Position numbers and translations under genes: made by a program
Part shown: piece after piece, positions 1 to 64,000 of the stretch
Layout of the letters: each line of letters begins with the position of its first letter
Numbering within the stretch: the first letter of the stretch is position 1
The notes under the pieces: model-generated
Databases searched by the model: none
What the model was told of the DNA's origin: nothing
The model's input: only the letters and a program-made list of their open reading frames with translations
Source: Bacteroidales bacterium
Lineage (GTDB): Bacteria > Bacteroidota > Bacteroidia > Bacteroidales > GCA-2748055
DNA: 64,000 nt
NCBI GenBank assembly: GCA_023138875.1
Contig: JAGLOO010000010.1
Coordinates: forward strand, 1-64,000
Direction of reading: 5' to 3'

Positions 1-2
1 CT

Positions 3-695
3 CCGGATATGGATGATATTAAGCTCCTGACACTTCAGGCTCCCGATTTTGATGTAGATCTGGAAGTTAGCTGGACGGATGTATCTGTAGAGGCAACCAC
101 CACTGTGACCTGTAATGTCGACCATTACGCTGATTACATTGATCTTTACGTGGTAGTATTTGAAACCTCTGTGAATGCATATACAGGAATAAATGGAGAT
201 ACAGCATTCAGGAATGTGGTTCTGGATATGCTGCCCACTCCGGCCGGTAAACTGCTTGGTGACAATTGGTCCAGGGGAAACAACGATACCCGTGTCAATT
301 CATGGGTTTATCAGTCCTATGTAGAGGATATTGAAGACCTTGCTATTGTGGCATTTGTTCAGGACCGAAACTCCAAACAGATCCTCCAGGCTGCGGTGGA
401 TTTCAAAACTCCGCAGGTGGGCATCGGAAACCAGGTGAAGGAAATGGAATCATTGTATATCTATCCCAATCCGGCAAGAACGATGGTCAATGTAAATCTT
501 GGCAGTCCTTCAGAAAAGGATGGCAGATTTGAGATCATTGATATGAACGGGAGGATGGTCCATAATGAACAGGTTCCATCAGGGTATCAGATTTACCAGC
601 TGAATGTGCAATCGTTGTTCCGTGGTTTTTATGTGATTCAATGGTATGAGGAAGGAATGCTGAAGGGCCGCAATAAGCTTGTTAAGATTGATTAG
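3..695 (+). CDS. Omp28-like T9SS cargo protein, 3' part only
   Basis: The reading frame is open to the left edge, so the N-terminus lies outside the window; the first Met inside is at position 9. The visible 230 or so residues look beta-rich and resemble the C-terminal half of Omp28-family outer-membrane proteins of Bacteroidota (inference from the run around VVFVTSV-like and AIVAFVQDRNSKQILQA segments). The last 80 residues form a clear type A T9SS sorting domain: LYIYPNPARTMVNV, then a MNGRMV segment and a final GRNKLVKID. That tail directs export across the outer membrane by the type IX system and surface attachment. The stop codon overlaps the 3' end of the convergent rsmD by 14 bp. The sorting domain is certain; the Omp28 assignment is moderate. 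Confidence 0.8.
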   Translation, partial: PDMDDIKLLTLQAPDFDVDLEVSWTDVSVEATTTVTCNVDHYADYIDLYVVVFETSVNAYTGINGDTAFRNVVLDMLPTPAGKLLGDNWSRGNNDTRVNSWVYQSYVEDIEDLAIVAFVQDRNSKQILQAAVDFKTPQVGIGNQVKEMESLYIYPNPARTMVNVNLGSPSEKDGRFEIIDMNGRMVHNEQVPSGYQIYQLNVQSLFRGFYVIQWYEEGMLKGRNKLVKID

Positions 696-1233
696 CGGTA
701 TCTGACGAAAACATGGTGAAATTCACGCCCCCGTACTTCCGGTGCTGGAAAAATCCGGGGTGTGCTGAGAATGTATAGCTGGCAGGATGTTCCAGGATAA
801 ACAGGCCGCCTCTGGTTAGAATCTCTGTGGAGAAAACCATATCAGGAAGCTCGGCAAGCCGGGGATGGTCGTAGGGTGGATCGGCAAAGATGATATCAAA
901 GGACTGGTATGGATTTTTTAGATACCGGAAAGCATCCTCCCTGATTACAGTCACCTGGTCCATCTCCAGCTCACTGCATGTTTTCTGAATGAATTTGAAA
1001 TGGACCTGGACCATCTCAACGGTCACAATCGATCGGACATTCCTGGAGGCAAATTCATAGGTAATGCTGCCTGTTCCTGCAAACAGGTCAAGGATGTCCA
1101 GATTTTCAAAATCAAATTGATGAATCAGAATATTAAACAGGCTCTCCTTTGCAAAATCGGTGGTCGGCCTTAATTTGAGATTTTTAGGTGGGTGGATTTG
1201 TTTGCCCCGGTATATGCCACTGATTATGCGCAC
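682..1233 (-). CDS. rsmD: 16S rRNA (guanine-966-N2)-methyltransferase RsmD
   Basis: A 183-residue Rossmann methyltransferase of normal RsmD length. RsmD methylates the 2-amino group of G966 in 16S rRNA during 30S assembly, using S-adenosylmethionine. The start MRIISGIYRGKQI and RPTTDFAKESLFNIL are typical of the family. Motif I is DLFAGTGSITYEFASR (about residues 49-64) and the catalytic motif IV is DPPYDHP (about 117-123). The start codon is GTG at 1231-1233. Its first 10 bp overlap the stop region of the upstream DUF3822 gene, so the two are probably translationally coupled, an arrangement known from other Bacteroidota. Confidence 0.95.
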   Translation of the reverse strand: MRIISGIYRGKQIHPPKNLKLRPTTDFAKESLFNILIHQFDFENLDILDLFAGTGSITYEFASRNVRSIVTVEMVQVHFKFIQKTCSELEMDQVTVIREDAFRYLKNPYQSFDIIFADPPYDHPRLAELPDMVFSTEILTRGGLFILEHPASYTFSAHPGFFQHRKYGGVNFTMFSSDTANQS

Positions 1234-2057
1234 TTGCTGCCTTCGGATAGGATCATAAAGCGAAGCATCTGAGCCCTGGACAATTCTTCCAGGTAGTAGG
1301 GTGTGGTTTTTACATGCCGTATATATTTTCCCAGGAGCCCGAAAAGCTCGTGCTCTCCATGTACAATTCCTGAAAGATATGCGGGTATGGTCTCCCGGTC
1401 CAATTTTAGTTGTTTAAACGTATTCAGGGTATGATAGATGAAATCGGATGGATCTTTCAGGGCATATCGGTTCAATAGCTTGATCCCATCTTCAAGGATC
1501 ACCAGGATATCCATGGTATATTGCTGAACTTCCACCAGCACAACGCCCCTCTGGTGGTCGCTGGCCTGAACCTGGTCGGATAGCGAGACCAGGCATTCAT
1601 CAGTATGGATGATCCTGACATCACCGGAAAACTGACTCTTCAGGGCCTGGATCTCTTTCGGAACCGCATAAACCAGGTGCATATCACGATCCTTTAACAA
1701 ACGGTTATGAACCTGATCGGCCTCCAATAATGTTGCTGCCTTTTCAAGCAGCGATTGGCCATCCTGTTCATTAAAAAATTGTGCAGGAACAACGGTGGCA
1801 GCCATCGAATCTACAATGAAAACAGTTTCTCCACCAAATGTGAGCAGTTCGAGTTCATCCAGGATCCGAACACAATCACCGGGATAAAGGTTTACCGGGA
1901 CTGAGGACTCATAGATAAATTGTTTCAGGAATACAGGCCTGTAACCTGCATCTGACACCAAAACAGAAAAACCATCCGGCGCAAACCGGATGGATTGGTG
2001 ACCTTTCAGTCTTATATCTTGTGTAATAGCATTCGATATAATACTATCTACCTGCAT
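1224..2057 (-). CDS. DUF3822 family protein
   Basis: A 277-residue protein recognised as DUF3822, a Bacteroidota-specific family of unknown function with an actin/ASKHA-like layout, usually found next to rsmD. There is no signal peptide or membrane segment. Visible features are paired Asp/Gly-rich strands such as LVSDAGYRPVFLKQ and VVLVEVQQYTMDILVILEDG, consistent with two related halves. A TTG three bases upstream (2058-2060) is in frame, but ATG at 2055-2057 is preferred. It sits 14 bp downstream of the small membrane-anchored protein gene and overlaps rsmD by 10 bp, so the three form one leftward unit. Confidence 0.85.
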   Translation of the reverse strand: MQVDSIISNAITQDIRLKGHQSIRFAPDGFSVLVSDAGYRPVFLKQFIYESSVPVNLYPGDCVRILDELELLTFGGETVFIVDSMAATVVPAQFFNEQDGQSLLEKAATLLEADQVHNRLLKDRDMHLVYAVPKEIQALKSQFSGDVRIIHTDECLVSLSDQVQASDHQRGVVLVEVQQYTMDILVILEDGIKLLNRYALKDPSDFIYHTLNTFKQLKLDRETIPAYLSGIVHGEHELFGLLGKYIRHVKTTPYYLEELSRAQMLRFMILSEGSKCA

Positions 2058-2071
2058 CAATGTAAGGGAGG

Positions 2072-2707
2072 CTATTCCCAGTTGCCTGTGAGGGTTCCTT
2101 CTTCCATGGATCCGAATTTCACTCCCTCGAATCCCACCATCTTCATTCTCTCATCCTTGTAATTAACGATAAGCTGTTCATCCATGCCATTTAATAGGTG
2201 GTCATAAAGAACCGAGACTTCAATTACCTGCACAATCAGGTTGGAGCTGGTTAATATCTCACCGGATTCCATGTCGAATGTTACGTTCTCAGTAAATGGG
2301 ACATAACGCAATGAATCGATGGCGTATCCAGCAGCGAAAAGAGAGTCCTTAACCGACAATTTGGTGGTCTCCCGGCTTATCACACCCTCCTTGATGGCTT
2401 TGGCCCGTGCTTCCTCAAGACCAAATTCTTCCAGCCATTCTTCAGGGATCTCCCCAATGGCCTTGGTAACTGAGAATGAATCGACGCTAAGGAAATCGAT
2501 CAATGTGTCGAAGCTACCTGTGAATCGCCTATAAACATCTTTATACGCCTTCTGTGCGTCCCTGATATCGATCAGCCTGTTGATGGTTGACTGTTCCCTG
2601 ACTTTAACTTCTTGGTTGAATCGGATCGGTTCCATGATGCTTTCAACGATCAGATACCCTAATACAATGATTATCAAAACAAACAGAACCTGAATAACTC
2701 TTCTCAT
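2072..2707 (-). CDS. Membrane-anchored pilin-like conserved protein
   Basis: 211 residues with one N-terminal hydrophobic helix (about residues 5-24, VIQVLFVLIIIVLGYLIV) directly followed by a long amphipathic helix (about 30-65). This is the general plan of type IV pilin or pseudopilin-like proteins without a clear prepilin peptidase site. The rest is soluble, with repeated mention of substrate-free beta segments near the C-terminus; no catalytic motif was recognised. It is the first gene of the unit with DUF3822 and rsmD. Function unknown; the membrane anchor is secure, the pilin comparison is only structural inference. Confidence 0.75.
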   Translation of the reverse strand: MRRVIQVLFVLIIIVLGYLIVESIMEPIRFNQEVKVREQSTINRLIDIRDAQKAYKDVYRRFTGSFDTLIDFLSVDSFSVTKAIGEIPEEWLEEFGLEEARAKAIKEGVISRETTKLSVKDSLFAAGYAIDSLRYVPFTENVTFDMESGEILTSSNLIVQVIEVSVLYDHLLNGMDEQLIVNYKDERMKMVGFEGVKFGSMEEGTLTGNWE

Positions 2708-2720
2708 GGGGTATACTTTT

Positions 2721-2740
2721 TACGTTTGTGAACAAATTTA
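2721..2740. promoter_or_regulatory. Overlapping divergent -7 boxes
   Basis: The 80-bp divergent gap contains TACGTTTG (2721-2728, plus strand, towards the helicase gene) and, on the minus strand, TAAATTTG (2733-2740, towards the pilin-like gene). Both fit the Bacteroidota -7 consensus TAnnTTTG. No good TTTG box is seen at the proper -33 distance for either, so this is a weak promoter call. Confidence 0.35.
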
Positions 2741-2787
2741 GTAAAAAAAATAAATTATATATTTTTAATTGCGCATAATTCAACGGG

Positions 2788-4203
2788 ATGCTGAGAAATT
2801 ATATAGTTGCTAAATTACTTGAAAATCTTGAGTTTCAACCAACTTCTGGTCAGATTGAAATGATCGGAGAGCTGGGAGGGTTCGTTGCTTCGGAAGATCT
2901 TTCGGAATTAATGATGGTAAAGGGATATGCAGGAACCGGGAAAACCACGCTTTTAAACAGTCTGGTGAAAACACTGGGTTCATTGAAGCAAAAAAGCGTT
3001 TTGCTTGCTCCGACCGGTAGGGCAGCCAAGGTTCTGAGTGCTTATACCCATCAACCGGCCTGGACCATCCATAAGAAGATATACAGGCAGAAATCGGGGA
3101 AAGACGGCCTGGGGGAGTTTGTGCTGGACCGGAACCTGCATAAGAACACCTTTTTTATCGTTGATGAAGCATCCATGATCGGGGACAGGTCCCGCAATTC
3201 TGTATTCGGTTCGGGCGATCTGCTCCGGGACCTGCTTGATTATATTGAGCTGGGCTCGCAATGCAGGTTGGTACTGGTTGGTGATACCGCACAGCTTCCC
3301 CCTGTGGGACTCGACATCAGCCCAGCGCTCAGCCGTGAAACTCTGGAACAGTATGGTTACCGGGTAAGAGAAATTGAGATGACCGATGTGATCCGTCAGA
3401 CCAAAGGATCAGGTATCCTTCACAATGCCACCTCCATCCGGAACCTGATCACTGAAGGAATTGAAGATTATCCCGATTTCAATTTTAAATCTTTCGACGA
3501 TATAACCATGTTAGGCGGGACCGAGCTACTGGATACCCTCAGCACCAGTTACGACCGTTTTGGTACCGGTGAAACCATTGTGATTACGCGTTCAAACAAA
3601 AGGGCCAACAGGTTCAATGCAGGCATCAGGAGCCAGATTCTCTGGCGTGAAGAGCAGGTATCACCCGGCGATCTGCTGATGGTTGTGAAGAATAACTATT
3701 TCTGGAAAGATGAACAGAACCGCATTGATTTCATTGCCAATGGCGATATTGTCAGGGTTGAAAAAGTACTGCAAACTGAAGAAGTCCATGGACACAAATT
3801 CGCCAATGCAAGTGTAACCCTTCCCGATTATGGTGACCTGGAAATGGAAGTGAAGGTGCTGCTGGATGTAATTGATCTTGATGCTCCCTCTCTGAATCAT
3901 GATCAGCAACGGACGTTGTATATGTCTGTGGCGGAGGATTATCCCGATGCAATCAATCGAAGGCAGGTGGCCACTAAAATCGCTACAGATCCCTATTATA
4001 ATGCGCTTCAGGTGAAGTTTGCCTATGCAGTTACCTGTCATAAATCCCAGGGAGGCCAGTGGAAATCAGTGTTTTTGGACCAGGGTTTTTTTACTGAGGA
4101 GATGCTCACTCTCGATTATCTGAGGTGGCTTTATACGGCTTTTACCAGGGCATCGGACCATCTCTACCTTGTCAATATGGCCAAACAATTTATTCCCCGA
4201 TAA
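2788..4203 (+). CDS. RecD-like ATP-dependent DNA helicase (SF1B)
   Basis: 471 residues, a single-chain superfamily 1 helicase of the RecD/UvrD_C_2 type common in Bacteroidota. Motifs in order: Walker [13 protein letters not shown] (about residues 48-59), Walker B DEASMIGD (about 124-131), motif [14 protein letters not shown] (about 165-175), and the C-terminal motifs [13 protein letters not shown] (about 413-425) and [14 protein letters not shown] (about 447-460). It lacks RecB/RecC partners nearby and the long N-terminal domain of RecD2, so it probably acts alone in 5'-3' DNA unwinding during repair. Its last 14 bp overlap a convergent yjbQ remnant. Confidence 0.93.
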
Positions 4204-4309
4204 TCTTAACCAGTGCCCGTTTCCGGCGTTTGCCATCAAACTCGCCGTCAAAGATCTGTTCCCACGGCCCGAAGTCAAGCTTCCCTTCCGTGATAGCCAC
4301 AACAATTTC
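4190..4309 (-). pseudogene. 3' remnant of a second yjbQ (UPF0047) gene
   Basis: Reading the minus strand from 4309 to the stop at 4190-4192 gives about 39 codons matching the C-terminus of YjbQ, including [18 protein letters not shown] and [10 protein letters not shown]. The intact copy at 7739-8155 ends in the same way ([18 protein letters not shown]). Upstream of 4310 the similarity stops and the rest of the gene is gone. The two copies differ at roughly a quarter of their bases, mostly third positions, so this is an old paralogue or the displaced original rather than a fresh duplication. It is convergent with, and overlaps by 14 bp, the helicase gene. Confidence 0.8.
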
Positions 4310-4433
4310 CCTAACTATATGGATTCTAGTGTACACAAAATACTATATAAATTATTGAAAATCATTCTATAACAAATTTGATTTTTCGTGATATTTTTTG
4401 TAATATTTAAAGACTCAATTGACTCTTTGACTC

Positions 4434-7400
4434 ATGAAAAATTATGTGCAAAGCTTTTCCGCAATATTCTTTTTTGTCTCAATAATTTCAATAATTCTTT
4501 TCAACTCTTCAGCCACAGCTCAAAATACCAGCTGGGTCAGTAATGGTCCGTTTGGCGGGCATATTAACTGCATCGCCATTTCGAAATCGAATCCGGAAAT
4601 ACTCTATGCAGGTACAGTACATGGCATTTATAAAACTGAGAATGGAGGGGATAACTGGTCTAAAGTAAATTTCCCGGACAGTTATAAGGTAACCTCAATA
4701 AAGGTACATTCTTCTAATCCTGACATTGTGGTTGCGGGTACATACCATAGTGGTGTTTACAGAAGTGGCAACGGAGGACAAAGCTGGAAATATATGGGAC
4801 TTTGGGACCAGGCAATAAACACGATGGCAACAGATCCAAACAACCCGGATGTTCTTTATTTTGGAACCGGTGAATTCCTCAGAAATCCTGATGATGAAGT
4901 AATTGCAATCTATAAAGTATCTGACGAATGGCAAACAGGCAGTCCCTTGAAATCCTGGGCCAATTGGAACGTTTGTGGGTGGAGCCAGGTTAATAAGATT
5001 GTAGTTGATCCTGACAGTGCAAACTGGATTTATGCAGCCGGAATAAATAGTGGTTACTGTTCAAATTTCGGGGGAGTTTTAATTAGCCAGGATGGAGGGG
5101 ATACATGGATCGATAGAAAAATTGGAACTTCAAGTACTGATCAGGTATCAAATATCACTGTAATTAAGAACAGCCAGGGAGAAAAGACAATTTTTGCAAT
5201 TTTTGGATTTGTTTATCTGTCATCTGATCTGAAGCTATTCAAATCTTCCGACATGGGTGAAAACTGGCAGGAGTTAGAGATCCCTTATGCCGGCAATATA
5301 AATCCGAATATTTTTAGGGTTCACCCGCAGAATCCGGGTTCCGTAATTATAGGTTCATACGATGTTGATAAGCCTCTTTGGATCTATAACAGTGAAACAG
5401 ATCATTGGGATTATATAAACGGAGTGGGCTTACCACCGGCAATTTCTCCTACTTGTATGGAAATAAGTTCAGGGGATGAAACTATTTATTACATGGCAAC
5501 CCGTTATGGTGGCATCTATAAATTTGATGAAAATGAAAACAGTTGGGAAAAAATTAATATTGGAATAAACAATTCACTGGTGAATGATCTTATTGTAAAT
5601 CCCAATGCCTGCAATATGGTATATGCTGCCACTGAAGAAGAATTAAAACTATACAAGTCAGCCGATGCAGGTTCTTCATGGGAATTAAATCAAAGCAATC
5701 TCTCTGCTTCATTTGATGTTTTAGCCGTCGATCCTGACAATCCTTCCACATTTTATGGAGCAAAAAGCGGGCTAACTTATCACAGACTTTTCAAAGGAGA
5801 AAATAATGGTCAATTCTGGACGGGCCCCATCGATTTTACTGAATGTCTGGGAAGTCCTTGTTACACAGAAATAACAGATATCCTGGTTAAACCCGGCAAT
5901 TCCGATGCAATCCTGGTGAGTACACAACCTTACTATCTTTCAAGTGGATTAACTGGTTTTGGAACCATTGCCCGCACAACAGACGGAGGTGCCAATTGGG
6001 ACAGATTAATCAGTGCACCGGGTTCGGCCATGGCAATTGACCCTCAAAATCCTGATGTAGTCTATATCGGGAAAGAGAGAGTGGGGCAGGTTTTTAAACT
6101 GCAGGATGCGTGGGGTAATCAGGTTGCAACAGAAATAACTCCTGATGAAGGAATTGAAAACGTTCAGGATATCATCGTCGATAACCAATCAAATCTATTT
6201 GTTGCAACCGAAGAGGGCTTGTGGAGAAGGGATGGAGAAGGTTGGGTGAAACTGAATTGTTTGGCAGACAATATTACTGCACTGGCTGTTGACAATTCCA
6301 GGAACCCGGCAGTAGTGTATGCAGGTAGCGGGGGAGATGGAATTTTTATGTCGGATGACAGTGGAGAAAGTTGGATGGTTTTTAACAACGGATTAGGTTG
6401 CCTCAATATTAAAAAACTGGCCGTTTGTGACACAATGCTTTACGCAGGCACCGAATATGGCGGTATGTGGAGCAGGGTAATCCCCGATACTCATTCGCCA
6501 TCTTTTTTAACCCATAGCACCGGAAACATGGAAGTTTCCGTATTCCATAATGGCTGCATCGGGCATGCAGGCCCAAATTGGACATATGGTGATGGATTAA
6601 TCTTTAAAGATAATACTGATCCGCTTTTCAATGCCGGACTAATTCTTGGAACCTCAGAAAGAGGTTACGTTAACGGCCAGTTAGGCGTTTTCAGGATTAA
6701 CAACGATTTTCAAAATACTTCTCCTATCTCAGGATTTGAAAACATTCCGGGAAGTTGGGATCAGAAAACAACATGTGTTTTTAACGACAATTCTTCACCT
6801 TCACCGCTTGGCATTCAGGTTGTTCAACAATCCTATTCAAATCATGGCGAGGACATTTTATTTCTTAGATATACTATGAAAACCAATTCAGGATCCCTGA
6901 ACGATCTGTATGTAGGATTGTTTGCCGACTGGGATGTGGGTGGAGGAGATTATCACGAGCAGAATCTTGGTGGTTTTGATTTATCATGGAATCTTGTTTA
7001 TCAGTATCTGGAAAGTGCCGATCCGGATCAGAATTATTACGGGATTGTAGCATTGAATGGAGTATCAGGAACACGAATCACAGGTACAGGTAGTCAACTG
7101 TATATACGTGATTCCTCTTTTGTTTGGATTTCGACAATAAACAACACGGAGATTACTGAATCGGGAGAATACAGGATGTGGATAGGCTCCGGCCCATTCG
7201 ATTTAAATGCAGAAGAGAACCTGCTGGTCAGTTTTGCCATTATAGCAGGTTCAACCCTGGAGGAACTTCAAGACAATGCTGAACTCGCTTTGCAGAGGTA
7301 CCAGGACCTGTTAACTAATATGGATGAAAAAAAGATGCGGCCGGGTGTGTTTACTCTTGAACAAAATCACCCAAATCCTTTTAGGCAACAAACAGAAATT

Positions 7401-7607
7401 TGCTATACAATCGCTTATGAGTCTTATGTGCATCTCGACCTTTTCGATTCACAAGGAGTTAAAATAAAATCGGTCATTAATAAAAAACAGGTTGCCGGTA
7501 AGTATTCTGTAAGAATCAAAAATGAAAATTTGAATCCCGGGTTATATTTTTACAGCCTGAAGGCCGGTGACTTTGTTCAGACAAAAAAGATGGTTTTATT
7601 AAGGTAA
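4434..7607 (+). CDS. Secreted Asp-box beta-propeller protein with T9SS sorting tail
   Basis: 1057 residues. A signal peptide (about residues 1-29, hydrophobic core AIFFFVSIISIILF, end ATAQ) is followed by about 650 residues of BNR/Asp-box repeats of the sortilin/VPS10-like propeller type. Asp-box turns can be seen in ENGGDNW, GNGGQSW, QDGGDTW, SDMGENW, ADAGSSW, TDGGANW and DDSGESW, each near a strand of the form VYAGT or VVYIG. Then comes a separate beta-rich domain (about 690-970), and a type A sorting domain from NHPNPFRQQTEICY to KKMVLLR (about 985-1057). It is therefore a surface or released protein exported by the type IX system. Substrate unknown; such propellers bind glycans or proteins. 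It stands alone between a yjbQ remnant and the intact yjbQ. Confidence 0.9.
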   Translation: MKNYVQSFSAIFFFVSIISIILFNSSATAQNTSWVSNGPFGGHINCIAISKSNPEILYAGTVHGIYKTENGGDNWSKVNFPDSYKVTSIKVHSSNPDIVVAGTYHSGVYRSGNGGQSWKYMGLWDQAINTMATDPNNPDVLYFGTGEFLRNPDDEVIAIYKVSDEWQTGSPLKSWANWNVCGWSQVNKIVVDPDSANWIYAAGINSGYCSNFGGVLISQDGGDTWIDRKIGTSSTDQVSNITVIKNSQGEKTIFAIFGFVYLSSDLKLFKSSDMGENWQELEIPYAGNINPNIFRVHPQNPGSVIIGSYDVDKPLWIYNSETDHWDYINGVGLPPAISPTCMEISSGDETIYYMATRYGGIYKFDENENSWEKINIGINNSLVNDLIVNPNACNMVYAATEEELKLYKSADAGSSWELNQSNLSASFDVLAVDPDNPSTFYGAKSGLTYHRLFKGENNGQFWTGPIDFTECLGSPCYTEITDILVKPGNSDAILVSTQPYYLSSGLTGFGTIARTTDGGANWDRLISAPGSAMAIDPQNPDVVYIGKERVGQVFKLQDAWGNQVATEITPDEGIENVQDIIVDNQSNLFVATEEGLWRRDGEGWVKLNCLADNITALAVDNSRNPAVVYAGSGGDGIFMSDDSGESWMVFNNGLGCLNIKKLAVCDTMLYAGTEYGGMWSRVIPDTHSPSFLTHSTGNMEVSVFHNGCIGHAGPNWTYGDGLIFKDNTDPLFNAGLILGTSERGYVNGQLGVFRINNDFQNTSPISGFENIPGSWDQKTTCVFNDNSSPSPLGIQVVQQSYSNHGEDILFLRYTMKTNSGSLNDLYVGLFADWDVGGGDYHEQNLGGFDLSWNLVYQYLESADPDQNYYGIVALNGVSGTRITGTGSQLYIRDSSFVWISTINNTEITESGEYRMWIGSGPFDLNAEENLLVSFAIIAGSTLEELQDNAELALQRYQDLLTNMDEKKMRPGVFTLEQNHPNPFRQQTEICYTIAYESYVHLDLFDSQGVKIKSVINKKQVAGKYSVRIKNENLNPGLYFYSLKAGDFVQTKKMVLLR

Positions 7608-7738
7608 GTATATTCTGGGCTATGCGCCCTGAAAAAAATTTATTAATCCCTGATGATACTATAGCATATTATTTGAAGTAAAAAATGTAATTTGATATCT
7701 TGAAAATTAATGATTTTTACAGATAAATCAAGACAATT

Positions 7739-8155
7739 ATGAAATCATACCGTAAAGAATTGTGGTTCAATATTACCAAAAGACGGGAACTAATTAATAT
7801 TACTCCTTTTGTTCAGGAATGCTTAGTTGAAAGTGGAGTTGCCGAAGGTTTAATACTTGTAAACGCAATGCACATCAGCGCCAGCGTGTTTATTAATGAT
7901 GACGAGTCAGGGTTACATCATGACTTTGAAGTCTGGTTGGAAAAGCTTGCACCTGAAAAGCCCTATGATCAGTACCGTCACAATGGATATGAGGACAACG
8001 CAGATGCTCATCTGAAACGTACCATTATGGGTCGTGAAGTTGTTGTGGCCGTAACCGAAGGTCAAATGGACTTCGGCCCCTGGGAACAAATCTTTTATGG
8101 TGAATTCGACGGAAAGCGTCGCAAGCGGGTATTGGTAAAGATCATCGGTGAATAA
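7739..8155 (+). CDS. YjbQ family protein (UPF0047)
   Basis: 138 residues, full length for the secondary thiamine-phosphate synthase/YjbQ family (UPF0047). The family folds as a small trimeric beta protein; weak thiamine-phosphate synthase activity has been reported for E. coli YjbQ, but its real role is not settled. Family motifs are visible: [32 protein letters not shown] (metal-binding His region), [18 protein letters not shown] with the conserved histidines, and the end [20 protein letters not shown]. It is convergent with the phosphohexomutase gene 14 bp downstream. A broken relative lies at 4190-4309. Confidence 0.9.
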
Positions 8156-8168
8156 AAAACCCGGATGT

Positions 8169-9914
8169 TTACAATAGTTTAAGATCCTGCATGAGGTTCA
8201 GGATGCGTTTATCAAGGACCTTTCTCGCACTTTCATATTCGGTTCTTTTTTCAAGCCTGTCGTATACACTGAAATAGAATTTAATCTTGGGTTCAGTGCC
8301 GGACGGTCGAATGGAGATCTTGCTGCCATCTTCCAGCAGGAACTGGAGGACATTGGATTTTGGCAGGTCGATCCTGGTCTGTTTCCCGGTTTCAGTGTCG
8401 GTGCTGACCTGTTCCAGGTAATCATGGATCATTGTCACACGGGATCCATTGATGCTTTCCGGGGGATTGTCCCTGAAGCCGGCCATCATCTGCTGGATCT
8501 CATCTGCTCCTGACTTGCCCTTCCTGACCACATTGATGAGCGATTCCTGGTATAATGAGAACCCCAGGTATATATCCAACAATATATCATTCAGGCTTTT
8601 ACCCTGACTCCTGGCCCATGCGGCAATCTCTGCAATAATTGCGCAGGAAGTAACAGCATCTTTATCCCTCACAAAGTCTCCGATCATAAATCCATAACTC
8701 TCTTCACCACCTCCGATGAATGTCATCTCGCCTTCGTTTTTCTTAATGATGTCGGCTATGAATTTAAAACCGGTGAGAACGTCGTAATATTTCACTTTGT
8801 AATGCCGGGCCATATCGGCAATTAATTCGGTGGTTACCACGGTCTTAATGATATACTCCTTCCCGGTGAGTTTTCCCCTTTCAGACCATTGAGAGAGGAG
8901 ATAATAGGTCAGTAAAGATGCGGTCTGGTTGCCGTTCAATAGCACCAGTTCTCCGTGATCATTACGTATTGCAATCCCCACACGGTCCGCATCCGGATCG
9001 GTGGCCATGACCAGGTCCGCACCCACCTCATCGGCTTTTTTAAGTGCCAGGTCAAGGGCGGCAGATTCTTCCGGATTTGGAGATACCACGGTAGGAAAGT
9101 TGCCGTCCACCACATCCTGTTCTGGTACATTATATATATTATTAAATCCCATCCTTTTCAAGGCCCGTGGAACCATCTTCACGCCGGTTCCGTGTATCGG
9201 TGTATAAACTATCTTTACATCCGAATGAGCTTTGATGATCTCAGGATTTAAGGATTGTTTTGCAACCTCTTCAATATAGAGGGCATCTATTTCCTCACCC
9301 AATTTGATAATTGCCTCTCTGTCCCCGTCGAATTTCACCTCGCTGATGGATTTGATCTGCTGGACCTCTTTAATGATATTCACATCATGCGGGTTGATGA
9401 TCTGACCACCATCTTCCCAGTAAACTTTGTATCCGTTGTATTCTTTTGGATTGTGGGAAGCTGTAACTACCACACCGCTCTGGCATCCCAGCAGCCGGAT
9501 GGCATAACTGAGCTCAGGTGTAGGCCTCAGGTCATCGAAAAGATAGGCCTTCATACCATTCGCCACACAGATCTGTGCTGTGATCTCTGCAAAGAGGGGA
9601 CTGTTGTTGCGGCAATCGTGGGCCACAGCTATACTGATCTCATCCCTTTCCCCGAACTGTTTCAGCAGGTAGTTGCACAATCCCTGGGTGGTCATGCCGA
9701 CTGTGTAAATATTCATGCGGTTGGTTCCCACTCCCATGATTCCTCTGAGACCACCTGTCCCGAATTCCAGGTCTTTGTAAAAACTCTCGATTAACTCGGG
9801 CTCATTGTCTGCCATCATTTTACGAATGGATTCCTTCGATGCCTCATCGATGGGACTTTCAAGCCAGCTAGTTGCTTTCTCCATTACAGTCGACAGGATA
9901 TCTTCGTTGTTCAT
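8169..9914 (-). CDS. Phosphoglucomutase/phosphomannomutase (alpha-D-phosphohexomutase)
   Basis: 581 residues, four-domain phosphohexomutase. It interconverts hexose 1- and 6-phosphates through a phosphoserine. Motifs in order: the catalytic serine loop VVTASHNPKEYNGYKVYW (about 137-154), the metal-binding loop DPDADRVGIA (about 307-316), the sugar-binding loop GGGEESYGFMIGD (about 401-413), and the phosphate-binding loop RPSGTEPKIKFYFSV (about 540-554). The length and the N-terminal GTGGLRGIMGVG fit the PgcA/PGM2-like branch. It lies 17 bp downstream of the rfb/ugd operon, in the same direction, and could supply glucose 1-phosphate for RfbA and for UDP-glucose synthesis. Confidence 0.94.
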   Translation of the reverse strand: MNNEDILSTVMEKATSWLESPIDEASKESIRKMMADNEPELIESFYKDLEFGTGGLRGIMGVGTNRMNIYTVGMTTQGLCNYLLKQFGERDEISIAVAHDCRNNSPLFAEITAQICVANGMKAYLFDDLRPTPELSYAIRLLGCQSGVVVTASHNPKEYNGYKVYWEDGGQIINPHDVNIIKEVQQIKSISEVKFDGDREAIIKLGEEIDALYIEEVAKQSLNPEIIKAHSDVKIVYTPIHGTGVKMVPRALKRMGFNNIYNVPEQDVVDGNFPTVVSPNPEESAALDLALKKADEVGADLVMATDPDADRVGIAIRNDHGELVLLNGNQTASLLTYYLLSQWSERGKLTGKEYIIKTVVTTELIADMARHYKVKYYDVLTGFKFIADIIKKNEGEMTFIGGGEESYGFMIGDFVRDKDAVTSCAIIAEIAAWARSQGKSLNDILLDIYLGFSLYQESLINVVRKGKSGADEIQQMMAGFRDNPPESINGSRVTMIHDYLEQVSTDTETGKQTRIDLPKSNVLQFLLEDGSKISIRPSGTEPKIKFYFSVYDRLEKRTEYESARKVLDKRILNLMQDLKLL

Positions 9915-9931
9915 ATGTCAAATACAGTTGG

Positions 9932-10798
9932 TTATAACAGATTTTTAATACACTTTTCCAGGCTATCCCTCCAGTAGGGTACCTCCACACCATAGACTTC
10001 TTTGATCCTGGATTTGTTCAGTACAGAATAGACCGGCCGTTTCGCCGGAAGGGGGTATTCATGGGTTTCTATGGGGGAAACATGTCCCTTACAATTGATA
10101 AGCCGGCAAACCTCCATGGCAAGATCGTACCAACTGCATACCCCTTCATTCGAATAATTGAATATCCCGGGAACAAAATCGGATTCACCCGATTCAACAT
10201 CAGAGATGATCTGCATGATGGCCCTGGCCAGGTCCTCTGCATAGGTGGGTGTTCCAACCTGGTCATAAACGATCCTCATATCGTCATGCTGATCCATCCG
10301 GTTGATCATACTCTTTACAAAGTTCTTACCAAACACACTGAACAACCATGAAGTACGAATGATCAAGGCCCCGGGATGACCCTGCAGTATTTTTTCCCCT
10401 TCCAGTTTTGTCTTTCCGTAAACACTAATGGGTTCGGCCGGGTCTTCCTCCCTGATGGGACGCTGGAGATCCCCCCTGTATATGTAATCAGTGGATATGT
10501 GGATGATCCGGGTATTGGGAAAATCATCCAGGCATTCCTTCAGGTTAGCCAAAACATCCCTGTTTAATTGCATGGCCCGGTCAGGTTCCGACTCTGCTCC
10601 ATCCACATCTGTATAGGCTGCGCAATTGATTATATAATCGGCAGGATGGGAAGCCAGGTAGGTATTCAGGGCTTTTTTATCTGAAACATCCAATTCCTCG
10701 ATATCAGTAAAAGAGTAGATCTGTTTGAAGTTATTGCGGAGTTTTTTTATTTCGCGTCCAAGCTGACCTTTCGCTCCGGTTACCAGTACATGATTCAT
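9932..10798 (-). CDS. rfbD: dTDP-4-dehydrorhamnose reductase
   Basis: 288 residues, extended SDR enzyme that carries out the last step of dTDP-L-rhamnose synthesis, reducing dTDP-4-keto-L-rhamnose with NAD(P)H. The N-terminal nucleotide motif is VTGAKGQLG (about 5-13); AAYTDVDGAE (about 61-70), the STDYIYRG region and the catalytic YGKTKLEGE (Tyr-x3-Lys, about 127-135) are family hallmarks. It is preceded by rfbC 10 bp upstream. Its partner enzyme RfbB is not in the window. Confidence 0.95.
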   Translation of the reverse strand: MNHVLVTGAKGQLGREIKKLRNNFKQIYSFTDIEELDVSDKKALNTYLASHPADYIINCAAYTDVDGAESEPDRAMQLNRDVLANLKECLDDFPNTRIIHISTDYIYRGDLQRPIREEDPAEPISVYGKTKLEGEKILQGHPGALIIRTSWLFSVFGKNFVKSMINRMDQHDDMRIVYDQVGTPTYAEDLARAIMQIISDVESGESDFVPGIFNYSNEGVCSWYDLAMEVCRLINCKGHVSPIETHEYPLPAKRPVYSVLNKSRIKEVYGVEVPYWRDSLEKCIKNLL

Positions 10799-10808
10799 TA
10801 TTAGTGGT

Positions 10809-11345
10809 TTAAATGTGTTTCAAATGGGGTAATTGTCTGTCTTTTTCGGAAACTATGGTTGACTTCAAATCAATTTTCCAATCGATTTGGAGATCAGGGT
10901 CATTATAGTGAATGCCCGACTCTGAATCGGGATGGTAGTAGGCATCGCATTTGTAAAAGACAGTGGCATGCTGTGAAAGCACTGAAAATCCATGGGCAAA
11001 TCCCTTGGGGACCAATAGTTGAAGATGATTCTCAGCGCTTATTTCAAGGCCAAACCAATGGCCATATGTAGGGGAGCCGGGACGAATATCAACTGCCACA
11101 TCGAATACTGTACCTTCAATGACCCTGATCAGCTTGGTCTGGGCATGTGGCTCTTTTTGAAAATGGAGCCCGCGGATCACACCATAGGAGGATTGTGACT
11201 GGTTATCCTGGATGAATTCATAAAAGACATCATGCTTTTCAAGCCTGGACTTATGGTAACTTTCCAGAAAATACCCTCGCGGATCTCTGAACACCTGGGG
11301 TTCCAGGACAAAAAGTCCTTCAATATCTGTTTCCTTGATTTGCAT
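10809..11345 (-). CDS. rfbC: dTDP-4-dehydrorhamnose 3,5-epimerase
   Basis: 178 residues from the ATG at 11343-11345; a longer frame begins at 11381 but would overlap rfbA by 29 bp and add residues not found in the family, so the internal start (MQIKETDIEGLFVLEP) is preferred. It is a cupin-fold epimerase acting on dTDP-4-keto-6-deoxyglucose. The family signature RGYFLESYHKSR, the QDNQSQSSYGVIRGLHFQ segment with the catalytic His, RVIEGTVFDVAVDIRPGSP and PKGFAHGFSVLS are all present. The gene starts 7 bp after the rfbA stop, as in typical rfb operons. Confidence 0.95.
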   Translation of the reverse strand: MQIKETDIEGLFVLEPQVFRDPRGYFLESYHKSRLEKHDVFYEFIQDNQSQSSYGVIRGLHFQKEPHAQTKLIRVIEGTVFDVAVDIRPGSPTYGHWFGLEISAENHLQLLVPKGFAHGFSVLSQHATVFYKCDAYYHPDSESGIHYNDPDLQIDWKIDLKSTIVSEKDRQLPHLKHI

Positions 11346-11352
11346 CCCTTTA

Positions 11353-12240
11353 TTAAATGTCTGAATTGAAAAGCCGTTCATTGGCTATGCTGAGCAAGTA
11401 TTGCCCGTAAGCGCTGTTCTTCAACTGTTCAGCAAGTGAAAATAACTGATCCTTCCCAATGAATCCCATTTTGAAGGCAATCTCTTCAAGACATGAGATC
11501 TTCAAACCCTGTCGTTCTTCAATGGTATGGATATAATTAGATGCCTGCAAAAGACTTTCGTGGGTACCTGTATCAAGCCACGCCATTCCTCTTCCCATGA
11601 TCTTGACCATGAGTCTCTGTTCGTTAAGGTATAATCTGTTCAGGTCAGTTATCTCAAGTTCACCTCGTTTTGAAGGTTCCAGTGTTTTAGCCTTTTCAAT
11701 GACATCATTGCTGTAGAAGTAGAGACCTGTAACGGCATAATTGGATTTTGGAGCAGAAGGTTTTTCCTCCAGGCTCAACACCTCTCCCTGCGAATCAAAA
11801 TCAACTACTCCGTACCGTTCCGGGTCCGTCACATAATACCCGAATATAATGGCCCCGTCCTCGAGGGATGAGGCCTTCTGCAGTGTCTTTGAGAATCCAT
11901 GTCCGTAAAAAATATTGTCTCCCAGGATAAGGCATACATTGTCATTCCCAATAAAATCCTCACCGATAAGGAATGCCTGGGCCAGGCCGTCGGGTGAAGG
12001 TTGTTTGGTATAACTGAGCGATATACCGAGCTGACTTCCGTCATCCAGCAGTGTTTGGTACAAATGCAGGTCCTCAGGTGTCGAAATGATCAGGATCTCC
12101 CTGATCCCTGCCAGCATGAGCACCGACAGCGGGTAGTAGATCATAGGTTTGTCGTAAACAGGAATGATCTGCTTGGATATGGACCTGGTAATGGGGTAGA
12201 GGCGCGTCCCGGCACCTCCGGCCAATATAATTCCCTTCAT
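11353..12240 (-). CDS. rfbA: Glucose-1-phosphate thymidylyltransferase
   Basis: 295 residues, normal RmlA length. It joins dTTP and glucose 1-phosphate to give dTDP-glucose, the first step of dTDP-rhamnose synthesis. The nucleotide-binding motif [17 protein letters not shown] (about 7-23) and [20 protein letters not shown] are textbook for the family, with [10 protein letters not shown] (about 108-117) and GLYFYSNDV (about 170) forming the sugar site. It lies 17 bp after the UDP-xylose synthase gene in the same leftward operon. Confidence 0.96.
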
Positions 12241-12257
12241 CCGTTTAAAATTTCAAT

Positions 12258-13199
12258 TTATTCTTTTAGCAATTTCTCAAAATATGCAATGGTCTTTTCA
12301 AGTCCTTCATCCAGATTTACAACGGGTTCCCAGTCATTCAACTTAGTCCTGGCCAGAGAAATATCCGGTTTACGCTGGATGGGATCATCCTGTGGCAGTG
12401 GCATATGGATGATCTCTGACTTTGAACCTGTCATTTCCAGGATTTTTTCAGCCAGTTCCAGAATCGTGAACTCAGTGGGATTACCCAGGTTAATCGGACC
12501 GGTTACCTCATCGCCGGTCTGCATCATTCGCACCATACCTTCCAGCAGGTCATCCACGTACTGGAAGCTTCGTGTTTGTGTACCATTACCATAAATGGTT
12601 ATATCCTTACCCTGCAGCGCCTGAACAATGAAGTTGGAAACCACCCTGCCATCATTGGGGTGCATCCTTGGACCATAGGTATTGAAGATCCGAACAATTT
12701 TTATTCTGACACCATTTTGCAAATGGTAATCCTTGAACAGGGTTTCAGCACACCTTTTTCCTTCATCGTAACAGGATCTTGCTCCGATTGGATTCACGTT
12801 ACCCCAATAGGATTCGGGTTGGGGATGGACGGTGGGATCACCGTAAACCTCACTGGTGGATGCCTGAAGTACTTTTGCCTTGATCCGTTTTGAAAGGCCA
12901 AGCATATTGATGGCTCCCATTACCGAGGTTTTGACGGTTTTTATGGGATTGTACTGGTAATGTATGGGTGAAGCCGGACATGCCAGGTTGTATATCTCGT
13001 CCACTTCCACAAAATAGGGGGCAGTGATATCATGTCTGATCAACTCAAAGTACGGATTATCAAAAAGATGGATGACGTTTTCCTTTGATCCGGTAAAATA
13101 GTTATCCAGACACAGGACTTCATTTCCCTCATTAAGTAATCGTTCACCCAGGTGCGAACCGATAAATCCTGCACCCCCCGTAATAAGAATTCTTTTCAT
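12258..13199 (-). CDS. UDP-glucuronate decarboxylase (UDP-xylose synthase)
   Basis: 313 residues, extended SDR. The NAD motif is [15 protein letters not shown] (about 7-21). Family markers of UXS rather than RmlB are [31 protein letters not shown] and [17 protein letters not shown] with the Tyr-x3-Lys pair (about 145-149), and [18 protein letters not shown]. It would convert UDP-glucuronate to UDP-xylose, using the product of the UDP-glucose dehydrogenase gene 5 bp upstream. It should not be mistaken for rfbB, although it sits where rfbB often lies beside rfbA. Confidence 0.9.
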
Positions 13200-13204
13200 T
13201 TGAA

Positions 13205-14533
13205 TTAAGGTTTAATTGGATGACGACCAATGCTGTAATAAGTAAAACCGTATTCCACCAGCTCTTCCGGATCATAGATATTCCGTCCATCGAAAATTAC
13301 TTTTTCATGCATCAATTTTTCAAGCACCCGGTAATTCAGTACACGAAATTCCTGCCATTCTGTAATAACCACAAGGCCATCTGTTTCAATCAGTGCTTCA
13401 TATTTATCATCACAATATTCAATACGATCTCCAATACGTCTTTTGGCCTCCTTATTGGCTACAGGATCATAAGCTTTAATTTGCACTCCGTGTTTCAGTA
13501 ATTCTTCAATAATCTTAATGGCTGGAGCCTCCCGCATATCATCGGTTTGAGGTTTAAATGATAAGCCCCAGATTCCCAGTTTCTTTCCTTTAAGCTTATC
13601 TCCGTAATGGGCCTTAATCTTGGCTGGGATCACCAGTTTCTGATTTTCATTGACAGCTTCAACAGCCTTCAATATCTCAAGTGAATGGTTGTACTTATCA
13701 CCAGTCTTGATTAAAGCCTTCACATCTTTTGGAAAGCAGCTTCCTCCATATCCGGCACCTGGATAGATAAACTTATTACCGATGCGTGTATCGCTGCCTA
13801 TCCCTTTCCTGACCATGTTTACATCAGCTCCAACAATTTCACATAGATTGGCAATGTCGTTCATGAAGCTTATTTTGGTGGCCAGCATTGAATTGGCAGC
13901 ATACTTAGTCATCTCAGCGGATGTAATATCCATGAAAATTAAGGGATGACCGTTAAGAAGGAATGGTTTGTACAGGCGTTGCATGATCTTCTCGGCCCTT
14001 TCAGAATCTATTCCAATTACAATGCGGTCTGGTTTAAGAAAATCATTGATGGCATCTCCCTCTTTCAGAAATTCAGGATTTGATGCAACATCAAAATCCA
14101 ACTTTAATTTCCTCTTTTTCAGTGCAGCATCTACCTGTTTCCGTACCTTTTCGGCAGTCTTAATGGGAACGGTGCTTTTGGTGGCGATGACCAGATAATT
14201 CTGCATATACCGGCCAATCTCATCGGCCACTGCCAGCACGTATTGCAAATCGGCACTACCATCTTCATCGGGAGGCGTTCCTACGGCAATAAAAACCGCT
14301 TCACAATCCACAATGCTGTCTTTCAGACTAGTGCTGAAGAACAAGCGGTCTTTTTCAACGTTGTTCTTCACCATATTTTCAAGTCCCGGTTCATAAATGG
14401 GGATGATTCCCTGTTTCAGGTCCTCAATTTTCTTCTGATCAATATCCACACAGGTGACTGAAATCCCTGTTTCAGCAAAACAGGTTCCGGAAACCAACCC
14501 CACATAACCTGTTCCAACTATTGCTATTCTCAT
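13205..14533 (-). CDS. ugd: UDP-glucose 6-dehydrogenase
   Basis: 442 residues, typical length. It oxidises UDP-glucose to UDP-glucuronate with two NAD. The N-terminal [17 protein letters not shown] (about 7-23) binds [16 protein letters not shown] (about 154-166) is the family signature, and [15 protein letters not shown] (about 258-272) carries the catalytic Cys. The C-terminal UDP-binding domain has [16 protein letters not shown]. As the first gene of the leftward operon it feeds the UDP-xylose synthase downstream. No convincing promoter was found in the 285-bp gap to rpsA on this strand. Confidence 0.96.
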
Positions 14534-14732
14534 ATTGAGAGGGTTTATAAATGAAATGTAAAGTTAAATTATTAAAGTAGAACGAGGAATGATGGAATTT
14601 AGTTTTTTTGTTTTCTAAATTATTAATGGAGTATTCATAGAACATCGGCAATATTTGATCGTATGAACCGTCTATGTTTTTAAGCAGAAGACGATGCAAA
14701 TCATGGTTTCACAGGGTTTTATGCTGATCTTT

Positions 14733-14764
14733 TTTGGGTAATTATGGCTGTTTTGTTAACTTTG
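14733..14764 (+). promoter_or_regulatory. Bacteroidota-type promoter of rpsA
   Basis: TTTG (14733-14736), a 20-nt spacer and TAACTTTG (14757-14764) match the -33/-7 consensus of the Bacteroidota primary sigma factor. The expected transcript start is near 14770, about 50 nt before the rpsA ATG. It is the best promoter match in the window and sits in front of a highly expressed gene. Confidence 0.7.
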
Positions 14765-14818
14765 CGGCTTATTTAAACAATTATAATGTCTAACTTATTA
14801 ATTTTAAAGTAATTATCA

Positions 14819-17110
14819 ATGTCGGAAAAAGAAAAAGATGCTGTAAAAGCTACAGCAGAAGAGCCTGAAGTCGAAGCACCCGCAACCGCTGCCGAAGGGC
14901 CTGAGGCGTCAGCTGAAGAATCTAAAGCTGAAGAGCCCAAAGAAGATCCCAAAGCTGAAGAGCCCAAAGAAGAATCTAAAGCTGAAGAGCCTAAAGCTGA
15001 AGAGCCCAAAGCAGAAGAGCCTGAAGTCGAAGCACCCGTAACCGCTGCCGAAGGGCCTGAGGCGTCAGCTGAAGAATCAAAAGCTGAAGAGCCTAAAACT
15101 GAAGAGCCTAAAACTGAAGAGCCTAAAGCTGAAGAGCCCAAAGCTGAAGAGCCTGAAGTTGAAGCACCCGCAACCGCTGCCGAAGGGCCTGAGACGTCAG
15201 ATGAAGAATCAAAAGCTGAAGAGCCTAAAACTGAAGAGCCCAAAGAAGAACCCAAAGCTGAACCCGAAAAAGCTACAAAGAACACCAAGGTTGATTCATC
15301 AACTGAAACTGGTGTTGAAGATTTTAACTGGGAGGAGTTTGCTGTCGATGAGATGGAAACAACAGTAGATCAATCAGCCTTCGAGAAGCTGTACTCCGAA
15401 ACCCTTTCTACCATTGCCGAGAATGAGGTGATTGATGGGAAAGTGATCTCAATGAACAAGCGTGAGGTTGTCATCAATATTGGATACAAGTCTGAAGGGA
15501 TTATTTCTCTCAGCGAATTTCGTTATAATCCTGACCTTAAGGAAGGTGATACGGTTGAAGTATATGTGGAGAGTCAGGAAGACAAAAAGGGACAGCTTGT
15601 TCTTTCCCATAAGAAAGCCAGGGCCATGCGTTCCTGGGACCGTGTTAACCAGGCACTTGATCAGGATGAGGTCATTCAAGGATATATCAAATGCCGCACA
15701 AAGGGTGGTATGATCGTTGATGCATTTGGGATCGAGGCGTTCCTTCCCGGATCGCAGATTGATGTTAAGCCCATTAGGGATTATGATGCATATGTGGGTA
15801 AGAGTATGGAATTCAAGGTGGTCAAGATCAACCATGAGTTCAAGAATGTGGTGGTTTCCCATAAGGCACTGATCGAAGAGGAGCTGGAACAGCAGAAGAA
15901 AGAGATCATTGCGAAACTTGAAAAAGGACAGGTTCTGGAAGGAACTGTGAAAAATATAACTTCATATGGGGTATTTATTGACCTGGGTGGAGTGGATGGG
16001 CTGATCCATATTACCGACCTGTCATGGGGACGTGTGAATCATCCCGAAGAGATTGTGGAACTGGATCAGAAACTGAATGTGGTGATCCTTGATTTTGACG
16101 ATGATAAGAAGCGTATCGCACTTGGTTTGAAGCAGCTGACACCACATCCATGGGATTCACTTAATGAAGCCCTTAAGATAGGTGACCAGGTGAAAGGCAA
16201 GGTAGTGGTTATGGCCGACTATGGTGCCTTTGTTGAAATTGCAGCAGGTGTTGAAGGATTGATCCACGTGTCTGAAATGTCCTGGTCGCAGCATTTGAGA
16301 AGCGCCCAGGAATTCATGAAAGTGGGTGACAAAGTTGATGCAGTGATCCTTACCCTTGATCGGGAAGAAAGAAAGATGTCTCTGGGTATCAAACAGCTCA
16401 AAACCGATCCGTGGGAGAAGATTGATGAGGAGTATGGATTGGGAAGTACGCATACTGCCAAAGTTCGTAACTTTACTAACTTCGGTGTCTTTGTAGAGAT
16501 CGAAGAAGGCATAGATGGTCTGATTCATATTTCTGACCTGTCATGGACCAAGAAGATCAAGCATCCTGCTGAATTCACTGCTATAGCTGCAGATATTGAG
16601 GTTATGGTGCTTGAAGTTGACAAAGAAAATCGTCGTTTGAGCCTTGGCCATAAGCAGCTTGAAGAGAATCCCTGGGATGTCTTCGAAAGCGTATTCGGAG
16701 TCGATTCAATCCATGAAGGAACGATCATTGAGTTAATGGATAAAGGAGCTGTTATTGCACTGCCCTATGGGGTTGAAGGGTTTGTTACTCCAAAACATCT
16801 TGTAAAAGAGGATGGTAGTCCGGTTAAGGTAGATGAAAAACTCGATTTTAAGGTGATAGAGTTCAATAAGTCCGCAAAAAAGATTATCTTGTCTCATAGT
16901 CGTATCCATGAGGATGAGAAGAGATCTTCTGTACGAGGTACCAGGCAGAGTGAAGGAGCAGAGGTAAGGAAAGCTACCAGGAAGTTGAAAATCAACCTGG
17001 AGAAGACCACACTGGGTGATATATCTGAACTGGCTGCCCTGAAGTCTGAGATGGAAGAGAACCAGAAGAATGAAAGAAAGAAGAAAGCTGGAGACGATAA
17101 GGAAAAATAA
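14819..17110 (+). CDS. rpsA: 30S ribosomal protein S1 with acidic repeat extension
   Basis: 763 residues. The C-terminal 560 or so hold six S1 (OB-fold) RNA-binding domains, beginning near residues 200, 280, 370, 455, 540 and 627; the middle ones show the signature GVFIDLGGVDGLIHITDLSW and close variants. S1 brings mRNA to the 30S subunit, which matters in Bacteroidota where Shine-Dalgarno sites are weak. Unusual is the N-terminal leader (about residues 14-155), made of repeats of EEPKAEEPK and EVEAPATAAEGPEASAEE; it is strongly acidic and surely disordered. ATG at 14819 follows a good promoter. The gene is followed by a STAS gene 29 bp downstream. Confidence 0.95.
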   Translation: MSEKEKDAVKATAEEPEVEAPATAAEGPEASAEESKAEEPKEDPKAEEPKEESKAEEPKAEEPKAEEPEVEAPVTAAEGPEASAEESKAEEPKTEEPKTEEPKAEEPKAEEPEVEAPATAAEGPETSDEESKAEEPKTEEPKEEPKAEPEKATKNTKVDSSTETGVEDFNWEEFAVDEMETTVDQSAFEKLYSETLSTIAENEVIDGKVISMNKREVVINIGYKSEGIISLSEFRYNPDLKEGDTVEVYVESQEDKKGQLVLSHKKARAMRSWDRVNQALDQDEVIQGYIKCRTKGGMIVDAFGIEAFLPGSQIDVKPIRDYDAYVGKSMEFKVVKINHEFKNVVVSHKALIEEELEQQKKEIIAKLEKGQVLEGTVKNITSYGVFIDLGGVDGLIHITDLSWGRVNHPEEIVELDQKLNVVILDFDDDKKRIALGLKQLTPHPWDSLNEALKIGDQVKGKVVVMADYGAFVEIAAGVEGLIHVSEMSWSQHLRSAQEFMKVGDKVDAVILTLDREERKMSLGIKQLKTDPWEKIDEEYGLGSTHTAKVRNFTNFGVFVEIEEGIDGLIHISDLSWTKKIKHPAEFTAIAADIEVMVLEVDKENRRLSLGHKQLEENPWDVFESVFGVDSIHEGTIIELMDKGAVIALPYGVEGFVTPKHLVKEDGSPVKVDEKLDFKVIEFNKSAKKIILSHSRIHEDEKRSSVRGTRQSEGAEVRKATRKLKINLEKTTLGDISELAALKSEMEENQKNERKKKAGDDKEK
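14858..15277 (+). repeat. In-frame tandem repeats in the rpsA leader
   Basis: Three long units begin at 14858, 15014 and 15146 with an almost identical sequence coding EEPEVEAP(A/V)TAAEGPE, each followed by a variable number of 12-bp units coding EEPK. The spacings of 156 and 132 bp are multiples of 3 and of 12, so gain or loss of units keeps the frame. This is the kind of array that changes length by replication slippage. Confidence 0.85.
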
Positions 17111-17139
17111 GTATAACCCTTAAAACAATTTATTCAGCT

Positions 17140-17487
17140 ATGGAATTCAAGATTGACAAATTTGAAAACCATACTTTGATTAAAGTATTGGAGGAAAAAC
17201 TTGACACGCACATCGCCCCAACACTTAAGTCCGAGTTGGTACTTGTTTCTGGAAATGGAGAGAAAAACATCATTCTTGACCTCAGCAATTGCCGTTACTG
17301 TGATTCATCCGGACTGAGTGCTATTCTTGTGGCGAATCGCCTTTGCAAGAATGCAAATGGCACGTTTGTTCTTACTGGTTTGAATGATGCGGTTGAAAGG
17401 CTGATCACCATTTCTCAGCTCGATACCGTTCTCAATATTTCAAACTCCCTGGATGAGGCAGTTTCCCTGATTAAAGAGGCGGGATAA
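17140..17487 (+). CDS. STAS domain protein (anti-sigma factor antagonist type)
   Basis: 115 residues, a single SpoIIAA-like STAS domain. The central DLSNCRYCDSSGLSAILVANR (about residues 48-67, quoted in part) contains the conserved Asp-Ser-Ser-Gly where a Ser is phosphorylated by anti-sigma kinases in the classical system. The usual strand-helix order is clear. No cognate kinase or sigma factor is adjacent; it lies between rpsA and rnz, 12 bp from the latter, so it is likely cotranscribed with rnz. A second STAS gene is at 29557. Confidence 0.85.
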   Translation: MEFKIDKFENHTLIKVLEEKLDTHIAPTLKSELVLVSGNGEKNIILDLSNCRYCDSSGLSAILVANRLCKNANGTFVLTGLNDAVERLITISQLDTVLNISNSLDEAVSLIKEAG

Positions 17488-17499
17488 TTAAAGTCTCTG

Positions 17500-18432
17500 G
17501 TGTCATTTGAAATAACCATACTGGGTAGCAGTTCAGCACTGCCTACCTCAAAACGTTTTCCAACCGCTCATTTGCTTAAAGTAGATGAGCGGTTTTTTTT
17601 AATAGACTGTGGTGAGGGGACGCAGATCCAGTTAAGGAGATTCAGGGTGAATCCGGGCAGGATCCATCACATCTTTATCTCTCATCTTCATGGGGACCAT
17701 GTATTTGGTTTGTTTGGCCTTCTGTCTACCATGGGAATGATGGGCCGGAAAGTTCCGGTGGGTCTTTATGGTCCGGAAAGATTGGAGGATATGATGAAGC
17801 AACATTTCTCATTTTTCGGGTCATTGCCTTTTGGCATTGATTTTCACTGCCCCACACCAGGAGATGAGGGTTATCTTTATGAGGATGACAGGTTAACTGT
17901 CAGCACTATTCCACTGAAGCACCGGACCCCGACCTTTGGATTCCTTTTCCGGGAGAAGAAAAGGCTACTCAATGTTAGAAAGGAATTGATCCAGGCATAC
18001 GGACTCGGGATAGCCGACCTGGTAAAGGTCAAGGCTGGTGAGGATTTTGTTACCGGGGATGGGAAGGTCATCCCCAACAGTAAGCTAACATTTCCGCCAT
18101 ACAAACAGCGCTCTTATGCCTACATATCAGATACCGTTTATGATCCGGAGCTATCAGACAGGATACGGGGGATAGATCTCCTCTTTCATGAAGCCACGTT
18201 TGCAGACAGGGATAAGAAGCTGGCAGAGGCAACCCGGCACTCAACGGCCGGACAGGCAGCAACCATCGCTCAACAAGCTGGAGTTCGTAAATTGCTGATT
18301 GGCCATTTTTCAAGCAGGTACAGGGATTATGCTCATCTGGTTGAGGAAGCCAGGAGAGTTTTCAGCAATACTGAAGGAGTGAATGATGGAGACGTCTATT
18401 CCATCCCCCTTGAGAGGGTGTCAACAGAATAA
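17500..18432 (+). CDS. rnz: Ribonuclease Z (tRNA 3' endonuclease)
   Basis: 310 residues, short-form RNase Z, a metallo-beta-lactamase-fold nuclease that trims tRNA 3' ends. The metal motif SHLHGDHVFGLFG (HxHxDH, about residues 61-73) is intact, with HRTPTFGFLFRE, the exosite region between, YISDTVYD (about 207) and the final metal-binding LIGHFSSRY (about 265). FHEATFADRD contains the conserved Glu/Ala-Thr motif. Translation begins at GTG 17500-17502, directly before SFEITILGSSSALPT, which is the normal family N-terminus. Confidence 0.94.
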   Translation: MSFEITILGSSSALPTSKRFPTAHLLKVDERFFLIDCGEGTQIQLRRFRVNPGRIHHIFISHLHGDHVFGLFGLLSTMGMMGRKVPVGLYGPERLEDMMKQHFSFFGSLPFGIDFHCPTPGDEGYLYEDDRLTVSTIPLKHRTPTFGFLFREKKRLLNVRKELIQAYGLGIADLVKVKAGEDFVTGDGKVIPNSKLTFPPYKQRSYAYISDTVYDPELSDRIRGIDLLFHEATFADRDKKLAEATRHSTAGQAATIAQQAGVRKLLIGHFSSRYRDYAHLVEEARRVFSNTEGVNDGDVYSIPLERVSTE

Positions 18433-18437
18433 ATTGT

Positions 18438-18445
18438 TAATTTTG
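18438..18445 (+). promoter_or_regulatory. Possible -7 box for guaA
   Basis: TAATTTTG fits TAnnTTTG and lies 32 nt before the guaA GTG start. The nearest upstream TTG is 25 nt away, longer than usual, so the promoter is tentative. Confidence 0.3.
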
Positions 18446-18476
18446 CATCATTGACCCGGTGAAAACTCTATAACAG

Positions 18477-20006
18477 GTGAAGGAAAAGATACTTATCCTC
18501 GATTTTGGTTCCCAGTACACACAGTTGATTGCAAGAAAAGTACGGGAGCATAATGTGTACTGCGAAATCCATCCCTACAGCAAATATCCGGAACCGGATG
18601 AGACGGTCAAAGGGGTTATCCTCTCTGGAAGTCCTTTTTCGGTCAGGGATGAGCATGCTCCGATCCCCGATCTTGAGGGTATAAAGGGAAAGTATCCTTT
18701 GCTGGGTATCTGTTATGGAGCCCAGTACCTGTCCCACTATTATGGTGGGGAGGTAAAGCAATCAGGTTCCCGTGAATACGGTCGGGCAAGGTTGAGTTTC
18801 ATCAATTGGGATATCCCGCTTCTGAGGAATCTGAACTCCAATACTCAGGTCTGGATGTCCCACGGAGACACCATTAACTCCCTTCCCTCCAATTGTGAAG
18901 TGATTGCCAGTACTGAGGATGTGACAGTAGGTGCTTATGCGGCCAGCAATGAACCTACTTACGGATTGCAGTTTCATCCGGAAGTTTACCATACCACCGA
19001 GGGTAAAACCATCCTCTACAACTTCCTCGGGGAAATATGTGGTTGTTCAATGGACTGGACACCCGAGGCATTTGTCGATAGTACAATAGCAGACCTCCGT
19101 AAGAAGCTGGGAAATGACAGGGTGGTGATGGGATTGTCGGGAGGTGTGGATTCCACCGTGGCAGCAATTCTGCTGCACCGATCCATCGGTTCAAACCTCA
19201 CCTGTATCTTCGTTGATAACGGATTGCTTAGGAAGAATGAGTTCAATACGGTACTGGATTCCTATAAGGAGCTTGGATTGAATGTGATTGGAGTGGATGC
19301 GGGAGATAAGTTCATCTCTGATTTAAAGGGAGTTACCGATCCTGAGGACAAAAGAAAAAGCATTGGCAGGAATTTCATTGAAGTATTTGAACAGGAGGGA
19401 AAAAAACTTGATAATGTTTCCTGGCTTGGCCAGGGTACCATCTACCCCGATGTGATCGAATCAGTATCGGTCAATGGCCCGTCGGCTACTATCAAATCAC
19501 ACCACAATGTGGGAGGACTTCCTGAAAAAATGCACCTCAAGGTGGTGGAACCCTTGAGACTGCTCTTCAAGGATGAGGTAAGAAGGGTAGGGAAAGCCAT
19601 GGAAATTCCCCAATCATTCCTGAAGAGGCATCCTTTCCCAGGCCCGGGTCTAGGTATTCGGATACTGGGAGAGATCACTCCTGAAAAAATCCGGCTTGTG
19701 CAGGAAGCCGACGATATATATATAAAGGCCCTTCAAAAGTTCGGATTGTATGACCGGATCTGGCAGGCTGGAGCCCTTCTTCTTCCGGTACAGTCGGTGG
19801 GTGTCATGGGCGATGAACGCACTTATGAGTTTGTGGTTGCGCTGAGGGCGGTGACCTCCACAGACGGCATGACCGCTGACTGGGGACACCTGCCATACGA
19901 GGTGCTCAGTCGTGTCTCCAATGACATCATTAATAAGGTGCGCGGGATCAACAGGGTGGTATATGATATCAGCTCCAAGCCACCAGCCACCATAGAATGG
20001 GAGTAG
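18477..20006 (+). CDS. guaA: GMP synthase (glutamine-hydrolysing)
   Basis: 509 residues, complete two-part enzyme turning XMP into GMP with glutamine and ATP. The N-terminal class I amidotransferase has the nucleophile loop [11 protein letters not shown] (Cys about residue 80) and the His-Glu pair in [10 protein letters not shown] (about 162-171). The ATP pyrophosphatase P-loop is [15 protein letters not shown] (about 220-234). The C-terminal dimerisation domain contains [16 protein letters not shown] and ends in [13 protein letters not shown] as usual. The start is GTG at 18477; no ATG fits the conserved N-terminus [17 protein letters not shown]. Confidence 0.97.
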
Positions 20007-20064
20007 TGCCGAAACCTTTTAAGCGTTCAACGGTTATTAATAAAAGATATTTTTTTGAAATAGT

Positions 20065-21660
20065 ATGAAAAGATTCAAGATATTTCTGGTTCTGGCACTC
20101 ACCATTCTGGTGACCATGACCGGTAAAGGCCAGATTAATCCACAGGCTTTTAAGCTTACAGAGGTCATGAATAAAGTGAGCCATTATTATGTGGATTCCA
20201 TTAATGATAACGAAGTGGTGGAACGCACCATTGTCCAGATGCTGCATGAGCTTGATCCACATTCATCTTACCTGAGTAAAGAGGATATGGAACAGTTGAA
20301 TGAGCAACTGGAAGGTGAATTTGAAGGGATCGGGGTAAGTTTTAATATCTTGGAAGACACCATCTACATCATTCGGGCCATATCAGGTGGCCCCTCAGAA
20401 AGAGTCGGAATCCAGGCCGGAGACAGGATTGTGAAAGTTGAGGGTGAAACGGTTGCAGGCACGGGGATAACCACACGTGATGTTCAGCGTCTGTTAAAGG
20501 GACCTAAGGGGACCAGGGTGGATATTTCCATCCGGCGCAGGGGTGTGAACGGATTTCTTGAATTTACCATCACCAGGGATAAAATCCCTGTATACAGCCT
20601 GGATGTCTCTTATATGGTCAACGACAGGATCGGTTATGTAAAACTGGCCAGGTTCTCCCATACCAGTGTCGATGAATTTGAAAAAGCACTGAAAGCATTG
20701 AAAGCAGAGGGCATGGCGGACCTGATCCTGGATCTGTCTGGCAACGGTGGTGGTTGGCTTCCTGTAGCAGTGGACCTGGCGGACCATTTTCTCTCAGGGA
20801 ATAAGGAGATTGTGCGGACCGAGGGTGCAAAGGTGCCGGACAGGAGGTACAAATCAAGGAAGTCAGGCCTGTTTGAGGATGGAAACCTGGTCATCATGAT
20901 CGATGGGAATTCAGCCTCGGCCAGTGAGATCGTCAGTGGTGCGGTGCAGGACTGGGACAGGGGAGTAATTGTAGGCAGGCGTTCTTTTGGTAAAGGACTT
21001 GTACAGCAGCCATTTTACCTGAATGATGGTTCCATGATACGCCTCACGGTAGCCAGGTATTATACTCCTACCGGGAGACTGATCCAGAAACCTTATGAAA
21101 ATGGGTATGAAGAATACGCGCTGGACCTGATCACCAGGTACAATCGTGGTGAACTGACAAGTGCCGACAGCATTGCATTTCCTGAGTCACAACGTTATAA
21201 GACCCTGGTCCAAAATCGCACCGTGTATGGTGGAGGTGGGATCATGCCCGATTATTTTGTACCCTTGGATACCTCGGTATATACAGATTATTATGGTCGT
21301 CTGATTAGAGGGATCCTCAACCAGTTCGTTCTTCAGTATGTGGATGACCACCGGGATGATTTCCTGGAAAGTTATCCTGATTTTGAAACATACAATAAGC
21401 AGTATGAACCCATGCCGAAGCATCTGGATGAGCTGGTCGCTTTTGCTGAGAACGAGGATCTTCCATTTAACCAGAAGGAGTGGGTTATCTCAAAAAGTCA
21501 GATTGCATTACTACTCAAGGGCTATCTGGCACGAGACCTGTATGGTATGGGCTATTTCTATGAGGTATACAATCCCGCCAATGAGGTGTTCAATAAAGCT
21601 GTTGAGATTCTGAAAAATCCATCCATGCATCACCGTAAACTGGCCAAAGTCGAGAATTAA
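20065..21660 (+). CDS. S41 family C-terminal processing peptidase with PDZ domain
   Basis: 531 residues, CtpA-like periplasmic serine protease. A signal peptide (about 1-24, core FKIFLVLALTILVTM) precedes an N-terminal helical part, a PDZ domain (about 85-170, with GGPSERVGIQAGDRIVKVEG) and the S41 core. The Ser-Lys pair is in DGNSASASEIVSGAV (Ser about residue 283) and GRRSFGKGLVQQPF (Lys about 309). It would process or degrade exported proteins. It overlaps pnuC by one base (TAATG), suggesting cotranslation, though the functions are not obviously linked. Confidence 0.93.
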   Translation: MKRFKIFLVLALTILVTMTGKGQINPQAFKLTEVMNKVSHYYVDSINDNEVVERTIVQMLHELDPHSSYLSKEDMEQLNEQLEGEFEGIGVSFNILEDTIYIIRAISGGPSERVGIQAGDRIVKVEGETVAGTGITTRDVQRLLKGPKGTRVDISIRRRGVNGFLEFTITRDKIPVYSLDVSYMVNDRIGYVKLARFSHTSVDEFEKALKALKAEGMADLILDLSGNGGGWLPVAVDLADHFLSGNKEIVRTEGAKVPDRRYKSRKSGLFEDGNLVIMIDGNSASASEIVSGAVQDWDRGVIVGRRSFGKGLVQQPFYLNDGSMIRLTVARYYTPTGRLIQKPYENGYEEYALDLITRYNRGELTSADSIAFPESQRYKTLVQNRTVYGGGGIMPDYFVPLDTSVYTDYYGRLIRGILNQFVLQYVDDHRDDFLESYPDFETYNKQYEPMPKHLDELVAFAENEDLPFNQKEWVISKSQIALLLKGYLARDLYGMGYFYEVYNPANEVFNKAVEILKNPSMHHRKLAKVEN

Positions 21661-22247
21661 TGATTTCCTGGTTGTCTGCTCACTATGTTGAAGTACTGGG
21701 TGTATTTTTCAGTATCTTATACCTCTATTTCAGCATCCGTCAGAATATCCTTTTATGGCCCATGGGCATCATCAGTGCATTGCTCTATATGGTTGTTTTC
21801 TATCAGTCAAAGTTTTATGCTGATATGGGACTGAATGGCTACTATTTCATCATCAGTATTTATGGATGGGTATTATGGAAAAGGGGCAGCAGCGACAGTG
21901 GAACAAAATTGTCCATCCGCAGAACCAGTCTGAAACACGCATTGATACTTCTTGCAATTACTGCAGTGGCCTTTTTTGGGATCGGAGGAATCCTTGCCAG
22001 GTACACCGACTCTCCCATACCTTACTGGGATGCATTTACCACCGCCGTAAGTTTCACAGCCACATGGATGCTGGCAAGGAAGATGCTGGAGCACTGGATA
22101 CTCTGGATCCTCATTGATACAATCTCCATGGGTTTGTATCTTTACCGGGGATTGTATCCTACCCTTGTGTTATTTGCCATCTATACCGCAATGGCAGTTA
22201 TTGGATTTATTGAATGGAAAAAAACGTATTCCAGCACAGAACACTAA
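21660..22247 (+). CDS. pnuC: PnuC-type nicotinamide riboside transporter
   Basis: 195 residues, integral membrane protein with about seven hydrophobic segments, the PnuC plan. It takes up nicotinamide riboside by facilitated diffusion. Recognisable family segments are NILLWPMGIISALLYMVVF (about 28-46), YADMGLNGYYFIISIYGWVLW (about 50-70, quoted in part) and the C-terminal WILWILIDTISMGLYLYRG. The start overlaps the protease stop by one base and its 3' end overlaps the NadR-like kinase gene by 34 bp; the pair forms an NAD salvage route in which phosphorylation traps the imported riboside. Confidence 0.92.
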   Translation: MISWLSAHYVEVLGVFFSILYLYFSIRQNILLWPMGIISALLYMVVFYQSKFYADMGLNGYYFIISIYGWVLWKRGSSDSGTKLSIRRTSLKHALILLAITAVAFFGIGGILARYTDSPIPYWDAFTTAVSFTATWMLARKMLEHWILWILIDTISMGLYLYRGLYPTLVLFAIYTAMAVIGFIEWKKTYSSTEH

Positions 22248-22753
22248 AACGGATACTGATTACAGGACCAGAATCCACAGGTAAATCTGAACTTACCGGC
22301 CTCCTTGCCGGCCATTACGGGGGAGACAGTGTGTCCGAGTATGCCCGCAGTTACATAGTAAGCCTCGGGAAACCTTATGGGTATAACGATGTGGAGCATA
22401 TTGCCCGGCAACAGGTAAAAGAATATAATGAATCGGAGTCTGCCCGAAACTGGATTTTCTTTGATACATGGCTCATTATTACAAAGGTCTGGTTTGAATG
22501 TGTCTATGGCCGGGTCCCTGACTGGGTTGACGACCGGATCAGGCAAGCGCGGTTCGATCTGGTTTTACTCTGTGCTCCTGATATCCCCTGGATTGCCGAT
22601 TCCGTCAGAGAGAACGGGGGTGAAAAAAGGTACGAACTATTTGACAAGTATAAATTTGAACTTGACAGGTTTGATCTGGAATGGGAAATAGTTACCGGTA
22701 TGGGTGATGAGCGATTCAGTCGGGCCAAACAGTTAATCAACAGGAAGGCTTAA
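22214..22753 (+). CDS. NadR-like ribosylnicotinamide kinase (AAA ATPase)
   Basis: 179 residues, corresponding to the C-terminal kinase domain of NadR without the HTH or adenylyltransferase parts. Walker A is LITGPESTGKSEL (about 14-26), followed by SEYARSYIVSLGKPYGYND and the lid-proximal FFDTWLIITKVWFE (about 76-89, Walker B-like). It should phosphorylate nicotinamide riboside to NMN. The start at ATG 22214 lies inside pnuC; no later Met precedes the P-loop. It is followed by the RlmL-like gene after only one base. Confidence 0.9.
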   Translation: MEKNVFQHRTLKRILITGPESTGKSELTGLLAGHYGGDSVSEYARSYIVSLGKPYGYNDVEHIARQQVKEYNESESARNWIFFDTWLIITKVWFECVYGRVPDWVDDRIRQARFDLVLLCAPDIPWIADSVRENGGEKRYELFDKYKFELDRFDLEWEIVTGMGDERFSRAKQLINRKA

Positions 22754-22754
22754 T

Positions 22755-23921
22755 ATGGCATATCTTGAGAAATTTCACGCAAAAACCCTGAAGGGCCTTG
22801 AAGCTCTGCTGGCAGATGAATTAAAATCCCTGGGGGCTGAAAGAACAGAAATTGTAAACCGCGGAGTTACATTTTATGGTGGCCGTGCGCTCCTTTACAG
22901 GGTGAATCTGGCTTCCCGGCTATCACTCAGGGTACTGCTCCCGGTGCTCCGGTTCGAGGCTTCGGACAATGATGCCCTGTACAGGAGAGTGAAGCGTTAT
23001 GATTGGTCTCTCCATATGGACAACAGGATGACATTCGCTATCGATCCGGTGGTCCATTCGCCTTTCTTCAAAAACAGCCACTATGTATCCCATAAGGTGA
23101 AGGATGCAATTGCGGACCGGTTCAGGGAGCAAACGCACCTTCGGCCGTCGATTAATAAGGACCGGCCAGATCTCCTGATCAATGTGCATATATCGGGCAG
23201 GTGGGTCACCATATCCCTGGATAGTTCAGGCGGTTCACTTCACAAGCGGGGATACAGGACCGGACAGTTCGAAGCTCCTCTCAATGAGGTGCTGGCAGCA
23301 GGAATGATCCTGGCCACGGGCTGGAGAGGGGATACTCCCTTTCTAGATCCCATGTGCGGTTCTGGTACTCTGGCCATCGAAGCGGCATTGATCGCAGCAG
23401 GGATACCGCCGGGTATATTCAAAAAGCATTACGGATTTGAAAACTGGAAGGATTTTGACCGGGACCTTTTCGAACATGTGGCGCAGAAACTCCCGACAGA
23501 AAAGGAGATTAAGGTGCCCATCATTGCAAGAGATGTGGATCCGGAAGCGGTGGCACTTACAAAGCGACAGATTCAACAGATAGACCTGGCCCATCTGGTG
23601 ACGGTTGAGGAACAAGATTTTGCCGTTTCCTCCGGCATGGACGAAGGTGCCACCATTATAATGAATCCTCCATATGGTGAAAGGATGAAGCCGGAAGACA
23701 TAGAATCACTCTACAGCATGATCGGAACCACCCTGAAGCATAAGTTTCCAGGTTCGGATTCATGGATCCTTTCATCCAGCAAACGGGCACTGGGACGCAT
23801 CGGTCTCAAGCCAGCAAATAAACTGGTACTGTACAACGGATCTCTGGAGTGTTCTTATGTGCATTATAAAACATTCAAAGGGAACTGGAAGGATTATAAA
23901 ACTGGTGAAAAGCAAGGATGA
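22755..23921 (+). CDS. THUMP-domain RNA methyltransferase, RlmL/YcbY N-domain type
   Basis: 388 residues. The N-terminal half is a ferredoxin-like plus THUMP RNA-binding module (about 1-160, with SLRVLLPVLRFEASDNDALY). The C-terminal half is a class I SAM methyltransferase: motif I DPMCGSGTLAIEAALIAAG (about 196-214) and the N2-guanine signature NPPYGERM (about 303-310). In E. coli the related half of RlmKL makes m2G2445 in 23S rRNA; Bacteroidota carry it as a stand-alone protein. It is last in the ctp-pnuC-nadR run. Confidence 0.9.
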   Translation: MAYLEKFHAKTLKGLEALLADELKSLGAERTEIVNRGVTFYGGRALLYRVNLASRLSLRVLLPVLRFEASDNDALYRRVKRYDWSLHMDNRMTFAIDPVVHSPFFKNSHYVSHKVKDAIADRFREQTHLRPSINKDRPDLLINVHISGRWVTISLDSSGGSLHKRGYRTGQFEAPLNEVLAAGMILATGWRGDTPFLDPMCGSGTLAIEAALIAAGIPPGIFKKHYGFENWKDFDRDLFEHVAQKLPTEKEIKVPIIARDVDPEAVALTKRQIQQIDLAHLVTVEEQDFAVSSGMDEGATIIMNPPYGERMKPEDIESLYSMIGTTLKHKFPGSDSWILSSSKRALGRIGLKPANKLVLYNGSLECSYVHYKTFKGNWKDYKTGEKQG

Positions 23922-24061
23922 CCCGTCGGTCAATGATTTTCTGCTGTTTGTTGAAAAAAATGCAGGTTTTGATGGATTTTATTGCAAATGGCGCCATTTT
24001 TTAGCTATATTTAGTTACTGAATATGGGTCTGAAATCGTGCCCAACAAGAGGGCTAATGAT

Positions 24062-24091
24062 TTTGATCAAGAACATTTTTTTTTATATTTG
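24062..24091 (+). promoter_or_regulatory. Probable Bacteroidota promoter of siaB-siaC
   Basis: TTTG (24062-24065), an 18-nt spacer and TATATTTG (24084-24091), a full match to the -7 consensus. The transcript would start near 24098, about 37 nt before the SiaB-like gene. The spacer is slightly short. Confidence 0.5.
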
Positions 24092-24134
24092 CTGATCAGT
24101 TCGGTAAATAGCTAGTCAACAAAAAGAAGCCTAA

Positions 24135-24692
24135 ATGAGCTTTGATGTCAATGAGTATTACTCCAAGCTGGATGGTGGAGATGTTTTGATGGCCTTCAAA
24201 GGGGATATTTCAAGTGAGCTCATCAGTAATGTGCTGGAGGTCGTTGAATCCAGGATGGAGGACAACAGTGAAAACTCCAAGGTACGTAAGAAAGTTTATA
24301 ATGTACTGGTAGAAAGCCTCCAGAACCTTTACCATCATATCGAAATACTTCCGGAGGAAATGCACGAGGAGTTTGATTCTAAATTCGGGATTCTGGTTGT
24401 AAGTCGTGTGGAGGGTACATACAAGATATCTACCGGTAATTTTATCAAACAAGAAAAAGTTGACGTTCTCAAGAATAAGATTGATAAGATCAATTCTATG
24501 GGTAAGGAGGAGCTTAAAGACATGTATAAGTTTATCCTGAATCATCAAAGGTTATCGGACAAAGGTGGGGGTGGACTCGGTCTTGTGGATATAGCACGGA
24601 AAACCGGTAACAAGCTGGATTATACATTTGAAAGGTTTAACGAGATCTATTATTTTTTCAACCTCGATGCTTACATCGATTTTGCACAGTGA
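24135..24692 (+). CDS. SiaB family protein kinase (DUF6272)
   Basis: 185 residues recognised as the SiaB/DUF6272 family, a GHKL-like (HATPase-fold) Ser/Thr kinase. In Pseudomonas SiaB phosphorylates SiaC to control c-di-GMP synthesis and aggregation. Visible ATP-lid elements are KVYNVLVESLQNLYHH (N-box-like, about 55-70) and DKGGGGLGLVDIARKT (glycine-rich G-box, about 143-158). It is followed 23 bp later by the SiaC-like gene. No SiaA phosphatase or SiaD cyclase is in the window, so the output is open. Confidence 0.85.
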   Translation: MSFDVNEYYSKLDGGDVLMAFKGDISSELISNVLEVVESRMEDNSENSKVRKKVYNVLVESLQNLYHHIEILPEEMHEEFDSKFGILVVSRVEGTYKISTGNFIKQEKVDVLKNKIDKINSMGKEELKDMYKFILNHQRLSDKGGGGLGLVDIARKTGNKLDYTFERFNEIYYFFNLDAYIDFAQ

Positions 24693-24715
24693 TCATAACA
24701 GATAAATAATACAAC

Positions 24716-25096
24716 ATGGAAGCACTTTCAATTGAAGGAACTGCAAAAACACCCAGTGTCAAGTTTAACGGACAGGAAGGTGTCATTGAAATCAAAGGAA
24801 GGTCTATACCTGAGAATTCAATTGAGTTTTATAAGCCACTGGTAGAGTGGCTTGAGGAGTACAGCAGCACACCCTTGGATCTCACCCAGGTAAATGTGCA
24901 GCTTGAATATTTTAACACGAGTTCCTCAAAATGCATACTTGATGTATTTAAGAAACTGGAAGCCATCCATAAGGGTAAGAACGAGGTGATCATTAACTGG
25001 TACTATGAGGAAGATGATGAGGATATGCTGGAAGCTGGTGAGGATTACGAATCCATTATCAGGGTGCCGTTTAAAATGATTGAAATCGTCGAATAA
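24716..25096 (+). CDS. SiaC family regulatory phosphoprotein (DUF1987)
   Basis: 126 residues, DUF1987/SiaC. The central EYFNTSSSKCILDVFKKL (about 62-79) contains the conserved Thr-Ser-Ser where SiaC is phosphorylated. Family features GRSIPENSIEFYKPLVEWL and VIINWYYEEDDEDMLEAGED are intact. The unphosphorylated protein is expected to bind a partner such as a diguanylate cyclase; that partner is unknown here. It is the last gene before a strong terminator at 25131. Confidence 0.88.
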   Translation: MEALSIEGTAKTPSVKFNGQEGVIEIKGRSIPENSIEFYKPLVEWLEEYSSTPLDLTQVNVQLEYFNTSSSKCILDVFKKLEAIHKGKNEVIINWYYEEDDEDMLEAGEDYESIIRVPFKMIEIVE

Positions 25097-25130
25097 CAGG
25101 GTCCCCGTCAAAATAATTACACTGCATTTG

Positions 25131-25163
25131 GGCTGTCACCTTTCGAGCTGGCAGCCTTTTTTT
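25131..25163 (+). terminator. Intrinsic terminator after siaC
   Basis: Stem arms GGCTGTCA (25131-25138) and TGGCAGCC (25149-25156) pair over eight bases with one wobble and a 10-nt loop, followed by seven T. It is well placed 35 bp after the SiaC-like stop codon. Confidence 0.75.
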
Positions 25164-25206
25164 ATATGCTCTATCGGAAGGATAATCAAAACAGAAGCCT
25201 GTAATT

Positions 25207-25287
25207 CTTCACGTAGTGAAGGATTTAAGCGATGTTTTGAATAGACTGGAGATAGGATTTAAGCGATGTTTATATAGCCTGGAGATA
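25207..25287. repeat. Palindrome followed by a 34-bp tandem duplicate
   Basis: A perfect inverted repeat CTTCAC-GTA-GTGAAG (25207-25221) leads directly into two head-to-tail copies of a 33-34 bp unit (25221-25254 and 25255-25287) that begin GGATTTAAGCGATGTTT and end CTGGAGATA. It lies in the convergent gap between siaC and the ABC exporter gene, close to the latter's stop. No ORF runs through it. Confidence 0.6.
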
Positions 25288-25293
25288 CGTGGT

Positions 25294-28200
25294 TCAGGAT
25301 TTCTTTGAGGAGATCCTTTCCATAAAATCCAGGCACTTCTTGACCACCCGGAAGTATAACAGTATGTATAACATCAGGGTCATAAACCAGATAAACATCA
25401 CGTTGACCCAGAGTGTGGGTATAAATGCTCCAGCGATCATTTTTCGAGGCGCATAAAAATGAGCCTTGATGAATTTATAGGTGGGATCATGGTAAATGGG
25501 ATCCCGATTCTGGATCATATCTCCCTTGTATTCTGTGTAATAGTCGAAAGTTTTGTTATTGGTAACCAACTCTTCCAGGCTTTTGTTGGTATGGTTGCGT
25601 TCCAGTTTCTTGAGTTCCTCCAGGTCGAACTCCTGGGTGATCCTGTTAATTTCTACAATAGCTGATTTGAATGTCCCGGAGTAAAAATCCTTCAAAGTCT
25701 GCAGGTACTCTTTTGTGTACTGAAGGATCTCCTCGTTGATCTGTCCGGGATGCAGGTTATCCACGAATTTCATAGAGAAGGCAGGAGCAGGATCATAGTA
25801 CTCCTTAAGGATCATCCGCTCCTTGTATTCATCACGGATTTCTATTCTCAGGGACGCAAGGTTATAGTTGATCTTTTCCGCCTCACCTGGATTGTCCAGG
25901 TTCCTTTCAATGAAAGTAAGCTTATTGATCAGTTCCTTGATGTGAAAATTGGCTTTCAGGTTTGCATTGCTCTTTAGCTTGTTCCAGTAGTAGTAGTTCT
26001 TCTGATACTTATTGTTCATAAATTGGTAGGTGGCAAGACCCTCATAGGCCCACCGGGCAGTAATGACCTCCCCGTAGAAAGGGATCCGTTTGGGGGATGA
26101 GATCTGTGGATTCAGGTTTTCAAATTTCACAATAATACCACTCAGGATAATCTGGGGTATGACCAGGAATGGAATGAGGATGTAAATGGTGACCACCGTT
26201 TTGAAACTGTCAGAAATAAGCAGCCCCATCACATTGGCCATGGCCCATGCAGAGAAGAGCACAAGCCAGTATTCAAAGTACATTCCCCTGATTTCCATGA
26301 TCGTATTTCCGATGATCACGAAAGTGAATGCCTGTATGGCTGACAGAATAAACTGTACCGCAATCTTTGATAGCAGATATCCTGACCAGCTGAGGTTCAG
26401 GAATGCTTCCCGCTTCAGTATCTTTCTGTCTTTGATGATCTCCTCTGCGCTGACCGTAAGCCCCATGAAGATGGCTACGATCACCGACATAAATATGTAT
26501 ACGGGCAGGTTGCTGTTTTCTGCCAGTGTATAGCCGAATTCGTTTGATACATCCAAATCGAAATAACGTACGATGAATGCGAGCAGGAAGGCCAGGAAAG
26601 GCGCTTCCAGGAAATTGATCACCAGGTACTGTGTGTCACTCAGTTTTTTTAGAATGTCGCGTCTGATAAAAACTCCAAACTGTTTCACCTTGCCCGGAAC
26701 CTTGAAAGATATCTCGGGCAGGTCCTTTTTCTCAGCCTTCTCTTTCTCAGCTTCCCTGTACCGTTCCCTGAAGTGTTCACTCCACTCCTTTGGGGATATC
26801 CTCCTGGTATGTGTCAGCTTGCCATATTCATCCAGTACACTGGTCTCCACAATATTGAACACCTGTTCCGGATTTACGTTACCACAGGTAGGGCATTCGC
26901 TCTCATTCCAATCAGCAGCCTGCACCTTGGATTTAAAGTACATAATGGAATCTATGGGATTCCCGTTATAAATGAGGAATCCTCCCGTATCCAGGATCAG
27001 CAGCCTGTCAAACATTTTAAAGATGTCTGACGAGGGTTGGTGTATTACCACAAATACAAGCTTTCCCTTGAATGTAAGTTCCTTCAACAGGTCCAGTATA
27101 TTTTCACTGTCCCGGCTTGACAGGCCGGAAGTGGGTTCGTCCAGGAACAGAACAGCTGGTTCCCGGATCAGTTCAAGAGCTATGTTGAGTCTTTTACGCT
27201 GACCCCCACTGATCTTCTTATTGAGTGGAGAGCCCACCTGAATATCCATGATCTCAAAGAGACCCAGGTTGGTCAGGACCGTTTGGACTGTCTCAACCAG
27301 CTGTTCTTCAGTATAGTTATCAAAACACAATTTCGCATTGTAATACAGGTTCTGGTAAACCGATAACTCCTCGATCAGCAGGTCATCCTGCGATACATAC
27401 CCGATGATCCCTTCAATGCTGGGATCACCGTTGTATATTTCAATCCCGTTAATAAATACCTTTCCTTCTGTAGGTTTGCTGGTACCGTTGAGTACATTTA
27501 ACAGGGTCGATTTTCCTGCCCCGCTGGCTCCCATGATCCCCACCAGCCTGCCTGACTGTTCAGTAAAACCCACATCGTGAAGACCGAAAGCGCCATTCTT
27601 AAACCTGTATGTAATATGGTTCGCCTTGAAAACAATCTTCGATTTCACCTTGTCACCCACGAACAGGGAAACAACATCGCTGTAATAGACAGGGACAATC
27701 TGCTGGTTTCGCAATGAAGAACCGGTATTGAGTGGATACGATTTAAATGGTTCCAACAGTTGTCCATTCATATAAAGCTCAGCCTGACCTACATATTTTA
27801 CAAAATACAGGTTGGTTGAATGAATGTGAATAAACCGGATCTGCCCCACAAGGTTGTCCCGGAATATATGTTTGATTTTCTTTCCGGGTGCTTTATCCTT
27901 GTTGCCATCCACAACCAGGTATACCGGAGTATCATCCAGATCTGTGTCCGACAGTACAAAACTCCTTATTAAATGGTAATCGTTATCAGGAATATTAAAG
28001 GTGTCGGCAACGGTAGTGACGAACTCCATCTCCTGATCGGTCACCTCCTCTGTTTCTGTTTTGATGAATTCCAGCAACTGGAACAGTACAACGATTTTCT
28101 GAGGTTGGGCCAGCTCTTCGTTGATGGCTGTACAAATTTTCAGGACCCTTACTGAACGCCTGGCAAGCAATCTCTGTTTCTTGGTAACTTTTGTATCTTC

Positions 28201-28377
28201 TTCCACAACCTTCCTGTAGTACTCGTCAAAAACGTCAAGATAGACAGCAACCAGTTCCAGGTTCAACTGTCTGTTCAAAAATGACTTCACCACAAGGCGT
28301 CTGTCAGAAGCATTGCTTTCAGGACGACCAATAATGGCAAACAATTGCATTAACGCTTTCAGGATCTCTTCACTCAT
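25294..28377 (-). CDS. ABCG-like exporter with N-terminal TerB-like domain
   Basis: 1027 residues. An all-helical N-terminal region (about 1-145) resembles the TerB/tellurite-resistance fold. A small beta region follows (about 150-240, perhaps FHA-like; weak). The ABC domain has Walker A GIMGASGAGKSTLLN (about 280-294), signature ISGGQRKRLNIA (about 389-400), Walker B VLFLDEPTSGLS (about 409-420) and an H-loop in VVIHQPSS. A possible Cys site SECPTCGNVN (about 493-502) precedes an ABC2-type permease with five or six membrane segments (about 580-755), then a long helical insertion (about 760-960) and a final membrane segment near 985-1010. The order ATPase-permease in one chain is that of ABCG half-transporters. 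Substrate unknown. Its start is monocistronic and its 3' end faces siaBC. Confidence 0.88.
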   Translation of the reverse strand: MSEEILKALMQLFAIIGRPESNASDRRLVVKSFLNRQLNLELVAVYLDVFDEYYRKVVEEDTKVTKKQRLLARRSVRVLKICTAINEELAQPQKIVVLFQLLEFIKTETEEVTDQEMEFVTTVADTFNIPDNDYHLIRSFVLSDTDLDDTPVYLVVDGNKDKAPGKKIKHIFRDNLVGQIRFIHIHSTNLYFVKYVGQAELYMNGQLLEPFKSYPLNTGSSLRNQQIVPVYYSDVVSLFVGDKVKSKIVFKANHITYRFKNGAFGLHDVGFTEQSGRLVGIMGASGAGKSTLLNVLNGTSKPTEGKVFINGIEIYNGDPSIEGIIGYVSQDDLLIEELSVYQNLYYNAKLCFDNYTEEQLVETVQTVLTNLGLFEIMDIQVGSPLNKKISGGQRKRLNIALELIREPAVLFLDEPTSGLSSRDSENILDLLKELTFKGKLVFVVIHQPSSDIFKMFDRLLILDTGGFLIYNGNPIDSIMYFKSKVQAADWNESECPTCGNVNPEQVFNIVETSVLDEYGKLTHTRRISPKEWSEHFRERYREAEKEKAEKKDLPEISFKVPGKVKQFGVFIRRDILKKLSDTQYLVINFLEAPFLAFLLAFIVRYFDLDVSNEFGYTLAENSNLPVYIFMSVIVAIFMGLTVSAEEIIKDRKILKREAFLNLSWSGYLLSKIAVQFILSAIQAFTFVIIGNTIMEIRGMYFEYWLVLFSAWAMANVMGLLISDSFKTVVTIYILIPFLVIPQIILSGIIVKFENLNPQISSPKRIPFYGEVITARWAYEGLATYQFMNNKYQKNYYYWNKLKSNANLKANFHIKELINKLTFIERNLDNPGEAEKINYNLASLRIEIRDEYKERMILKEYYDPAPAFSMKFVDNLHPGQINEEILQYTKEYLQTLKDFYSGTFKSAIVEINRITQEFDLEELKKLERNHTNKSLEELVTNNKTFDYYTEYKGDMIQNRDPIYHDPTYKFIKAHFYAPRKMIAGAFIPTLWVNVMFIWFMTLMLYILLYFRVVKKCLDFMERISSKKS

Positions 28378-28469
28378 GGCAGAGAATTAACCAACAATAT
28401 CCGAAGATAACAATTAAATGGATAGGTATCCATCCTCAAATCAGGAGATTTAGATGGACTGATGCATGC

Positions 28470-29036
28470 TTAAAGCCAGAGATAGATAGTTAGGAATACA
28501 AGAGGAATGAGGATTCCAATGACTGTTAGCAAGCCACCCCGGCCGGTGATACCCTTCTTACCCCTTACGAGGAATATGCCTGAGATGGCCATCAGGATCA
28601 GCGCTAGGGCAAACAGGTCAGAGAACCAGGTCCAGAGTTTTTTTGGTTTATTGTAGTGAAGGTAATTTAATTCGCTGAATATGGCGCGGTTGCGTACTTT
28701 GGTTACCGTTATTTCCCCCATAGGTAGATTCACATTAATATGACCACCTTTCAGATAGATCATAAGGTAGTCATCAGAGGGAAAATAATACTGTTTATAA
28801 TTCTTCCTTTCCCCGGTCATTTCCAGGATCTCTTCAATGGTGATCCTGTCAACCGAGGCCCGGTGCAGGGCGGAAGGATAAGAAATAGATTCGGAGCGGG
28901 ATACCACACCCGGATTCCAGTGCCTGGCCACATAATGGTTCAGAGCGATACCCGAGAGACCATAAATAATGGTCATGCCAAAAAACAAGTATCCCAACTC
29001 CCGGTGTAGCCACCGGTTCCACTTCCTCCAATTCAT
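28470..29036 (-). CDS. PepSY-associated membrane protein
   Basis: 188 residues with an N-terminal membrane segment (about 13-33, LGYLFFGMTIIYGLSGIALN with the typical His/Tyr and His), an extracytoplasmic PepSY-like part (about 45-115), and two closing membrane segments (about 130-150 and 165-187, LFALALILMAISGIFL and LLTVIGILIPLVFLTIYLWL). This plan is that of short PepSY_TM proteins often linked to iron, copper or redox functions. It is just downstream of the OB-fold lipoprotein (7 bp), so they are probably coexpressed. Confidence 0.8.
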   Translation of the reverse strand: MNWRKWNRWLHRELGYLFFGMTIIYGLSGIALNHYVARHWNPGVVSRSESISYPSALHRASVDRITIEEILEMTGERKNYKQYYFPSDDYLMIYLKGGHINVNLPMGEITVTKVRNRAIFSELNYLHYNKPKKLWTWFSDLFALALILMAISGIFLVRGKKGITGRGGLLTVIGILIPLVFLTIYLWL

Positions 29037-29043
29037 TTAGAAA

Positions 29044-29517
29044 CTATTGGGTAATCTCCCGGTAATCTACAGCCTCAATAAAGTATTCGGCCTTCTCAGC
29101 TTCGGTATGGGCCATTTCTGTGCTGTGATGCTCTTTGGAGTCATGATCTTCAACATGTTCATCAGTTTCCAGCTTATTCAGAACCGTGAACACACCCTTA
29201 AATGCCACGTTTGAGCCTTCCAGGGATGTTTTAAACTCATCAATTTCACCCCCGGTAACAATCCTTATCTGGGTTTCCCCGTCAGAAGCGAGTACAAAGC
29301 ATTTCTGTCCACCGTGGCTACATACATGGGTGACCATGCCTGAGATTGCCACTTCTTTACCAACATAATCAGCTGGTTGGGCCAGCAATTCCTCGATGGT
29401 GGCAGAAATAACCTGCTCCATTTCAGTTACCTGTGTTTCCTTGCTCTCTTTCTTGGCAGTCTGGTTGCATGAACCGATAAAGACGGCCAGAACAACCAAT
29501 AAAAACATTCGTTGCAT
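29044..29517 (-). CDS. OB-fold lipoprotein
   Basis: 157 residues. A lipoprotein signal (about 1-17, LLVVLAVFIGSC with the lipobox Cys at about 17) is followed by a charged linker and an OB-fold (about 45-125): EVAISGMVTHVCSHGGQKCF, GETQIRIVTGGEI, and NVAFKGVFTVLNK. The CSHGGQKC segment with two Cys and a His could bind metal or form a disulfide (inference). The C-terminal part is His/Glu-rich (HVEDHDSKEHHSTEMAH), also suggestive of metal. It pairs with the PepSY protein. Exact role unknown. Confidence 0.78.
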   Translation of the reverse strand: MQRMFLLVVLAVFIGSCNQTAKKESKETQVTEMEQVISATIEELLAQPADYVGKEVAISGMVTHVCSHGGQKCFVLASDGETQIRIVTGGEIDEFKTSLEGSNVAFKGVFTVLNKLETDEHVEDHDSKEHHSTEMAHTEAEKAEYFIEAVDYREITQ

Positions 29518-29556
29518 ATCAAATAAAATTAAATTTGCGAGCTAAAATAAGAAAAA

Positions 29557-29898
29557 CTATTGATTGAAGCTCTCGATGCAGGAGTCAAGCCCATCGTAAA
29601 TCTCAAATACATGATGCAGTTGCAATAATTTGAACAACTCCATCACGTCTCCTTTCACATTACAAATTTTGAACTGTCCATAATTGTTACTGGCGGCCTT
29701 CAGGGCAGAAAGAAATACGCCGAATCCCGAACTATCAATGAAAGAAATACCCTGAAGGTCAAAAACAAGGTATACATTGGGCTTGGTGAAGAACTCCAGC
29801 AGACTCTCTTTTACGGGTTCTGTAATCAATGAATTCAGTCGGTTGGTGTCCTTTAAATTCACAACGATTACGTCGTTGATGTTTCTGATTTTAAGCAT
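29557..29898 (-). CDS. STAS domain protein
   Basis: 113 residues, single STAS domain. The core VYLVFDLQGISFIDSSGFG (about 40-58) has the conserved Asp-Ser-Ser-Gly phosphorylation loop. It follows the Hpt gene with a 16-bp gap in the same direction, so phosphotransfer and partner-switch parts may be expressed together. It differs clearly from the STAS protein at 17140. Confidence 0.85.
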   Translation of the reverse strand: MLKIRNINDVIVVNLKDTNRLNSLITEPVKESLLEFFTKPNVYLVFDLQGISFIDSSGFGVFLSALKAASNNYGQFKICNVKGDVMELFKLLQLHHVFEIYDGLDSCIESFNQ

Positions 29899-29914
29899 AA
29901 GAATAATCTCCTGG

Positions 29915-30247
29915 TTAGTTTGTGCTTTCCAACTCTATCAGTGCAAGATGGCTCTGCTCGAGAAAATCATTTACCATTGATTCATAACGCTCCACCTCTT
30001 TCTCTTCATGGGCCAGAATCTCCAGTTCCTTCAACTGATCAGCCACCTGGTTCATACCCATTACAGCTACTGATGATTTGGCTTTATGCGCCATCTTTGA
30101 GAGGCTGTTATAGTCTTTGTTACGCAGCAGAGCAGGCATAAATTCTTTGTATTCGTCAATCTGTTCACGGAACAGGTCAATCATCTCACGTATGAACTTG
30201 GAGTCCCCTCCTGACATGGTCTTAAGATAATTCAGGTCTGAAATCAT
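29915..30247 (-). CDS. Hpt (histidine phosphotransfer) domain protein
   Basis: 110 residues, four-helix Hpt domain. The phosphoacceptor His is in KMAHKAKSSVAVMGM (His about residue 50); the usual Lys follows two residues later, but the Gly of the classical H-x-x-K-G is Ser here. The helices before and after (FIREMIDLFREQIDEY and VADQLKELEILAHEE) fit well. It would shuttle phosphate between a hybrid kinase and a response regulator encoded elsewhere. First gene of the leftward unit with the STAS gene. Confidence 0.85.
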   Translation of the reverse strand: MISDLNYLKTMSGGDSKFIREMIDLFREQIDEYKEFMPALLRNKDYNSLSKMAHKAKSSVAVMGMNQVADQLKELEILAHEEKEVERYESMVNDFLEQSHLALIELESTN

Positions 30248-30350
30248 GATACTAAGTTGAAAACTTCTTTAAATCACTAAATTTATTTATTTTATTTTTA
30301 GAAATAGAATCCTTTCATAGAATTTTAGTTAATAGGGTGCATAATCATGA

Positions 30351-30358
30351 TAACTTTG
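30351..30358 (+). promoter_or_regulatory. -7 box ahead of the TPR gene
   Basis: TAACTTTG is a full match to the Bacteroidota -7 element, identical to that of rpsA, and lies 28 nt before the ATG. No clear TTTG is at -33. Confidence 0.4.
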
Positions 30359-30386
30359 TAACCTCAAATACCCCGGTAGAAAAAAT

Positions 30387-31427
30387 ATGAAAAAGATTGT
30401 TGTAATCATTCTGACAGGACTCATTGTGTCACAGGTTGTTTACGGACAGCTTTCGTTCTCTGAGAAAAAGCAGCGCGACAAAGCTCTGCATGAAGGCATT
30501 GCCTATATTATCCTGGAGGAGTATGAGATGGCAGGTGTTAAACTGACCGAGAGCCTTACCCTGGATAGTACGTTTGCTCCCGCATACCTGCAGCGGGGAC
30601 GAATCCTGATTGAATGGGGTGCCCTGGACGATGCCATGGAAGACCTTGATATGGCCATTCTGTTCGAACCAACACTTGGCGAGGCCTATTTCTATAAAGG
30701 ATATATCCTGTACGGTTCGGATTCCACCGGCGCTGATGCCAGGATGTTTGACAGGGCCATCACAAATGGTTTTCTTGATCCTTATGCCTATTATTTCAGG
30801 GGATTAACAAAAATCCGGGATGGACTGGATGGGATGGCCATGAATGATTTCAATGAGGCCATTGAGCTGAAGGTGGACTTTTCACTGGCTTATCATGAAC
30901 GGGCAGGGATCAGGAGAAGATTCGGTGATCTGCAGGGAGCGCATTTTGATTATAAGACAGCCATTGATTATCAGCCACAATTTCCACTGGCCTATAACAA
31001 TATGGGTTCTGTGAAGATCCTTCTTGGGGATTATGAAGGAGCCATTCATGATTACACCATTGCACTGGATCAGAATCCCGAACTCGTTATTGCTCTGAAC
31101 AACAGGGGATATGCCAGGTATTATATGGGGAGGACTGATGGTGCACTTCAGGATTTTGATGCAGCCATTACTATGAATAAGCAGTTTCCCCTTGCAAGCC
31201 TTAATAAGGCGTCCCTGCTGGCTAAGCAGAATCAGGTTTTACCCGCTCTGAAGTTGCTGGATGGCGTTCTTGAAGAACATCCGAATGAAGCGTTGCTCTA
31301 CCTGAACAGGGGATTGATTCGCGAATTAACGGGTGATTTGAATGGTGCATGTGAGGATTGGAACATGGCAAAGGAGCTCGGCACTGATGAAGCAGATAAG
31401 TATATTAAGGAATGCAACAATCAATAA
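30387..31427 (+). CDS. Secreted tetratricopeptide repeat protein
   Basis: 346 residues. A signal peptide (about 1-20, IVVIILTGLIVSQVVYGQ) precedes about eight TPR units covering nearly the whole chain, e.g. AYLQRGRILIEWGALDDAME, AYNNMGSVKILLGDYEGAIH and ALNNRGYARYYMGRTDGALQ. It is a periplasmic scaffold for protein contacts. It is followed 7 bp later by the OmpA-family gene, with which it likely works in the envelope. Confidence 0.88.
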   Translation: MKKIVVIILTGLIVSQVVYGQLSFSEKKQRDKALHEGIAYIILEEYEMAGVKLTESLTLDSTFAPAYLQRGRILIEWGALDDAMEDLDMAILFEPTLGEAYFYKGYILYGSDSTGADARMFDRAITNGFLDPYAYYFRGLTKIRDGLDGMAMNDFNEAIELKVDFSLAYHERAGIRRRFGDLQGAHFDYKTAIDYQPQFPLAYNNMGSVKILLGDYEGAIHDYTIALDQNPELVIALNNRGYARYYMGRTDGALQDFDAAITMNKQFPLASLNKASLLAKQNQVLPALKLLDGVLEEHPNEALLYLNRGLIRELTGDLNGACEDWNMAKELGTDEADKYIKECNNQ

Positions 31428-31434
31428 TGGTCCT

Positions 31435-33504
31435 ATGGCAGTAAGATGGTTTAGTACAGGTATATTGCTAATCTTCGTACAGTGTTACCTCTGGTCACAG
31501 GAAGATGTGAAAATTCCCAAAAGGCATTTTATGACCGGAATCGATATAGGTTTCAAAGAGGCCTGGAATAGTGTCAAGGAAGGCGACAAATACTTCAAAC
31601 AGGGGATTGGTACATTTGATCTGGCCAGGGATCTTTACCTTTTTGCACACCAGTATAATCCTGAAAATGCTGAGCTTAATTATAAATTGGGAGCATGTTA
31701 CCTGTTTACCGATAACAAGTATGAGGCCATTGATTACCTTCATAAGGCCTTCCTGCTGAATCCTGAAGTGAGCAAGGATATTCACCTTTTACTGGGCAAG
31801 GCCTTCCATCTTGTGCTGGAGTTTGATAATGCCATTGAGCATTACAATGCCCACGGGGAGACGCTGGAGCCGTCAGAGAGGGTTGCATATTCCAATGAGT
31901 TAACAAAGCGTTTAACCGAATGCCAACACGGACGGACCCTTTCCAAGGATCCTGTAAGGGTAATTATTCAGAATCTCGGGGAAGGTGTAAACTCCAAATA
32001 CGACGACTACAATCCTATTTTTACACCAGGCGACACGGCGTTGTATTTTACTTCACGCAGACCAGTAGAGAAATCAAAGCGGAATCCCATTGATAACAAA
32101 TACAATGAAGACATTTACCGGGCCCTTGAAAATGCCGGGGAGTTTGCTGATGCCGTGAGATTGGGAAAGCCCTTCAATTCATCCCATAACAATTCCCTGG
32201 TTGGTATCTCACCGGAAGGGGACCGGATGTTAATTTACAGGGGACATGTTGATGGTGGTGACTTACAGATTACCAGCTTCGATTCCGGTAAACAGAAATG
32301 GAAGTCACCCAAAAGTTTGCCGAACAAGCTTAAGAGCAAAGATGGTGAAACTTCAGCCTGCCTGTCACCGGATGGTGAGGAGTTCTTTTTTGTGTCAAGG
32401 AATAAGAAACTGACAATTGGAGGGAAAGATATCCTGATTTCAAGGTTAGACAGGAAGGGGAAATGGACCGAACCTCATAATCTCAGCAATTCGATCAATA
32501 CGGAATATGATGAGGAGGGTGTGTTTATTACTGCGGATGGAAAACACCTCTATTTTTCGTCCAAAGGCCATAACAGCATGGGTGGATACGACATCTTTCG
32601 ATCGGAAAGAGATGAAAATGGAGCGTGGTCAAAACCGGTAAATCTTGGTTACCCGATCAATACTCCTGATGATGAAGTTTTCTTTATTACAGATCAATCG
32701 GAGATCTTTGGTTACTATGCTGCCATTCGTGAAGGCGGATTGGGTGCCAAAGATATTTATAAGATCATATTCCTGGGTTCCGAAAAAGAGTTGATCACCC
32801 GGACAAAGGATCAGCTGGTTGCAGGCCCGGGTCCTGTAAAAACAGGATTCCTCACAAAGCCCCAACCCATGCAATTGGATACCACATTCATTTTGACCGG
32901 ACAGGTGCTGGATACCATTAATGAGGTGATCCCGGTTGTGGCCAAGCTGGCGTTTATTGATCCCAACACCGGAGAACGGGATGCCTTTGTTATTTCCGAT
33001 ACGACTGGCAGTTACACAGCCAGATTACCCCAGCCAAAGATATATGGTGTGGAGATCAATGCCGCGGGATACCTTTATTTCCTGGATATTCTGGATCTGA
33101 CTTCAGAATCCAACGATGATATGCTGCTCAGGAATTTCTATCTTCAGAAGGTTGAGGTGGGGACAAAAATGGTACTTGATAACATCTACTTTGAAACAGG
33201 CAAGGCCGTCCTGAGACCTGAATCATACGATGCACTGGACCAGGTACACAGGTTCCTGGAAAACAATCCGACCATGAAACTCGAGATATCCGGTCATACT
33301 GACAATACCGGTTCACTGCGTGTTAACCAGAGGCTTTCCGGTGAGAGGGCTAAAGCGGTGGTGGATTACCTGATAGGAAGGGGGATATCGGACGAAATGC
33401 TGGTATATAAAGGTTATGCCGATACCGAGCCTGTGGCACCCAATAATACGAAGGAAGGAAGGGAACAAAACCGGCGTGTTGAGTTTAAGGTACTCTCCAA
33501 GTAG
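31435..33504 (+). CDS. PorE-like OmpA-family protein (TPR, PD40 propeller, CRD, OmpA)
   Basis: 689 residues from ATG 31435; an upstream in-frame Met at 31342 lies inside the TPR gene and would bury the signal peptide (VRWFSTGILLIFVQCYLWSQ), so it is rejected. Order: TPR (about 35-150), PD40/WD40-like propeller (about 180-480, with repeats such as ISPEGDRMLIYRGH, LSPDGEEFFFVSRN, ITADGKHLYFSSKG), carboxypeptidase regulatory-like domain (about 500-580) and a C-terminal OmpA domain (about 585-689) with ISGHTDNTGSLRVNQRLSGE that binds peptidoglycan. This is the architecture of PorE, a type IX secretion component, but Bacteroidota carry several paralogues, so the T9SS role is only suggested. Confidence 0.88.
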   Translation: MAVRWFSTGILLIFVQCYLWSQEDVKIPKRHFMTGIDIGFKEAWNSVKEGDKYFKQGIGTFDLARDLYLFAHQYNPENAELNYKLGACYLFTDNKYEAIDYLHKAFLLNPEVSKDIHLLLGKAFHLVLEFDNAIEHYNAHGETLEPSERVAYSNELTKRLTECQHGRTLSKDPVRVIIQNLGEGVNSKYDDYNPIFTPGDTALYFTSRRPVEKSKRNPIDNKYNEDIYRALENAGEFADAVRLGKPFNSSHNNSLVGISPEGDRMLIYRGHVDGGDLQITSFDSGKQKWKSPKSLPNKLKSKDGETSACLSPDGEEFFFVSRNKKLTIGGKDILISRLDRKGKWTEPHNLSNSINTEYDEEGVFITADGKHLYFSSKGHNSMGGYDIFRSERDENGAWSKPVNLGYPINTPDDEVFFITDQSEIFGYYAAIREGGLGAKDIYKIIFLGSEKELITRTKDQLVAGPGPVKTGFLTKPQPMQLDTTFILTGQVLDTINEVIPVVAKLAFIDPNTGERDAFVISDTTGSYTARLPQPKIYGVEINAAGYLYFLDILDLTSESNDDMLLRNFYLQKVEVGTKMVLDNIYFETGKAVLRPESYDALDQVHRFLENNPTMKLEISGHTDNTGSLRVNQRLSGERAKAVVDYLIGRGISDEMLVYKGYADTEPVAPNNTKEGREQNRRVEFKVLSK

Positions 33505-33544
33505 AACCCTGTTATTTAACAATTTCTTTCCTGTTGGAAAGTAT

Positions 33545-33552
33545 TACTTTTG
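33545..33552 (+). promoter_or_regulatory. Possible -7 box for gcvT
   Basis: TACTTTTG fits TAnnTTTG and lies 83 nt before gcvT. There is no clear -33 TTTG. The leader between holds a 15-codon reading frame (33584-33631) with no known feature. Confidence 0.3.
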
Positions 33553-33634
33553 TCGGAAACATCCGAAAGGGAGGGGCCAGCTTATGGAGCGGGCTCCGTT
33601 AAGAGAATATCCGGTGGGTGAAAAAACATAATCG

Positions 33635-34729
33635 ATGAAAAAAACGGTTTTTAACAGCTATCACCAGCAACTGGGTGCGAAGATAGTTCCATTTGCCGGA
33701 TTTGAAATGCCGGTGGAATATGCGGGTGTGGGACAGGAACATAAGAATGTAAGGGAAAACGTGGGCGTGTTCGATGTTTCCCATATGGGTGAAATATGGA
33801 TTAAAGGTTCAGCTGCATTTGATCTTGTTCAGAAGCTCACTTCCAATGATATCAATAAACTGGCTCCGGGAAGAATTCAGTATACCTGCTTCCCCAACGA
33901 GAATGGAGGCATTGTGGATGATCTGCTGGTCTATTGTTATGAGGATGAAAAGTATTTGCTTGTGGTAAATGCATCCAATGTAGAAAAGGATTACAATTGG
34001 ATCATGGATCACAACAATGAGGGTGCCACCATTGAGAATGCTTCCGATCAAATATCACAGCTGGCTGTCCAGGGTCCCAATGCACAGGCCCTTCTCCAGA
34101 AGCTTACTTCTATCGATCTCTCAGGAATTCCTTATTATCAATTTGTGACCGGTGAACTGGCTGGTGTGCAGGAAGTGATCATCAGTAATTCTGGGTATAC
34201 GGGCGCAGGAGGATTTGAACTCTATATGTATAATAGGGATGGCAAACAGGTCTGGGAGAATATTTTTAAGGCCGGAAAAGAATTGGGTCTTGAACCGGCC
34301 GGTCTGGCAGCCAGGGACACCCTCAGGCTGGAAATGGGATTCTGCCTGTATGGAAATGATATCGATGATGCCACCTCACCCTTAGAGGCAGGCCTGGGAT
34401 GGATTATCAAATTTGTGGATGGCAATCCCTTTATCAGCCGGAAAGATATGGAACAGCAAAAAACCAATGGCCTTGCCCGGCGCCTGGTGTGTTTTGAGCT
34501 GCAGGAACGGGGCATACCAAGACAACACTATCCCATTCTTAATAGCGAAGGAGGAGTCATCGGCGAGGTTACATCCGGAACCATGTCGCCCATGCTGAAT
34601 AAAGGAATCGGAATGGGATACGTGGATGTACAGCATGCATTGAAGGATACCGGCATCATGATCGGTATCAGGAATAAGCAGATCCCTGCAGTGGTTGTCA
34701 GGCCACCGTTTTATAAATCACCGGCTTAA
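33635..34729 (+). CDS. gcvT: Glycine cleavage system T protein (aminomethyltransferase)
   Basis: 364 residues, full-length GcvT. It transfers the methylene group from the aminomethyl-lipoyl H protein to tetrahydrofolate, releasing ammonia. Family signatures: [30 protein letters not shown] (about 44-53), the folate-site [17 protein letters not shown] (about 188-204) and [19 protein letters not shown] (about 227-245) and [20 protein letters not shown] near the end. The gcvH and gcvP genes are not nearby, which is common in Bacteroidota. Downstream are comB and serC-serA, giving a loose serine/glycine/one-carbon theme. Confidence 0.96.
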
Positions 34730-34739
34730 GTGTAAAGAC

Positions 34740-35468
34740 ATGGAAAAGTATAAGATCGAGGTGTGCTATTCACCAGCCCTTTTTCCCTTTTATGAAAACA
34801 GAGAAGCCATTGTTGTGGTAACAGATATCCTAAGGGCCAGTTCTGCCATTGTAACTGCTTTTATGAACGGAGTGGAACGGGTCATTCCGGTGGGTACGCT
34901 TGAACAGGCGAAAGCCTATAAGGACAGGGGGTACATGGTGGCTGCCGAACGGGACGGGATTGTCAGGGATTTTGCCGATTTCGGAAATTCACCCTACAAT
35001 TTCACACCGGAACGGGTCCATGGAAGCCAGATTGTTTACAGTACCACCAATGGTACCAATGCCATCCAGCTTGCTTCCAGTGGCAGCCAGGTTCTGATAG
35101 GGGCCTACCTGAATATTTCAGCCCTGGCCGATCATATCAGGAAAGAAGGCAAAGACCTTCTGATACTTTGTGCCGGGTGGAAGAATAAATTTAACCTGGA
35201 AGACACCCTTTTTGCCGGAGCGCTGGCAGAGATGGTTCTTGAAGATGAGCATTTCCATACCATTTGTGACTCTACCCTTGGAGCCATGGATCTTTACGAA
35301 ACTGCCCGGGACGACATGATGGGCTATTTAGAAAAAGTGGCCCAGCGGCATCGTTTGAAAAAGAATAACCTGGATGATGTGATCGGGTACTGCCACCAGT
35401 TTGATCAGACCAGTCTGCTCCCTGTACTGGAAGAGAACTACCTGGTGCCGCTTAGAAATGTTAAGTAA
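34740..35468 (+). CDS. comB: 2-phosphosulfolactate phosphatase family protein
   Basis: 242 residues from ATG 34740; an upstream Met at 34695 overlaps gcvT and is not part of the family. ComB removes phosphate from 2-phosphosulfolactate in coenzyme M synthesis of methanogens; in Bacteroidota the real substrate is unsettled. Conserved elements are VTDILRASSAIVTAF (about 27-41), the Arg/Asp-rich AERDGIVRDFADFGNSP, TTNGTNAIQLASS and CAGWKNKFNLEDTLFAGAL (about 150-168) with the metal-binding Asp/Glu residues. It begins 10 bp after gcvT. Confidence 0.88.
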   Translation: MEKYKIEVCYSPALFPFYENREAIVVVTDILRASSAIVTAFMNGVERVIPVGTLEQAKAYKDRGYMVAAERDGIVRDFADFGNSPYNFTPERVHGSQIVYSTTNGTNAIQLASSGSQVLIGAYLNISALADHIRKEGKDLLILCAGWKNKFNLEDTLFAGALAEMVLEDEHFHTICDSTLGAMDLYETARDDMMGYLEKVAQRHRLKKNNLDDVIGYCHQFDQTSLLPVLEENYLVPLRNVK

Positions 35469-35580
35469 AAACTAATAAATATCTATTATCTTAAACTTAT
35501 TCACAATGTTTGGTTAGCATTTGTATTAACTGTAATTTTATTTGTTATTGAAATAACAATACCTAAATCTTACCTCTATC

Positions 35581-36651
35581 ATGAAAAAGCATAATTTTTC
35601 CGCAGGTCCATCCATCCTTTCTCCTTACACCATCGAACATACTGCTAGTGGCATCAGGGATCTGGATTCTTCGGGACTCTCCATCATGGAGATCTCACAC
35701 CGCAGTAAAGAATTCATGGCCATTATGGACGAAACCCAGCAATTGTTTGTTGAGTTGCTGGATATACCCTCCGGGTACAGTGTGCTGCTCCTCCAGGGAG
35801 GTGCCAGCATGCAGTTTTGCATGGTGCCTTATAACCTTCTCCAGAGCAAAGCGGCTTACCTGGATACAGGGTCATGGGCCAACAAGGCTGTCAAGGAAGC
35901 AAAATTTTTCGGTGAAGTGGATGTACTAGCCTCTTCCAAGGACACGACCTATTCTTACATCCCCAGGGATTATACCATTCCTGCTGATGCTGATTATTTC
36001 CATATCACAACCAATAACACCATCTACGGTACGGAGATCAGGGAGGATATGGATGTGCCTGTAAACCTTGTGGCCGATATGTCGTCCGATATCTTTAGTC
36101 GGCCCATAGATGTATCAAAATATGCCATCATATACGGTGGAGCTCAGAAGAACCTTGCTCCCGCAGGTGTAACATTTGTTATCATTAAGGATGCCATACT
36201 TGGAAAGGTAGACAGGGCTATACCGACCATGCTTGATTACCGGACCCACATCGATAAGGAATCTATGTTCAATACGCCGCCAGTGGTACCCATCTATGCT
36301 GCATTACACACCCTGCGCTGGTATAAGGAGCAGGGAGGAGTTTCAGGCATGTATAAACTGAATGTCGAAAAGGCGGGTATTCTTTATGATGAAATCGAAA
36401 GGAATTCCCTGTTCACATCCAACATCGAAAATGTGGAGGACCGTTCCATTATGAACGTCACATTCATCATGAAGGAAGCATATAAAGAGAAGGAGGCAGA
36501 CTTCCTGACGTTTGCTACCGGTCGCGGGATGTCCGGGATCAAGGGACACAGGTCGGTAGGCGGTTTCAGGGCCTCCATTTATAATGCCATGCCCAGGTCT
36601 TCGGTGGAGGCATTGATTGATACCATGAAAGATTTTGAGAAGAGTATTTAA
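35581..36651 (+). CDS. serC: Phosphoserine aminotransferase
   Basis: 356 residues, PLP enzyme of fold type I making 3-phosphoserine from phosphohydroxypyruvate and glutamate. [16 protein letters not shown] is the normal N-terminus; [15 protein letters not shown] (about 69-83), [11 protein letters not shown] (about 142-152) and the PLP-Lys in [18 protein letters not shown] (about 186-203) are intact. SerA starts 22 bp downstream, so the two form a serine operon. The 112-bp leader is AT-rich without a clear regulatory element. Confidence 0.97.
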
Positions 36652-36673
36652 TCCATTTATAATCCGGATAAAA

Positions 36674-37594
36674 ATGGCAAAAGTTTTAATAGCAACAGTG
36701 AAACCTTTTTCCACTGAAGCAGTGGCAGAAGTAAAGAAAGTATTCCAGGAAACAGGATATGATGTAGAGGTTCTGGCAAAATATCCCGACCAGTCTGACC
36801 TGGTAGGTGCCGTGGCAGATGCAGATGCTTTGATCATTCGCAGTGACATTGTAGACCGTGCTGTTCTTGAAGCGGCAAAAAACCTGAAAATCGTGGTGAG
36901 AGCCGGTGCCGGCTATGACAATGTAGACCTCAAGGCGGCCACCGAGAAAGGTGTGGTGGTAATGAATACACCGGGACAGAACTCCAACGCCGTGGCAGAA
37001 CTTGCATTCGGCATGTTGGTCTTCCTGAACCGGAATGGACTCACTCCTGCTGCCGGCAGGGAATTGAGGGGTAAAAAGCTGGGAATTCATGCCTATGGTT
37101 TTGTGGGCAGGATTGTGGGTATGATCGCCAAAGGATTTGGAATGAAGGTATTTGCTTTCGATCCGTTTGTCGACAAGGTGATCATCGAAAAGGACGGAGT
37201 AACGTGTGAACAGAGTGTAGAGGACCTGTACAGCAAATGCGAATATATTTCACTTCACATACCTGCCAATGCAGAAACAAAGGGCTCCATTAATTTTGGT
37301 CTGATGAACCTGATGCCTGAAGGGGCCACAGTGGTCAATACAGCACGCAAAGAGGTCATTGATGAAGCAGGGCTGGTGAAAATGTTCCGGGAGAGGGATG
37401 ATTTCAGATACCTTAGCGATATTGCACCTGACTGCAAAGATGAGCTGGAGGAGCAATACAGAGGGCGCTGTTTCTTCACCCCTAAAAAAATGGGTGCCCA
37501 GACCGCCGAGGCCAATTTGAATGCCGGAGTTGCGGCTGCCACACAAATCGTTAGTTTCCTTGAGAAAGGAGATACCACATTTAAAGTCAATTAA
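36674..37594 (+). CDS. serA: 3-phosphoglycerate dehydrogenase, short Lys-type
   Basis: 306 residues from ATG 36674 (MAKVLIATVKPF); a Met at 36635 inside serC is rejected. It oxidises 3-phosphoglycerate with NAD in the first step of serine synthesis. No C-terminal ACT or ASB regulatory domain is present, as in type III enzymes. Two changes from the classical enzyme are visible: the nucleotide fingerprint is GIHAYGFVGRIVG (first Gly of GxGxxG replaced by Ala), and the catalytic His position reads TPKKMGAQTAEAN, with Lys where His normally stands. Both are known for the Bacteroides/Entamoeba branch (type IIIK). Arg of ARKEVIDE is retained. Confidence 0.93.
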   Translation: MAKVLIATVKPFSTEAVAEVKKVFQETGYDVEVLAKYPDQSDLVGAVADADALIIRSDIVDRAVLEAAKNLKIVVRAGAGYDNVDLKAATEKGVVVMNTPGQNSNAVAELAFGMLVFLNRNGLTPAAGRELRGKKLGIHAYGFVGRIVGMIAKGFGMKVFAFDPFVDKVIIEKDGVTCEQSVEDLYSKCEYISLHIPANAETKGSINFGLMNLMPEGATVVNTARKEVIDEAGLVKMFRERDDFRYLSDIAPDCKDELEEQYRGRCFFTPKKMGAQTAEANLNAGVAAATQIVSFLEKGDTTFKVN

Positions 37595-37597
37595 TTA

Positions 37598-38845
37598 ATG
37601 GCACAGTTACATGCATTCAAGGGGTTTCGACCCGGGAAAGATCATGTGAAAGAGGTGGCTTCAAGGCCCTATGATGTATTGAACTCTGAAGAAGCGCGGG
37701 AAGAAGTGAAGGACAACTCCTGGTCGTTCCTTCATGTGGTGAAACCCGAAGTGGACCTTCCCGGGCATACGGATCTCCATTCAGAAGCAGTGTACAACAA
37801 GGGTAGGGAAAACCTTGACAGGCTCATTGCCGAAGGATATTTCATTCAGGATCATAAGGAATTGCTTTATGTATATGGTCAGACCATGTTTGGGAAAACA
37901 CAATATGGAATCGTGGGGTGTGCTACGGTGGATGATTACCTGAACGATGTGATCAAAAAGCATGAGCTAACCAGGCCCGACAAGGAGGAGGACAGGATGA
38001 ACCACATCCGGACTACTAATTTCAATGCTGAACCGGTATTCTTTGTTTATCCGGATCATTCGGAACTGGATACCATAGTACAGCGGGTGGTTTCAGGGCA
38101 ACCTGAATATGATTTTACCACCGGCGATGGGGTTGGACACCATTTCTGGCTGATCAGCGACAACAGGGATATCGACCGGATCATCGATGTTTTTGACAGG
38201 GAGGTTGAGTTTACCTATGTAGCTGACGGTCACCACAGAACTGCTGCTGCTGCCCTTGTGGGGCAGGAGAGGAGACAGGGCAACCCCGGCCACAGGGGGG
38301 ATGAAGAGTACAACTACTTTCTGGCAGTCCATTTTCCGGCTTCCCAGTTAACCATCATTGATTATAACAGGGTGGTCAAGGACCTGAATGGCCTGACCCC
38401 GGAAGAATTCCTGGAAGAGCTGGGTGAAGGTTTTGTTATAGAGGAGAGAGGAAACGATGTATATAAACCGGAAACACTCCACGATTTCGGCATGTATATG
38501 GAAGGTAAATGGTACTCATTAACAGCCAAACCGGGCACATACAATGATGATGATCCCATCGGATGCCTCGATGTTACGGTACTTTTCGAGCAGGTGCTCG
38601 GTCCGTTGCTTCATATCACCGATCTCAGGAAGTCGAAGCGAATTGACTTTGTTGGAGGGATCCGAGGCCTGGAAGAACTGAGCAGACGGGTGGATAGCGG
38701 AGAGATGGCTGTTGCATTTGCACTGTACCCGGTTACCATGAAACAATTAATGGATATTGCCGATAATGGTATGATTATGCCGCCAAAAACCACCTGGTTT
38801 GAACCCAAACTCCGAAGCGGACTGGTGATTCATTCTTTGGAATAA
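37598..38845 (+). CDS. DUF1015 family protein
   Basis: 415 residues, DUF1015, a conserved family of unknown biochemical role. The N-terminal FKGFRPGKDHVKEVASRPYD (about 6-25, quoted in full at 20), VADGHHRTAAAALVGQERR (about 208-226) and GCATVDDYLNDVIKKHE are family markers; the GHHR element is the most conserved and resembles ParB/Srx-type or serine-kinase-like folds. It starts 3 bp after serA and is likely part of the serine operon, as in other Bacteroidota, which hints at a role in serine or phosphoserine metabolism (inference). Confidence 0.88.
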   Translation: MAQLHAFKGFRPGKDHVKEVASRPYDVLNSEEAREEVKDNSWSFLHVVKPEVDLPGHTDLHSEAVYNKGRENLDRLIAEGYFIQDHKELLYVYGQTMFGKTQYGIVGCATVDDYLNDVIKKHELTRPDKEEDRMNHIRTTNFNAEPVFFVYPDHSELDTIVQRVVSGQPEYDFTTGDGVGHHFWLISDNRDIDRIIDVFDREVEFTYVADGHHRTAAAALVGQERRQGNPGHRGDEEYNYFLAVHFPASQLTIIDYNRVVKDLNGLTPEEFLEELGEGFVIEERGNDVYKPETLHDFGMYMEGKWYSLTAKPGTYNDDDPIGCLDVTVLFEQVLGPLLHITDLRKSKRIDFVGGIRGLEELSRRVDSGEMAVAFALYPVTMKQLMDIADNGMIMPPKTTWFEPKLRSGLVIHSLE

Positions 38846-38860
38846 CTATGATCTTCGGGT

Positions 38861-39529
38861 ATGGGAGTTGTTGCGAATATTGAAGCGATTAAGAAACAGT
38901 TACCTGGCCATGTGACGCTTGTGGCCGTTACCAAAACAAAGCCGGAGGAGATGATTCTGGAAGCATACCATTCAGGGCATCGCGATTTTGGGGAGAATAA
39001 AGTACAGGACCTGGTCTCCAAACAAGAAAACTTACCCGATGATATCCGATGGCATATGATCGGACACCTGCAATCAAACAAGGTGAAGTACCTGGCTTCT
39101 TTCGTTCATTTGATCCATGGTGTGGATAGCCTTAAACTTCTGAATGTGATCAACAAAGAAGCACAGAAGCACGATCGGATTATTGATTGCCTCCTGCAGG
39201 TCCATATTGCCTTGGAAGAGACGAAATTCGGACTGTCCGGTGAGGAATTATTGGCCCTGATTGGTTCTGAATCCTTCGGACAGATGGAAAACGTCAGGAT
39301 CAGGGGTGTAATGGGTATGGCTACCTATACTGAAAATATAGAACAGATCAGGGGGGAGTTTCGCCTTCTAAAACGTATATTTGAAGAGTTAAAGACTTCT
39401 GCTATTTCTGGCGGGGAGTATTTTGATCAGCTCTCTTTCGGAATGTCCGGAGATTACCAGCTGGCCGTGGAAGAGGGCAGTACCATGGTACGAATCGGAA
39501 GCCTGATATTTGGATCCAGGAACTATTGA
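38861..39529 (+). CDS. YggS/PROSC family PLP-binding protein
   Basis: 222 residues, single-domain PLP carrier with an alanine racemase-like barrel. The PLP Lys is in LVAVTKTKPEEMILEAYHSG (Lys about residue 27), with HRDFGENKVQDLVSK (about 45-59), WHMIGHLQSNKVKYLA and the phosphate-binding SFGMSGDYQLAVEEGSTMVR near the end. The family maintains vitamin B6 balance and has no known catalytic reaction. It lies 15 bp after the DUF1015 gene. Confidence 0.93.
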   Translation: MGVVANIEAIKKQLPGHVTLVAVTKTKPEEMILEAYHSGHRDFGENKVQDLVSKQENLPDDIRWHMIGHLQSNKVKYLASFVHLIHGVDSLKLLNVINKEAQKHDRIIDCLLQVHIALEETKFGLSGEELLALIGSESFGQMENVRIRGVMGMATYTENIEQIRGEFRLLKRIFEELKTSAISGGEYFDQLSFGMSGDYQLAVEEGSTMVRIGSLIFGSRNY

Positions 39530-39541
39530 AAAACTACCCAA

Positions 39542-40519
39542 ATGATTGATCTTTCGACCACTTATGCCGGCCTGACCCTGAAGAGTCCGGTGATAGTAAG
39601 CAGCAGCGGACTTACAAATTCCATTGAGCGAATTAAGAAGATTGCATATGCCGGTGCCGGTGCGGTGGTATTAAAGTCCCTTTTCGAGGAACAGATCATG
39701 TATGAGGTCAGTACCCTGTCGGCCGGGAGCGATTATCCTGAAGCTGAAGATTATCTGCGGACCTATACCCGGGAGAATTCACTGGACAGCTACCTGTCAA
39801 TCATCAGGGGGGCCAAAGATATGGTTGATATACCCATTATGGCCAGCATCAACTGTGTGAAGGCCACCGAGTGGATCGATTTCACAAAGCAGATTGAGAA
39901 TGCCGGTGCCGATGCACTGGAGTTGAATATTTACTTCCTGCCCCTGGAGAAAGATAAAGATCCCAGGGAGTATGAGAAGATGTACCTTGACCTGGTTTCA
40001 CGTGTGAAAGAGAAGACCTCCCTACCGGTGATCGTTAAACTGGGCATCGGGTTCTCCAACATCACCTGGATGGTGAATCAGCTGTATCTCCGAGGCGCAG
40101 CAGCCGTGGTGCTTTTTAACCGTTTTTATACACCGGATATCAATACAACTGACTTCACCTTTGGATCCTCAGAAGTGCTCAGTTCTCCGGCCGATCTCAG
40201 GAATCCCCTGCGCTGGATCGGAATCGTTTCTTCGCAGGTTGATAAGATAGACCTGGCAGCATCTACGGGAGTGCACAGCGGAATGGCAGTGATCAAACAG
40301 ATACTTGCCGGTGCTACAGCGGTCCAGGTTTGCTCGGTCCTTTATCGCAATGGCATTGATTACATCCGGGATATGATTGCAGAGATGAAAAAATGGATGG
40401 AGAAGAACCAGTATGAAACTCCGGGTGACTTCAGGGGAAAGATGAACTACAGCAGCCTGGAAGATCCTTCTGTATACGAGCGGTCACAGTTTATCAAGTA
40501 CTTTTCACAGATGCATTAA
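39542..40519 (+). CDS. Dihydroorotate dehydrogenase-like flavoprotein
   Basis: 325 residues, TIM-barrel flavoprotein related to class 1 DHOD. FMN-site elements are VIVSSSGLTNSIERIKK (about 19-35), VVLKSLFEEQ, MASINCVKATEW (about 101-112), LPVIVKLGIGFSNI (about 162-175) and ASTGVHSGMAVIKQILAGAT (about 240-259). The catalytic base and substrate loop differ from true PyrD, so the annotation DHOD-like is used; the substrate is unknown. It is the last gene that clearly belongs to the host block before the prophage. Confidence 0.88.
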   Translation: MIDLSTTYAGLTLKSPVIVSSSGLTNSIERIKKIAYAGAGAVVLKSLFEEQIMYEVSTLSAGSDYPEAEDYLRTYTRENSLDSYLSIIRGAKDMVDIPIMASINCVKATEWIDFTKQIENAGADALELNIYFLPLEKDKDPREYEKMYLDLVSRVKEKTSLPVIVKLGIGFSNITWMVNQLYLRGAAAVVLFNRFYTPDINTTDFTFGSSEVLSSPADLRNPLRWIGIVSSQVDKIDLAASTGVHSGMAVIKQILAGATAVQVCSVLYRNGIDYIRDMIAEMKKWMEKNQYETPGDFRGKMNYSSLEDPSVYERSQFIKYFSQMH

Positions 40520-40803
40520 CAATACCTCTGTAGAGTATACGAACACTCGCTTCTGGCAATTTCAACACTGAGACTTTAATCGGAAAGAACGTTTGATTTG
40601 GACGGAAATATGGACCGAGTAACTCACGGCCGTATTAGTTGTCACTTTCAAGCAACCCTAATTTGAGTTCGATATCCTTCACCTTCACCCAATCCCCATT
40701 CCATTTGAACTCCTTATAATTAAGTTCACTGAGTGCCCAAAATGCCAGGTAAAGGTTTCCTTTTCAATTTTGGAATAAGAGAATTTTTGCAACTTTGTTT
40801 TTT
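40520..40803. other. Host-prophage transition gap
   Basis: 284 bp without an intact gene. The only content found is a frameshifted gene remnant on the minus strand (40635-40795). No tRNA, recognisable att core or terminator was seen. Confidence 0.5.
40635..40795 (-). pseudogene. Frameshifted gene remnant of unknown family
   Basis: On the minus strand about 42 codons end at TAA 40635-40637 and read AFWALSELNYKEFKWNGDWV and then KVKDIELKLGLLESDN, a protein-like composition. In this frame a TGA lies near 40768, while a neighbouring frame just upstream reads KLQKFSYSKIEKE, so one indel would join the two into a longer C-terminal fragment. The family was not recognised. It lies directly after the DUF4468 gene on the same strand. 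Confidence 0.45.
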
Positions 40804-41391
40804 CTACCATTCCTCTTTCTCAATTGTACTCATTGCCGCTTTCAATGATTCAATAGTACTTTTGAATTCAACACTCAACTCCTGACAATACTGTGATGCA
40901 TTGTCCTCAACTTTTTTCATTTTGCTTTCCGATAACTTCGTCCCAGGAGGTATCTTCACCCAATCTTCAAAATCCATCTCAGTATGTTTACTATATCCAC
41001 CAGCGGTACGTGTATATTCGTAACGAACGTCATAAAGGGAATATCTATACCTTCCTGGTTTAAGTTCAAGCTTAATAACAAACCAGATATTTGGATTTAT
41101 CATTCCTAGCTTATAATACTTTGTCAGGTAGCTCTTCAGGATGATTACGCCATCTTCTTTGAGATCGGTTTCGATTACTGCTTTGCTTGATTTGAATGCG
41201 TCAACCATCCATGTCTTTGCATTTATGTATAGATCGCTGGTCGAAAAAGTAGAATCAACATGAACTACCTCTTGATAGAATATTCTACCATCCTTAGTCG
41301 GGAAATTATCTTCAATCCAATTCTGCCCAATTGAATTACTGTGCATCACAAACAGAAGAACTATCACGATTGTACTTGTAAGATGTTTCAT
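40804..41391 (-). CDS. DUF4468 domain protein, secreted
   Basis: 195 residues. A signal peptide (about 1-22, TSTIVIVLLFVMHSNSIGQ) precedes a domain matching DUF4468, a Bacteroidota family with a TBP-like fold: FPTKDGRIFYQEVVHVDSTF, LYINAKTWMVDAFKSSKAVI and IWFVIKLELKPGRYRYSLYD. Function unknown; homologues are periplasmic or lipid-anchored. It lies between the host block and the phage repressor and could be host or a prophage-carried gene; its strand is that of the repressor. Confidence 0.8.
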   Translation of the reverse strand: MKHLTSTIVIVLLFVMHSNSIGQNWIEDNFPTKDGRIFYQEVVHVDSTFSTSDLYINAKTWMVDAFKSSKAVIETDLKEDGVIILKSYLTKYYKLGMINPNIWFVIKLELKPGRYRYSLYDVRYEYTRTAGGYSKHTEMDFEDWVKIPPGTKLSESKMKKVEDNASQYCQELSVEFKSTIESLKAAMSTIEKEEW

Positions 41392-41513
41392 ATAGCAATC
41401 AGTTTCCGGGTAACAAATTCAAGCCGATTCTGATTAAACGTTTTGTAATTGGCACCTATTTCTGTGTTTTTTAATCTTGGCACGGGTAGGGTGGGTTGCA
41501 TTCCATACTATCC

Positions 41514-41894
41514 TCAAGCTTGTTTACTTTTATCTGTGTAATCATCCTGTTGATGCTTATACATTTTCAGTTGATCTCTCAGTGAATCAATAATTATATC
41601 CTTATCATTTAGCCTTTCCTCCAGGTGGGAGATCAATCGGTCCTTTTCAGTGCAAGAGCTGCAATGTTCACATTTGGTCTCCTTATCATTTACTGCCTCA
41701 ATCCCATATTCCAACCACTCAATGCTCACTCCGAATCTCTGACAGATTCGGCTCAGCTTATCCTTTCGTGGAACTACTTCTCCTGAAAACCATTTGTGTA
41801 CCGATGACTCTGAAACATCTATCAGTTCCGCAAATTCTTCAATAGAATTACAATTACTTCTATAAACCTTTCTAATCCTGTCGCTTAAAGACAT
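41514..41894 (-). CDS. CI-like phage repressor without cleavage domain
   Basis: 126 residues. The N-terminal XRE helix-turn-helix (about 1-62) reads SIEEFAELIDVSESSVHKWF with the recognition helix in SESSVHKW. Instead of an S24 peptidase domain it has a Cys triplet, KCEHCSSCTEKD (about residues 73-84; C-x2-C-x2-C), and a short coiled coil (about 84-115, RLISHLEERLNDKDIIIDSL). Induction therefore cannot go through RecA-driven self-cleavage; the Cys group might sense metal or redox state (inference). It is transcribed away from the Cro-like gene across an operator region. Confidence 0.83.
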   Translation of the reverse strand: MSLSDRIRKVYRSNCNSIEEFAELIDVSESSVHKWFSGEVVPRKDKLSRICQRFGVSIEWLEYGIEAVNDKETKCEHCSSCTEKDRLISHLEERLNDKDIIIDSLRDQLKMYKHQQDDYTDKSKQA

Positions 41895-41953
41895 ATTTCA
41901 AATAAAGCGTGAACTTTAATTACAGGAAAACGACAAATAGATTGCAGTTATAC

Positions 41954-41968
41954 TGTAATAGCATTACA
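41954..41968. promoter_or_regulatory. Operator-like palindrome 1
   Basis: TGTAAT-agc-ATTACA, a perfect 6-3-6 inverted repeat in the 119-bp gap between the divergent repressor and Cro-like genes. Its centre is 31 bp (about three helix turns) from that of palindrome 2. Confidence 0.6.
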
Positions 41969-41984
41969 TTAGTAGTGCGAAACC

Positions 41985-41999
41985 TGCACTCTTAGTGCA
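41985..41999. promoter_or_regulatory. Operator-like palindrome 2
   Basis: TGCACT-ctt-AGTGCA, perfect and with the same 6-3-6 geometry as palindrome 1. A further AGTGC lies at 41974-41978, giving overlapping dyads. The half-site AGTGCA is also the word that fills the array at 52661-53006. Confidence 0.6.
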
Positions 42000-42013
42000 A
42001 TATATTGATAAAA

Positions 42014-42262
42014 ATGACTGATAGCAAAGGAATTGAATTGAAAACAAACGGAATGAGCCTACGGACGTACTATTCTGAATTGGCGTTCGCTCAAATAAGT
42101 CTGCGAGATGAGATCATGGATACTCTAGAGATTTCCAAGCGCACTTTCTATGAAAGGATCAAGGACAGTAGCTGGACCGGACCAGAGAGAAAACTGCTTT
42201 CCCAATATTTTCATCAGCCAATCGAAGTGCTTTTCCCTGAAAATGACATGATCAATGTATGA
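42014..42262 (+). CDS. Small Cro-like HTH protein
   Basis: 82 residues from ATG 42014; a TTG at 42005 is also in frame. The segment ISLRDEIMDTLEISKRTFYE (about 32-51) looks like a helix-turn-helix, and the C-terminus contains LLSQYFHQPIEVLFPEND, as in small phage regulators of Bacteroidota. Position, divergent from the repressor over two palindromes, supports a Cro-type role. It overlaps the LuxR-type gene by 8 bp. Confidence 0.7.
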   Translation: MTDSKGIELKTNGMSLRTYYSELAFAQISLRDEIMDTLEISKRTFYERIKDSSWTGPERKLLSQYFHQPIEVLFPENDMINV

Positions 42263-42815
42263 GTTTTTCTGGACCACCGATAAGAACCGGTTGATGGTTC
42301 ATGACCGGACGAATGACAAATACTTTCCACTTACCTCTGCACAAACGGAGCTGATCGACCGCTGCGAGCAGAAGATCCAGCAGGATTACCCGGAAACATG
42401 GTATGCCCTCAAGCTGGAGTACCCCTCTCCAACAACTCCCATCCCCTGGGAGATCCGGTTCAAGCGTATCAACCGGTTTCTGAAGTGCAATTTCTCGGTC
42501 CACGATAACCGCCCGGATATTGATGATGACTGGAATTTCGATTTCGAAAGGGTACCCTGCCCATTACGCAGAGAGTGTCCGCATGAATACTGTAATCCAA
42601 AGCTCACCCATAAACTAACCAAGCGCGAGATTGAGATCATCGAGCTTCATGTTGAAGGTCTTTCACAGAATGAGATTGGCAAACGGTTGTACATCTCGGG
42701 CCTCACAGTGAAGAATCACGTTTACAAGATCTATAAAAAGCTCGGTTTCACCGGGGAGAACCACCCGGAAACCAAACTGATTAACTATGCATACCAGCAT
42801 AAGTTAGTATCGTAA
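42255..42815 (+). CDS. LuxR-type HTH regulator of phage origin
   Basis: 186 residues. The C-terminal 60 residues are a clear LuxR/GerE HTH: LTKREIEIIELHVEGLSQNE (about 117-136), then IGKRLYISGLTVKNHVYKIY and KKLG. The N-terminal 110 residues are not a receiver or PAS domain; they hold a Cys group near the junction, CPLRRECPHEYC (about 97-108), possibly zinc-binding. This family is common in Bacteroidota prophages. Likely an early-to-middle transcription activator. Confidence 0.83.
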   Translation: MYEFFWTTDKNRLMVHDRTNDKYFPLTSAQTELIDRCEQKIQQDYPETWYALKLEYPSPTTPIPWEIRFKRINRFLKCNFSVHDNRPDIDDDWNFDFERVPCPLRRECPHEYCNPKLTHKLTKREIEIIELHVEGLSQNEIGKRLYISGLTVKNHVYKIYKKLGFTGENHPETKLINYAYQHKLVS

Positions 42816-42836
42816 TTATTAATTAAAAACTACAAA

Positions 42837-43043
42837 ATGAAAAATCTAGGAAGACATGCTGAGGACAAAGTCACAGGATTTAAAGGAACAATTACAGGAG
42901 TAACCACCTACCTGTATGGATCTACTCTGTACGAGATTACATCTCCGGACATTGGTGGTGGAAAAGTAAGAGAGGGGTGGTTCCATGAAGGACGTGTGAA
43001 GATTTTTGAGGACGGCGAAAACGCTGGATCAGGCCAAGTATAA
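42837..43043 (+). CDS. Small phage protein, SH3-like
   Basis: 68 residues of a type seen in many phages: GRHAEDKVTGFKGTITGVTT, then YLYGSTLYEITSP and a final GWFHEGRVKIFEDG. The alternation of short strands with conserved Gly and Asp suggests a small SH3-like barrel. Function unknown. It abuts the next gene without a gap. Confidence 0.65.
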   Translation: MKNLGRHAEDKVTGFKGTITGVTTYLYGSTLYEITSPDIGGGKVREGWFHEGRVKIFEDGENAGSGQV

Positions 43044-43238
43044 ATGGCACGCAACGATTACACTATTCCGGTAAAGGTCAGGCTTGCGCCTGGCCGGTAC
43101 CGGCATGGATATGTAAAGAAACTGCCAGCCAACAAGAATGAAAAGGTGAGCATCATGTATGCCGGCGGCAAGATCTCTTCCCGCAATGGGGATACTCTCA
43201 TTCATGAACCACGAGGATTTGAAATAAGATCAACCTAA
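43044..43238 (+). CDS. Small basic phage protein
   Basis: 64 residues, starting on the base after the previous stop, which supports translation coupling. It is basic and probably beta-rich (KVRLAPGRYRHGYVKKLPAN, KVSIMYAGGKISSRNGDTL). Family not recognised. Confidence 0.6.
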   Translation: MARNDYTIPVKVRLAPGRYRHGYVKKLPANKNEKVSIMYAGGKISSRNGDTLIHEPRGFEIRST

Positions 43239-43243
43239 CCACT

Positions 43244-43615
43244 ATGGAACTACACCAGGAATTACGCAAATGGATTGAGGCTGTTATCAAGCAGCGCAGC
43301 TACCTAATCTCTCAGGGTCTTTCCCACAAGAACGTCTGCCAGATGACTGAGAATATAGATTTCCTCCGGAGGCGGCTTGACTATTTCCCATACGCTACCG
43401 ATTTTAAGATCAGCCTGCTCTTCCAGCAGAACAAACAAAGGATCCTTTCCCTGCTCCCAGGTGAGGGATCCGGAAACCATCAGAAGCGCCAGGTAGAGTT
43501 CATCCGGTATGAATCCTTGACCAGGCAAATCACATCAGAGGGCAGAGGGGCTCACAGGGGGTTTCGACAGGAAAGCAACCTTATGAGCTATTCCCACGGA
43601 GGGATAAGTCCGTAG
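43244..43615 (+). CDS. Hypothetical helical phage protein
   Basis: 123 residues. The first 70 are helical with an even spread of Arg/Lys and Gln (ELRKWIEAVIKQRSYLISQG, NIDFLRRRLDYFP), the last 40 look disordered. Not recognised. It ends 22 bp before a strong terminator hairpin and closes the first early transcription unit. Confidence 0.6.
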   Translation: MELHQELRKWIEAVIKQRSYLISQGLSHKNVCQMTENIDFLRRRLDYFPYATDFKISLLFQQNKQRILSLLPGEGSGNHQKRQVEFIRYESLTRQITSEGRGAHRGFRQESNLMSYSHGGISP

Positions 43616-43636
43616 TTCTTAATCCTGCCCTCGACT

Positions 43637-43694
43637 GCCGGCTGGGAGCTTCATGGTTATCATGATTCAGGGGTTTTCTCCCGGCCGGCTTTTT
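43637..43694 (+). terminator. Intrinsic terminator with 12-bp stem
   Basis: Arms GCCGGCTGGGAG (43637-43648) and CTCCCGGCCGGC (43678-43689) pair over twelve bases with one wobble around a 29-nt loop, followed by five T. The GC-rich stem stands out from its surroundings. It separates the regulatory genes from the next early unit. Confidence 0.75.
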
Positions 43695-43729
43695 ACAAAC
43701 TTAATCTTTTAACTTAAATCATATCCAGC

Positions 43730-44173
43730 ATGAAATTAGTATCAGTTAAGAAGACCGAACAATTGCGCACAGCATCAAAGTTTAAGCCTGCTCTTTCAGT
43801 GAACGGTAAGAACGGAAGCATTGCATTTAATAAAAAAGCAATTGAGCATTTCCATCTGAAACCAGGCTACCACATTGACTTTTTAAAGGATGAAGAACAA
43901 AGCCCTCCGGAGTGGTATTTCAAGGCTATCCAAGAGGGGAATGATGATACTTTTAAACTCGGTCAGGGAACCGGGAGATTACAGTTCACCTCAAAACCCC
44001 TGGCTCACGAGATTATCAGATGTGTTCAGAAGAGGGAGCATCCTCATAATGACGAATCCGAACTAAACACCAACATCATGGTTCGCTTCCATCTGGCCAC
44101 TAAGCCGGCCATGGATGGCGACCAGGAGATTCCCAATACCTATGCAATAATGGGTGGTAAGATCATAGAGTAG
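43730..44173 (+). CDS. Hypothetical phage protein, AbrB-like start
   Basis: 147 residues. The segment ALSVNGKNGSIAFNKKAIEH (about 24-43) with FHLKPGYHIDFLKD resembles the swapped-hairpin pattern of AbrB/SpoVT-type or related DNA-binding domains, and EWYFKAI follows as in other Bacteroidota phage proteins of this kind. The rest is not recognised. First gene after the terminator at 43637. Confidence 0.6.
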   Translation: MKLVSVKKTEQLRTASKFKPALSVNGKNGSIAFNKKAIEHFHLKPGYHIDFLKDEEQSPPEWYFKAIQEGNDDTFKLGQGTGRLQFTSKPLAHEIIRCVQKREHPHNDESELNTNIMVRFHLATKPAMDGDQEIPNTYAIMGGKIIE

Positions 44174-44219
44174 ACCTACCACCGGTCCAAGTAAAAGTTC
44201 AACTTATATCATATCAAGC

Positions 44220-44549
44220 ATGAAACGAATTCAGAACATCAAGCTTCCCCAATTCCTCCGATTTAATGAGAACCGCAAAAACAGAATCCTCCGTAAGGCT
44301 CTTCGGGCGAAGGGATTTTACATCTACACCAATAAACGGAGAGCCATCAGCATGGGAAAGCGGTTCTCTAGCCAAGAGCGCCAGGTCTACTGGGTGCAAA
44401 AAGAAACGATCGGTTATTACGTGGTCAACCTGGACCATATCCGACGACTCAATAATAGCAATCTGAAATTTAAAGGAGGTACCAGGATTCACACAAGGGA
44501 CCTGACCGACACCTGCGAGTGGAGATCGCCTTCCTATGAATCACTTTAA
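44220..44549 (+). CDS. Hypothetical basic phage protein
   Basis: 109 residues, strongly basic (many Arg/Lys in NENRKNRILRKALRAKGFYI), probably nucleic-acid binding, no family recognised. It is preceded by a 46-bp leader almost identical in wording to that of the previous gene (both end ATATCA(T/A)..AGCATGAAA), which suggests a repeated translation start element. Confidence 0.6.
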   Translation: MKRIQNIKLPQFLRFNENRKNRILRKALRAKGFYIYTNKRRAISMGKRFSSQERQVYWVQKETIGYYVVNLDHIRRLNNSNLKFKGGTRIHTRDLTDTCEWRSPSYESL

Positions 44550-44560
44550 GCCGGTCGTAG

Positions 44561-44947
44561 ATGAGTAATAACACAGTGGGTAATCTTGTAAAAAAAAGAG
44601 CAATGGATATAAACTTCAATGAAATAATGGAGGAGGTCAAACGACCTTCCCAGTACACCAAGGAGCAGTTTATGGAACTATGCCCGGGGGCCTTCCCTTC
44701 ATGTGACCAGGAAACCGAATGGTGGGAAGAGTGGTTTGAAAAGAACAAAACGGAAGTAGATGAAGCTTACCAGCAGCACTGTCAGCAGCAAGCAGCGGAG
44801 TACTTCAATCATAAACTTTTCCTTCGTGATTTCCTGGAAGAAAATTCCATTAACGGACGGAGTGAATTCATTCTTCAATACGATAACAGGCATGTTGTGA
44901 TCACTCCTCTAAGCCCCGAAGGAAAATCATTCAAGTTCAAACTATAG
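44561..44947 (+). CDS. Hypothetical acidic phage protein
   Basis: 128 residues, acidic and aromatic (ETEWWEEWFEKNKTEVDEAY). The ATG at 44603 (MDINFNEIMEEV) is an alternative start. Not recognised. It lies just before the primase-helicase gene and is probably coexpressed with it. Confidence 0.58.
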   Translation: MSNNTVGNLVKKRAMDINFNEIMEEVKRPSQYTKEQFMELCPGAFPSCDQETEWWEEWFEKNKTEVDEAYQQHCQQQAAEYFNHKLFLRDFLEENSINGRSEFILQYDNRHVVITPLSPEGKSFKFKL

Positions 44948-44970
44948 AATAAAGAAGCTTAGAATCCATT

Positions 44971-47900
44971 ATGAGTAGCAAAGGTATCCCGGAAGATGTA
45001 GCCACCCGGATCAAAGAGCGTGCGAAGCTGGAAGATATTGTTCCAGGATTAAAGAAATACGGTAAGGATCTGATCACCAAGTGCCCGTTCTGTGGCGATG
45101 AAGGGAAGGGAAAGGGATTGACAGTATCCCCGGCAAAGCAGATTTGGAAGTGTTTCTCCGGCTGTGGTAAGAGTGGCCTGGGTGCAGTAAGCTTTGTGAT
45201 GGAGAGCGAAAACCTGAATTATCCGGACGCGCTCCGGTACCTGGCCAGCCATTACAATATGTTCATCGAAGGGCCAGGATTGGATCAAATTATTCCATCC
45301 ACAAGCCACACCATAAAGAAGTCCCAGCCGAAAAAGCCCAGAGGAAAATCATATTGCCAGCAGCAGTTGGAGTCCTCGGGCCTCATAGTAGAGGATGTGA
45401 CCGTCTCGGTTAAGAAAGACAATAATACTACGATTGAGTCACCGGCATTCCGCTCCGGAACCCGGACGCAGTATGGTGATATCAACCCTGGTGATGGTGA
45501 TGATATGCTTATTTATTATTACGACCTGGACGGCCGGCCGGTCCTATTTAAGAAGGAGGGGAGCAAGGTGCAGCATCAGCTGATCAGGGTCCGGTGGCAA
45601 AATCCCCTGCAGCATCTCGACAAGAATGGTGATCCAATCAAATATCAATCCCCTCGAGGGTCGGGATCCCATATTTACATTCCTGAGCGGATCCGGAAGA
45701 TGTATCATAATTCCAGGAAGATTAAAACGCTGTTTATCCAGGAAGGGGAGAAGAAGGCAGAAAAGTGTTGTAAGCACAATATCCCATCTGTCGGTGTGAT
45801 GGGGATTAATAATCTTGGATATCAGAGTCAATTCCCCGAAGAGTTGCAATATATCATCCAGCGCTGCGAGGTGGACAGGGTGATGTTCATGCTTGATGCC
45901 GATTGGAGCGATCTATCTGAGCAGCTCACCCCTGGTGACAGGGTTGATAACCGTCCCTGGAGTTTTTATTCAGCGGTCAAAAACTACAAGGAATACATGA
46001 AAACCCTGGTTCCGCTGGGGCTCTCGCTGGAGATATATTTTGGCTATGTCCGGACCAATAAAAATGAGGAGAAAGGGATTGATGATTTCCTTGCCGGCAC
46101 GCTCAAGGGCCAGGAGAATAAGATGTCCAAGGATATTGAGAAGGCCATGTATGATAAGGAGGGTGATGGCAGGTACGTGAAAGTGCATAAGATCACCGAG
46201 GTAAGCGATACTTATATAATAGACCAGTGGCTCTTAAATGACCTTGATAAATTTGCTGCCCGGCACCGAGAGGTACTGGAGAAGATGGGGGAGTTCACCT
46301 TCCGGAAGATCAAGCGCCGGTTCAACGCAGAGGGCCAGGTTGAGATGGCTCAACCATTACTCCCTGAGGAGCAGTACTGGCAGGAGGATGAAATAGAATC
46401 CAATAGCGGATTAAAGAAAAAGGTGCTGAAATTCAATTATAAAAGATGTTTTAAATTCCTGAATAACCGCGGCTACTGGCGTATCCTTATGAAATCAGGT
46501 GAGTTCCGATTCATAAAGATCGATGGACCGGTGGTGGAGATTGTAGATACTTACCACATCAAAGATTTTGTTACAGAATTTACCGAGGAGCTCCGTGTTC
46601 ATGACGATGTATTGGAGATGATATACCGGGGAGGGCCTCAGTACCTTGGCTTCGAGAAGCTTTCCAACCTTAAGTACTTTACCCCGACCTTCGAGCGGGC
46701 TGAGCGCACCAGTCAGTGTTTGTTTTTCAAGGAAAGGATATGGGAGATCTCCGACGAAGGGATCAAGGAACTTCGCTACAGTGGGATGAAAAACAAACTC
46801 TGGAAGGATAAGATCATTGACTTTAATGCAGAGGTAGCAGATTCATTATTCGATGTCACCTGGATCACAGAGGACAATGCCTCCAAATTCCCCGGGTATT
46901 CACCAGGTGATTTCCATATGGGGTTTACCCATACCGGTCTTAAGTGTGATTTTTTAAGGTTCCTATTAAATACTTCAAATTTCTACTGGCGAAAGCGGAA
47001 GAAAGGACTGAAGCTCACTGATGAGGAAGAGGCCCTGACCACCCGCCATCTGCTAAACAAGCTTACTGCTATTGGTTACTTGCTTCATGATTATAAGAAC
47101 GATTCGGAGATGAAGGCAGTGATCCCCATGGATGGGACACAGAGTGAGGTAGGGGCTTCTGAAGGGAGGACCGGGAAGAGTATTATTGGGGTGGGTATTG
47201 AGTATGTGATCCCCCAGGTGTACATCGCTGCCAAGAGTAAGAAGCTTACTGAGGATAGCTTTATTTTCGGTGAGGTGACAGAGAAAACCAAGAACATATT
47301 CCTGGATGATGTACGTGCGAATGTCGATTTTGAGTTTTTCTTCCCACTGATTACCGGCAAGCTGAAGGTCAACCCAAAGGGTGGACAGCCCTTCACCCTG
47401 GGTAAAGAGGATACTCCCAAGTTGCTTATGACAACGAACCATGCGATCAATGGAGATACTTCCTCCTTTACCGATCGCCAGGCATACATGGCATTCTCTG
47501 ATTTCTACAATGACAGCCACAAACCTGTGCATGACTTTCATCAAAACTTTTTTACTGAATGGGGTAAGGAGCAGTGGAACCTGTTCTATAACCTTATGGC
47601 CAGCTGTCTGATGTTGTATTTCCGATCGCTTAAAGAGGGGTGGGTAGGCAGTGGCCAGGGTATTATCGATCCTCCCATGGGGAATATAAAAAGGCGGCGG
47701 TTGCGTCAGCTGATCGGTGAAGACTTTCTGACCTGGGCCGATGAATATTTCTCTGGTGAAGACAATGTTGAAACCTTCGGTACTCAGAAAAGAATGAACC
47801 GACAGCTGGTCCGGAAGGATGCGTATGATGATCTGCTGGATAAGAATCCCAACCTGCGCAAGTGGGTTACTCCCACCAATTTTGGAAAGAAGATCAAAGC

Positions 47901-48075
47901 CTTCTGCAAGTACATGGAATTCCATTACAACCCCACCAGGCCCAACAGGGAGGGGGTTGAGTTTGCCGATTTCCTCAGAGATAAACCCGGCGAGTCATTC
48001 ATTGGAGATGCAGATAAATCTGCAGGGCTTGAGTATATCACAATTGCGGATCAAGATTATTTTGAAGCATCATGA
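44971..48075 (+). CDS. Phage primase-helicase (zinc, toprim-like, SF3 ATPase)
   Basis: 1034 residues. The N-terminal CHC2-type zinc finger has Cys 38, 41, 61 and 65 (TKCPFCGDEG and WKCFSGCGKS). A toprim-like core follows with FIQEGEKKAEKCCKHNIPSV (about 253-272) and VMFMLDADW (about 307-315). The C-terminal half carries an SF3-like helicase: Walker A GASEGRTGKSIIG (about 728-740), Walker B NIFLDDVRAN (about 776-785) and a sensor-like LLMTTNHAIN. It would prime and unwind phage DNA. It overlaps the next gene by 4 bp (ATGA). Confidence 0.88.
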   Translation: MSSKGIPEDVATRIKERAKLEDIVPGLKKYGKDLITKCPFCGDEGKGKGLTVSPAKQIWKCFSGCGKSGLGAVSFVMESENLNYPDALRYLASHYNMFIEGPGLDQIIPSTSHTIKKSQPKKPRGKSYCQQQLESSGLIVEDVTVSVKKDNNTTIESPAFRSGTRTQYGDINPGDGDDMLIYYYDLDGRPVLFKKEGSKVQHQLIRVRWQNPLQHLDKNGDPIKYQSPRGSGSHIYIPERIRKMYHNSRKIKTLFIQEGEKKAEKCCKHNIPSVGVMGINNLGYQSQFPEELQYIIQRCEVDRVMFMLDADWSDLSEQLTPGDRVDNRPWSFYSAVKNYKEYMKTLVPLGLSLEIYFGYVRTNKNEEKGIDDFLAGTLKGQENKMSKDIEKAMYDKEGDGRYVKVHKITEVSDTYIIDQWLLNDLDKFAARHREVLEKMGEFTFRKIKRRFNAEGQVEMAQPLLPEEQYWQEDEIESNSGLKKKVLKFNYKRCFKFLNNRGYWRILMKSGEFRFIKIDGPVVEIVDTYHIKDFVTEFTEELRVHDDVLEMIYRGGPQYLGFEKLSNLKYFTPTFERAERTSQCLFFKERIWEISDEGIKELRYSGMKNKLWKDKIIDFNAEVADSLFDVTWITEDNASKFPGYSPGDFHMGFTHTGLKCDFLRFLLNTSNFYWRKRKKGLKLTDEEEALTTRHLLNKLTAIGYLLHDYKNDSEMKAVIPMDGTQSEVGASEGRTGKSIIGVGIEYVIPQVYIAAKSKKLTEDSFIFGEVTEKTKNIFLDDVRANVDFEFFFPLITGKLKVNPKGGQPFTLGKEDTPKLLMTTNHAINGDTSSFTDRQAYMAFSDFYNDSHKPVHDFHQNFFTEWGKEQWNLFYNLMASCLMLYFRSLKEGWVGSGQGIIDPPMGNIKRRRLRQLIGEDFLTWADEYFSGEDNVETFGTQKRMNRQLVRKDAYDDLLDKNPNLRKWVTPTNFGKKIKAFCKYMEFHYNPTRPNREGVEFADFLRDKPGESFIGDADKSAGLEYITIADQDYFEAS

Positions 48076-48314
48076 AAGAGCAGATAAACGATAGGGGATA
48101 TCGATTCTATCCATCGCTTCCGGAGAACACACGCCCGGGCCACCTGGTAGATTTCATGAAGGGAAGGAGTAAAAGGATCGGGATGGAATACCTGACCTAT
48201 AGTGATATCGCTGATGTGTATTACGTCAATGTTGTGCGCGAAGGAACCACCGGTGCCAGGATAAAGGAGTTCATCGATGCCGGGATGCTATATGTATTTA
48301 CTAACACAAACTAA
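48072..48314 (+). CDS. Hypothetical small phage protein
   Basis: 80 residues, beginning at an ATGA overlap with the primase-helicase stop. Mixed alpha/beta composition (SLPENTRPGHLVDFMKGRSK, TGARIKEFIDAGMLYVFTNT). Not recognised. Tight coupling suggests a replication accessory role (inference). Confidence 0.6.
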   Translation: MKEQINDRGYRFYPSLPENTRPGHLVDFMKGRSKRIGMEYLTYSDIADVYYVNVVREGTTGARIKEFIDAGMLYVFTNTN

Positions 48315-48318
48315 TATT

Positions 48319-48720
48319 ATGAATCAAACTATTTCTGCTCAGGCAATCGAAAGATTGCAACGCCACTCTCTGCAGGTTGTGCATCGAACTCTATCGCAGG
48401 AGAATATCCTAAAGGCAGTGTGCAGTGAATTTATGATCTCAAAGTTCATTATTCATTCAGGATCCTCTGCAGACCAGGCTGTGATCCCCCGTTCAGTTGT
48501 GTTTCTTTTTGCGATGCTCCTGGATGGGTATACTTTGAAGTCAACCGGCGCAGAGTTTGGAGGGAAGGATCACTCCACTGTTGTCCATGGATTAAAGTCC
48601 GTCGCCAGGGAGTATGATATCAACCGGCAGTTCCGGAAGAAGGTGGACCGGATCCGGATCCAGTTTAATATCTCTCCGGAGAGCTTTGATCTGCACATTA
48701 ACCGATGGAGGAGAAAGTGA
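48319..48720 (+). CDS. DnaA domain IV-like DNA-binding protein
   Basis: 133 residues from ATG 48319; an earlier Met at 48277 overlaps the previous gene. The C-terminal part matches DnaA domain IV: IPRSVVFLFAMLLDGYTLKS (about 60-79), then STGAEFGGKDHSTVVHGLKS with the GKDHSTVVH signature that reads the DnaA box. There is no AAA+ domain, so it binds but cannot melt an origin by itself. It probably marks the phage origin or competes with host DnaA. Confidence 0.85.
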   Translation: MNQTISAQAIERLQRHSLQVVHRTLSQENILKAVCSEFMISKFIIHSGSSADQAVIPRSVVFLFAMLLDGYTLKSTGAEFGGKDHSTVVHGLKSVAREYDINRQFRKKVDRIRIQFNISPESFDLHINRWRRK

Positions 48721-48965
48721 TGGCTAAAATGACAAAGGAAACAGCAAGGCTTGTTCACTTCAAGGGCCGCAAGCGGGTCCTCGAGGAGCGCTTGGAAAAG
48801 CTGGCTAATGAAGGCACCATCGATGAGTTCATCGAGGTTGGTCGGGAACTCGATACTATTGATCACCGTATTCAGGTGGCTGAGAATTTCCTGGAGGAAG
48901 GATTTAAAACAAGTGTGAAGGAAACCTACACCGTTACCTCCAGTGTTCGTCCATATGCTCACTAA
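48720..48965 (+). CDS. Hypothetical helical phage protein
   Basis: 81 residues from ATG 48720, which overlaps the previous TGA; a Met five codons upstream (48705) is also possible. Helical and charged (RKRVLEERLEKLANEGTIDE). Not recognised. Confidence 0.6.
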   Translation: MAKMTKETARLVHFKGRKRVLEERLEKLANEGTIDEFIEVGRELDTIDHRIQVAENFLEEGFKTSVKETYTVTSSVRPYAH

Positions 48966-48975
48966 ACTATAGATC

Positions 48976-49128
48976 ATGCAGGAATTACTCCACTGCCTGG
49001 CAGCAATCGGTATACTGAGCGCTGCTGCCTTTTTACCAACCCTCGGAATTTTTTACACAGTGTACCGGTTGTTGGAGAAGGATCCGGATGGATCCACACA
49101 AGAACGATTTAAAACGATTTTGAAATAA
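48976..49128 (+). CDS. Very small single-span membrane protein
   Basis: 50 residues (MQELLHCLAAIGILSAAAFL at the start). A hydrophobic stretch at about residues 5-31 is a good membrane helix, followed by a charged tail. It fits neatly between flanking small genes, 10 bp after the previous stop. Such proteins are common in this phage region; function unknown. Confidence 0.5.
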   Translation: MQELLHCLAAIGILSAAAFLPTLGIFYTVYRLLEKDPDGSTQERFKTILK

Positions 49129-49162
49129 CCTGGTTAAAACGCCGTAATAGGCTATTATACAC

Positions 49163-49342
49163 ATGAGATATACTTATCTCGGAGACAGACTATCCAGTTT
49201 AAGGGGGATTCAATGTGATCCAGTGCTCAGGCCAAACGGCAAGTGTATAAGAAGCAGAATGGGGACGATGCTGGTCACGGATGGAAACAATCAGCACATC
49301 GTGCTTGCCAGGTTATTACGAATCAATAATAGACAGTCATGA
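49163..49342 (+). CDS. Very small phage protein, conserved type
   Basis: 59 residues beginning MRYTYLGDRLSSLRG and containing VLRPNGKCIRSRMGTMLV and HIVLARLLRIN. The MRYTYLGDR start and the central Cys/Lys segment recur in small proteins of Bacteroidota phages (from memory). It overlaps the next gene by ATGA. Confidence 0.55.
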   Translation: MRYTYLGDRLSSLRGIQCDPVLRPNGKCIRSRMGTMLVTDGNNQHIVLARLLRINNRQS

Positions 49343-49476
49343 AAAGGCTTAAGAAGACAATAGGTATAATTCTCGATACAATTTACCTGGCACTTAGCGA
49401 TTGTGATGGTATGTGTAACCTATGTAATCAAGAGCTGAGGTCCAGGTGCTTTGAAAGGAAGAAAATCAATCCTTAA
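49339..49476 (+). CDS. Very small Cys-rich phage protein
   Basis: 45 residues with SDCDGMCNLCNQELRSRCF, four Cys spaced C-x3-C-x2-C-x8-C, which may form a small zinc knuckle. It begins within the stop of the previous gene (ATGA). Confidence 0.45.
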   Translation: MKRLKKTIGIILDTIYLALSDCDGMCNLCNQELRSRCFERKKINP

Positions 49477-49478
49477 TC

Positions 49479-49604
49479 ATGAAACAACCGGTACGAGATT
49501 ATCATTTACCCAAAGATCTGTGGGACTTCTATCGGCAGGCGATAGAGAGGTCTCACAGAAAAACAAAATCAAAATCAGATGAGCAGACGGATATGGACAC
49601 CTGA
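49479..49604 (+). CDS. Very small phage protein
   Basis: 41 residues (MKQPVRDYHLPKDLWDFYRQ at the start), basic at the end. It begins 2 bp after the previous stop and overlaps the HNH endonuclease gene by 26 bp. Not recognised. Confidence 0.4.
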   Translation: MKQPVRDYHLPKDLWDFYRQAIERSHRKTKSKSDEQTDMDT

Positions 49605-50196
49605 TGAAGATCAATACATGTATGACTATTATGCAAATGAATCTCAAAAGGAAATTGCAAAAGTGATCGGAAGAAGTGTCTCCGCAATCCAGAATCGCGG
49701 CCGCACCTTGGGACTGAGCAAATCAGAAGCTTATATGGCAGATTCTGATAATCTCTCCAGGTTCAAAAAAGGTCATGTCTCACACAATAAAGGGAAGAAG
49801 ATATCACCAGAACAGTATGCCAGGTGTAAGGCCACGATGTTCAAGCCAGGTATCATCCCGAAAAACACTGTGCCGGTCGGTACGATCAGAGAGAGGCACA
49901 ACTACAAACGAGACAGCTGCTATTTGTTAATCAAGGTTGCGGAGCCAGGTGAGTGGGAGCATCTCCACAGGCATGTCTGGGAGGCTGAGAATGGACCAAT
50001 CCCGAAGAAGATGAATCTGGTGTTCAAAGATGGGAATTTCCGGAACTGTCAGCTGGAGAACCTGGAGCTGATCACCAACGATGAGCTGATGCGACGCAAT
50101 ACAATTCACAACCAGTATCCAGAGGAGGTAGTGAGAACCGTTCAACTCCTGGGTGCACTTAAACGGAGAATTAAAAATCATGAAAAACAAAATTGA
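49579..50196 (+). CDS. HNH homing-type endonuclease
   Basis: 205 residues. The N-terminus has a SANT/Myb-like HTH (about 5-48, EDQYMYDYYANESQKEIAKV and RSVSAIQNRGRTLGLS). The C-terminal part is an HNH_3 nuclease: LHRHVWEAENGPIPKKMNLV (about 133-152) with the active-site His and FKDGNFRNCQLENLELIT (about 153-170) with the Asn. Phage endonucleases of this plan cut DNA for packaging or spread as mobile genes. Its position in the middle of a dense early operon suggests a phage function. Confidence 0.85.
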   Translation: MSRRIWTPDEDQYMYDYYANESQKEIAKVIGRSVSAIQNRGRTLGLSKSEAYMADSDNLSRFKKGHVSHNKGKKISPEQYARCKATMFKPGIIPKNTVPVGTIRERHNYKRDSCYLLIKVAEPGEWEHLHRHVWEAENGPIPKKMNLVFKDGNFRNCQLENLELITNDELMRRNTIHNQYPEEVVRTVQLLGALKRRIKNHEKQN

Positions 50197-50419
50197 AGAT
50201 TTACGCAATCACCTATTCGACACCATTGAGAAGCTGAAGGATGGAGACATGGAACTGGAAACCGCAAAGGCAGTCACCAACGCGGCTCAGACAATTGTGA
50301 ATTCAGTGAAGGTGGAGGTCGATTTCATTAAAGTACTTGGAGGCGCCGGCGAGGGCACCGGGTTCATTCCACTTGATGCAAGGAAGCCAAACGGTGAACC
50401 CTTGGGAGAGGATGAATAA
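50180..50419 (+). CDS. Small phage protein of a conserved helical family
   Basis: 79 residues from ATG 50180 (MKNKIEDLRNHLFDTIEKLK). A Met at 50153 lies inside the HNH gene. The helical N-terminus plus KAVTNAAQTIVNSVKVEVDF is a pattern I know from many phage early regions of Bacteroidota and Proteobacteria, always unnamed. It overlaps the nuclease gene by 17 bp. Confidence 0.65.
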   Translation: MKNKIEDLRNHLFDTIEKLKDGDMELETAKAVTNAAQTIVNSVKVEVDFIKVLGGAGEGTGFIPLDARKPNGEPLGEDE

Positions 50420-50654
50420 CCTACATCTACAGTATAAACGTGAGACCGGTTGCTCAGTAAAGGAGTGGGAATTCGGTGTGATCCGGAGCCGCGGTCAGTG
50501 GATCCTGGATCCTTCAGAGGTAGATGATCAATTCGTACTGGAGCAGCTCACTGGCTACTCTGGCCGCATCTTGATCCCGGATCTTGAATACATTGCCTGG
50601 TTGGAGGAGCAGTTGCAAAACCTGCTTCTCCATGGAAAATTTCCGCAGAAATAG
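50412..50654 (+). CDS. Hypothetical phage protein
   Basis: 80 residues from ATG 50412, overlapping the previous stop by 8 bp; an earlier Met at 50337 is less likely. Trp-rich (EWEFGVIRSRGQWILDPSEV). Not recognised. It is the last gene of the early unit. Confidence 0.6.
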   Translation: MNNLHLQYKRETGCSVKEWEFGVIRSRGQWILDPSEVDDQFVLEQLTGYSGRILIPDLEYIAWLEEQLQNLLLHGKFPQK

Positions 50655-50894
50655 AGGTTATTCACCATTTGCCATATATCACGATACTTTCATATCAACC
50701 AAAAAGAATCCTTGTAAACTACTGTATATGTGCAACTTTTCAAGCTTGAAATCGTTATAGTATTAAATAATTGTTGCAATTGATATACACATAATACGAT
50801 TTTTCATACTTTAGCTACATAAACCTTCACCAGAAAAGCCTCTTACTGTTGTATACTTGTACGGTTACATAGTAAATTCTAAACTGAACCATTC

Positions 50895-51419
50895 ATGCTT
50901 AAGGAACAACCTTCTGCCATCTCGGTTACTGATCAGAAAGCTCAGATTGAACAGGCATTATCCATGCTCACACAAGTTTTTGAGGGCATGGCAACCGATG
51001 CTGGTACGAGTGAGATATTGTATAAAATGGGTCTCGAAGATACATTATCTCGTATCGTTAAACAGATGATCGAGAATCCGGTTGAAGAGCTCTATGCCGG
51101 CATTCGTAAAATGAATAACGAGTTCTCTGGACTGCAGAAGATAATTATAAATCAATTCATCTTACTTTCAATTAAGAACTCAAGTCTCAGTGCCGCATAC
51201 CTGGAGAAGAATGACAACAATCCATTGACCTATCATCTTTGTCTGAAAGAGAATTCATTACCTAACCGGGGGAAGATAAGGAAGATGTTGGGTGCTTATA
51301 ATGATAATGAGATGGCCGAGCAGTTTCCGGTTATACTTCATTTCATTGATGAACAAATGCACTCAGAGTTGAAGAAGCAGTACTCCGACTCCAGCCTATT
51401 CGAAACGATTGAAGGTTAA
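50895..51419 (+). CDS. Hypothetical accessory protein upstream of HEPN-like gene
   Basis: 174 residues, almost all helical, acidic, with KMNNEFSGLQKIIINQFILL (about 78-97) as its most hydrophobic part. No catalytic motif found. It overlaps the start of the HEPN-like gene by 11 bp, so the two are made together. It follows a 240-bp AT-rich gap after the early phage genes. Possible partner or antidote for the HEPN-like protein (inference only). Confidence 0.6.
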   Translation: MLKEQPSAISVTDQKAQIEQALSMLTQVFEGMATDAGTSEILYKMGLEDTLSRIVKQMIENPVEELYAGIRKMNNEFSGLQKIIINQFILLSIKNSSLSAAYLEKNDNNPLTYHLCLKENSLPNRGKIRKMLGAYNDNEMAEQFPVILHFIDEQMHSELKKQYSDSSLFETIEG

Positions 51420-51810
51420 AGATCATATCGGAAAGGCAAAGCACAACGAGCGTTTCGTCTCAATGGTTGAAGAGCAATTTGGTTCTGATTTCCTTGATTG
51501 GTGTATCACTGCTGTATTTTACTCAGCACTTCATTATATGAGTGCTTTTATCGCTCATTCCAAGAAAAAAATTCCCACACGACACAGACAGACTCGTGCT
51601 CTGTTGGATCCAGAAGGAGAAAATACACTTTCTATGGAGTATATCCCCTATGAAGCATACAACGAATTGTATGAATATGCTCATAAGACTAGGTACCTGA
51701 AACACCATAATGGTATTGCATCGGCCGCTATTATCGAAAAGGATTTTAAAGAGTGTAAAACCAATTTGGGTATTATCAAGGAGTTTGTTGGGAAACACGG
51801 GATTCGCTAA
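51409..51810 (+). CDS. HEPN-like domain protein
   Basis: 133 residues, four-helix plan. FLDWCITAVFYSALHYMSAF (about 28-47) is typical of HEPN proteins, and RYLKHH (about 94-99) supplies an Arg-x4-His pair like the RNase motif of the superfamily. The start is TTG at 51409; no ATG precedes the first helix. HEPN proteins often act as RNases in toxin-antitoxin and abortive-infection systems, with a partner gene beside them. It is convergent with the DUF4145 gene and overlaps it by 4 bp. Confidence 0.65.
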   Translation: MKVKDHIGKAKHNERFVSMVEEQFGSDFLDWCITAVFYSALHYMSAFIAHSKKKIPTRHRQTRALLDPEGENTLSMEYIPYEAYNELYEYAHKTRYLKHHNGIASAAIIEKDFKECKTNLGIIKEFVGKHGIR

Positions 51811-52598
51811 GTAAGCTTTCTGCTTCTTTTCAACTCCTCCTGCAAAGCCTTCGTTTTTTTTGGTTTGACGAATATTTCATGAATTACAGATATGAACAGA
51901 TCATGGAGGCCTTTTGCATCATTCTCTGTGAATTCATGCAATGAAACATCTTTGTCTGGATGGGCTCCCTGATTGCCAATGTTCTTCACTAATTCAGAGT
52001 TCTCGTGGAAGACCTCAGTTAAATCAATATCCAAGGAGTTCTTGTTTGATTTCAACCATTCCAGTTGCAGAAATAAAGTTTTGCCTTTGGCCCCCAGAAC
52101 ATCTTTCGCGATTATCTGTAAAGCTCTTCTAAACAAAATAGCAGCTGCAATAAATTTGGAATGAGCGAGACAATAATTTGCCTCAATAACAGTATTTCTG
52201 AGCGATGTATGTTCTTCAGAAATGCTATTATTCAACCAGTTCTCTTCAGAAATTGGCAGCCGATAGAGCTCATAGCAGTTATACACTAATTTAGTTTCGT
52301 CATCTGCACCTTCGGCTTTTTGGATGAGAGGCTCTTCATTAAGTTGGACGGCCTGGATGAAACTCTTTCTTCGACAACTGGGGCATTCTACGAAAAATGT
52401 GATAAATCTAGGATAAGAGTATGTAGTATGGTATGTTTCTTGGAATGCTCGTGTATAAACCTTTAAAAAGACATCCCTGTTACATGCATTACACTTTTGA
52501 GCGAGTTCCCGTGAGTATTCCAAATTTGGAGAGGACAGAATCTTTTTATAGTTATTCAGAATGTATTTTTCGAATTCTTCTTTGTTCAATAATTTCAT
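51807..52598 (-). CDS. DUF4145 domain protein with zinc-finger-like N-terminus
   Basis: 263 residues. The N-terminal part has two Cys pairs, KCNACNRD (about 35-42) and VECPSCRRKS (about 69-78), likely a zinc ribbon. The C-terminal domain matches DUF4145: AAAILFRRALQIIAKDVLGA (about 150-169) and NIGNQGAHPDKDVSLHEF (about 210-227), with the conserved Asn-x-Gly-Asn...His signature. DUF4145 belongs to the wider HEPN clan and is often found in restriction and defence loci. It is read leftwards, against the phage genes, from a promoter expected in the 52,600-52,800 region. Confidence 0.8.
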   Translation of the reverse strand: MKLLNKEEFEKYILNNYKKILSSPNLEYSRELAQKCNACNRDVFLKVYTRAFQETYHTTYSYPRFITFFVECPSCRRKSFIQAVQLNEEPLIQKAEGADDETKLVYNCYELYRLPISEENWLNNSISEEHTSLRNTVIEANYCLAHSKFIAAAILFRRALQIIAKDVLGAKGKTLFLQLEWLKSNKNSLDIDLTEVFHENSELVKNIGNQGAHPDKDVSLHEFTENDAKGLHDLFISVIHEIFVKPKKTKALQEELKRSRKLT

Positions 52599-52816
52599 TG
52601 TGATTCAATTTTAATACCCTTCAAAATTCCCGCGTACCCCTTCCTTTTTTTTTAAATGAATAGTGCAAAGGTGCGCGAAAAATCGAAAAGTGCGGGATTG
52701 TCTGCACAGTTTTCGTTCAGAAATGTGATTTTTCAAATTCATGGAAGGGCTATTATAAGTATATTCTTTTATATTTTATCACTTTCTTACGAAAGTAGAC
52801 TATCATTAAAATAGGA

Positions 52817-52841
52817 AAAAAAACTGTGCAATCGTGCAGAA
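52817..52841 (+). repeat. Inverted repeat arm A (25 bp)
   Basis: Reads seven A, then CTGTGCAATCGTGCAGAA. It pairs with arm B (52982-53006) at 23 of 25 positions; the arms are 140 bp apart. Confidence 0.8.
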
Positions 52842-52885
52842 ACAATTAATTCGCTTTATGTCAATGCGTTACAGCGTTCAAAAAT

Positions 52886-52935
52886 AGTGCGCACTTCGTG
52901 CAGAAAAGTGCAAACAGTGCAGTGCAAAACAGTGC
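52886..52935 (+). repeat. AGTGC palindrome and tandem repeat
   Basis: The palindrome AGTGCGCACT (52886-52895) is followed by CGTGCAG and then two direct units, AGTGCAAACAGTGC (52907-52920) and AGTGCAAAACAGTGC (52921-52935). Together the block carries six copies of GTGCA or GTGCG. Confidence 0.75.
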
Positions 52936-52981
52936 AGAGCTAAATAACTGATAATCACGCAGTATAAAGGGTCGTCCGCAC

Positions 52982-53006
52982 TTCTGCACAGTTGCACAGT
53001 TTTTTT
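52982..53006 (-). repeat. Inverted repeat arm B (25 bp)
   Basis: TTCTGCACAGTTGCACAG followed by seven T; the complement matches arm A except at two adjacent bases. The T run also gives it the look of a transcription stop on the plus strand. Confidence 0.8.
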
Positions 53007-53146
53007 CCTTATTATATACAGGGGGTGTCTTGCGTGGTAGGTTACTCAAGGGTGATAACGGTGTTGAAGATCCAGGTAGAAATTCCTTCTTAGATGCATC
53101 TAAAATAAGTATTTTTCAGTGGGTTTTGATTGGAAAATTTCTTTTT

Positions 53147-53704
53147 ATGTACATCACAGTCGACATGGTGTTTTCGAAGGAGTATATCCGCAGGTTTGCT
53201 TTTTCGCTTTCGATAAATGACAAGGCGCTTGAGTTCAGAAAGCGGGATAAACTCAATACTCTTATCCGGAGCTACCTGGAGATCTCGCGCAAGGATCACA
53301 AACCAAAGTTCGGATCCGATATCACCAAGATCATTTTACCTATCAACGGCCGCTGGAGGTGTAATCCTGCGATGGAGATCCTGCCGGCAAGAAGTTTCAG
53401 GGACCTGGAGAGTGACTTCGAGGATCTGTTCTTCGCTTTGTTCCATAAGATCGATTCTGCCGGCTGCCTGGTGAAGGGAAAACGAAAGTATGCCCGGGAG
53501 AAGTATTTAGCTGCCTGTAACATCACCAATGAGGAGCTCCATGAGGATGCTTTTCGTAAACTTTTTGACCGGTTCCGCAATAAAAAAGAGGCCCAAATCA
53601 GCGCATTTTTGGAGAATCCCGATTTCGACCTTGTAACCTTCTATGAATCAGGCATAAAAAATTTTATACACTCAGACCCCGAAAATGTCCAGCTTTTATC
53701 ATGA
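53147..53704 (+). CDS. Hypothetical late phage protein
   Basis: 185 residues from ATG 53147; the frame is open back to a TTG at 53030, and ATG 53165 (MVFSKEYIRRFAFSL) is also possible. Mainly helical and basic (EFRKRDKLNTLIRSYLEISR, DAFRKLFDRFRNKKEAQISA). Not recognised. First gene of the late unit and coupled to the next gene by an ATGA overlap. Confidence 0.65.
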   Translation: MYITVDMVFSKEYIRRFAFSLSINDKALEFRKRDKLNTLIRSYLEISRKDHKPKFGSDITKIILPINGRWRCNPAMEILPARSFRDLESDFEDLFFALFHKIDSAGCLVKGKRKYAREKYLAACNITNEELHEDAFRKLFDRFRNKKEAQISAFLENPDFDLVTFYESGIKNFIHSDPENVQLLS

Positions 53705-54081
53705 AAGAATTCATAAATAAGATCGAATTTGCCCCGGTCACGGATATCAGTTCCATCTCTGGAACAACGATTACGATGAGATCTGACTTGTCAACGGATG
53801 TTATCTACACGAAAAATGATGTCATTCCCGATGAGCAGGACAGTGAGCGTGATGGAAACCGGTTCTACTCGCAGACTTTAAATATTGTTTGTGATAAGCT
53901 CACCACATCGTTTTTTAGAAAATATCGCAATCGGAAGGTTATCGTAAAGCTCTTTTCTGATGACAATCAGGAGTATCTCATGGGGAATTTACTATTTCCC
54001 ACCAGGTGCAGCATGTCACCAAAGCTCAATTCCGATCTGTTGAAATTCACCTGCGAGAACCCTGATCCACTGGTTTCGTAG
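53701..54081 (+). CDS. Hypothetical late phage protein, beta-rich
   Basis: 126 residues with alternating strands (FAPVTDISSISGTTITMRSD, YRNRKVIVKLFSDDNQEYLM), probably a virion protein. Starts inside the previous stop (ATGA). Followed by a 53-bp gap before the protease gene. No family recognised. Confidence 0.65.
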   Translation: MKEFINKIEFAPVTDISSISGTTITMRSDLSTDVIYTKNDVIPDEQDSERDGNRFYSQTLNIVCDKLTTSFFRKYRNRKVIVKLFSDDNQEYLMGNLLFPTRCSMSPKLNSDLLKFTCENPDPLVS

Positions 54082-54134
54082 TCCTTTCAATTTCCCACAA
54101 TCGGTAACATATTGCATGTTAGATAGGCTCTATC

Positions 54135-55082
54135 ATGCTCAATAAGAACGTAAAGTTTCATCCAAAACTCAGCAATCTCTTTGCTGACAGGCTATTTATG
54201 ACCCGCGAGGCCCTTATTGGGGTTCTCACGGAGATGCATTTTTCAGATAGCCAGGCTTATTATGAGCGGGAGATCCCCACCTACCAGGATGAATCAAAGG
54301 ACCTGGCTGTAGAATTATCTTCTGATGAGATCTCGGTCACAACGAACTTCACTGAGACCGATATCCCGGATAACTCGATCGCTTTACATCGTATCGTAGG
54401 AACCATATTCGCTGATTACGACCGGTGGAGATGGTATTTTTCAACCAAACAGTTCATTGATGATATCCGTGCAGCTGATAAAAATCCCCAGGTGATAGCT
54501 CATTTTCTGTTCATCAACTCGGGAGGAGGAGAGGCCTGGTACCTGGAGAAAGCTTACGAGGCTGTCGGTGAGCTAAGGAAACCGGTGATCGCATTTGTTG
54601 AAAAGCGATGCTGCAGTGCTGCCTATTATATAGGGTGTAATACTGGCAGAATCTTCTCTACCTCGATCAATGATACCGTTGGCAGTATCGGTACCATGGT
54701 TGCCTTCTTGGATATCATTCCCTATTTCGAGGCGATGGGTGCCAAATGGATTGAGGAGTATTCTAATCTGAGCCACAAAAAGAACGCACGATTTAATAAA
54801 CTACTCGATGGAAAACCAAAGGAGTACAAAGAAAAAGAGCTCGATCCGCTCGCCAAGCAGTTCATTGCTGCAGTCCGGCAAGCCCGGGATCCCCTCAGTA
54901 AGCTCCCCGAGAAGCACGATGTTTTCGCCGGGGATTCATATAGCTCAGAAGAGGGTAGATCCATTGGCCTGATCGATGAGATCACGGAGCTGGAGCTCGC
55001 CTTAAGCTACACCCTGGAGCAGGGCCGTAAGTGGAAGGCCAAAGTGGAAAAACAAAATCGAATGCACACTTATATTGATTAA
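54135..55082 (+). CDS. S49 (SppA/ClpP-fold) prohead protease
   Basis: 315 residues. The protease core (about 85-250) has FLFINSGGGEAWYLEKAYEA (about 124-143, oxyanion loop) and VIAFVEKRCCSAAYYIGCNT (about 151-170) with the likely nucleophile Ser 161, followed by NDTVGSIGTMVAF as in SppA (TGSIGV-like). In phages this family matures the prohead by cutting the scaffold part of the capsid protein. It stands directly before the scaffold-capsid gene; the intergenic gap is one base. Confidence 0.87.
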   Translation: MLNKNVKFHPKLSNLFADRLFMTREALIGVLTEMHFSDSQAYYEREIPTYQDESKDLAVELSSDEISVTTNFTETDIPDNSIALHRIVGTIFADYDRWRWYFSTKQFIDDIRAADKNPQVIAHFLFINSGGGEAWYLEKAYEAVGELRKPVIAFVEKRCCSAAYYIGCNTGRIFSTSINDTVGSIGTMVAFLDIIPYFEAMGAKWIEEYSNLSHKKNARFNKLLDGKPKEYKEKELDPLAKQFIAAVRQARDPLSKLPEKHDVFAGDSYSSEEGRSIGLIDEITELELALSYTLEQGRKWKAKVEKQNRMHTYID

Positions 55083-55083
55083 C

Positions 55084-57120
55084 ATGAAAAAATTCAAAGT
55101 ACAATTCAACGCCATCCTGAAGGAGCTCAAGCTGGCTGACAAAGCCAAGAACAATGAGCTTACTCCGGAAGACTGGGACAAAATCGCCGAGGCTTACCAG
55201 GCTAAGTACAACAGTGATTTCTATGATGACCAGGAACAAGCAGAAACAGAAGAGCGTCGTGGATCCATCCATGAGGCTGCTTTGAACCTACTCGCCACTG
55301 AGGATGATGATGACTCCACATCCGGAGCATCCTCAGATACTATCGATCCGAATGAGACAGCCGAGATGAAGAAGGTCAGAGAAGAGAAAGAGGCTGCTGA
55401 AAAGAAGCTGAAGGAAAAGGAGAAGGAGAACACCGGCCTGACCGAAAAGATTAAGAATCTTGAGAAGGATCCTGAGCCGGATGATCCCAAAACGGAGGTT
55501 GTTACAATTGGGCTCTTGGGTCCGGGTACCACCGCTGATCACCTGTTCGGGATTCCCAGCGATATGTTCTCCATGGATCAGAGGTGGAATAAGGTGGCAG
55601 CCAACCCGGCCTATGCGACACTCACCCCTGTGGATGAGAGTGATGACGGGCCGAAGTTCCGACAGGCGGTAACAGCATATTCCAAGGAGCTTTCGAATCG
55701 TTATAAAACCCTTCATGAATCCGGCCAGTTGGCCAGCCTTATTAAAGGAGCTGCACTGGATGTGGGGTATGCTGATCTGGAAGATGCTGGTCTTGGAAAG
55801 CAATTTGTAATCCGCCGGCAGGATGAGCTTATCGCCAGGATCCTCGCTGTACCAACCGTATATGATATTTTCCCAAGGCGTTATGGAGTTCAGGATCGCG
55901 AGCTGATCACCAATGCATTCTTCGGAGAGTTCTCACAGGCCTACCAGGCTGGAGAGGTTTGGAAGGGAGATGTTGATCTGCAGCCCGAGCTGGGTCATGT
56001 TGATGATGCCATGTACAAAACACTGTTCGAAAGCATGAAGTGGATCGAGCGCCAGTATATTGGTTATTTGAACTCGGAAGGATCGGATGCAGTTAAATGG
56101 TCGATGATCGAATGGATGGTTCTGAACATTGCTGAAGTACTTGTCAATGAGCAGAGCAAGCGCCGCATCATGGGTATCTTCATCAAGCCTGCTACCGGCA
56201 CTCCAGGTAATGCTTTGTTTGCTTCGACCGGTGTTGTTCATACCCTGATCCGTTACATCCATGAGCACAAGCTGCTCACATTGAACGATGCTGCTTATAA
56301 TACTTATTCGAATACCCTTACAGTATTCGTCGAGGCTGTTGATGCGTTCCTCGCTGATGCATTGGAGAAGCGAGGTAACCTGGATGGCTATGCCCTACAT
56401 CTGAACAGGAATCACAAGATGTGGTATAAGGCCAGCGTGAGAAGGCAGTATGGGACTGATTATGATTTCTCAGGGCCAAAAGGTGATATGGTGGTTGACT
56501 GGGACATACCCATCAAATGGGTGCCGAACATGAACCAGAGCAAACTGATGATCCTGCAGAAGCCCGGAAATATCCAGTGTCTGGAGTTTGTTCCCGGTGA
56601 GATGTTCAAGATCGCCTTCGATCGTGATATGGAAGCTGTGAAGAGTTGGTCAACATGGAAAGAGGGTGTTTCCGCAGCCTTTACCGGAAAGAATTTTGAA
56701 ACCCGGGCTCTGCTTGTTGCCAATGATTATGATCTCCAGGAGGTTTTTATTAATCAGCCGGCAACAACCCTGGCCGACGATGCCACCACTGCTGATGCGA
56801 CTGCGAACTTCTGGTTCGTTTCCCAGGCAAATACCACAGCCAGCCAGAATATCACCGATATCACCGGCGCGAAGGATGGCGAGGTGTATATCATCGAGAC
56901 AGGACATGCTACTAATCCACAGACGGTAAACAAGGCGCTTAAGTTCAGCGAGATCGCTTCGAATTTTGTTCCGACTGCAGTGGGTGATTACCTGATGGTG
57001 CACTATGATCCCACAGCTGATAGTGGAAATGGAAAGTTCTATGAGATTGAGCGCTGTGTTGCTGGTACCAGGACGATTGTATCTGCCAAGCAGCCTAATA
57101 TCCCCGGGGCCGAAAGGTAG
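55084..57120 (+). CDS. Major capsid protein with N-terminal scaffold domain
   Basis: 678 residues from ATG 55084 (a TTG at 55075 is in frame). The first 140 or so are acidic, partly coiled coil (EEKEAAEKKLKEKEKENTGL), and end in Pro/Asp-rich linkers; they look like a delta/scaffold domain. The rest looks like an HK97-type shell protein: FGEFSQAYQAGEVWKGDVDL, MIEWMVLNIAEVLVNEQSKR and ALHLNRNHKMWYKASVRRQY. A protease gene just upstream supports cleavage at the junction. This is a long capsid protein; the family match is by context and composition rather than a known sequence. Confidence 0.82.
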   Translation: MKKFKVQFNAILKELKLADKAKNNELTPEDWDKIAEAYQAKYNSDFYDDQEQAETEERRGSIHEAALNLLATEDDDDSTSGASSDTIDPNETAEMKKVREEKEAAEKKLKEKEKENTGLTEKIKNLEKDPEPDDPKTEVVTIGLLGPGTTADHLFGIPSDMFSMDQRWNKVAANPAYATLTPVDESDDGPKFRQAVTAYSKELSNRYKTLHESGQLASLIKGAALDVGYADLEDAGLGKQFVIRRQDELIARILAVPTVYDIFPRRYGVQDRELITNAFFGEFSQAYQAGEVWKGDVDLQPELGHVDDAMYKTLFESMKWIERQYIGYLNSEGSDAVKWSMIEWMVLNIAEVLVNEQSKRRIMGIFIKPATGTPGNALFASTGVVHTLIRYIHEHKLLTLNDAAYNTYSNTLTVFVEAVDAFLADALEKRGNLDGYALHLNRNHKMWYKASVRRQYGTDYDFSGPKGDMVVDWDIPIKWVPNMNQSKLMILQKPGNIQCLEFVPGEMFKIAFDRDMEAVKSWSTWKEGVSAAFTGKNFETRALLVANDYDLQEVFINQPATTLADDATTADATANFWFVSQANTTASQNITDITGAKDGEVYIIETGHATNPQTVNKALKFSEIASNFVPTAVGDYLMVHYDPTADSGNGKFYEIERCVAGTRTIVSAKQPNIPGAER

Positions 57121-57143
57121 CCCACACTGAGACGAGTTGAATG

Positions 57144-57172
57144 GGGTCGGGAGACTTTCCCGGCCCTTTCTT
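57144..57172 (+). terminator. Hairpin with T-rich tail after the capsid gene
   Basis: Arms GGGTCGGGA (57144-57152) and TCCCGGCCC (57158-57166) pair over nine bases with one wobble and a 5-nt loop, then TTTCTT. It lies 24 bp after the capsid stop and before the next start. Confidence 0.65.
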
Positions 57173-57197
57173 AAACAGCAAAAAAAACACGCAGATC

Positions 57198-58217
57198 ATG
57201 AAACAAAATGAAAAACAAAAAGCTTACTCAGCCAGAATGGTAGGATGGGCACGCCGTAGGACACTGCTAGGATTCCTATTTTCCCTGGTTGCTGTGTTCG
57301 TTCTGGTGGTTGTGGCATTCTCGGTCTTCAATCCAGAGATAATTGACTTTATTTCTGCACTGGGTATCTCCGGTGGAGGGGCAACCCTGGCCACCATGGC
57401 CGCCATCGGGAATATTGATGGGGTGAATGATCAGTATACTGCAGGGCGCCAGATAGCATACAAAGTATGGCTGGTCCATGTGAATCAGATCGATGAGGAT
57501 CAGGTCTATCCTTCACCGAATGCCAACCGTGAGGTAGGTACTATCCCTCTCCTGGCCGGCGAATACATGCATTATTTTGAGGCCATCGATGATACGCTGA
57601 AGGATGGATCCACAGGTGAGAAAGGTGAGCTCACTACCGATGTAACCAACTCATTTGGGTTTACCATGGGTGGTGATGGCGCCAAGCTCTACGACTTTAT
57701 CGAAGAGTATGCCGGTGGCCGGTTTATTATCATCTATCAGAAATGCTCCACCGGTGACTACTTTATCGCAGGAACGAAATGCAAGCCGATGATCCTCCAA
57801 AGTTTCGAACGTAAGCGGGACACAGAGGCCAACGCGGTAGTATTCAACTTCCAGAATAAGTCATTCAAGCAGCCTTATAAGTATGTGGGATCCATCACAA
57901 GGACCACTCCAGAGACAGTAGCTGCTGATGCTACTAATCTGGCTATCGTCGCAGGTAAAGATCAATACCAGCTGACCGATAATACTGTGGCAACTGCTAT
58001 CGCAACCGTTTCCGGGATTCTCTCCTCACAGTATGGAAATCATGTCGAGGTACTGGGATCCGGTGGTTCCAACCCGTCAACAATCGCGGATAACACTGTA
58101 TTTATCCTGATTGACGGGACCACCTGGACAGGGAATGCAGGGAGCAAGATCTCCTTCCAGATCCATGATGATGCCACCATGGTCGAGGTACCAGGTACAC
58201 GCGTACAAACAGCGTAG
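57198..58217 (+). CDS. Putative tail tube/virion protein with a membrane-like N-terminus
   Basis: 339 residues from ATG 57198; an in-frame Met at 57141 would start inside the terminator hairpin and is rejected. Residues about 19-45 (RTLLGFLFSLVAVFVLVVVA) form a strong hydrophobic helix, unusual for a virion protein. The middle is beta-rich (GRFIIIYQKCSTGDYFIAGT, FNFQNKSFKQPYKYVGSITR), as in tail tube proteins, and the C-terminal 100 residues resemble an Ig-like or BNR-like add-on. Function by position only. Confidence 0.68.
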   Translation: MKQNEKQKAYSARMVGWARRRTLLGFLFSLVAVFVLVVVAFSVFNPEIIDFISALGISGGGATLATMAAIGNIDGVNDQYTAGRQIAYKVWLVHVNQIDEDQVYPSPNANREVGTIPLLAGEYMHYFEAIDDTLKDGSTGEKGELTTDVTNSFGFTMGGDGAKLYDFIEEYAGGRFIIIYQKCSTGDYFIAGTKCKPMILQSFERKRDTEANAVVFNFQNKSFKQPYKYVGSITRTTPETVAADATNLAIVAGKDQYQLTDNTVATAIATVSGILSSQYGNHVEVLGSGGSNPSTIADNTVFILIDGTTWTGNAGSKISFQIHDDATMVEVPGTRVQTA

Positions 58218-58262
58218 ATTTTTCATAAGTAGTTTTAGTTAGTTGGTAGTTTAGTTAGAAAG

Positions 58263-58289
58263 GGAGCTCTTCTCCAGGGGCTCCTTTTT
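58263..58289 (+). terminator. Hairpin with T5 after the tail tube gene
   Basis: Short stem GGAGC (58263-58267) and GCTCC (58280-58284), extended by A-T pairs at the base, followed by five T. Located 45 bp after the stop at 58217. Confidence 0.5.
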
Positions 58290-58384
58290 CTATGGCTGCT
58301 CCTCTGTATCTGTCCTTTCATTCAGATTGCATTGCAGATAAATTGGTAGTTACTATAGTATCAAAACCATTTATAAATGAAATT

Positions 58385-59071
58385 ATGGATCCACGAGAAA
58401 AACTGAGAGCATTCAACCAGCTGCTGGATGACAAGTTCTACGAGCCTGATTATGCATTGCTGAAAAAGAAAAGTCCGAAGCATGAAGCTTTGACCATCCA
58501 TGCGCCCTCGGCAAAGTTACACAGGGAAGCCCTGTTCGGATTGCTGGATTTGGCAACTACTGAACAGATCGAGAAAAACAGGAAAGAATACCTGAAGAAG
58601 GTGGAGGCTGCTGCCAAGAAAGCTGAGGAGGCCGCAGTGAAGAAAGCTGAGGAAGCTGCTGCCAAGAAAGCTGCTGAGGAGGAAAACAGGAAGCAGATAT
58701 TGCTGCTCCTGGCCGATGGGGACCTGGAGGAGTGTGAGAAACTGGTCGCAGAACTTCCAGATGAAGATCCGCTGAAGGATCAAGTATCGGCAGATATTGC
58801 TCTGTTAAAGCAGCAGGCTGCTGAGATGGAGATGAAGGAAGAGGCTGCTGCCAAGAAAACTAAGGAGGCTGCAGTGAAGAAAGCTGAGGAGGCCGCTGCC
58901 AAAAAAGCAGAAGAGGATGCAGGTTCCGGAGAGGTTAAAGCTGACGACAAGGTGGCAGCCGAAAAGCCTGCGGATGATCAGGCAAAAAAAAAGGAGGAAG
59001 TAGCCCAGGAGGAAAGCTCCAAAAAGAGCACGAGTACCCACAAATCCACTGGGACCGGCTCGAAGACCTAG
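58385..59071 (+). CDS. Ala/Lys/Glu-rich coiled-coil phage protein
   Basis: 228 residues from ATG 58385 (MDPREKLRAFNQLLDDKFYE); an earlier Met at 58292 lies at the tail of a terminator and is rejected. After a folded start (about 1-60) it has two coiled blocks of EEAAAKKAEEAA type (about 75-98 and 152-176) joined by a helical piece, then an acidic, Ser/Thr-rich tail. The 0-frame C-terminus after an A9 run (58984-58992) is low-complexity, whereas the -1 frame at the same place stays open into the next gene, so a longer product may be made. Confidence 0.72.
   Translation: MDPREKLRAFNQLLDDKFYEPDYALLKKKSPKHEALTIHAPSAKLHREALFGLLDLATTEQIEKNRKEYLKKVEAAAKKAEEAAVKKAEEAAAKKAAEEENRKQILLLLADGDLEECEKLVAELPDEDPLKDQVSADIALLKQQAAEMEMKEEAAAKKTKEAAVKKAEEAAAKKAEEDAGSGEVKADDKVAAEKPADDQAKKKEEVAQEESSKKSTSTHKSTGTGSKT
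58984..58999 (+). other. Candidate -1 frameshift site (A9 followed by GGAGGAA)
   Basis: GCA-AAA-AAA-AAG in the 0 frame gives a classical A-AAA-AAA slippery heptamer. The -1 frame has a TGA at 58975-58977 just upstream and is then open through 59493. Its stretch 59050-59124 reads WDRLEDLDVQKATILYNDRV and YCYRKM, a protein-like sequence with no ATG, GTG or TTG start before 59125. A purine-rich GGAGGAA follows the slip site. Confidence 0.55.
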
Positions 59072-59124
59072 ACGTCCAAAAAGCCACCATCCTCTACAAC
59101 GATCGCGTATACTGCTACCGTAAG

Positions 59125-59493
59125 ATGCAGGAAATCGAAGAGGTCATTGATGATAAGCCATCGAAAAAGAGGATTGCCCTGGCGGTCGAGCTCCGAAACC
59201 GTAGCCTGCTTGCGTTTGAGGAGCTTCGGCATTTTAATGATACCGGGTTGTTTAAGTATAAGCATCCCCTGATCATTCATCACAGCCTCCGCGCTGAGTT
59301 GGTCGAACTAAAGAAGAAGGATCCTGATGTATTCTTGGATCAATATGCCAATGCCCGGGACAATATTAAGCGGTACAAGAGCTTCCTGAATAATCCGAAA
59401 AGGGATGAGAGCAAGAAGACTCTTGACCGCGAGAACCTTAAAAAGCATGAGGCCCGGGCGGCTGTTTACCGGGAGGTGCTGCAGGAAGAATAA
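59125..59493 (+). CDS. Phage morphogenesis protein, probably the -1 frame extension
   Basis: 122 residues from the first ATG at 59125; the same frame is open upstream to 58978 with convincing codons (HWDRLEDLDVQKATIL), so the natural product probably begins further upstream by a -1 frameshift from the 58385 gene. Helical and charged (RIALAVELRNRSLLAFEELR, DPDVFLDQYANARDNIKRYK). Not recognised by name. Located just before the putative small terminase gene. Confidence 0.65.
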   Translation: MQEIEEVIDDKPSKKRIALAVELRNRSLLAFEELRHFNDTGLFKYKHPLIIHHSLRAELVELKKKDPDVFLDQYANARDNIKRYKSFLNNPKRDESKKTLDRENLKKHEARAAVYREVLQEE

Positions 59494-59505
59494 AGCAATG
59501 ACAAG

Positions 59506-59814
59506 ATGAGTAGCGATGAGTCAATATTGGAGGTGGTGTTTCGGTATGCCAAGATGAAGTATACACCGGAAAAAATCTGTGTTCTCCTTGGTTTAACTAA
59601 GAAACAGACCACTGAATTATTGATTCGGTTCGAGGATCCTGATGATCCTATTCGAATCAAGTATGAGCAGGGGAAAGCCATAAGTGACTATCGAATGGAT
59701 AAAGCTCTGGAGAAAGCGGGCGCAAGGGGCAATCCTCTGGCGATCTCAGAGCTGAGTACCCGGCAGTACCACCGTATGATCGATGAGCTAAAAAAGGAGC
59801 TATTTAACATATGA
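59506..59814 (+). CDS. Putative small terminase-type HTH protein
   Basis: 102 residues. An HTH-like segment (YTPEKICVLLGLTKKQTTEL, about 19-38) is followed by YEQGKAISDYRMDKALEKAG and ARGNPLAISELS, a pattern seen in small terminase-like proteins that bind the pac or cos site and form a ring. It stands two genes before the large terminase. Assignment by motif and position; moderate. Confidence 0.6.
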   Translation: MSSDESILEVVFRYAKMKYTPEKICVLLGLTKKQTTELLIRFEDPDDPIRIKYEQGKAISDYRMDKALEKAGARGNPLAISELSTRQYHRMIDELKKELFNI

Positions 59815-60452
59815 GCAACCTTGCAACACTGGAGAGTCTGGGCCCGGATATCGTTTATGATTTCCTGGAAACTGGTAAATCCTCGGCCATCGCAAAAAAC
59901 CTGCAGGAATACATACATCATCTTCAATGGGCAGCTGAGATATGGAACACTGAACGCAACACCACACGGGCGGCCGCCAAGCTTCGTATGAGGATCCTGG
60001 CAACACTGGGCAAGACTGTTTCAATTAAGACATGTATGAACCGGTTGTTTGATTCCATGAACTATTTCGAGGTGGACAATAATGTTTCCCAGGAGATCTG
60101 GGATAGGGATACCGCCAATAAGTTTGAGGACCTTGCAAAATTAGCCATCAAAGAGAGTAAGCTTGATACCGCCAGTCGGGCATACAATAGAGCAAACGAA
60201 CTTCGAGCCCGTGCCAATAGTGCGATGAAACCTGCAGAACTTCAACCACCGCTATTCCTGATTGATACTAAAATCTCTGCGGAAGATCTCGGGTTTAAAA
60301 ATGAGAAGCTTTTATCCATCACCAGGAAATCAAATGAGGGGTTTTATGCCAGGCTGATTTCCGAACTGCCGATTGAAAAGCAAGAGAAGCTCAGGTTATT
60401 ATCTGATGCGGAGATTTCGGATGTTGATTTCGAGGACATTGAAGATGAATAA
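59811..60452 (+). CDS. Hypothetical protein between the terminase genes
   Basis: 213 residues, helical in the first 140 (AKNLQEYIHHLQWAAEIWNT, FEDLAKLAIKESKLDTASRA) with an acidic end (DAEISDVDFEDIEDE). It starts in the stop of the previous gene (ATGA) and overlaps the large terminase gene by 8 bp. It could be a terminase partner. Not recognised. Confidence 0.65.
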   Translation: MSNLATLESLGPDIVYDFLETGKSSAIAKNLQEYIHHLQWAAEIWNTERNTTRAAAKLRMRILATLGKTVSIKTCMNRLFDSMNYFEVDNNVSQEIWDRDTANKFEDLAKLAIKESKLDTASRAYNRANELRARANSAMKPAELQPPLFLIDTKISAEDLGFKNEKLLSITRKSNEGFYARLISELPIEKQEKLRLLSDAEISDVDFEDIEDE

Positions 60453-62199
60453 ATCACTAAAAAAAACTGAGACTACAGAAGTATTTGAGAGCCTGTACAT
60501 GAATAAGATGCAGGCCAAAGCCACCGTTGTGGACTCGAATATCCTGATCTGTGAGGTTGCCAGGGCAGCAGGAAAGACTGAAGGGATCTTTGGGCCCCGC
60601 ATGATCCGGGTAGGTGCTGACATGCCGGGTGAGCTTTCCTTCCTTATCCATAAGACCTACGTGGCTCTGATGTCGAATATAATCCCCAACCTCAGGGCAT
60701 TCTTCAGTAAGCCCGTCGGGCCGGGTGGACGGCCGTTGATGGAAGAAGGGAAGCATTATGTCATTGGTGAATCAAAACTACCCAAGCATTTTCTAAAGCC
60801 ACGATACCCGGTTGCTTATCCTAAGCATTCAATTATAATGTACACCGGTCACCAGTTCCAGCTGGTATCTTCTGATCAGCCGGATAGCATGGCCGGTCGC
60901 TCCGGAGTACATGCCTTTATTGAAGAGATGAAGCATAATAAAGGTGAAAAGCTGAAGGCCAGGATCTTCCCTGGTCTGCGTGGCGGTAAGGGAAGGACCA
61001 GACAAAGCCCCTATTATGAAGGGATCACCGGAGTATCGGATACTGCCCGGGTGGATATCGGTGAGGATGACTGGTTTTTTGAATTTGAAAAGAATGTGGA
61101 TGAAGAGCTGATATCAGAAATCGTTACTGCATCTCTATATTTGAATGAAGCTCTGGTAAATAAGATTCGGTTAGAGCATGAGATTGCCCGCGAAAAGGAC
61201 CATGATGTAAGAGCTAGGAAACAAAGGCAACTCAAGAAATTTACTGCCCGGGTGAACCTTTGGGATCCCAGGCTGAGGGAGATGCGCCATGCGGCTACCT
61301 ACTATCTGAAAGCCAGTACATTCGTGAATAAGGATTTCCTTGGACCCAAGTTCTTCAAAACACAGTTGGAAACACTATTGATGGATGAGTTTCTGACAGC
61401 CATATGTAACATCCGGATGCTGAGGGTTACTGATATGTTCTTTTCCGGATTCAAAAAACTGGTACATACTTTCGATGACAGTTATATCTATGACTCGATC
61501 CTGAAGTTTGATCTGAAGGAGACCTTCACTCTGAGGGCTGAGTATCTGAAACACTATGATCCCAAGGAACCGCTGATAATCGGGTATGATCCTGGTAATT
61601 TCTGTTCGATTGTAGTAGGTCAGGAGAAGCGGAAAGAGAATGAGATCAGGATACTGAAGGAGTTCTTTTGCTGGATCCCTCTCCAGCAGGGAGAACTGGC
61701 CCGGTTATTTGACACCTTTTTTGGTGAGTTTGCCAGGAACCGAAAGGTCATATTGTATGCTGACCGTGCCGGTAATAAGCGAAAGGTAGAGCAGGATAAG
61801 ATCACCACAGACTCCAGGTTGCTAAAGGCTGAGCTTGAATCCTATAAATTCCGTGTGGATCTCAGGACCGAAAAGCAGCGAACGATCTTCTATTACGAGC
61901 ACCTGAAGCTACTGACCATGCTTCTTGCCGAGGACATGAGAGCGCTACCGAAGCTCCGGATAGATGTCAATGAGTGTTCTAACCTGGTCTCTGCAATCCA
62001 TCTAACACCGGTCAAGCGGGATGACGGGAAGATCGAGATGGATAAAAGCAGTGAAAGAAAGGTGGCCATGGAGTACCAGGCAGGCCTTACACCCCAGTTA
62101 CCATCAGCACTGACCTACCTTTTGTTTGGGCTTTACGAGAAATTGCTTCCCAAGGAAATGAAAAAGGGAGTAAGCATTCCTGCGAACATCTCAGGATAA
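60445..62199 (+). CDS. Phage terminase large subunit
   Basis: 584 residues from ATG 60445; an upstream Met at 60373 lies deep in the previous gene. The packaging ATPase has a variant Walker A EVARAAGKTEG (about 37-47, Arg and GKT) and Walker B VHAFIEEMKH (about 155-164, with the Glu pair). The C-terminal RNase H-like nuclease shows PLIIGYDPGNFCSIVVGQ (about 373-390), KVILYADRAGNKRKV and DVNECSNLVSAIH. It would cut and pump DNA into the prohead. No gene follows for 350 bp. Confidence 0.85.
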   Translation: MNKSLKKTETTEVFESLYMNKMQAKATVVDSNILICEVARAAGKTEGIFGPRMIRVGADMPGELSFLIHKTYVALMSNIIPNLRAFFSKPVGPGGRPLMEEGKHYVIGESKLPKHFLKPRYPVAYPKHSIIMYTGHQFQLVSSDQPDSMAGRSGVHAFIEEMKHNKGEKLKARIFPGLRGGKGRTRQSPYYEGITGVSDTARVDIGEDDWFFEFEKNVDEELISEIVTASLYLNEALVNKIRLEHEIAREKDHDVRARKQRQLKKFTARVNLWDPRLREMRHAATYYLKASTFVNKDFLGPKFFKTQLETLLMDEFLTAICNIRMLRVTDMFFSGFKKLVHTFDDSYIYDSILKFDLKETFTLRAEYLKHYDPKEPLIIGYDPGNFCSIVVGQEKRKENEIRILKEFFCWIPLQQGELARLFDTFFGEFARNRKVILYADRAGNKRKVEQDKITTDSRLLKAELESYKFRVDLRTEKQRTIFYYEHLKLLTMLLAEDMRALPKLRIDVNECSNLVSAIHLTPVKRDDGKIEMDKSSERKVAMEYQAGLTPQLPSALTYLLFGLYEKLLPKEMKKGVSIPANISG

Positions 62200-62552
62200 C
62201 CCAGTTTGACACAAAAAGGGTGCATTTTGATTTAAAAAGCATGCATTTTCGCATTTTTTGACTAAACTTTTTCAGCTAAGTCAATTGATTCTCAGGAAAA
62301 TGAATTTCAAAAATGAACTTTTTCCCGAAAAAAAAATCTCGATCTCCCGTGGCGCTAAATTTCCAACGTGTAATGCAAGCATGCTGAATCCTCTGGAAAT
62401 ATGACAGGGCGTGGGATACAGAGCGAATCGCCCATGCTTGCGGGCTGCCAGGTATCTCGCACCGATCGGTGTGACTTCGACACGCAAGCGGATTGCATTG
62501 CAACGGTGTTGTGTCCTTTCCACTATTCCCACCATATTCGATCTTAGCATGC
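62200..62552 (+). other. 350-bp gap with inverted repeats, possible structured RNA
   Basis: No convincing gene. The left part is AT-rich with three near-copies of TGCATTTT. The right part (62345-62520) is GC-richer and structured: GCAAGCATG (62375-62383) pairs perfectly with CATGCTTGC (62433-62441), and CACCGATCGGTG (62460-62471) is a 12-bp palindrome. A non-coding RNA or a DNA site such as pac is possible. Confidence 0.4.
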
Positions 62553-62867
62553 ATGGAGACCATCAACGTTATCGATGCTATTCGTATGATGCAGGAGGTC
62601 AGTAAGCTTCCCGACGGTCACTTCACCATTGCATTTTTCAAGTACAACAGGACTACAGGGGAGGCATCAACCAAGCTGCAGGTAAGACAACGATGCACGA
62701 CCCGGGCACAGCTTCCCCAGGAGAGGTTCCAGATCCCATCGGATAACTTCTTTCTGTTCCAGGATCAGGACCAGAACCCGAAGACCTGCTATCGCGTACT
62801 GATCCGCTTCGTGGGCTTCCCTCCAGACTACAATCTTATTAAAGTAAAATGGTTCAAAGATGAATGA
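62553..62867 (+). CDS. Small phage protein before the portal gene
   Basis: 104 residues from ATG 62553 (METINVIDAIRMMQEVSKLP); the frame is open further upstream but in the structured gap. Mixed alpha/beta with RFVGFPPDYNLIKVKWFKDE at the end, a pattern seen beside phage portal genes in Bacteroidota. It overlaps the portal start by 8 bp. Confidence 0.65.
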   Translation: METINVIDAIRMMQEVSKLPDGHFTIAFFKYNRTTGEASTKLQVRQRCTTRAQLPQERFQIPSDNFFLFQDQDQNPKTCYRVLIRFVGFPPDYNLIKVKWFKDE

Positions 62868-64000
62868 GTTTAACATAGACGGCAACCAGGGGTACTACCA
62901 GGATGCAGACAACCTGATATCATTTCAGATCGGGGCAGACACGCCGGGTATCATCGATATCGATAAGTTCAATAACCTGAACCTGCCAGTCCTATACAAC
63001 GTTGGGCAACATAAGGTGCTGATCAAAGGAAACACTAACCTTTTGCCTGAGGAGATCCAGCTGATGATAGGAGGCAACCGGTTGCTACCCGAGCTGATCG
63101 AGAAGCAGATGAGGATCCTCTATGGCCAGGGTCCTCAGGTGTACAAAAAGGGTTTTGAGAAGAATAAACTCATCAGGCACTGGGAGGAGAAGCCAGAGAT
63201 AACCGATTGGATGGACTCATGGCAGCCCAGAGGCCTGCAGGATTCCGCTGAGCATTTCTTCATGAAGACAATCCGGGATTTCTACTATTTCGAAGACTAC
63301 TGGATCAAGTGGAAGTTCAGTAAGTCACGTCGCACCAACGGCCCACTACCAGTGATCGGGCTGGAGCATGTGGATAATCGCAGGTGCCGGCTGGCTACTG
63401 GTAAGAACATTGATCTGACGGATGATCCGGTTGACCAGGACTTTCAGACGGTGGTGGCCGGGAACTGGCAATATGGCAATGTGCGCAAGTTCAAGATCTA
63501 TAAAAGATTCAACCATGCTTTTCCTCTGCAGTCACCGGTGGCCATCTCCTACCACAAGAATGATTCTGTGGGGAAGGTGTATGGCGAGAATAAATACTAT
63601 GCCGGTATCAAGGAGTGGCTAACGGGCATGAACAGGAATCCGAAGTATATCAACTCGTTCCTGAAAAACTCACTTTCGGCAAAGATCCACCTGGTTATCC
63701 CGGTTGAGTGGGTCGAATCGGTGGAGCAGAAGATCCGTGATTATTGTGAGGAGAATAAGGTAAAGGAAGATGCCGGAAAGACGCTGATCAAACTCAATGG
63801 CATTGAAATTGGTGTGGAATATAAGTCAAGTACCCGGGATAAGTATATTGCAGCTGAGATAAAGAAGCTTTCATCATTCCTTTCCGGGGTGGAGAATCAG
63901 GGTAAGCTCTATGCAACTTATGCCTATACCACCGCTGATGGAAATCCCGTGCAGTGGAAACTCGAACCAATTGATCTGAAATATAAAGAATTCATCTCCT
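62860..64000 (+). CDS. Phage portal protein-like, 5' part
   Basis: ATG 62860 opens a frame that runs without a stop to the window edge (380 codons). It starts MNEFNIDGNQGYYQDADNLI and includes LPELIEKQMRILYGQGPQVY (about 77-96), RDFYYFEDYWIKWKFSKSRR and GLEHVDNRRCRLATGKN (about 165-183), a plan like that of portal proteins with a clip and wing. The portal ring joins head and tail and is the packaging gate. Identification rests on composition and on its place after the terminase; the C-terminus is outside the window. Confidence 0.72.
   Translation, partial: MNEFNIDGNQGYYQDADNLISFQIGADTPGIIDIDKFNNLNLPVLYNVGQHKVLIKGNTNLLPEEIQLMIGGNRLLPELIEKQMRILYGQGPQVYKKGFEKNKLIRHWEEKPEITDWMDSWQPRGLQDSAEHFFMKTIRDFYYFEDYWIKWKFSKSRRTNGPLPVIGLEHVDNRRCRLATGKNIDLTDDPVDQDFQTVVAGNWQYGNVRKFKIYKRFNHAFPLQSPVAISYHKNDSVGKVYGENKYYAGIKEWLTGMNRNPKYINSFLKNSLSAKIHLVIPVEWVESVEQKIRDYCEENKVKEDAGKTLIKLNGIEIGVEYKSSTRDKYIAAEIKKLSSFLSGVENQGKLYATYAYTTADGNPVQWKLEPIDLKYKEFIS

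Follow-up and report, generated by a model that had tools for sequence, protein, structure and literature searches.

An array of short repeated sites between the cargo and late genes of a Bacteroidales prophage, a candidate phage replication origin

What role is played by a dense array of GTGC sites that lies between an accessory gene and the late genes of a Bacteroidales prophage? The array is in a stretch of 64,000 nucleotides (the window), and the original prediction, made from the sequence of the window, offered three answers, namely that the array is the phage origin, that it is a late-gene switch, or that it exerts a special control over the adjacent HEPN/DUF4145 cassette. Here, we describe the anatomy of the array, how far it is conserved, how it is inherited with the primase-helicase gene of the phage and how the proposed initiator is predicted to fold. 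The co-inheritance, an AT-rich block located between clusters of sites and the SaPI5-like initiator favour the first of these answers, and the array is likely to be the replication origin of the phage, read by its own primase-helicase. The other two answers are disfavoured.

Anatomy of the array and its position in the prophage

The window includes the left half of the prophage, in which the genes are in the order repressor, LuxR-type, primase-helicase, DnaA-domain-IV protein, HNH protein, cargo, array and late genes. The repressor, which is of the CI/HTH_3 type, is encoded at 41514–41894, the LuxR-type gene is at 42255, and the primase-helicase gene is followed by the gene for a stand-alone DnaA-domain-IV protein (48277–48720), the counterpart of which in the related locus L005 is L005:376–897. 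The cargo (51409–52598) is made up of a HEPN gene on the + strand (51409–51810) and a convergent DUF4145 gene on the − strand (51807–52598). The late genes include those for a head maturation protease and a major-capsid homologue, and an integrase-like gene recognized by reading (L008:225–1391) marks the right side. The array was placed between the accessory gene and the first late gene in the original prediction. Based on a comparison with L005, this conserved late gene (53147–53704, + strand) probably begins at ATG 53147 and not at the ORF start, 53030.

The array (52661–53006) includes 16 GTGC/GCAC sites, close to the earlier count of about 17, with those in the + orientation at 52663, 52671, 52690, 52826, 52834, 52887, 52898, 52908, 52917, 52922 and 52932 and those in the − orientation at 52704, 52891, 52978, 52986 and 52994. 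Dinucleotide-preserving shuffles of this sequence (n=2000) contained 3.2 sites on average and at most 10, and every other 346-nt tile of the window (10-nt steps, starts >400 nt from the array) contains six or fewer. GTGCA is not enriched across the whole window (86 found versus 99 expected) and, hence, the array is local. A DNA search of its own genome (4.79 Mb) detected no second copy, only the array and its two arms matching each other.

Four sites form a left cluster (52663–52707) and 12 lie to the right of an AT-rich block (TATTATAAGTATATTCTTTTATATTTT, 52751–52777) that is a candidate unwinding element. A central cluster (52886–52936) holds direct repeats and the palindrome AGTGCGCACT (52886–52895), and a tandem repeat with a 15-nt unit (87 %) is at 52912–52941; both the palindrome and the tandem repeat had been predicted. 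The 25-bp inverted arms were likewise borne out and match at 23 of 25 positions, where the best inverted 25-mer in 300 shuffles reached 22. The left arm (52817–52841, + strand) consists of an A-tract and then two iterons 8 bp apart, and the right arm (52982–53006, − strand) of two iterons 8 bp apart and then a T-tract. A repeat search lengthens the pair to 35 nt (52807–52841 and 52982–53016, 86 %), and similar arms are present in many of 25 relatives tested. The sequence WATCARNNNNTTR (52941–52953, − strand) is an exact match to the IHF consensus and, hence, a candidate IHF-type site. A C-rich tract, CCCGCGTACCCCTTCC at 52629–52644, is perhaps a diverged version of a C-rich box of the TCCCCCGYACCCCCT type found in relatives (see below); the window itself has no match to the pattern TCCCCCGYACCCCCT as used. 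Simple scans found one sigma-70-like site (1.9 in shuffles) and two terminator-like sites (0.6 in shuffles).

A small cluster made up of AGTGCG, TGCAC and AGTGCA was also seen at 41973–41999, between the repressor gene and the LuxR-type gene. It could be an extra site for the protein that binds the array, or could be due to chance.

Arrays in related phages

In L005, where the protease is 74 % identical to that in the window, the cargo slot on the left is occupied by unrelated ORFs of 222, 204 and 446 aa, yet the same region is found before the same first late gene, with the homologue of the array at about 5680–6131. The element persists in L005 although the cargo genes next to it are unrelated. 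It is part of the phage and not of the HEPN/DUF4145 cargo, and the suggestion that its main role is control of this cassette is not supported. When the two arrays were aligned, 216 of 359 columns matched, while the AT-rich block was identical at 27 of 27 positions. The 16 sites of the window correspond in L005 to seven GTAC, six unchanged GTGC and one ATGC, with two misaligned or lost; in the left cluster, two of the four are GTAC, one is GTGC and one is misaligned. Four of the seven sites changed from GTGC to GTAC are outside the arms. A recognition word changing together would look like this, with the same base changed at separate aligned sites.

At E ≤0.001, the first-late protein was found in the window's own genome only, among 61 genomes (own, genus, family and order), and no relative was found in an initial scan of genome contigs and one viral scan. 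An AF2 model of this protein (pLDDT 73.8) had no match in the PDB better than E 0.48. A capsid profile scan yielded 45 viral and 19 genome loci, to which we added named Porphyromonas gingivalis phages and a single contig of a faecal phage; the named relatives are Bacteroidota. The comparison set, which takes in the window, consists of 65 capsid-anchored loci with DNA upstream. We left out loci that lack usable DNA there (L006, L009, L010, L017, L018, L047, L048, L056 and L059), L011, which is on the same contig as L005, and the short loci L020–L027, and near-duplicates such as L035/L068, L037/L070, L042/L072, L053/L083, L014/L028 and L015/L085 are among the 65.

An array was called in 60 of the 65 loci, 52 by a tile test (p≤0.02) and eight by other tests, homology or reading (L005 by homology, and L033, L045, L054, L055, L057, L067 and L046 by reading). 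The tile test reached p≤0.02 in 58 of the 65, including six (L044, L046, L054, L055, L057 and L074) where the best tile is not the array and, hence, it also fires on other repeats. Among the tile-test arrays, 47 are located −2.2 to −2.6 kb relative to the start of the capsid gene and five (L049, L071, L073, L077 and L078) are displaced. The word differs among loci; the words include GTGCA, GTRC, AGTAC, CGTAC, AGTTC with AGCAC, GTAAC, TGTAA, TGACA, GACCA, GTCCAA, CCTACA and others.

Features other than the word recur. An AT-rich stretch between sites is also found in relatives, and in each of the 52 tile-test arrays the AT-richest 36-mer has two or more sites both to its left and to its right, an uncontrolled figure that is partly built into the search, as the 36-mer was sought between the outer sites. 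Using a strict criterion (two or more sites per side and AT at ≥33 of the 36 positions), the number was 17 of 58. In post hoc tests prompted by the same arrays and made on 33 less redundant ones, related members of which are not independent, the IHF consensus occurs 28 times, with at least one occurrence in 22 of the 33 (versus 2.2 expected given the remaining sequence of these loci, 2.9 in shuffles and 6 in whichever other tile of each locus is AT-richest), the C-rich box in its TCCCCCGYACCCCCT form is in 18 of the 33 (0.03 expected) and TGATWATC-type sites are in 11 of the 33 (1.1 expected, maximum 4). The C-rich box, G-rich on the opposite strand, is found towards the left end of arrays whose words differ, e.g. 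at L084:10202–10216.

No array was found in five of the 65 loci (L039, L044, L051, L065 and L074), with the early region of L044 only partly covered. Three of them (L039, L051 and L074) have about 10 kb of upstream DNA without any primase-helicase gene. The early region of L044 includes a reverse transcriptase gene (L044:5105–6058, PHROG E 1.4e-124) that L039:5238–6293 resembles by eye. An early protein of about 450 aa, encoded at L039:6399–7757, L051:6416–7768 and L074:6416–7768 in phages lacking both array and primase-helicase, has no Pfam match (L039) and no PHROG match (L039 and L074) and is perhaps another replication protein.

Association of the array with the primase-helicase gene

The proposed initiator, the primase-helicase (44971–48075, + strand), is 1034 aa long and includes a CHC2 zinc finger, a DnaG-like core, an SF3/SaPI5-Rep-like helicase and a winged-helix-like C-terminus. 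In an AF2 model (pLDDT 79.7), the match to the DnaG core (residues 122–426) has Z 13.4 over 216 residues with an rmsd of 3.8, and VIA-align ranks the SaPI5 primase-helicase as the best match to the helicase (Z 19.7, 344 residues, rmsd 4.2), with vaccinia D5 (17.9) and NrS-1 (14.1) lower. Foldseek placed other SF3 primase-helicases first, and SaPI5 at rank 14 (E 1.4e-7). DUF5906 is found in five of 15 homologues. The primase-helicases of the P. gingivalis and Prevotella-type phages are longer, at about 1330 aa, and the one that was scanned (L085) has a full DnaG-type primase. From secondary structure and alignment, the C-terminal domain of the window protein corresponds to about residues 940–1030 (47788–48060, + strand). 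The predicted helices and strands look like a winged helix and, by analogy with SaPI Rep and Cch2, this domain is proposed to bind the iterons.

Two models detected a primase-helicase in 48 loci and an array was called in all 48, though an automated gap test (p≤0.05) picked out the array in only 35 of them; in the other 13, where the result was non-significant or another gap was found, the array was called from other tests or reading. Twelve arrays are without a model-detected primase-helicase in the covered DNA, most of them on short contigs, and none of the five array-less loci match the models. L065 encodes a 675-aa DUF5906 helicase, but its site yielded no array. In the window, 4.5 kb separate the array from the initiator gene, and there is no + ORF of ≥100 aa between the two in L038, L049, L064, L067, L073, L075 and L084.

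As these phages exchange modules, recombinants reveal what the array travels with. For 15 P. gingivalis phages (105 pairs; L062, without a primase ORF, was dropped and near-identical pairs were kept), identities of the array and of the primase-helicase are correlated with r=0.95, and the partial correlation of array with primase given the first-late protein is 0.85, versus 0.13 for array with first-late given the primase. L028 and L088 share 0.99 identity in the primase and 0.89 in the array, but 0.64 in the first-late protein and 0.71 in the capsid, while L030 and L088 share 0.99 in the capsid, but 0.65 in the array and 0.63 in the primase. In 12 pairs from three lineages, a block of 1.0–1.3 kb that is 94.8–97.3 % identical abuts the array on the left, and these pairs nonetheless differ in the array (0.61–0.67), the primase (0.63–0.70) and the first-late protein (0.66–0.76). 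A recombination block with 96.8 % identity was also seen between L013:6507–7578 and L015:6476–7540, with its right edge close to the array; arrays seem to mark module borders.

The same analysis was applied to loci of types A and B (16 and 22 given, 13 and 12 used, all Prevotella-type ones having dropped out). The correlation of array with primase given first-late is 0.57 in type A (0 of 2000 permutations) and 0.50 in type B, and that with first-late given primase is 0.02 (p 0.39) and −0.01, respectively. Some late-gene signal remains once the primase is accounted for, at 0.38 for the capsid, 0.45 for the protease and 0.38 for the second late gene in the P. gingivalis phages, and for the capsid at 0.34 in type A (p 0.0035) and 0.54 in type B (p 0.0015). 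In type B, the capsid correlates with the array slightly better than the primase does (0.83 versus 0.80). Judged from these sequence comparisons, the array in natural recombinants goes with the primase-helicase gene to a greater degree than with the late genes.

Other candidate binders were rejected. The first-late protein is ruled out by the recombinants and by its presence in array-less phages, and the lysogeny repressor by the occurrence in P. gingivalis phages of the same word, TCCAA, with different repressors and of a repressor 66 % alike with two words. A pattern search of the DNA covered for the 65 loci found the DnaA-IV-like signature only in the window and L005, and this protein is not a general binder; as the arrays are general, a DnaA-box origin does not fit. 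Locating the specificity domain within the primase also failed. The difference between P. gingivalis word classes, one of which is a single clone, is largest at the C-terminus (about 0.20, versus 0.03–0.05 in the helicase core), but differences of 0.16–0.17 are also seen around residues 100, 340 and 500, and the two CCTACA groups show no convergence at the primase C-terminus.

A proposed phage origin and its relation to known systems

The array is read as the phage origin because parallels have been published for SaPI Rep, Cch2 and the PICI origins (PMC7581432, PMC6092414). By analogy with these, the primase-helicase would, after induction, bind the GTGC iterons, probably via its C-terminal winged-helix-like domain, and the bound initiator would form one group to the left and another to the right of the AT-rich block. 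An IHF/HU-like protein may bend and fold the DNA at 52941–52953. The AT-rich block would then melt, SF3 helicase rings would load themselves, the fused DnaG-type primase would make the first primers and replication would start at the array.

The four-fold-site skew of 57 loci was also examined. GC skew has no sign change at the array and is −0.10 to the left and −0.14 to the right of it (p 0.005), a direction opposite to that for a simple bidirectional origin, and the origin reading is unsupported by skew. T-A skew shifts from 0.00 to 0.08 at the array (p 0.0001) but, as it also goes from 0.02 to 0.06 in array-less loci, this shift is not specific.

Alternatively, the array could be a multi-site operator or enhancer that switches on or silences the late operon and is bound by a phage regulator, such as the first-late or LuxR-type protein or the repressor. 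Its usual position just before the late operon and the residual correlation with capsid and protease are in line with this, and IHF-type sites, which are also found in promoters, fit too. However, the recombinants show the array going with the primase-helicase and not with the first late gene, each of the five phages without an array has that gene, and L073, L077 and L078 have genes inserted between the array and the first late gene; hence, a late-gene switch, as originally envisaged, is disfavoured. The pairing of words and repressors in the P. gingivalis phages also argues against an operator, as does the finding that TAnnTTTG, the Bacteroidota −7 element, does not occur on the + strand in 52500–53200. 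Overall, we consider an operator unlikely.

Co-inheritance is linkage to a replication gene and not initiation itself, and the array might be another replication or segregation site (for packaging, partition or incompatibility) travelling with the primase-helicase, with synthesis starting elsewhere. Phage P4 provides a precedent in crr, a second iteron site apart from ori. This appears very improbable, as the AT-rich block between clusters and the IHF-type sites suit an origin better and the array is next after the primase-helicase gene in seven relatives. It is harder still to credit that the 25-bp arms enclose a structured non-coding RNA, or that the origin is RNA-based. As RNA, the + strand of 52807–53016 does fold with z −5.95 versus 200 shuffles, but this fold comes from the inverted arms and inverted DNA sites would give it as well. 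The changes to GTAC outside the arms, the right-end site groups of GTCCAA and CCTACA arrays, which by reading have the same orientation as the groups after the AT-rich block, and the absence from the window of Rfam matches at the gathering score also count against an RNA.

If the array is indeed the origin, a further proposal, which is speculative, is that its address is fixed while its code is rapidly rewritten. Across Bacteroidota temperate phages, the word and the initiator would have been replaced together and repeatedly, giving at least 10 words in the 60 loci, while the AT-rich block stays, and the IHF-type sites and C-rich box stay in many. Satellites or defences able to read the origin might drive the turnover, as might replication incompatibility of co-resident prophages, and initiator binding immediately ahead of the late operon may also time late expression. 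Iteron origins of this kind are already known, but the phage setting and the word turnover appear to be new. As far as the literature was searched, this applies to the occurrence in full-size Bacteroidota phages, the position next to a cargo slot at a distance from the initiator gene, the arms of inverted paired sites and the repeated rewriting of the word at one address; no title or opening of an abstract dealt with such an array in Bacteroidota phages, and the part of PMC10367356 available to us makes no mention of an origin. The predicted origin could be located by eye in a family of full-size Bacteroidota phages, and the PICI/SaPI-type layout would be extended to complete phages. The matched pairs of primase-helicase and iterons would form a natural set for learning how SF3 initiators shift their DNA specificity, and the array could serve phage-derived replicons in Bacteroidota.

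The ori of phage P4 is read by the alpha protein, a primase-helicase fusion that recognizes repeated short sites, and is apart from the initiator gene. By this description, the phage in the window is alike in having such a fusion, short repeated sites and a candidate origin away from the initiator gene, but P4 differs in needing a helper phage. The NrS-1 primase-polymerase shares the SF3 helicase fold (Z about 14), and its recognition sequence, located mid-genome, was proposed as an origin; however, there are two single 8-nt sites and no array, and the primase is of the archaeo-eukaryotic type and acts as a polymerase (PMC7102993, PMC8718748). SCCmec Cch2 has a helicase of the SaPI5 Rep class and a C-terminal domain that binds direct repeats next to its own gene, but belongs to a cassette element with few repeats (PMC7581432).

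The original view that no described element has this layout was too strong, as one has been published for the PICI/SaPI origins. In the part of PMC6092414 available, the origins of PICIs invariably place an AT-rich region between two sets of iterons, an arrangement said to be common to no other known bacterial element, and in the window four sites are to the left and 12 to the right of 52751–52777. According to PMC7581432, SaPI Rep recognizes iterons through its C-terminal domain, SaPI origins directly follow the rep gene and SaPI primases are AEP. The phages resemble these elements in encoding their own SF3 primase-helicase with the SaPI5 Rep fold, in that different elements carry different initiator alleles, and in that the iteron type co-varies with the initiator allele, though weaker late-gene correlations remain. 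The array is next after the initiator gene in only seven relatives, that in the window being 4.5 kb away. Unlike the PICI/SaPI origins, the phage array is at the early/late boundary beside cargo and has inverted paired-site arms, and the phage primase is DnaG-type rather than AEP. In contrast to a PICI satellite, the element is a temperate phage of full size that itself encodes homologues of the capsid and the head protease, together with an integrase-like gene.
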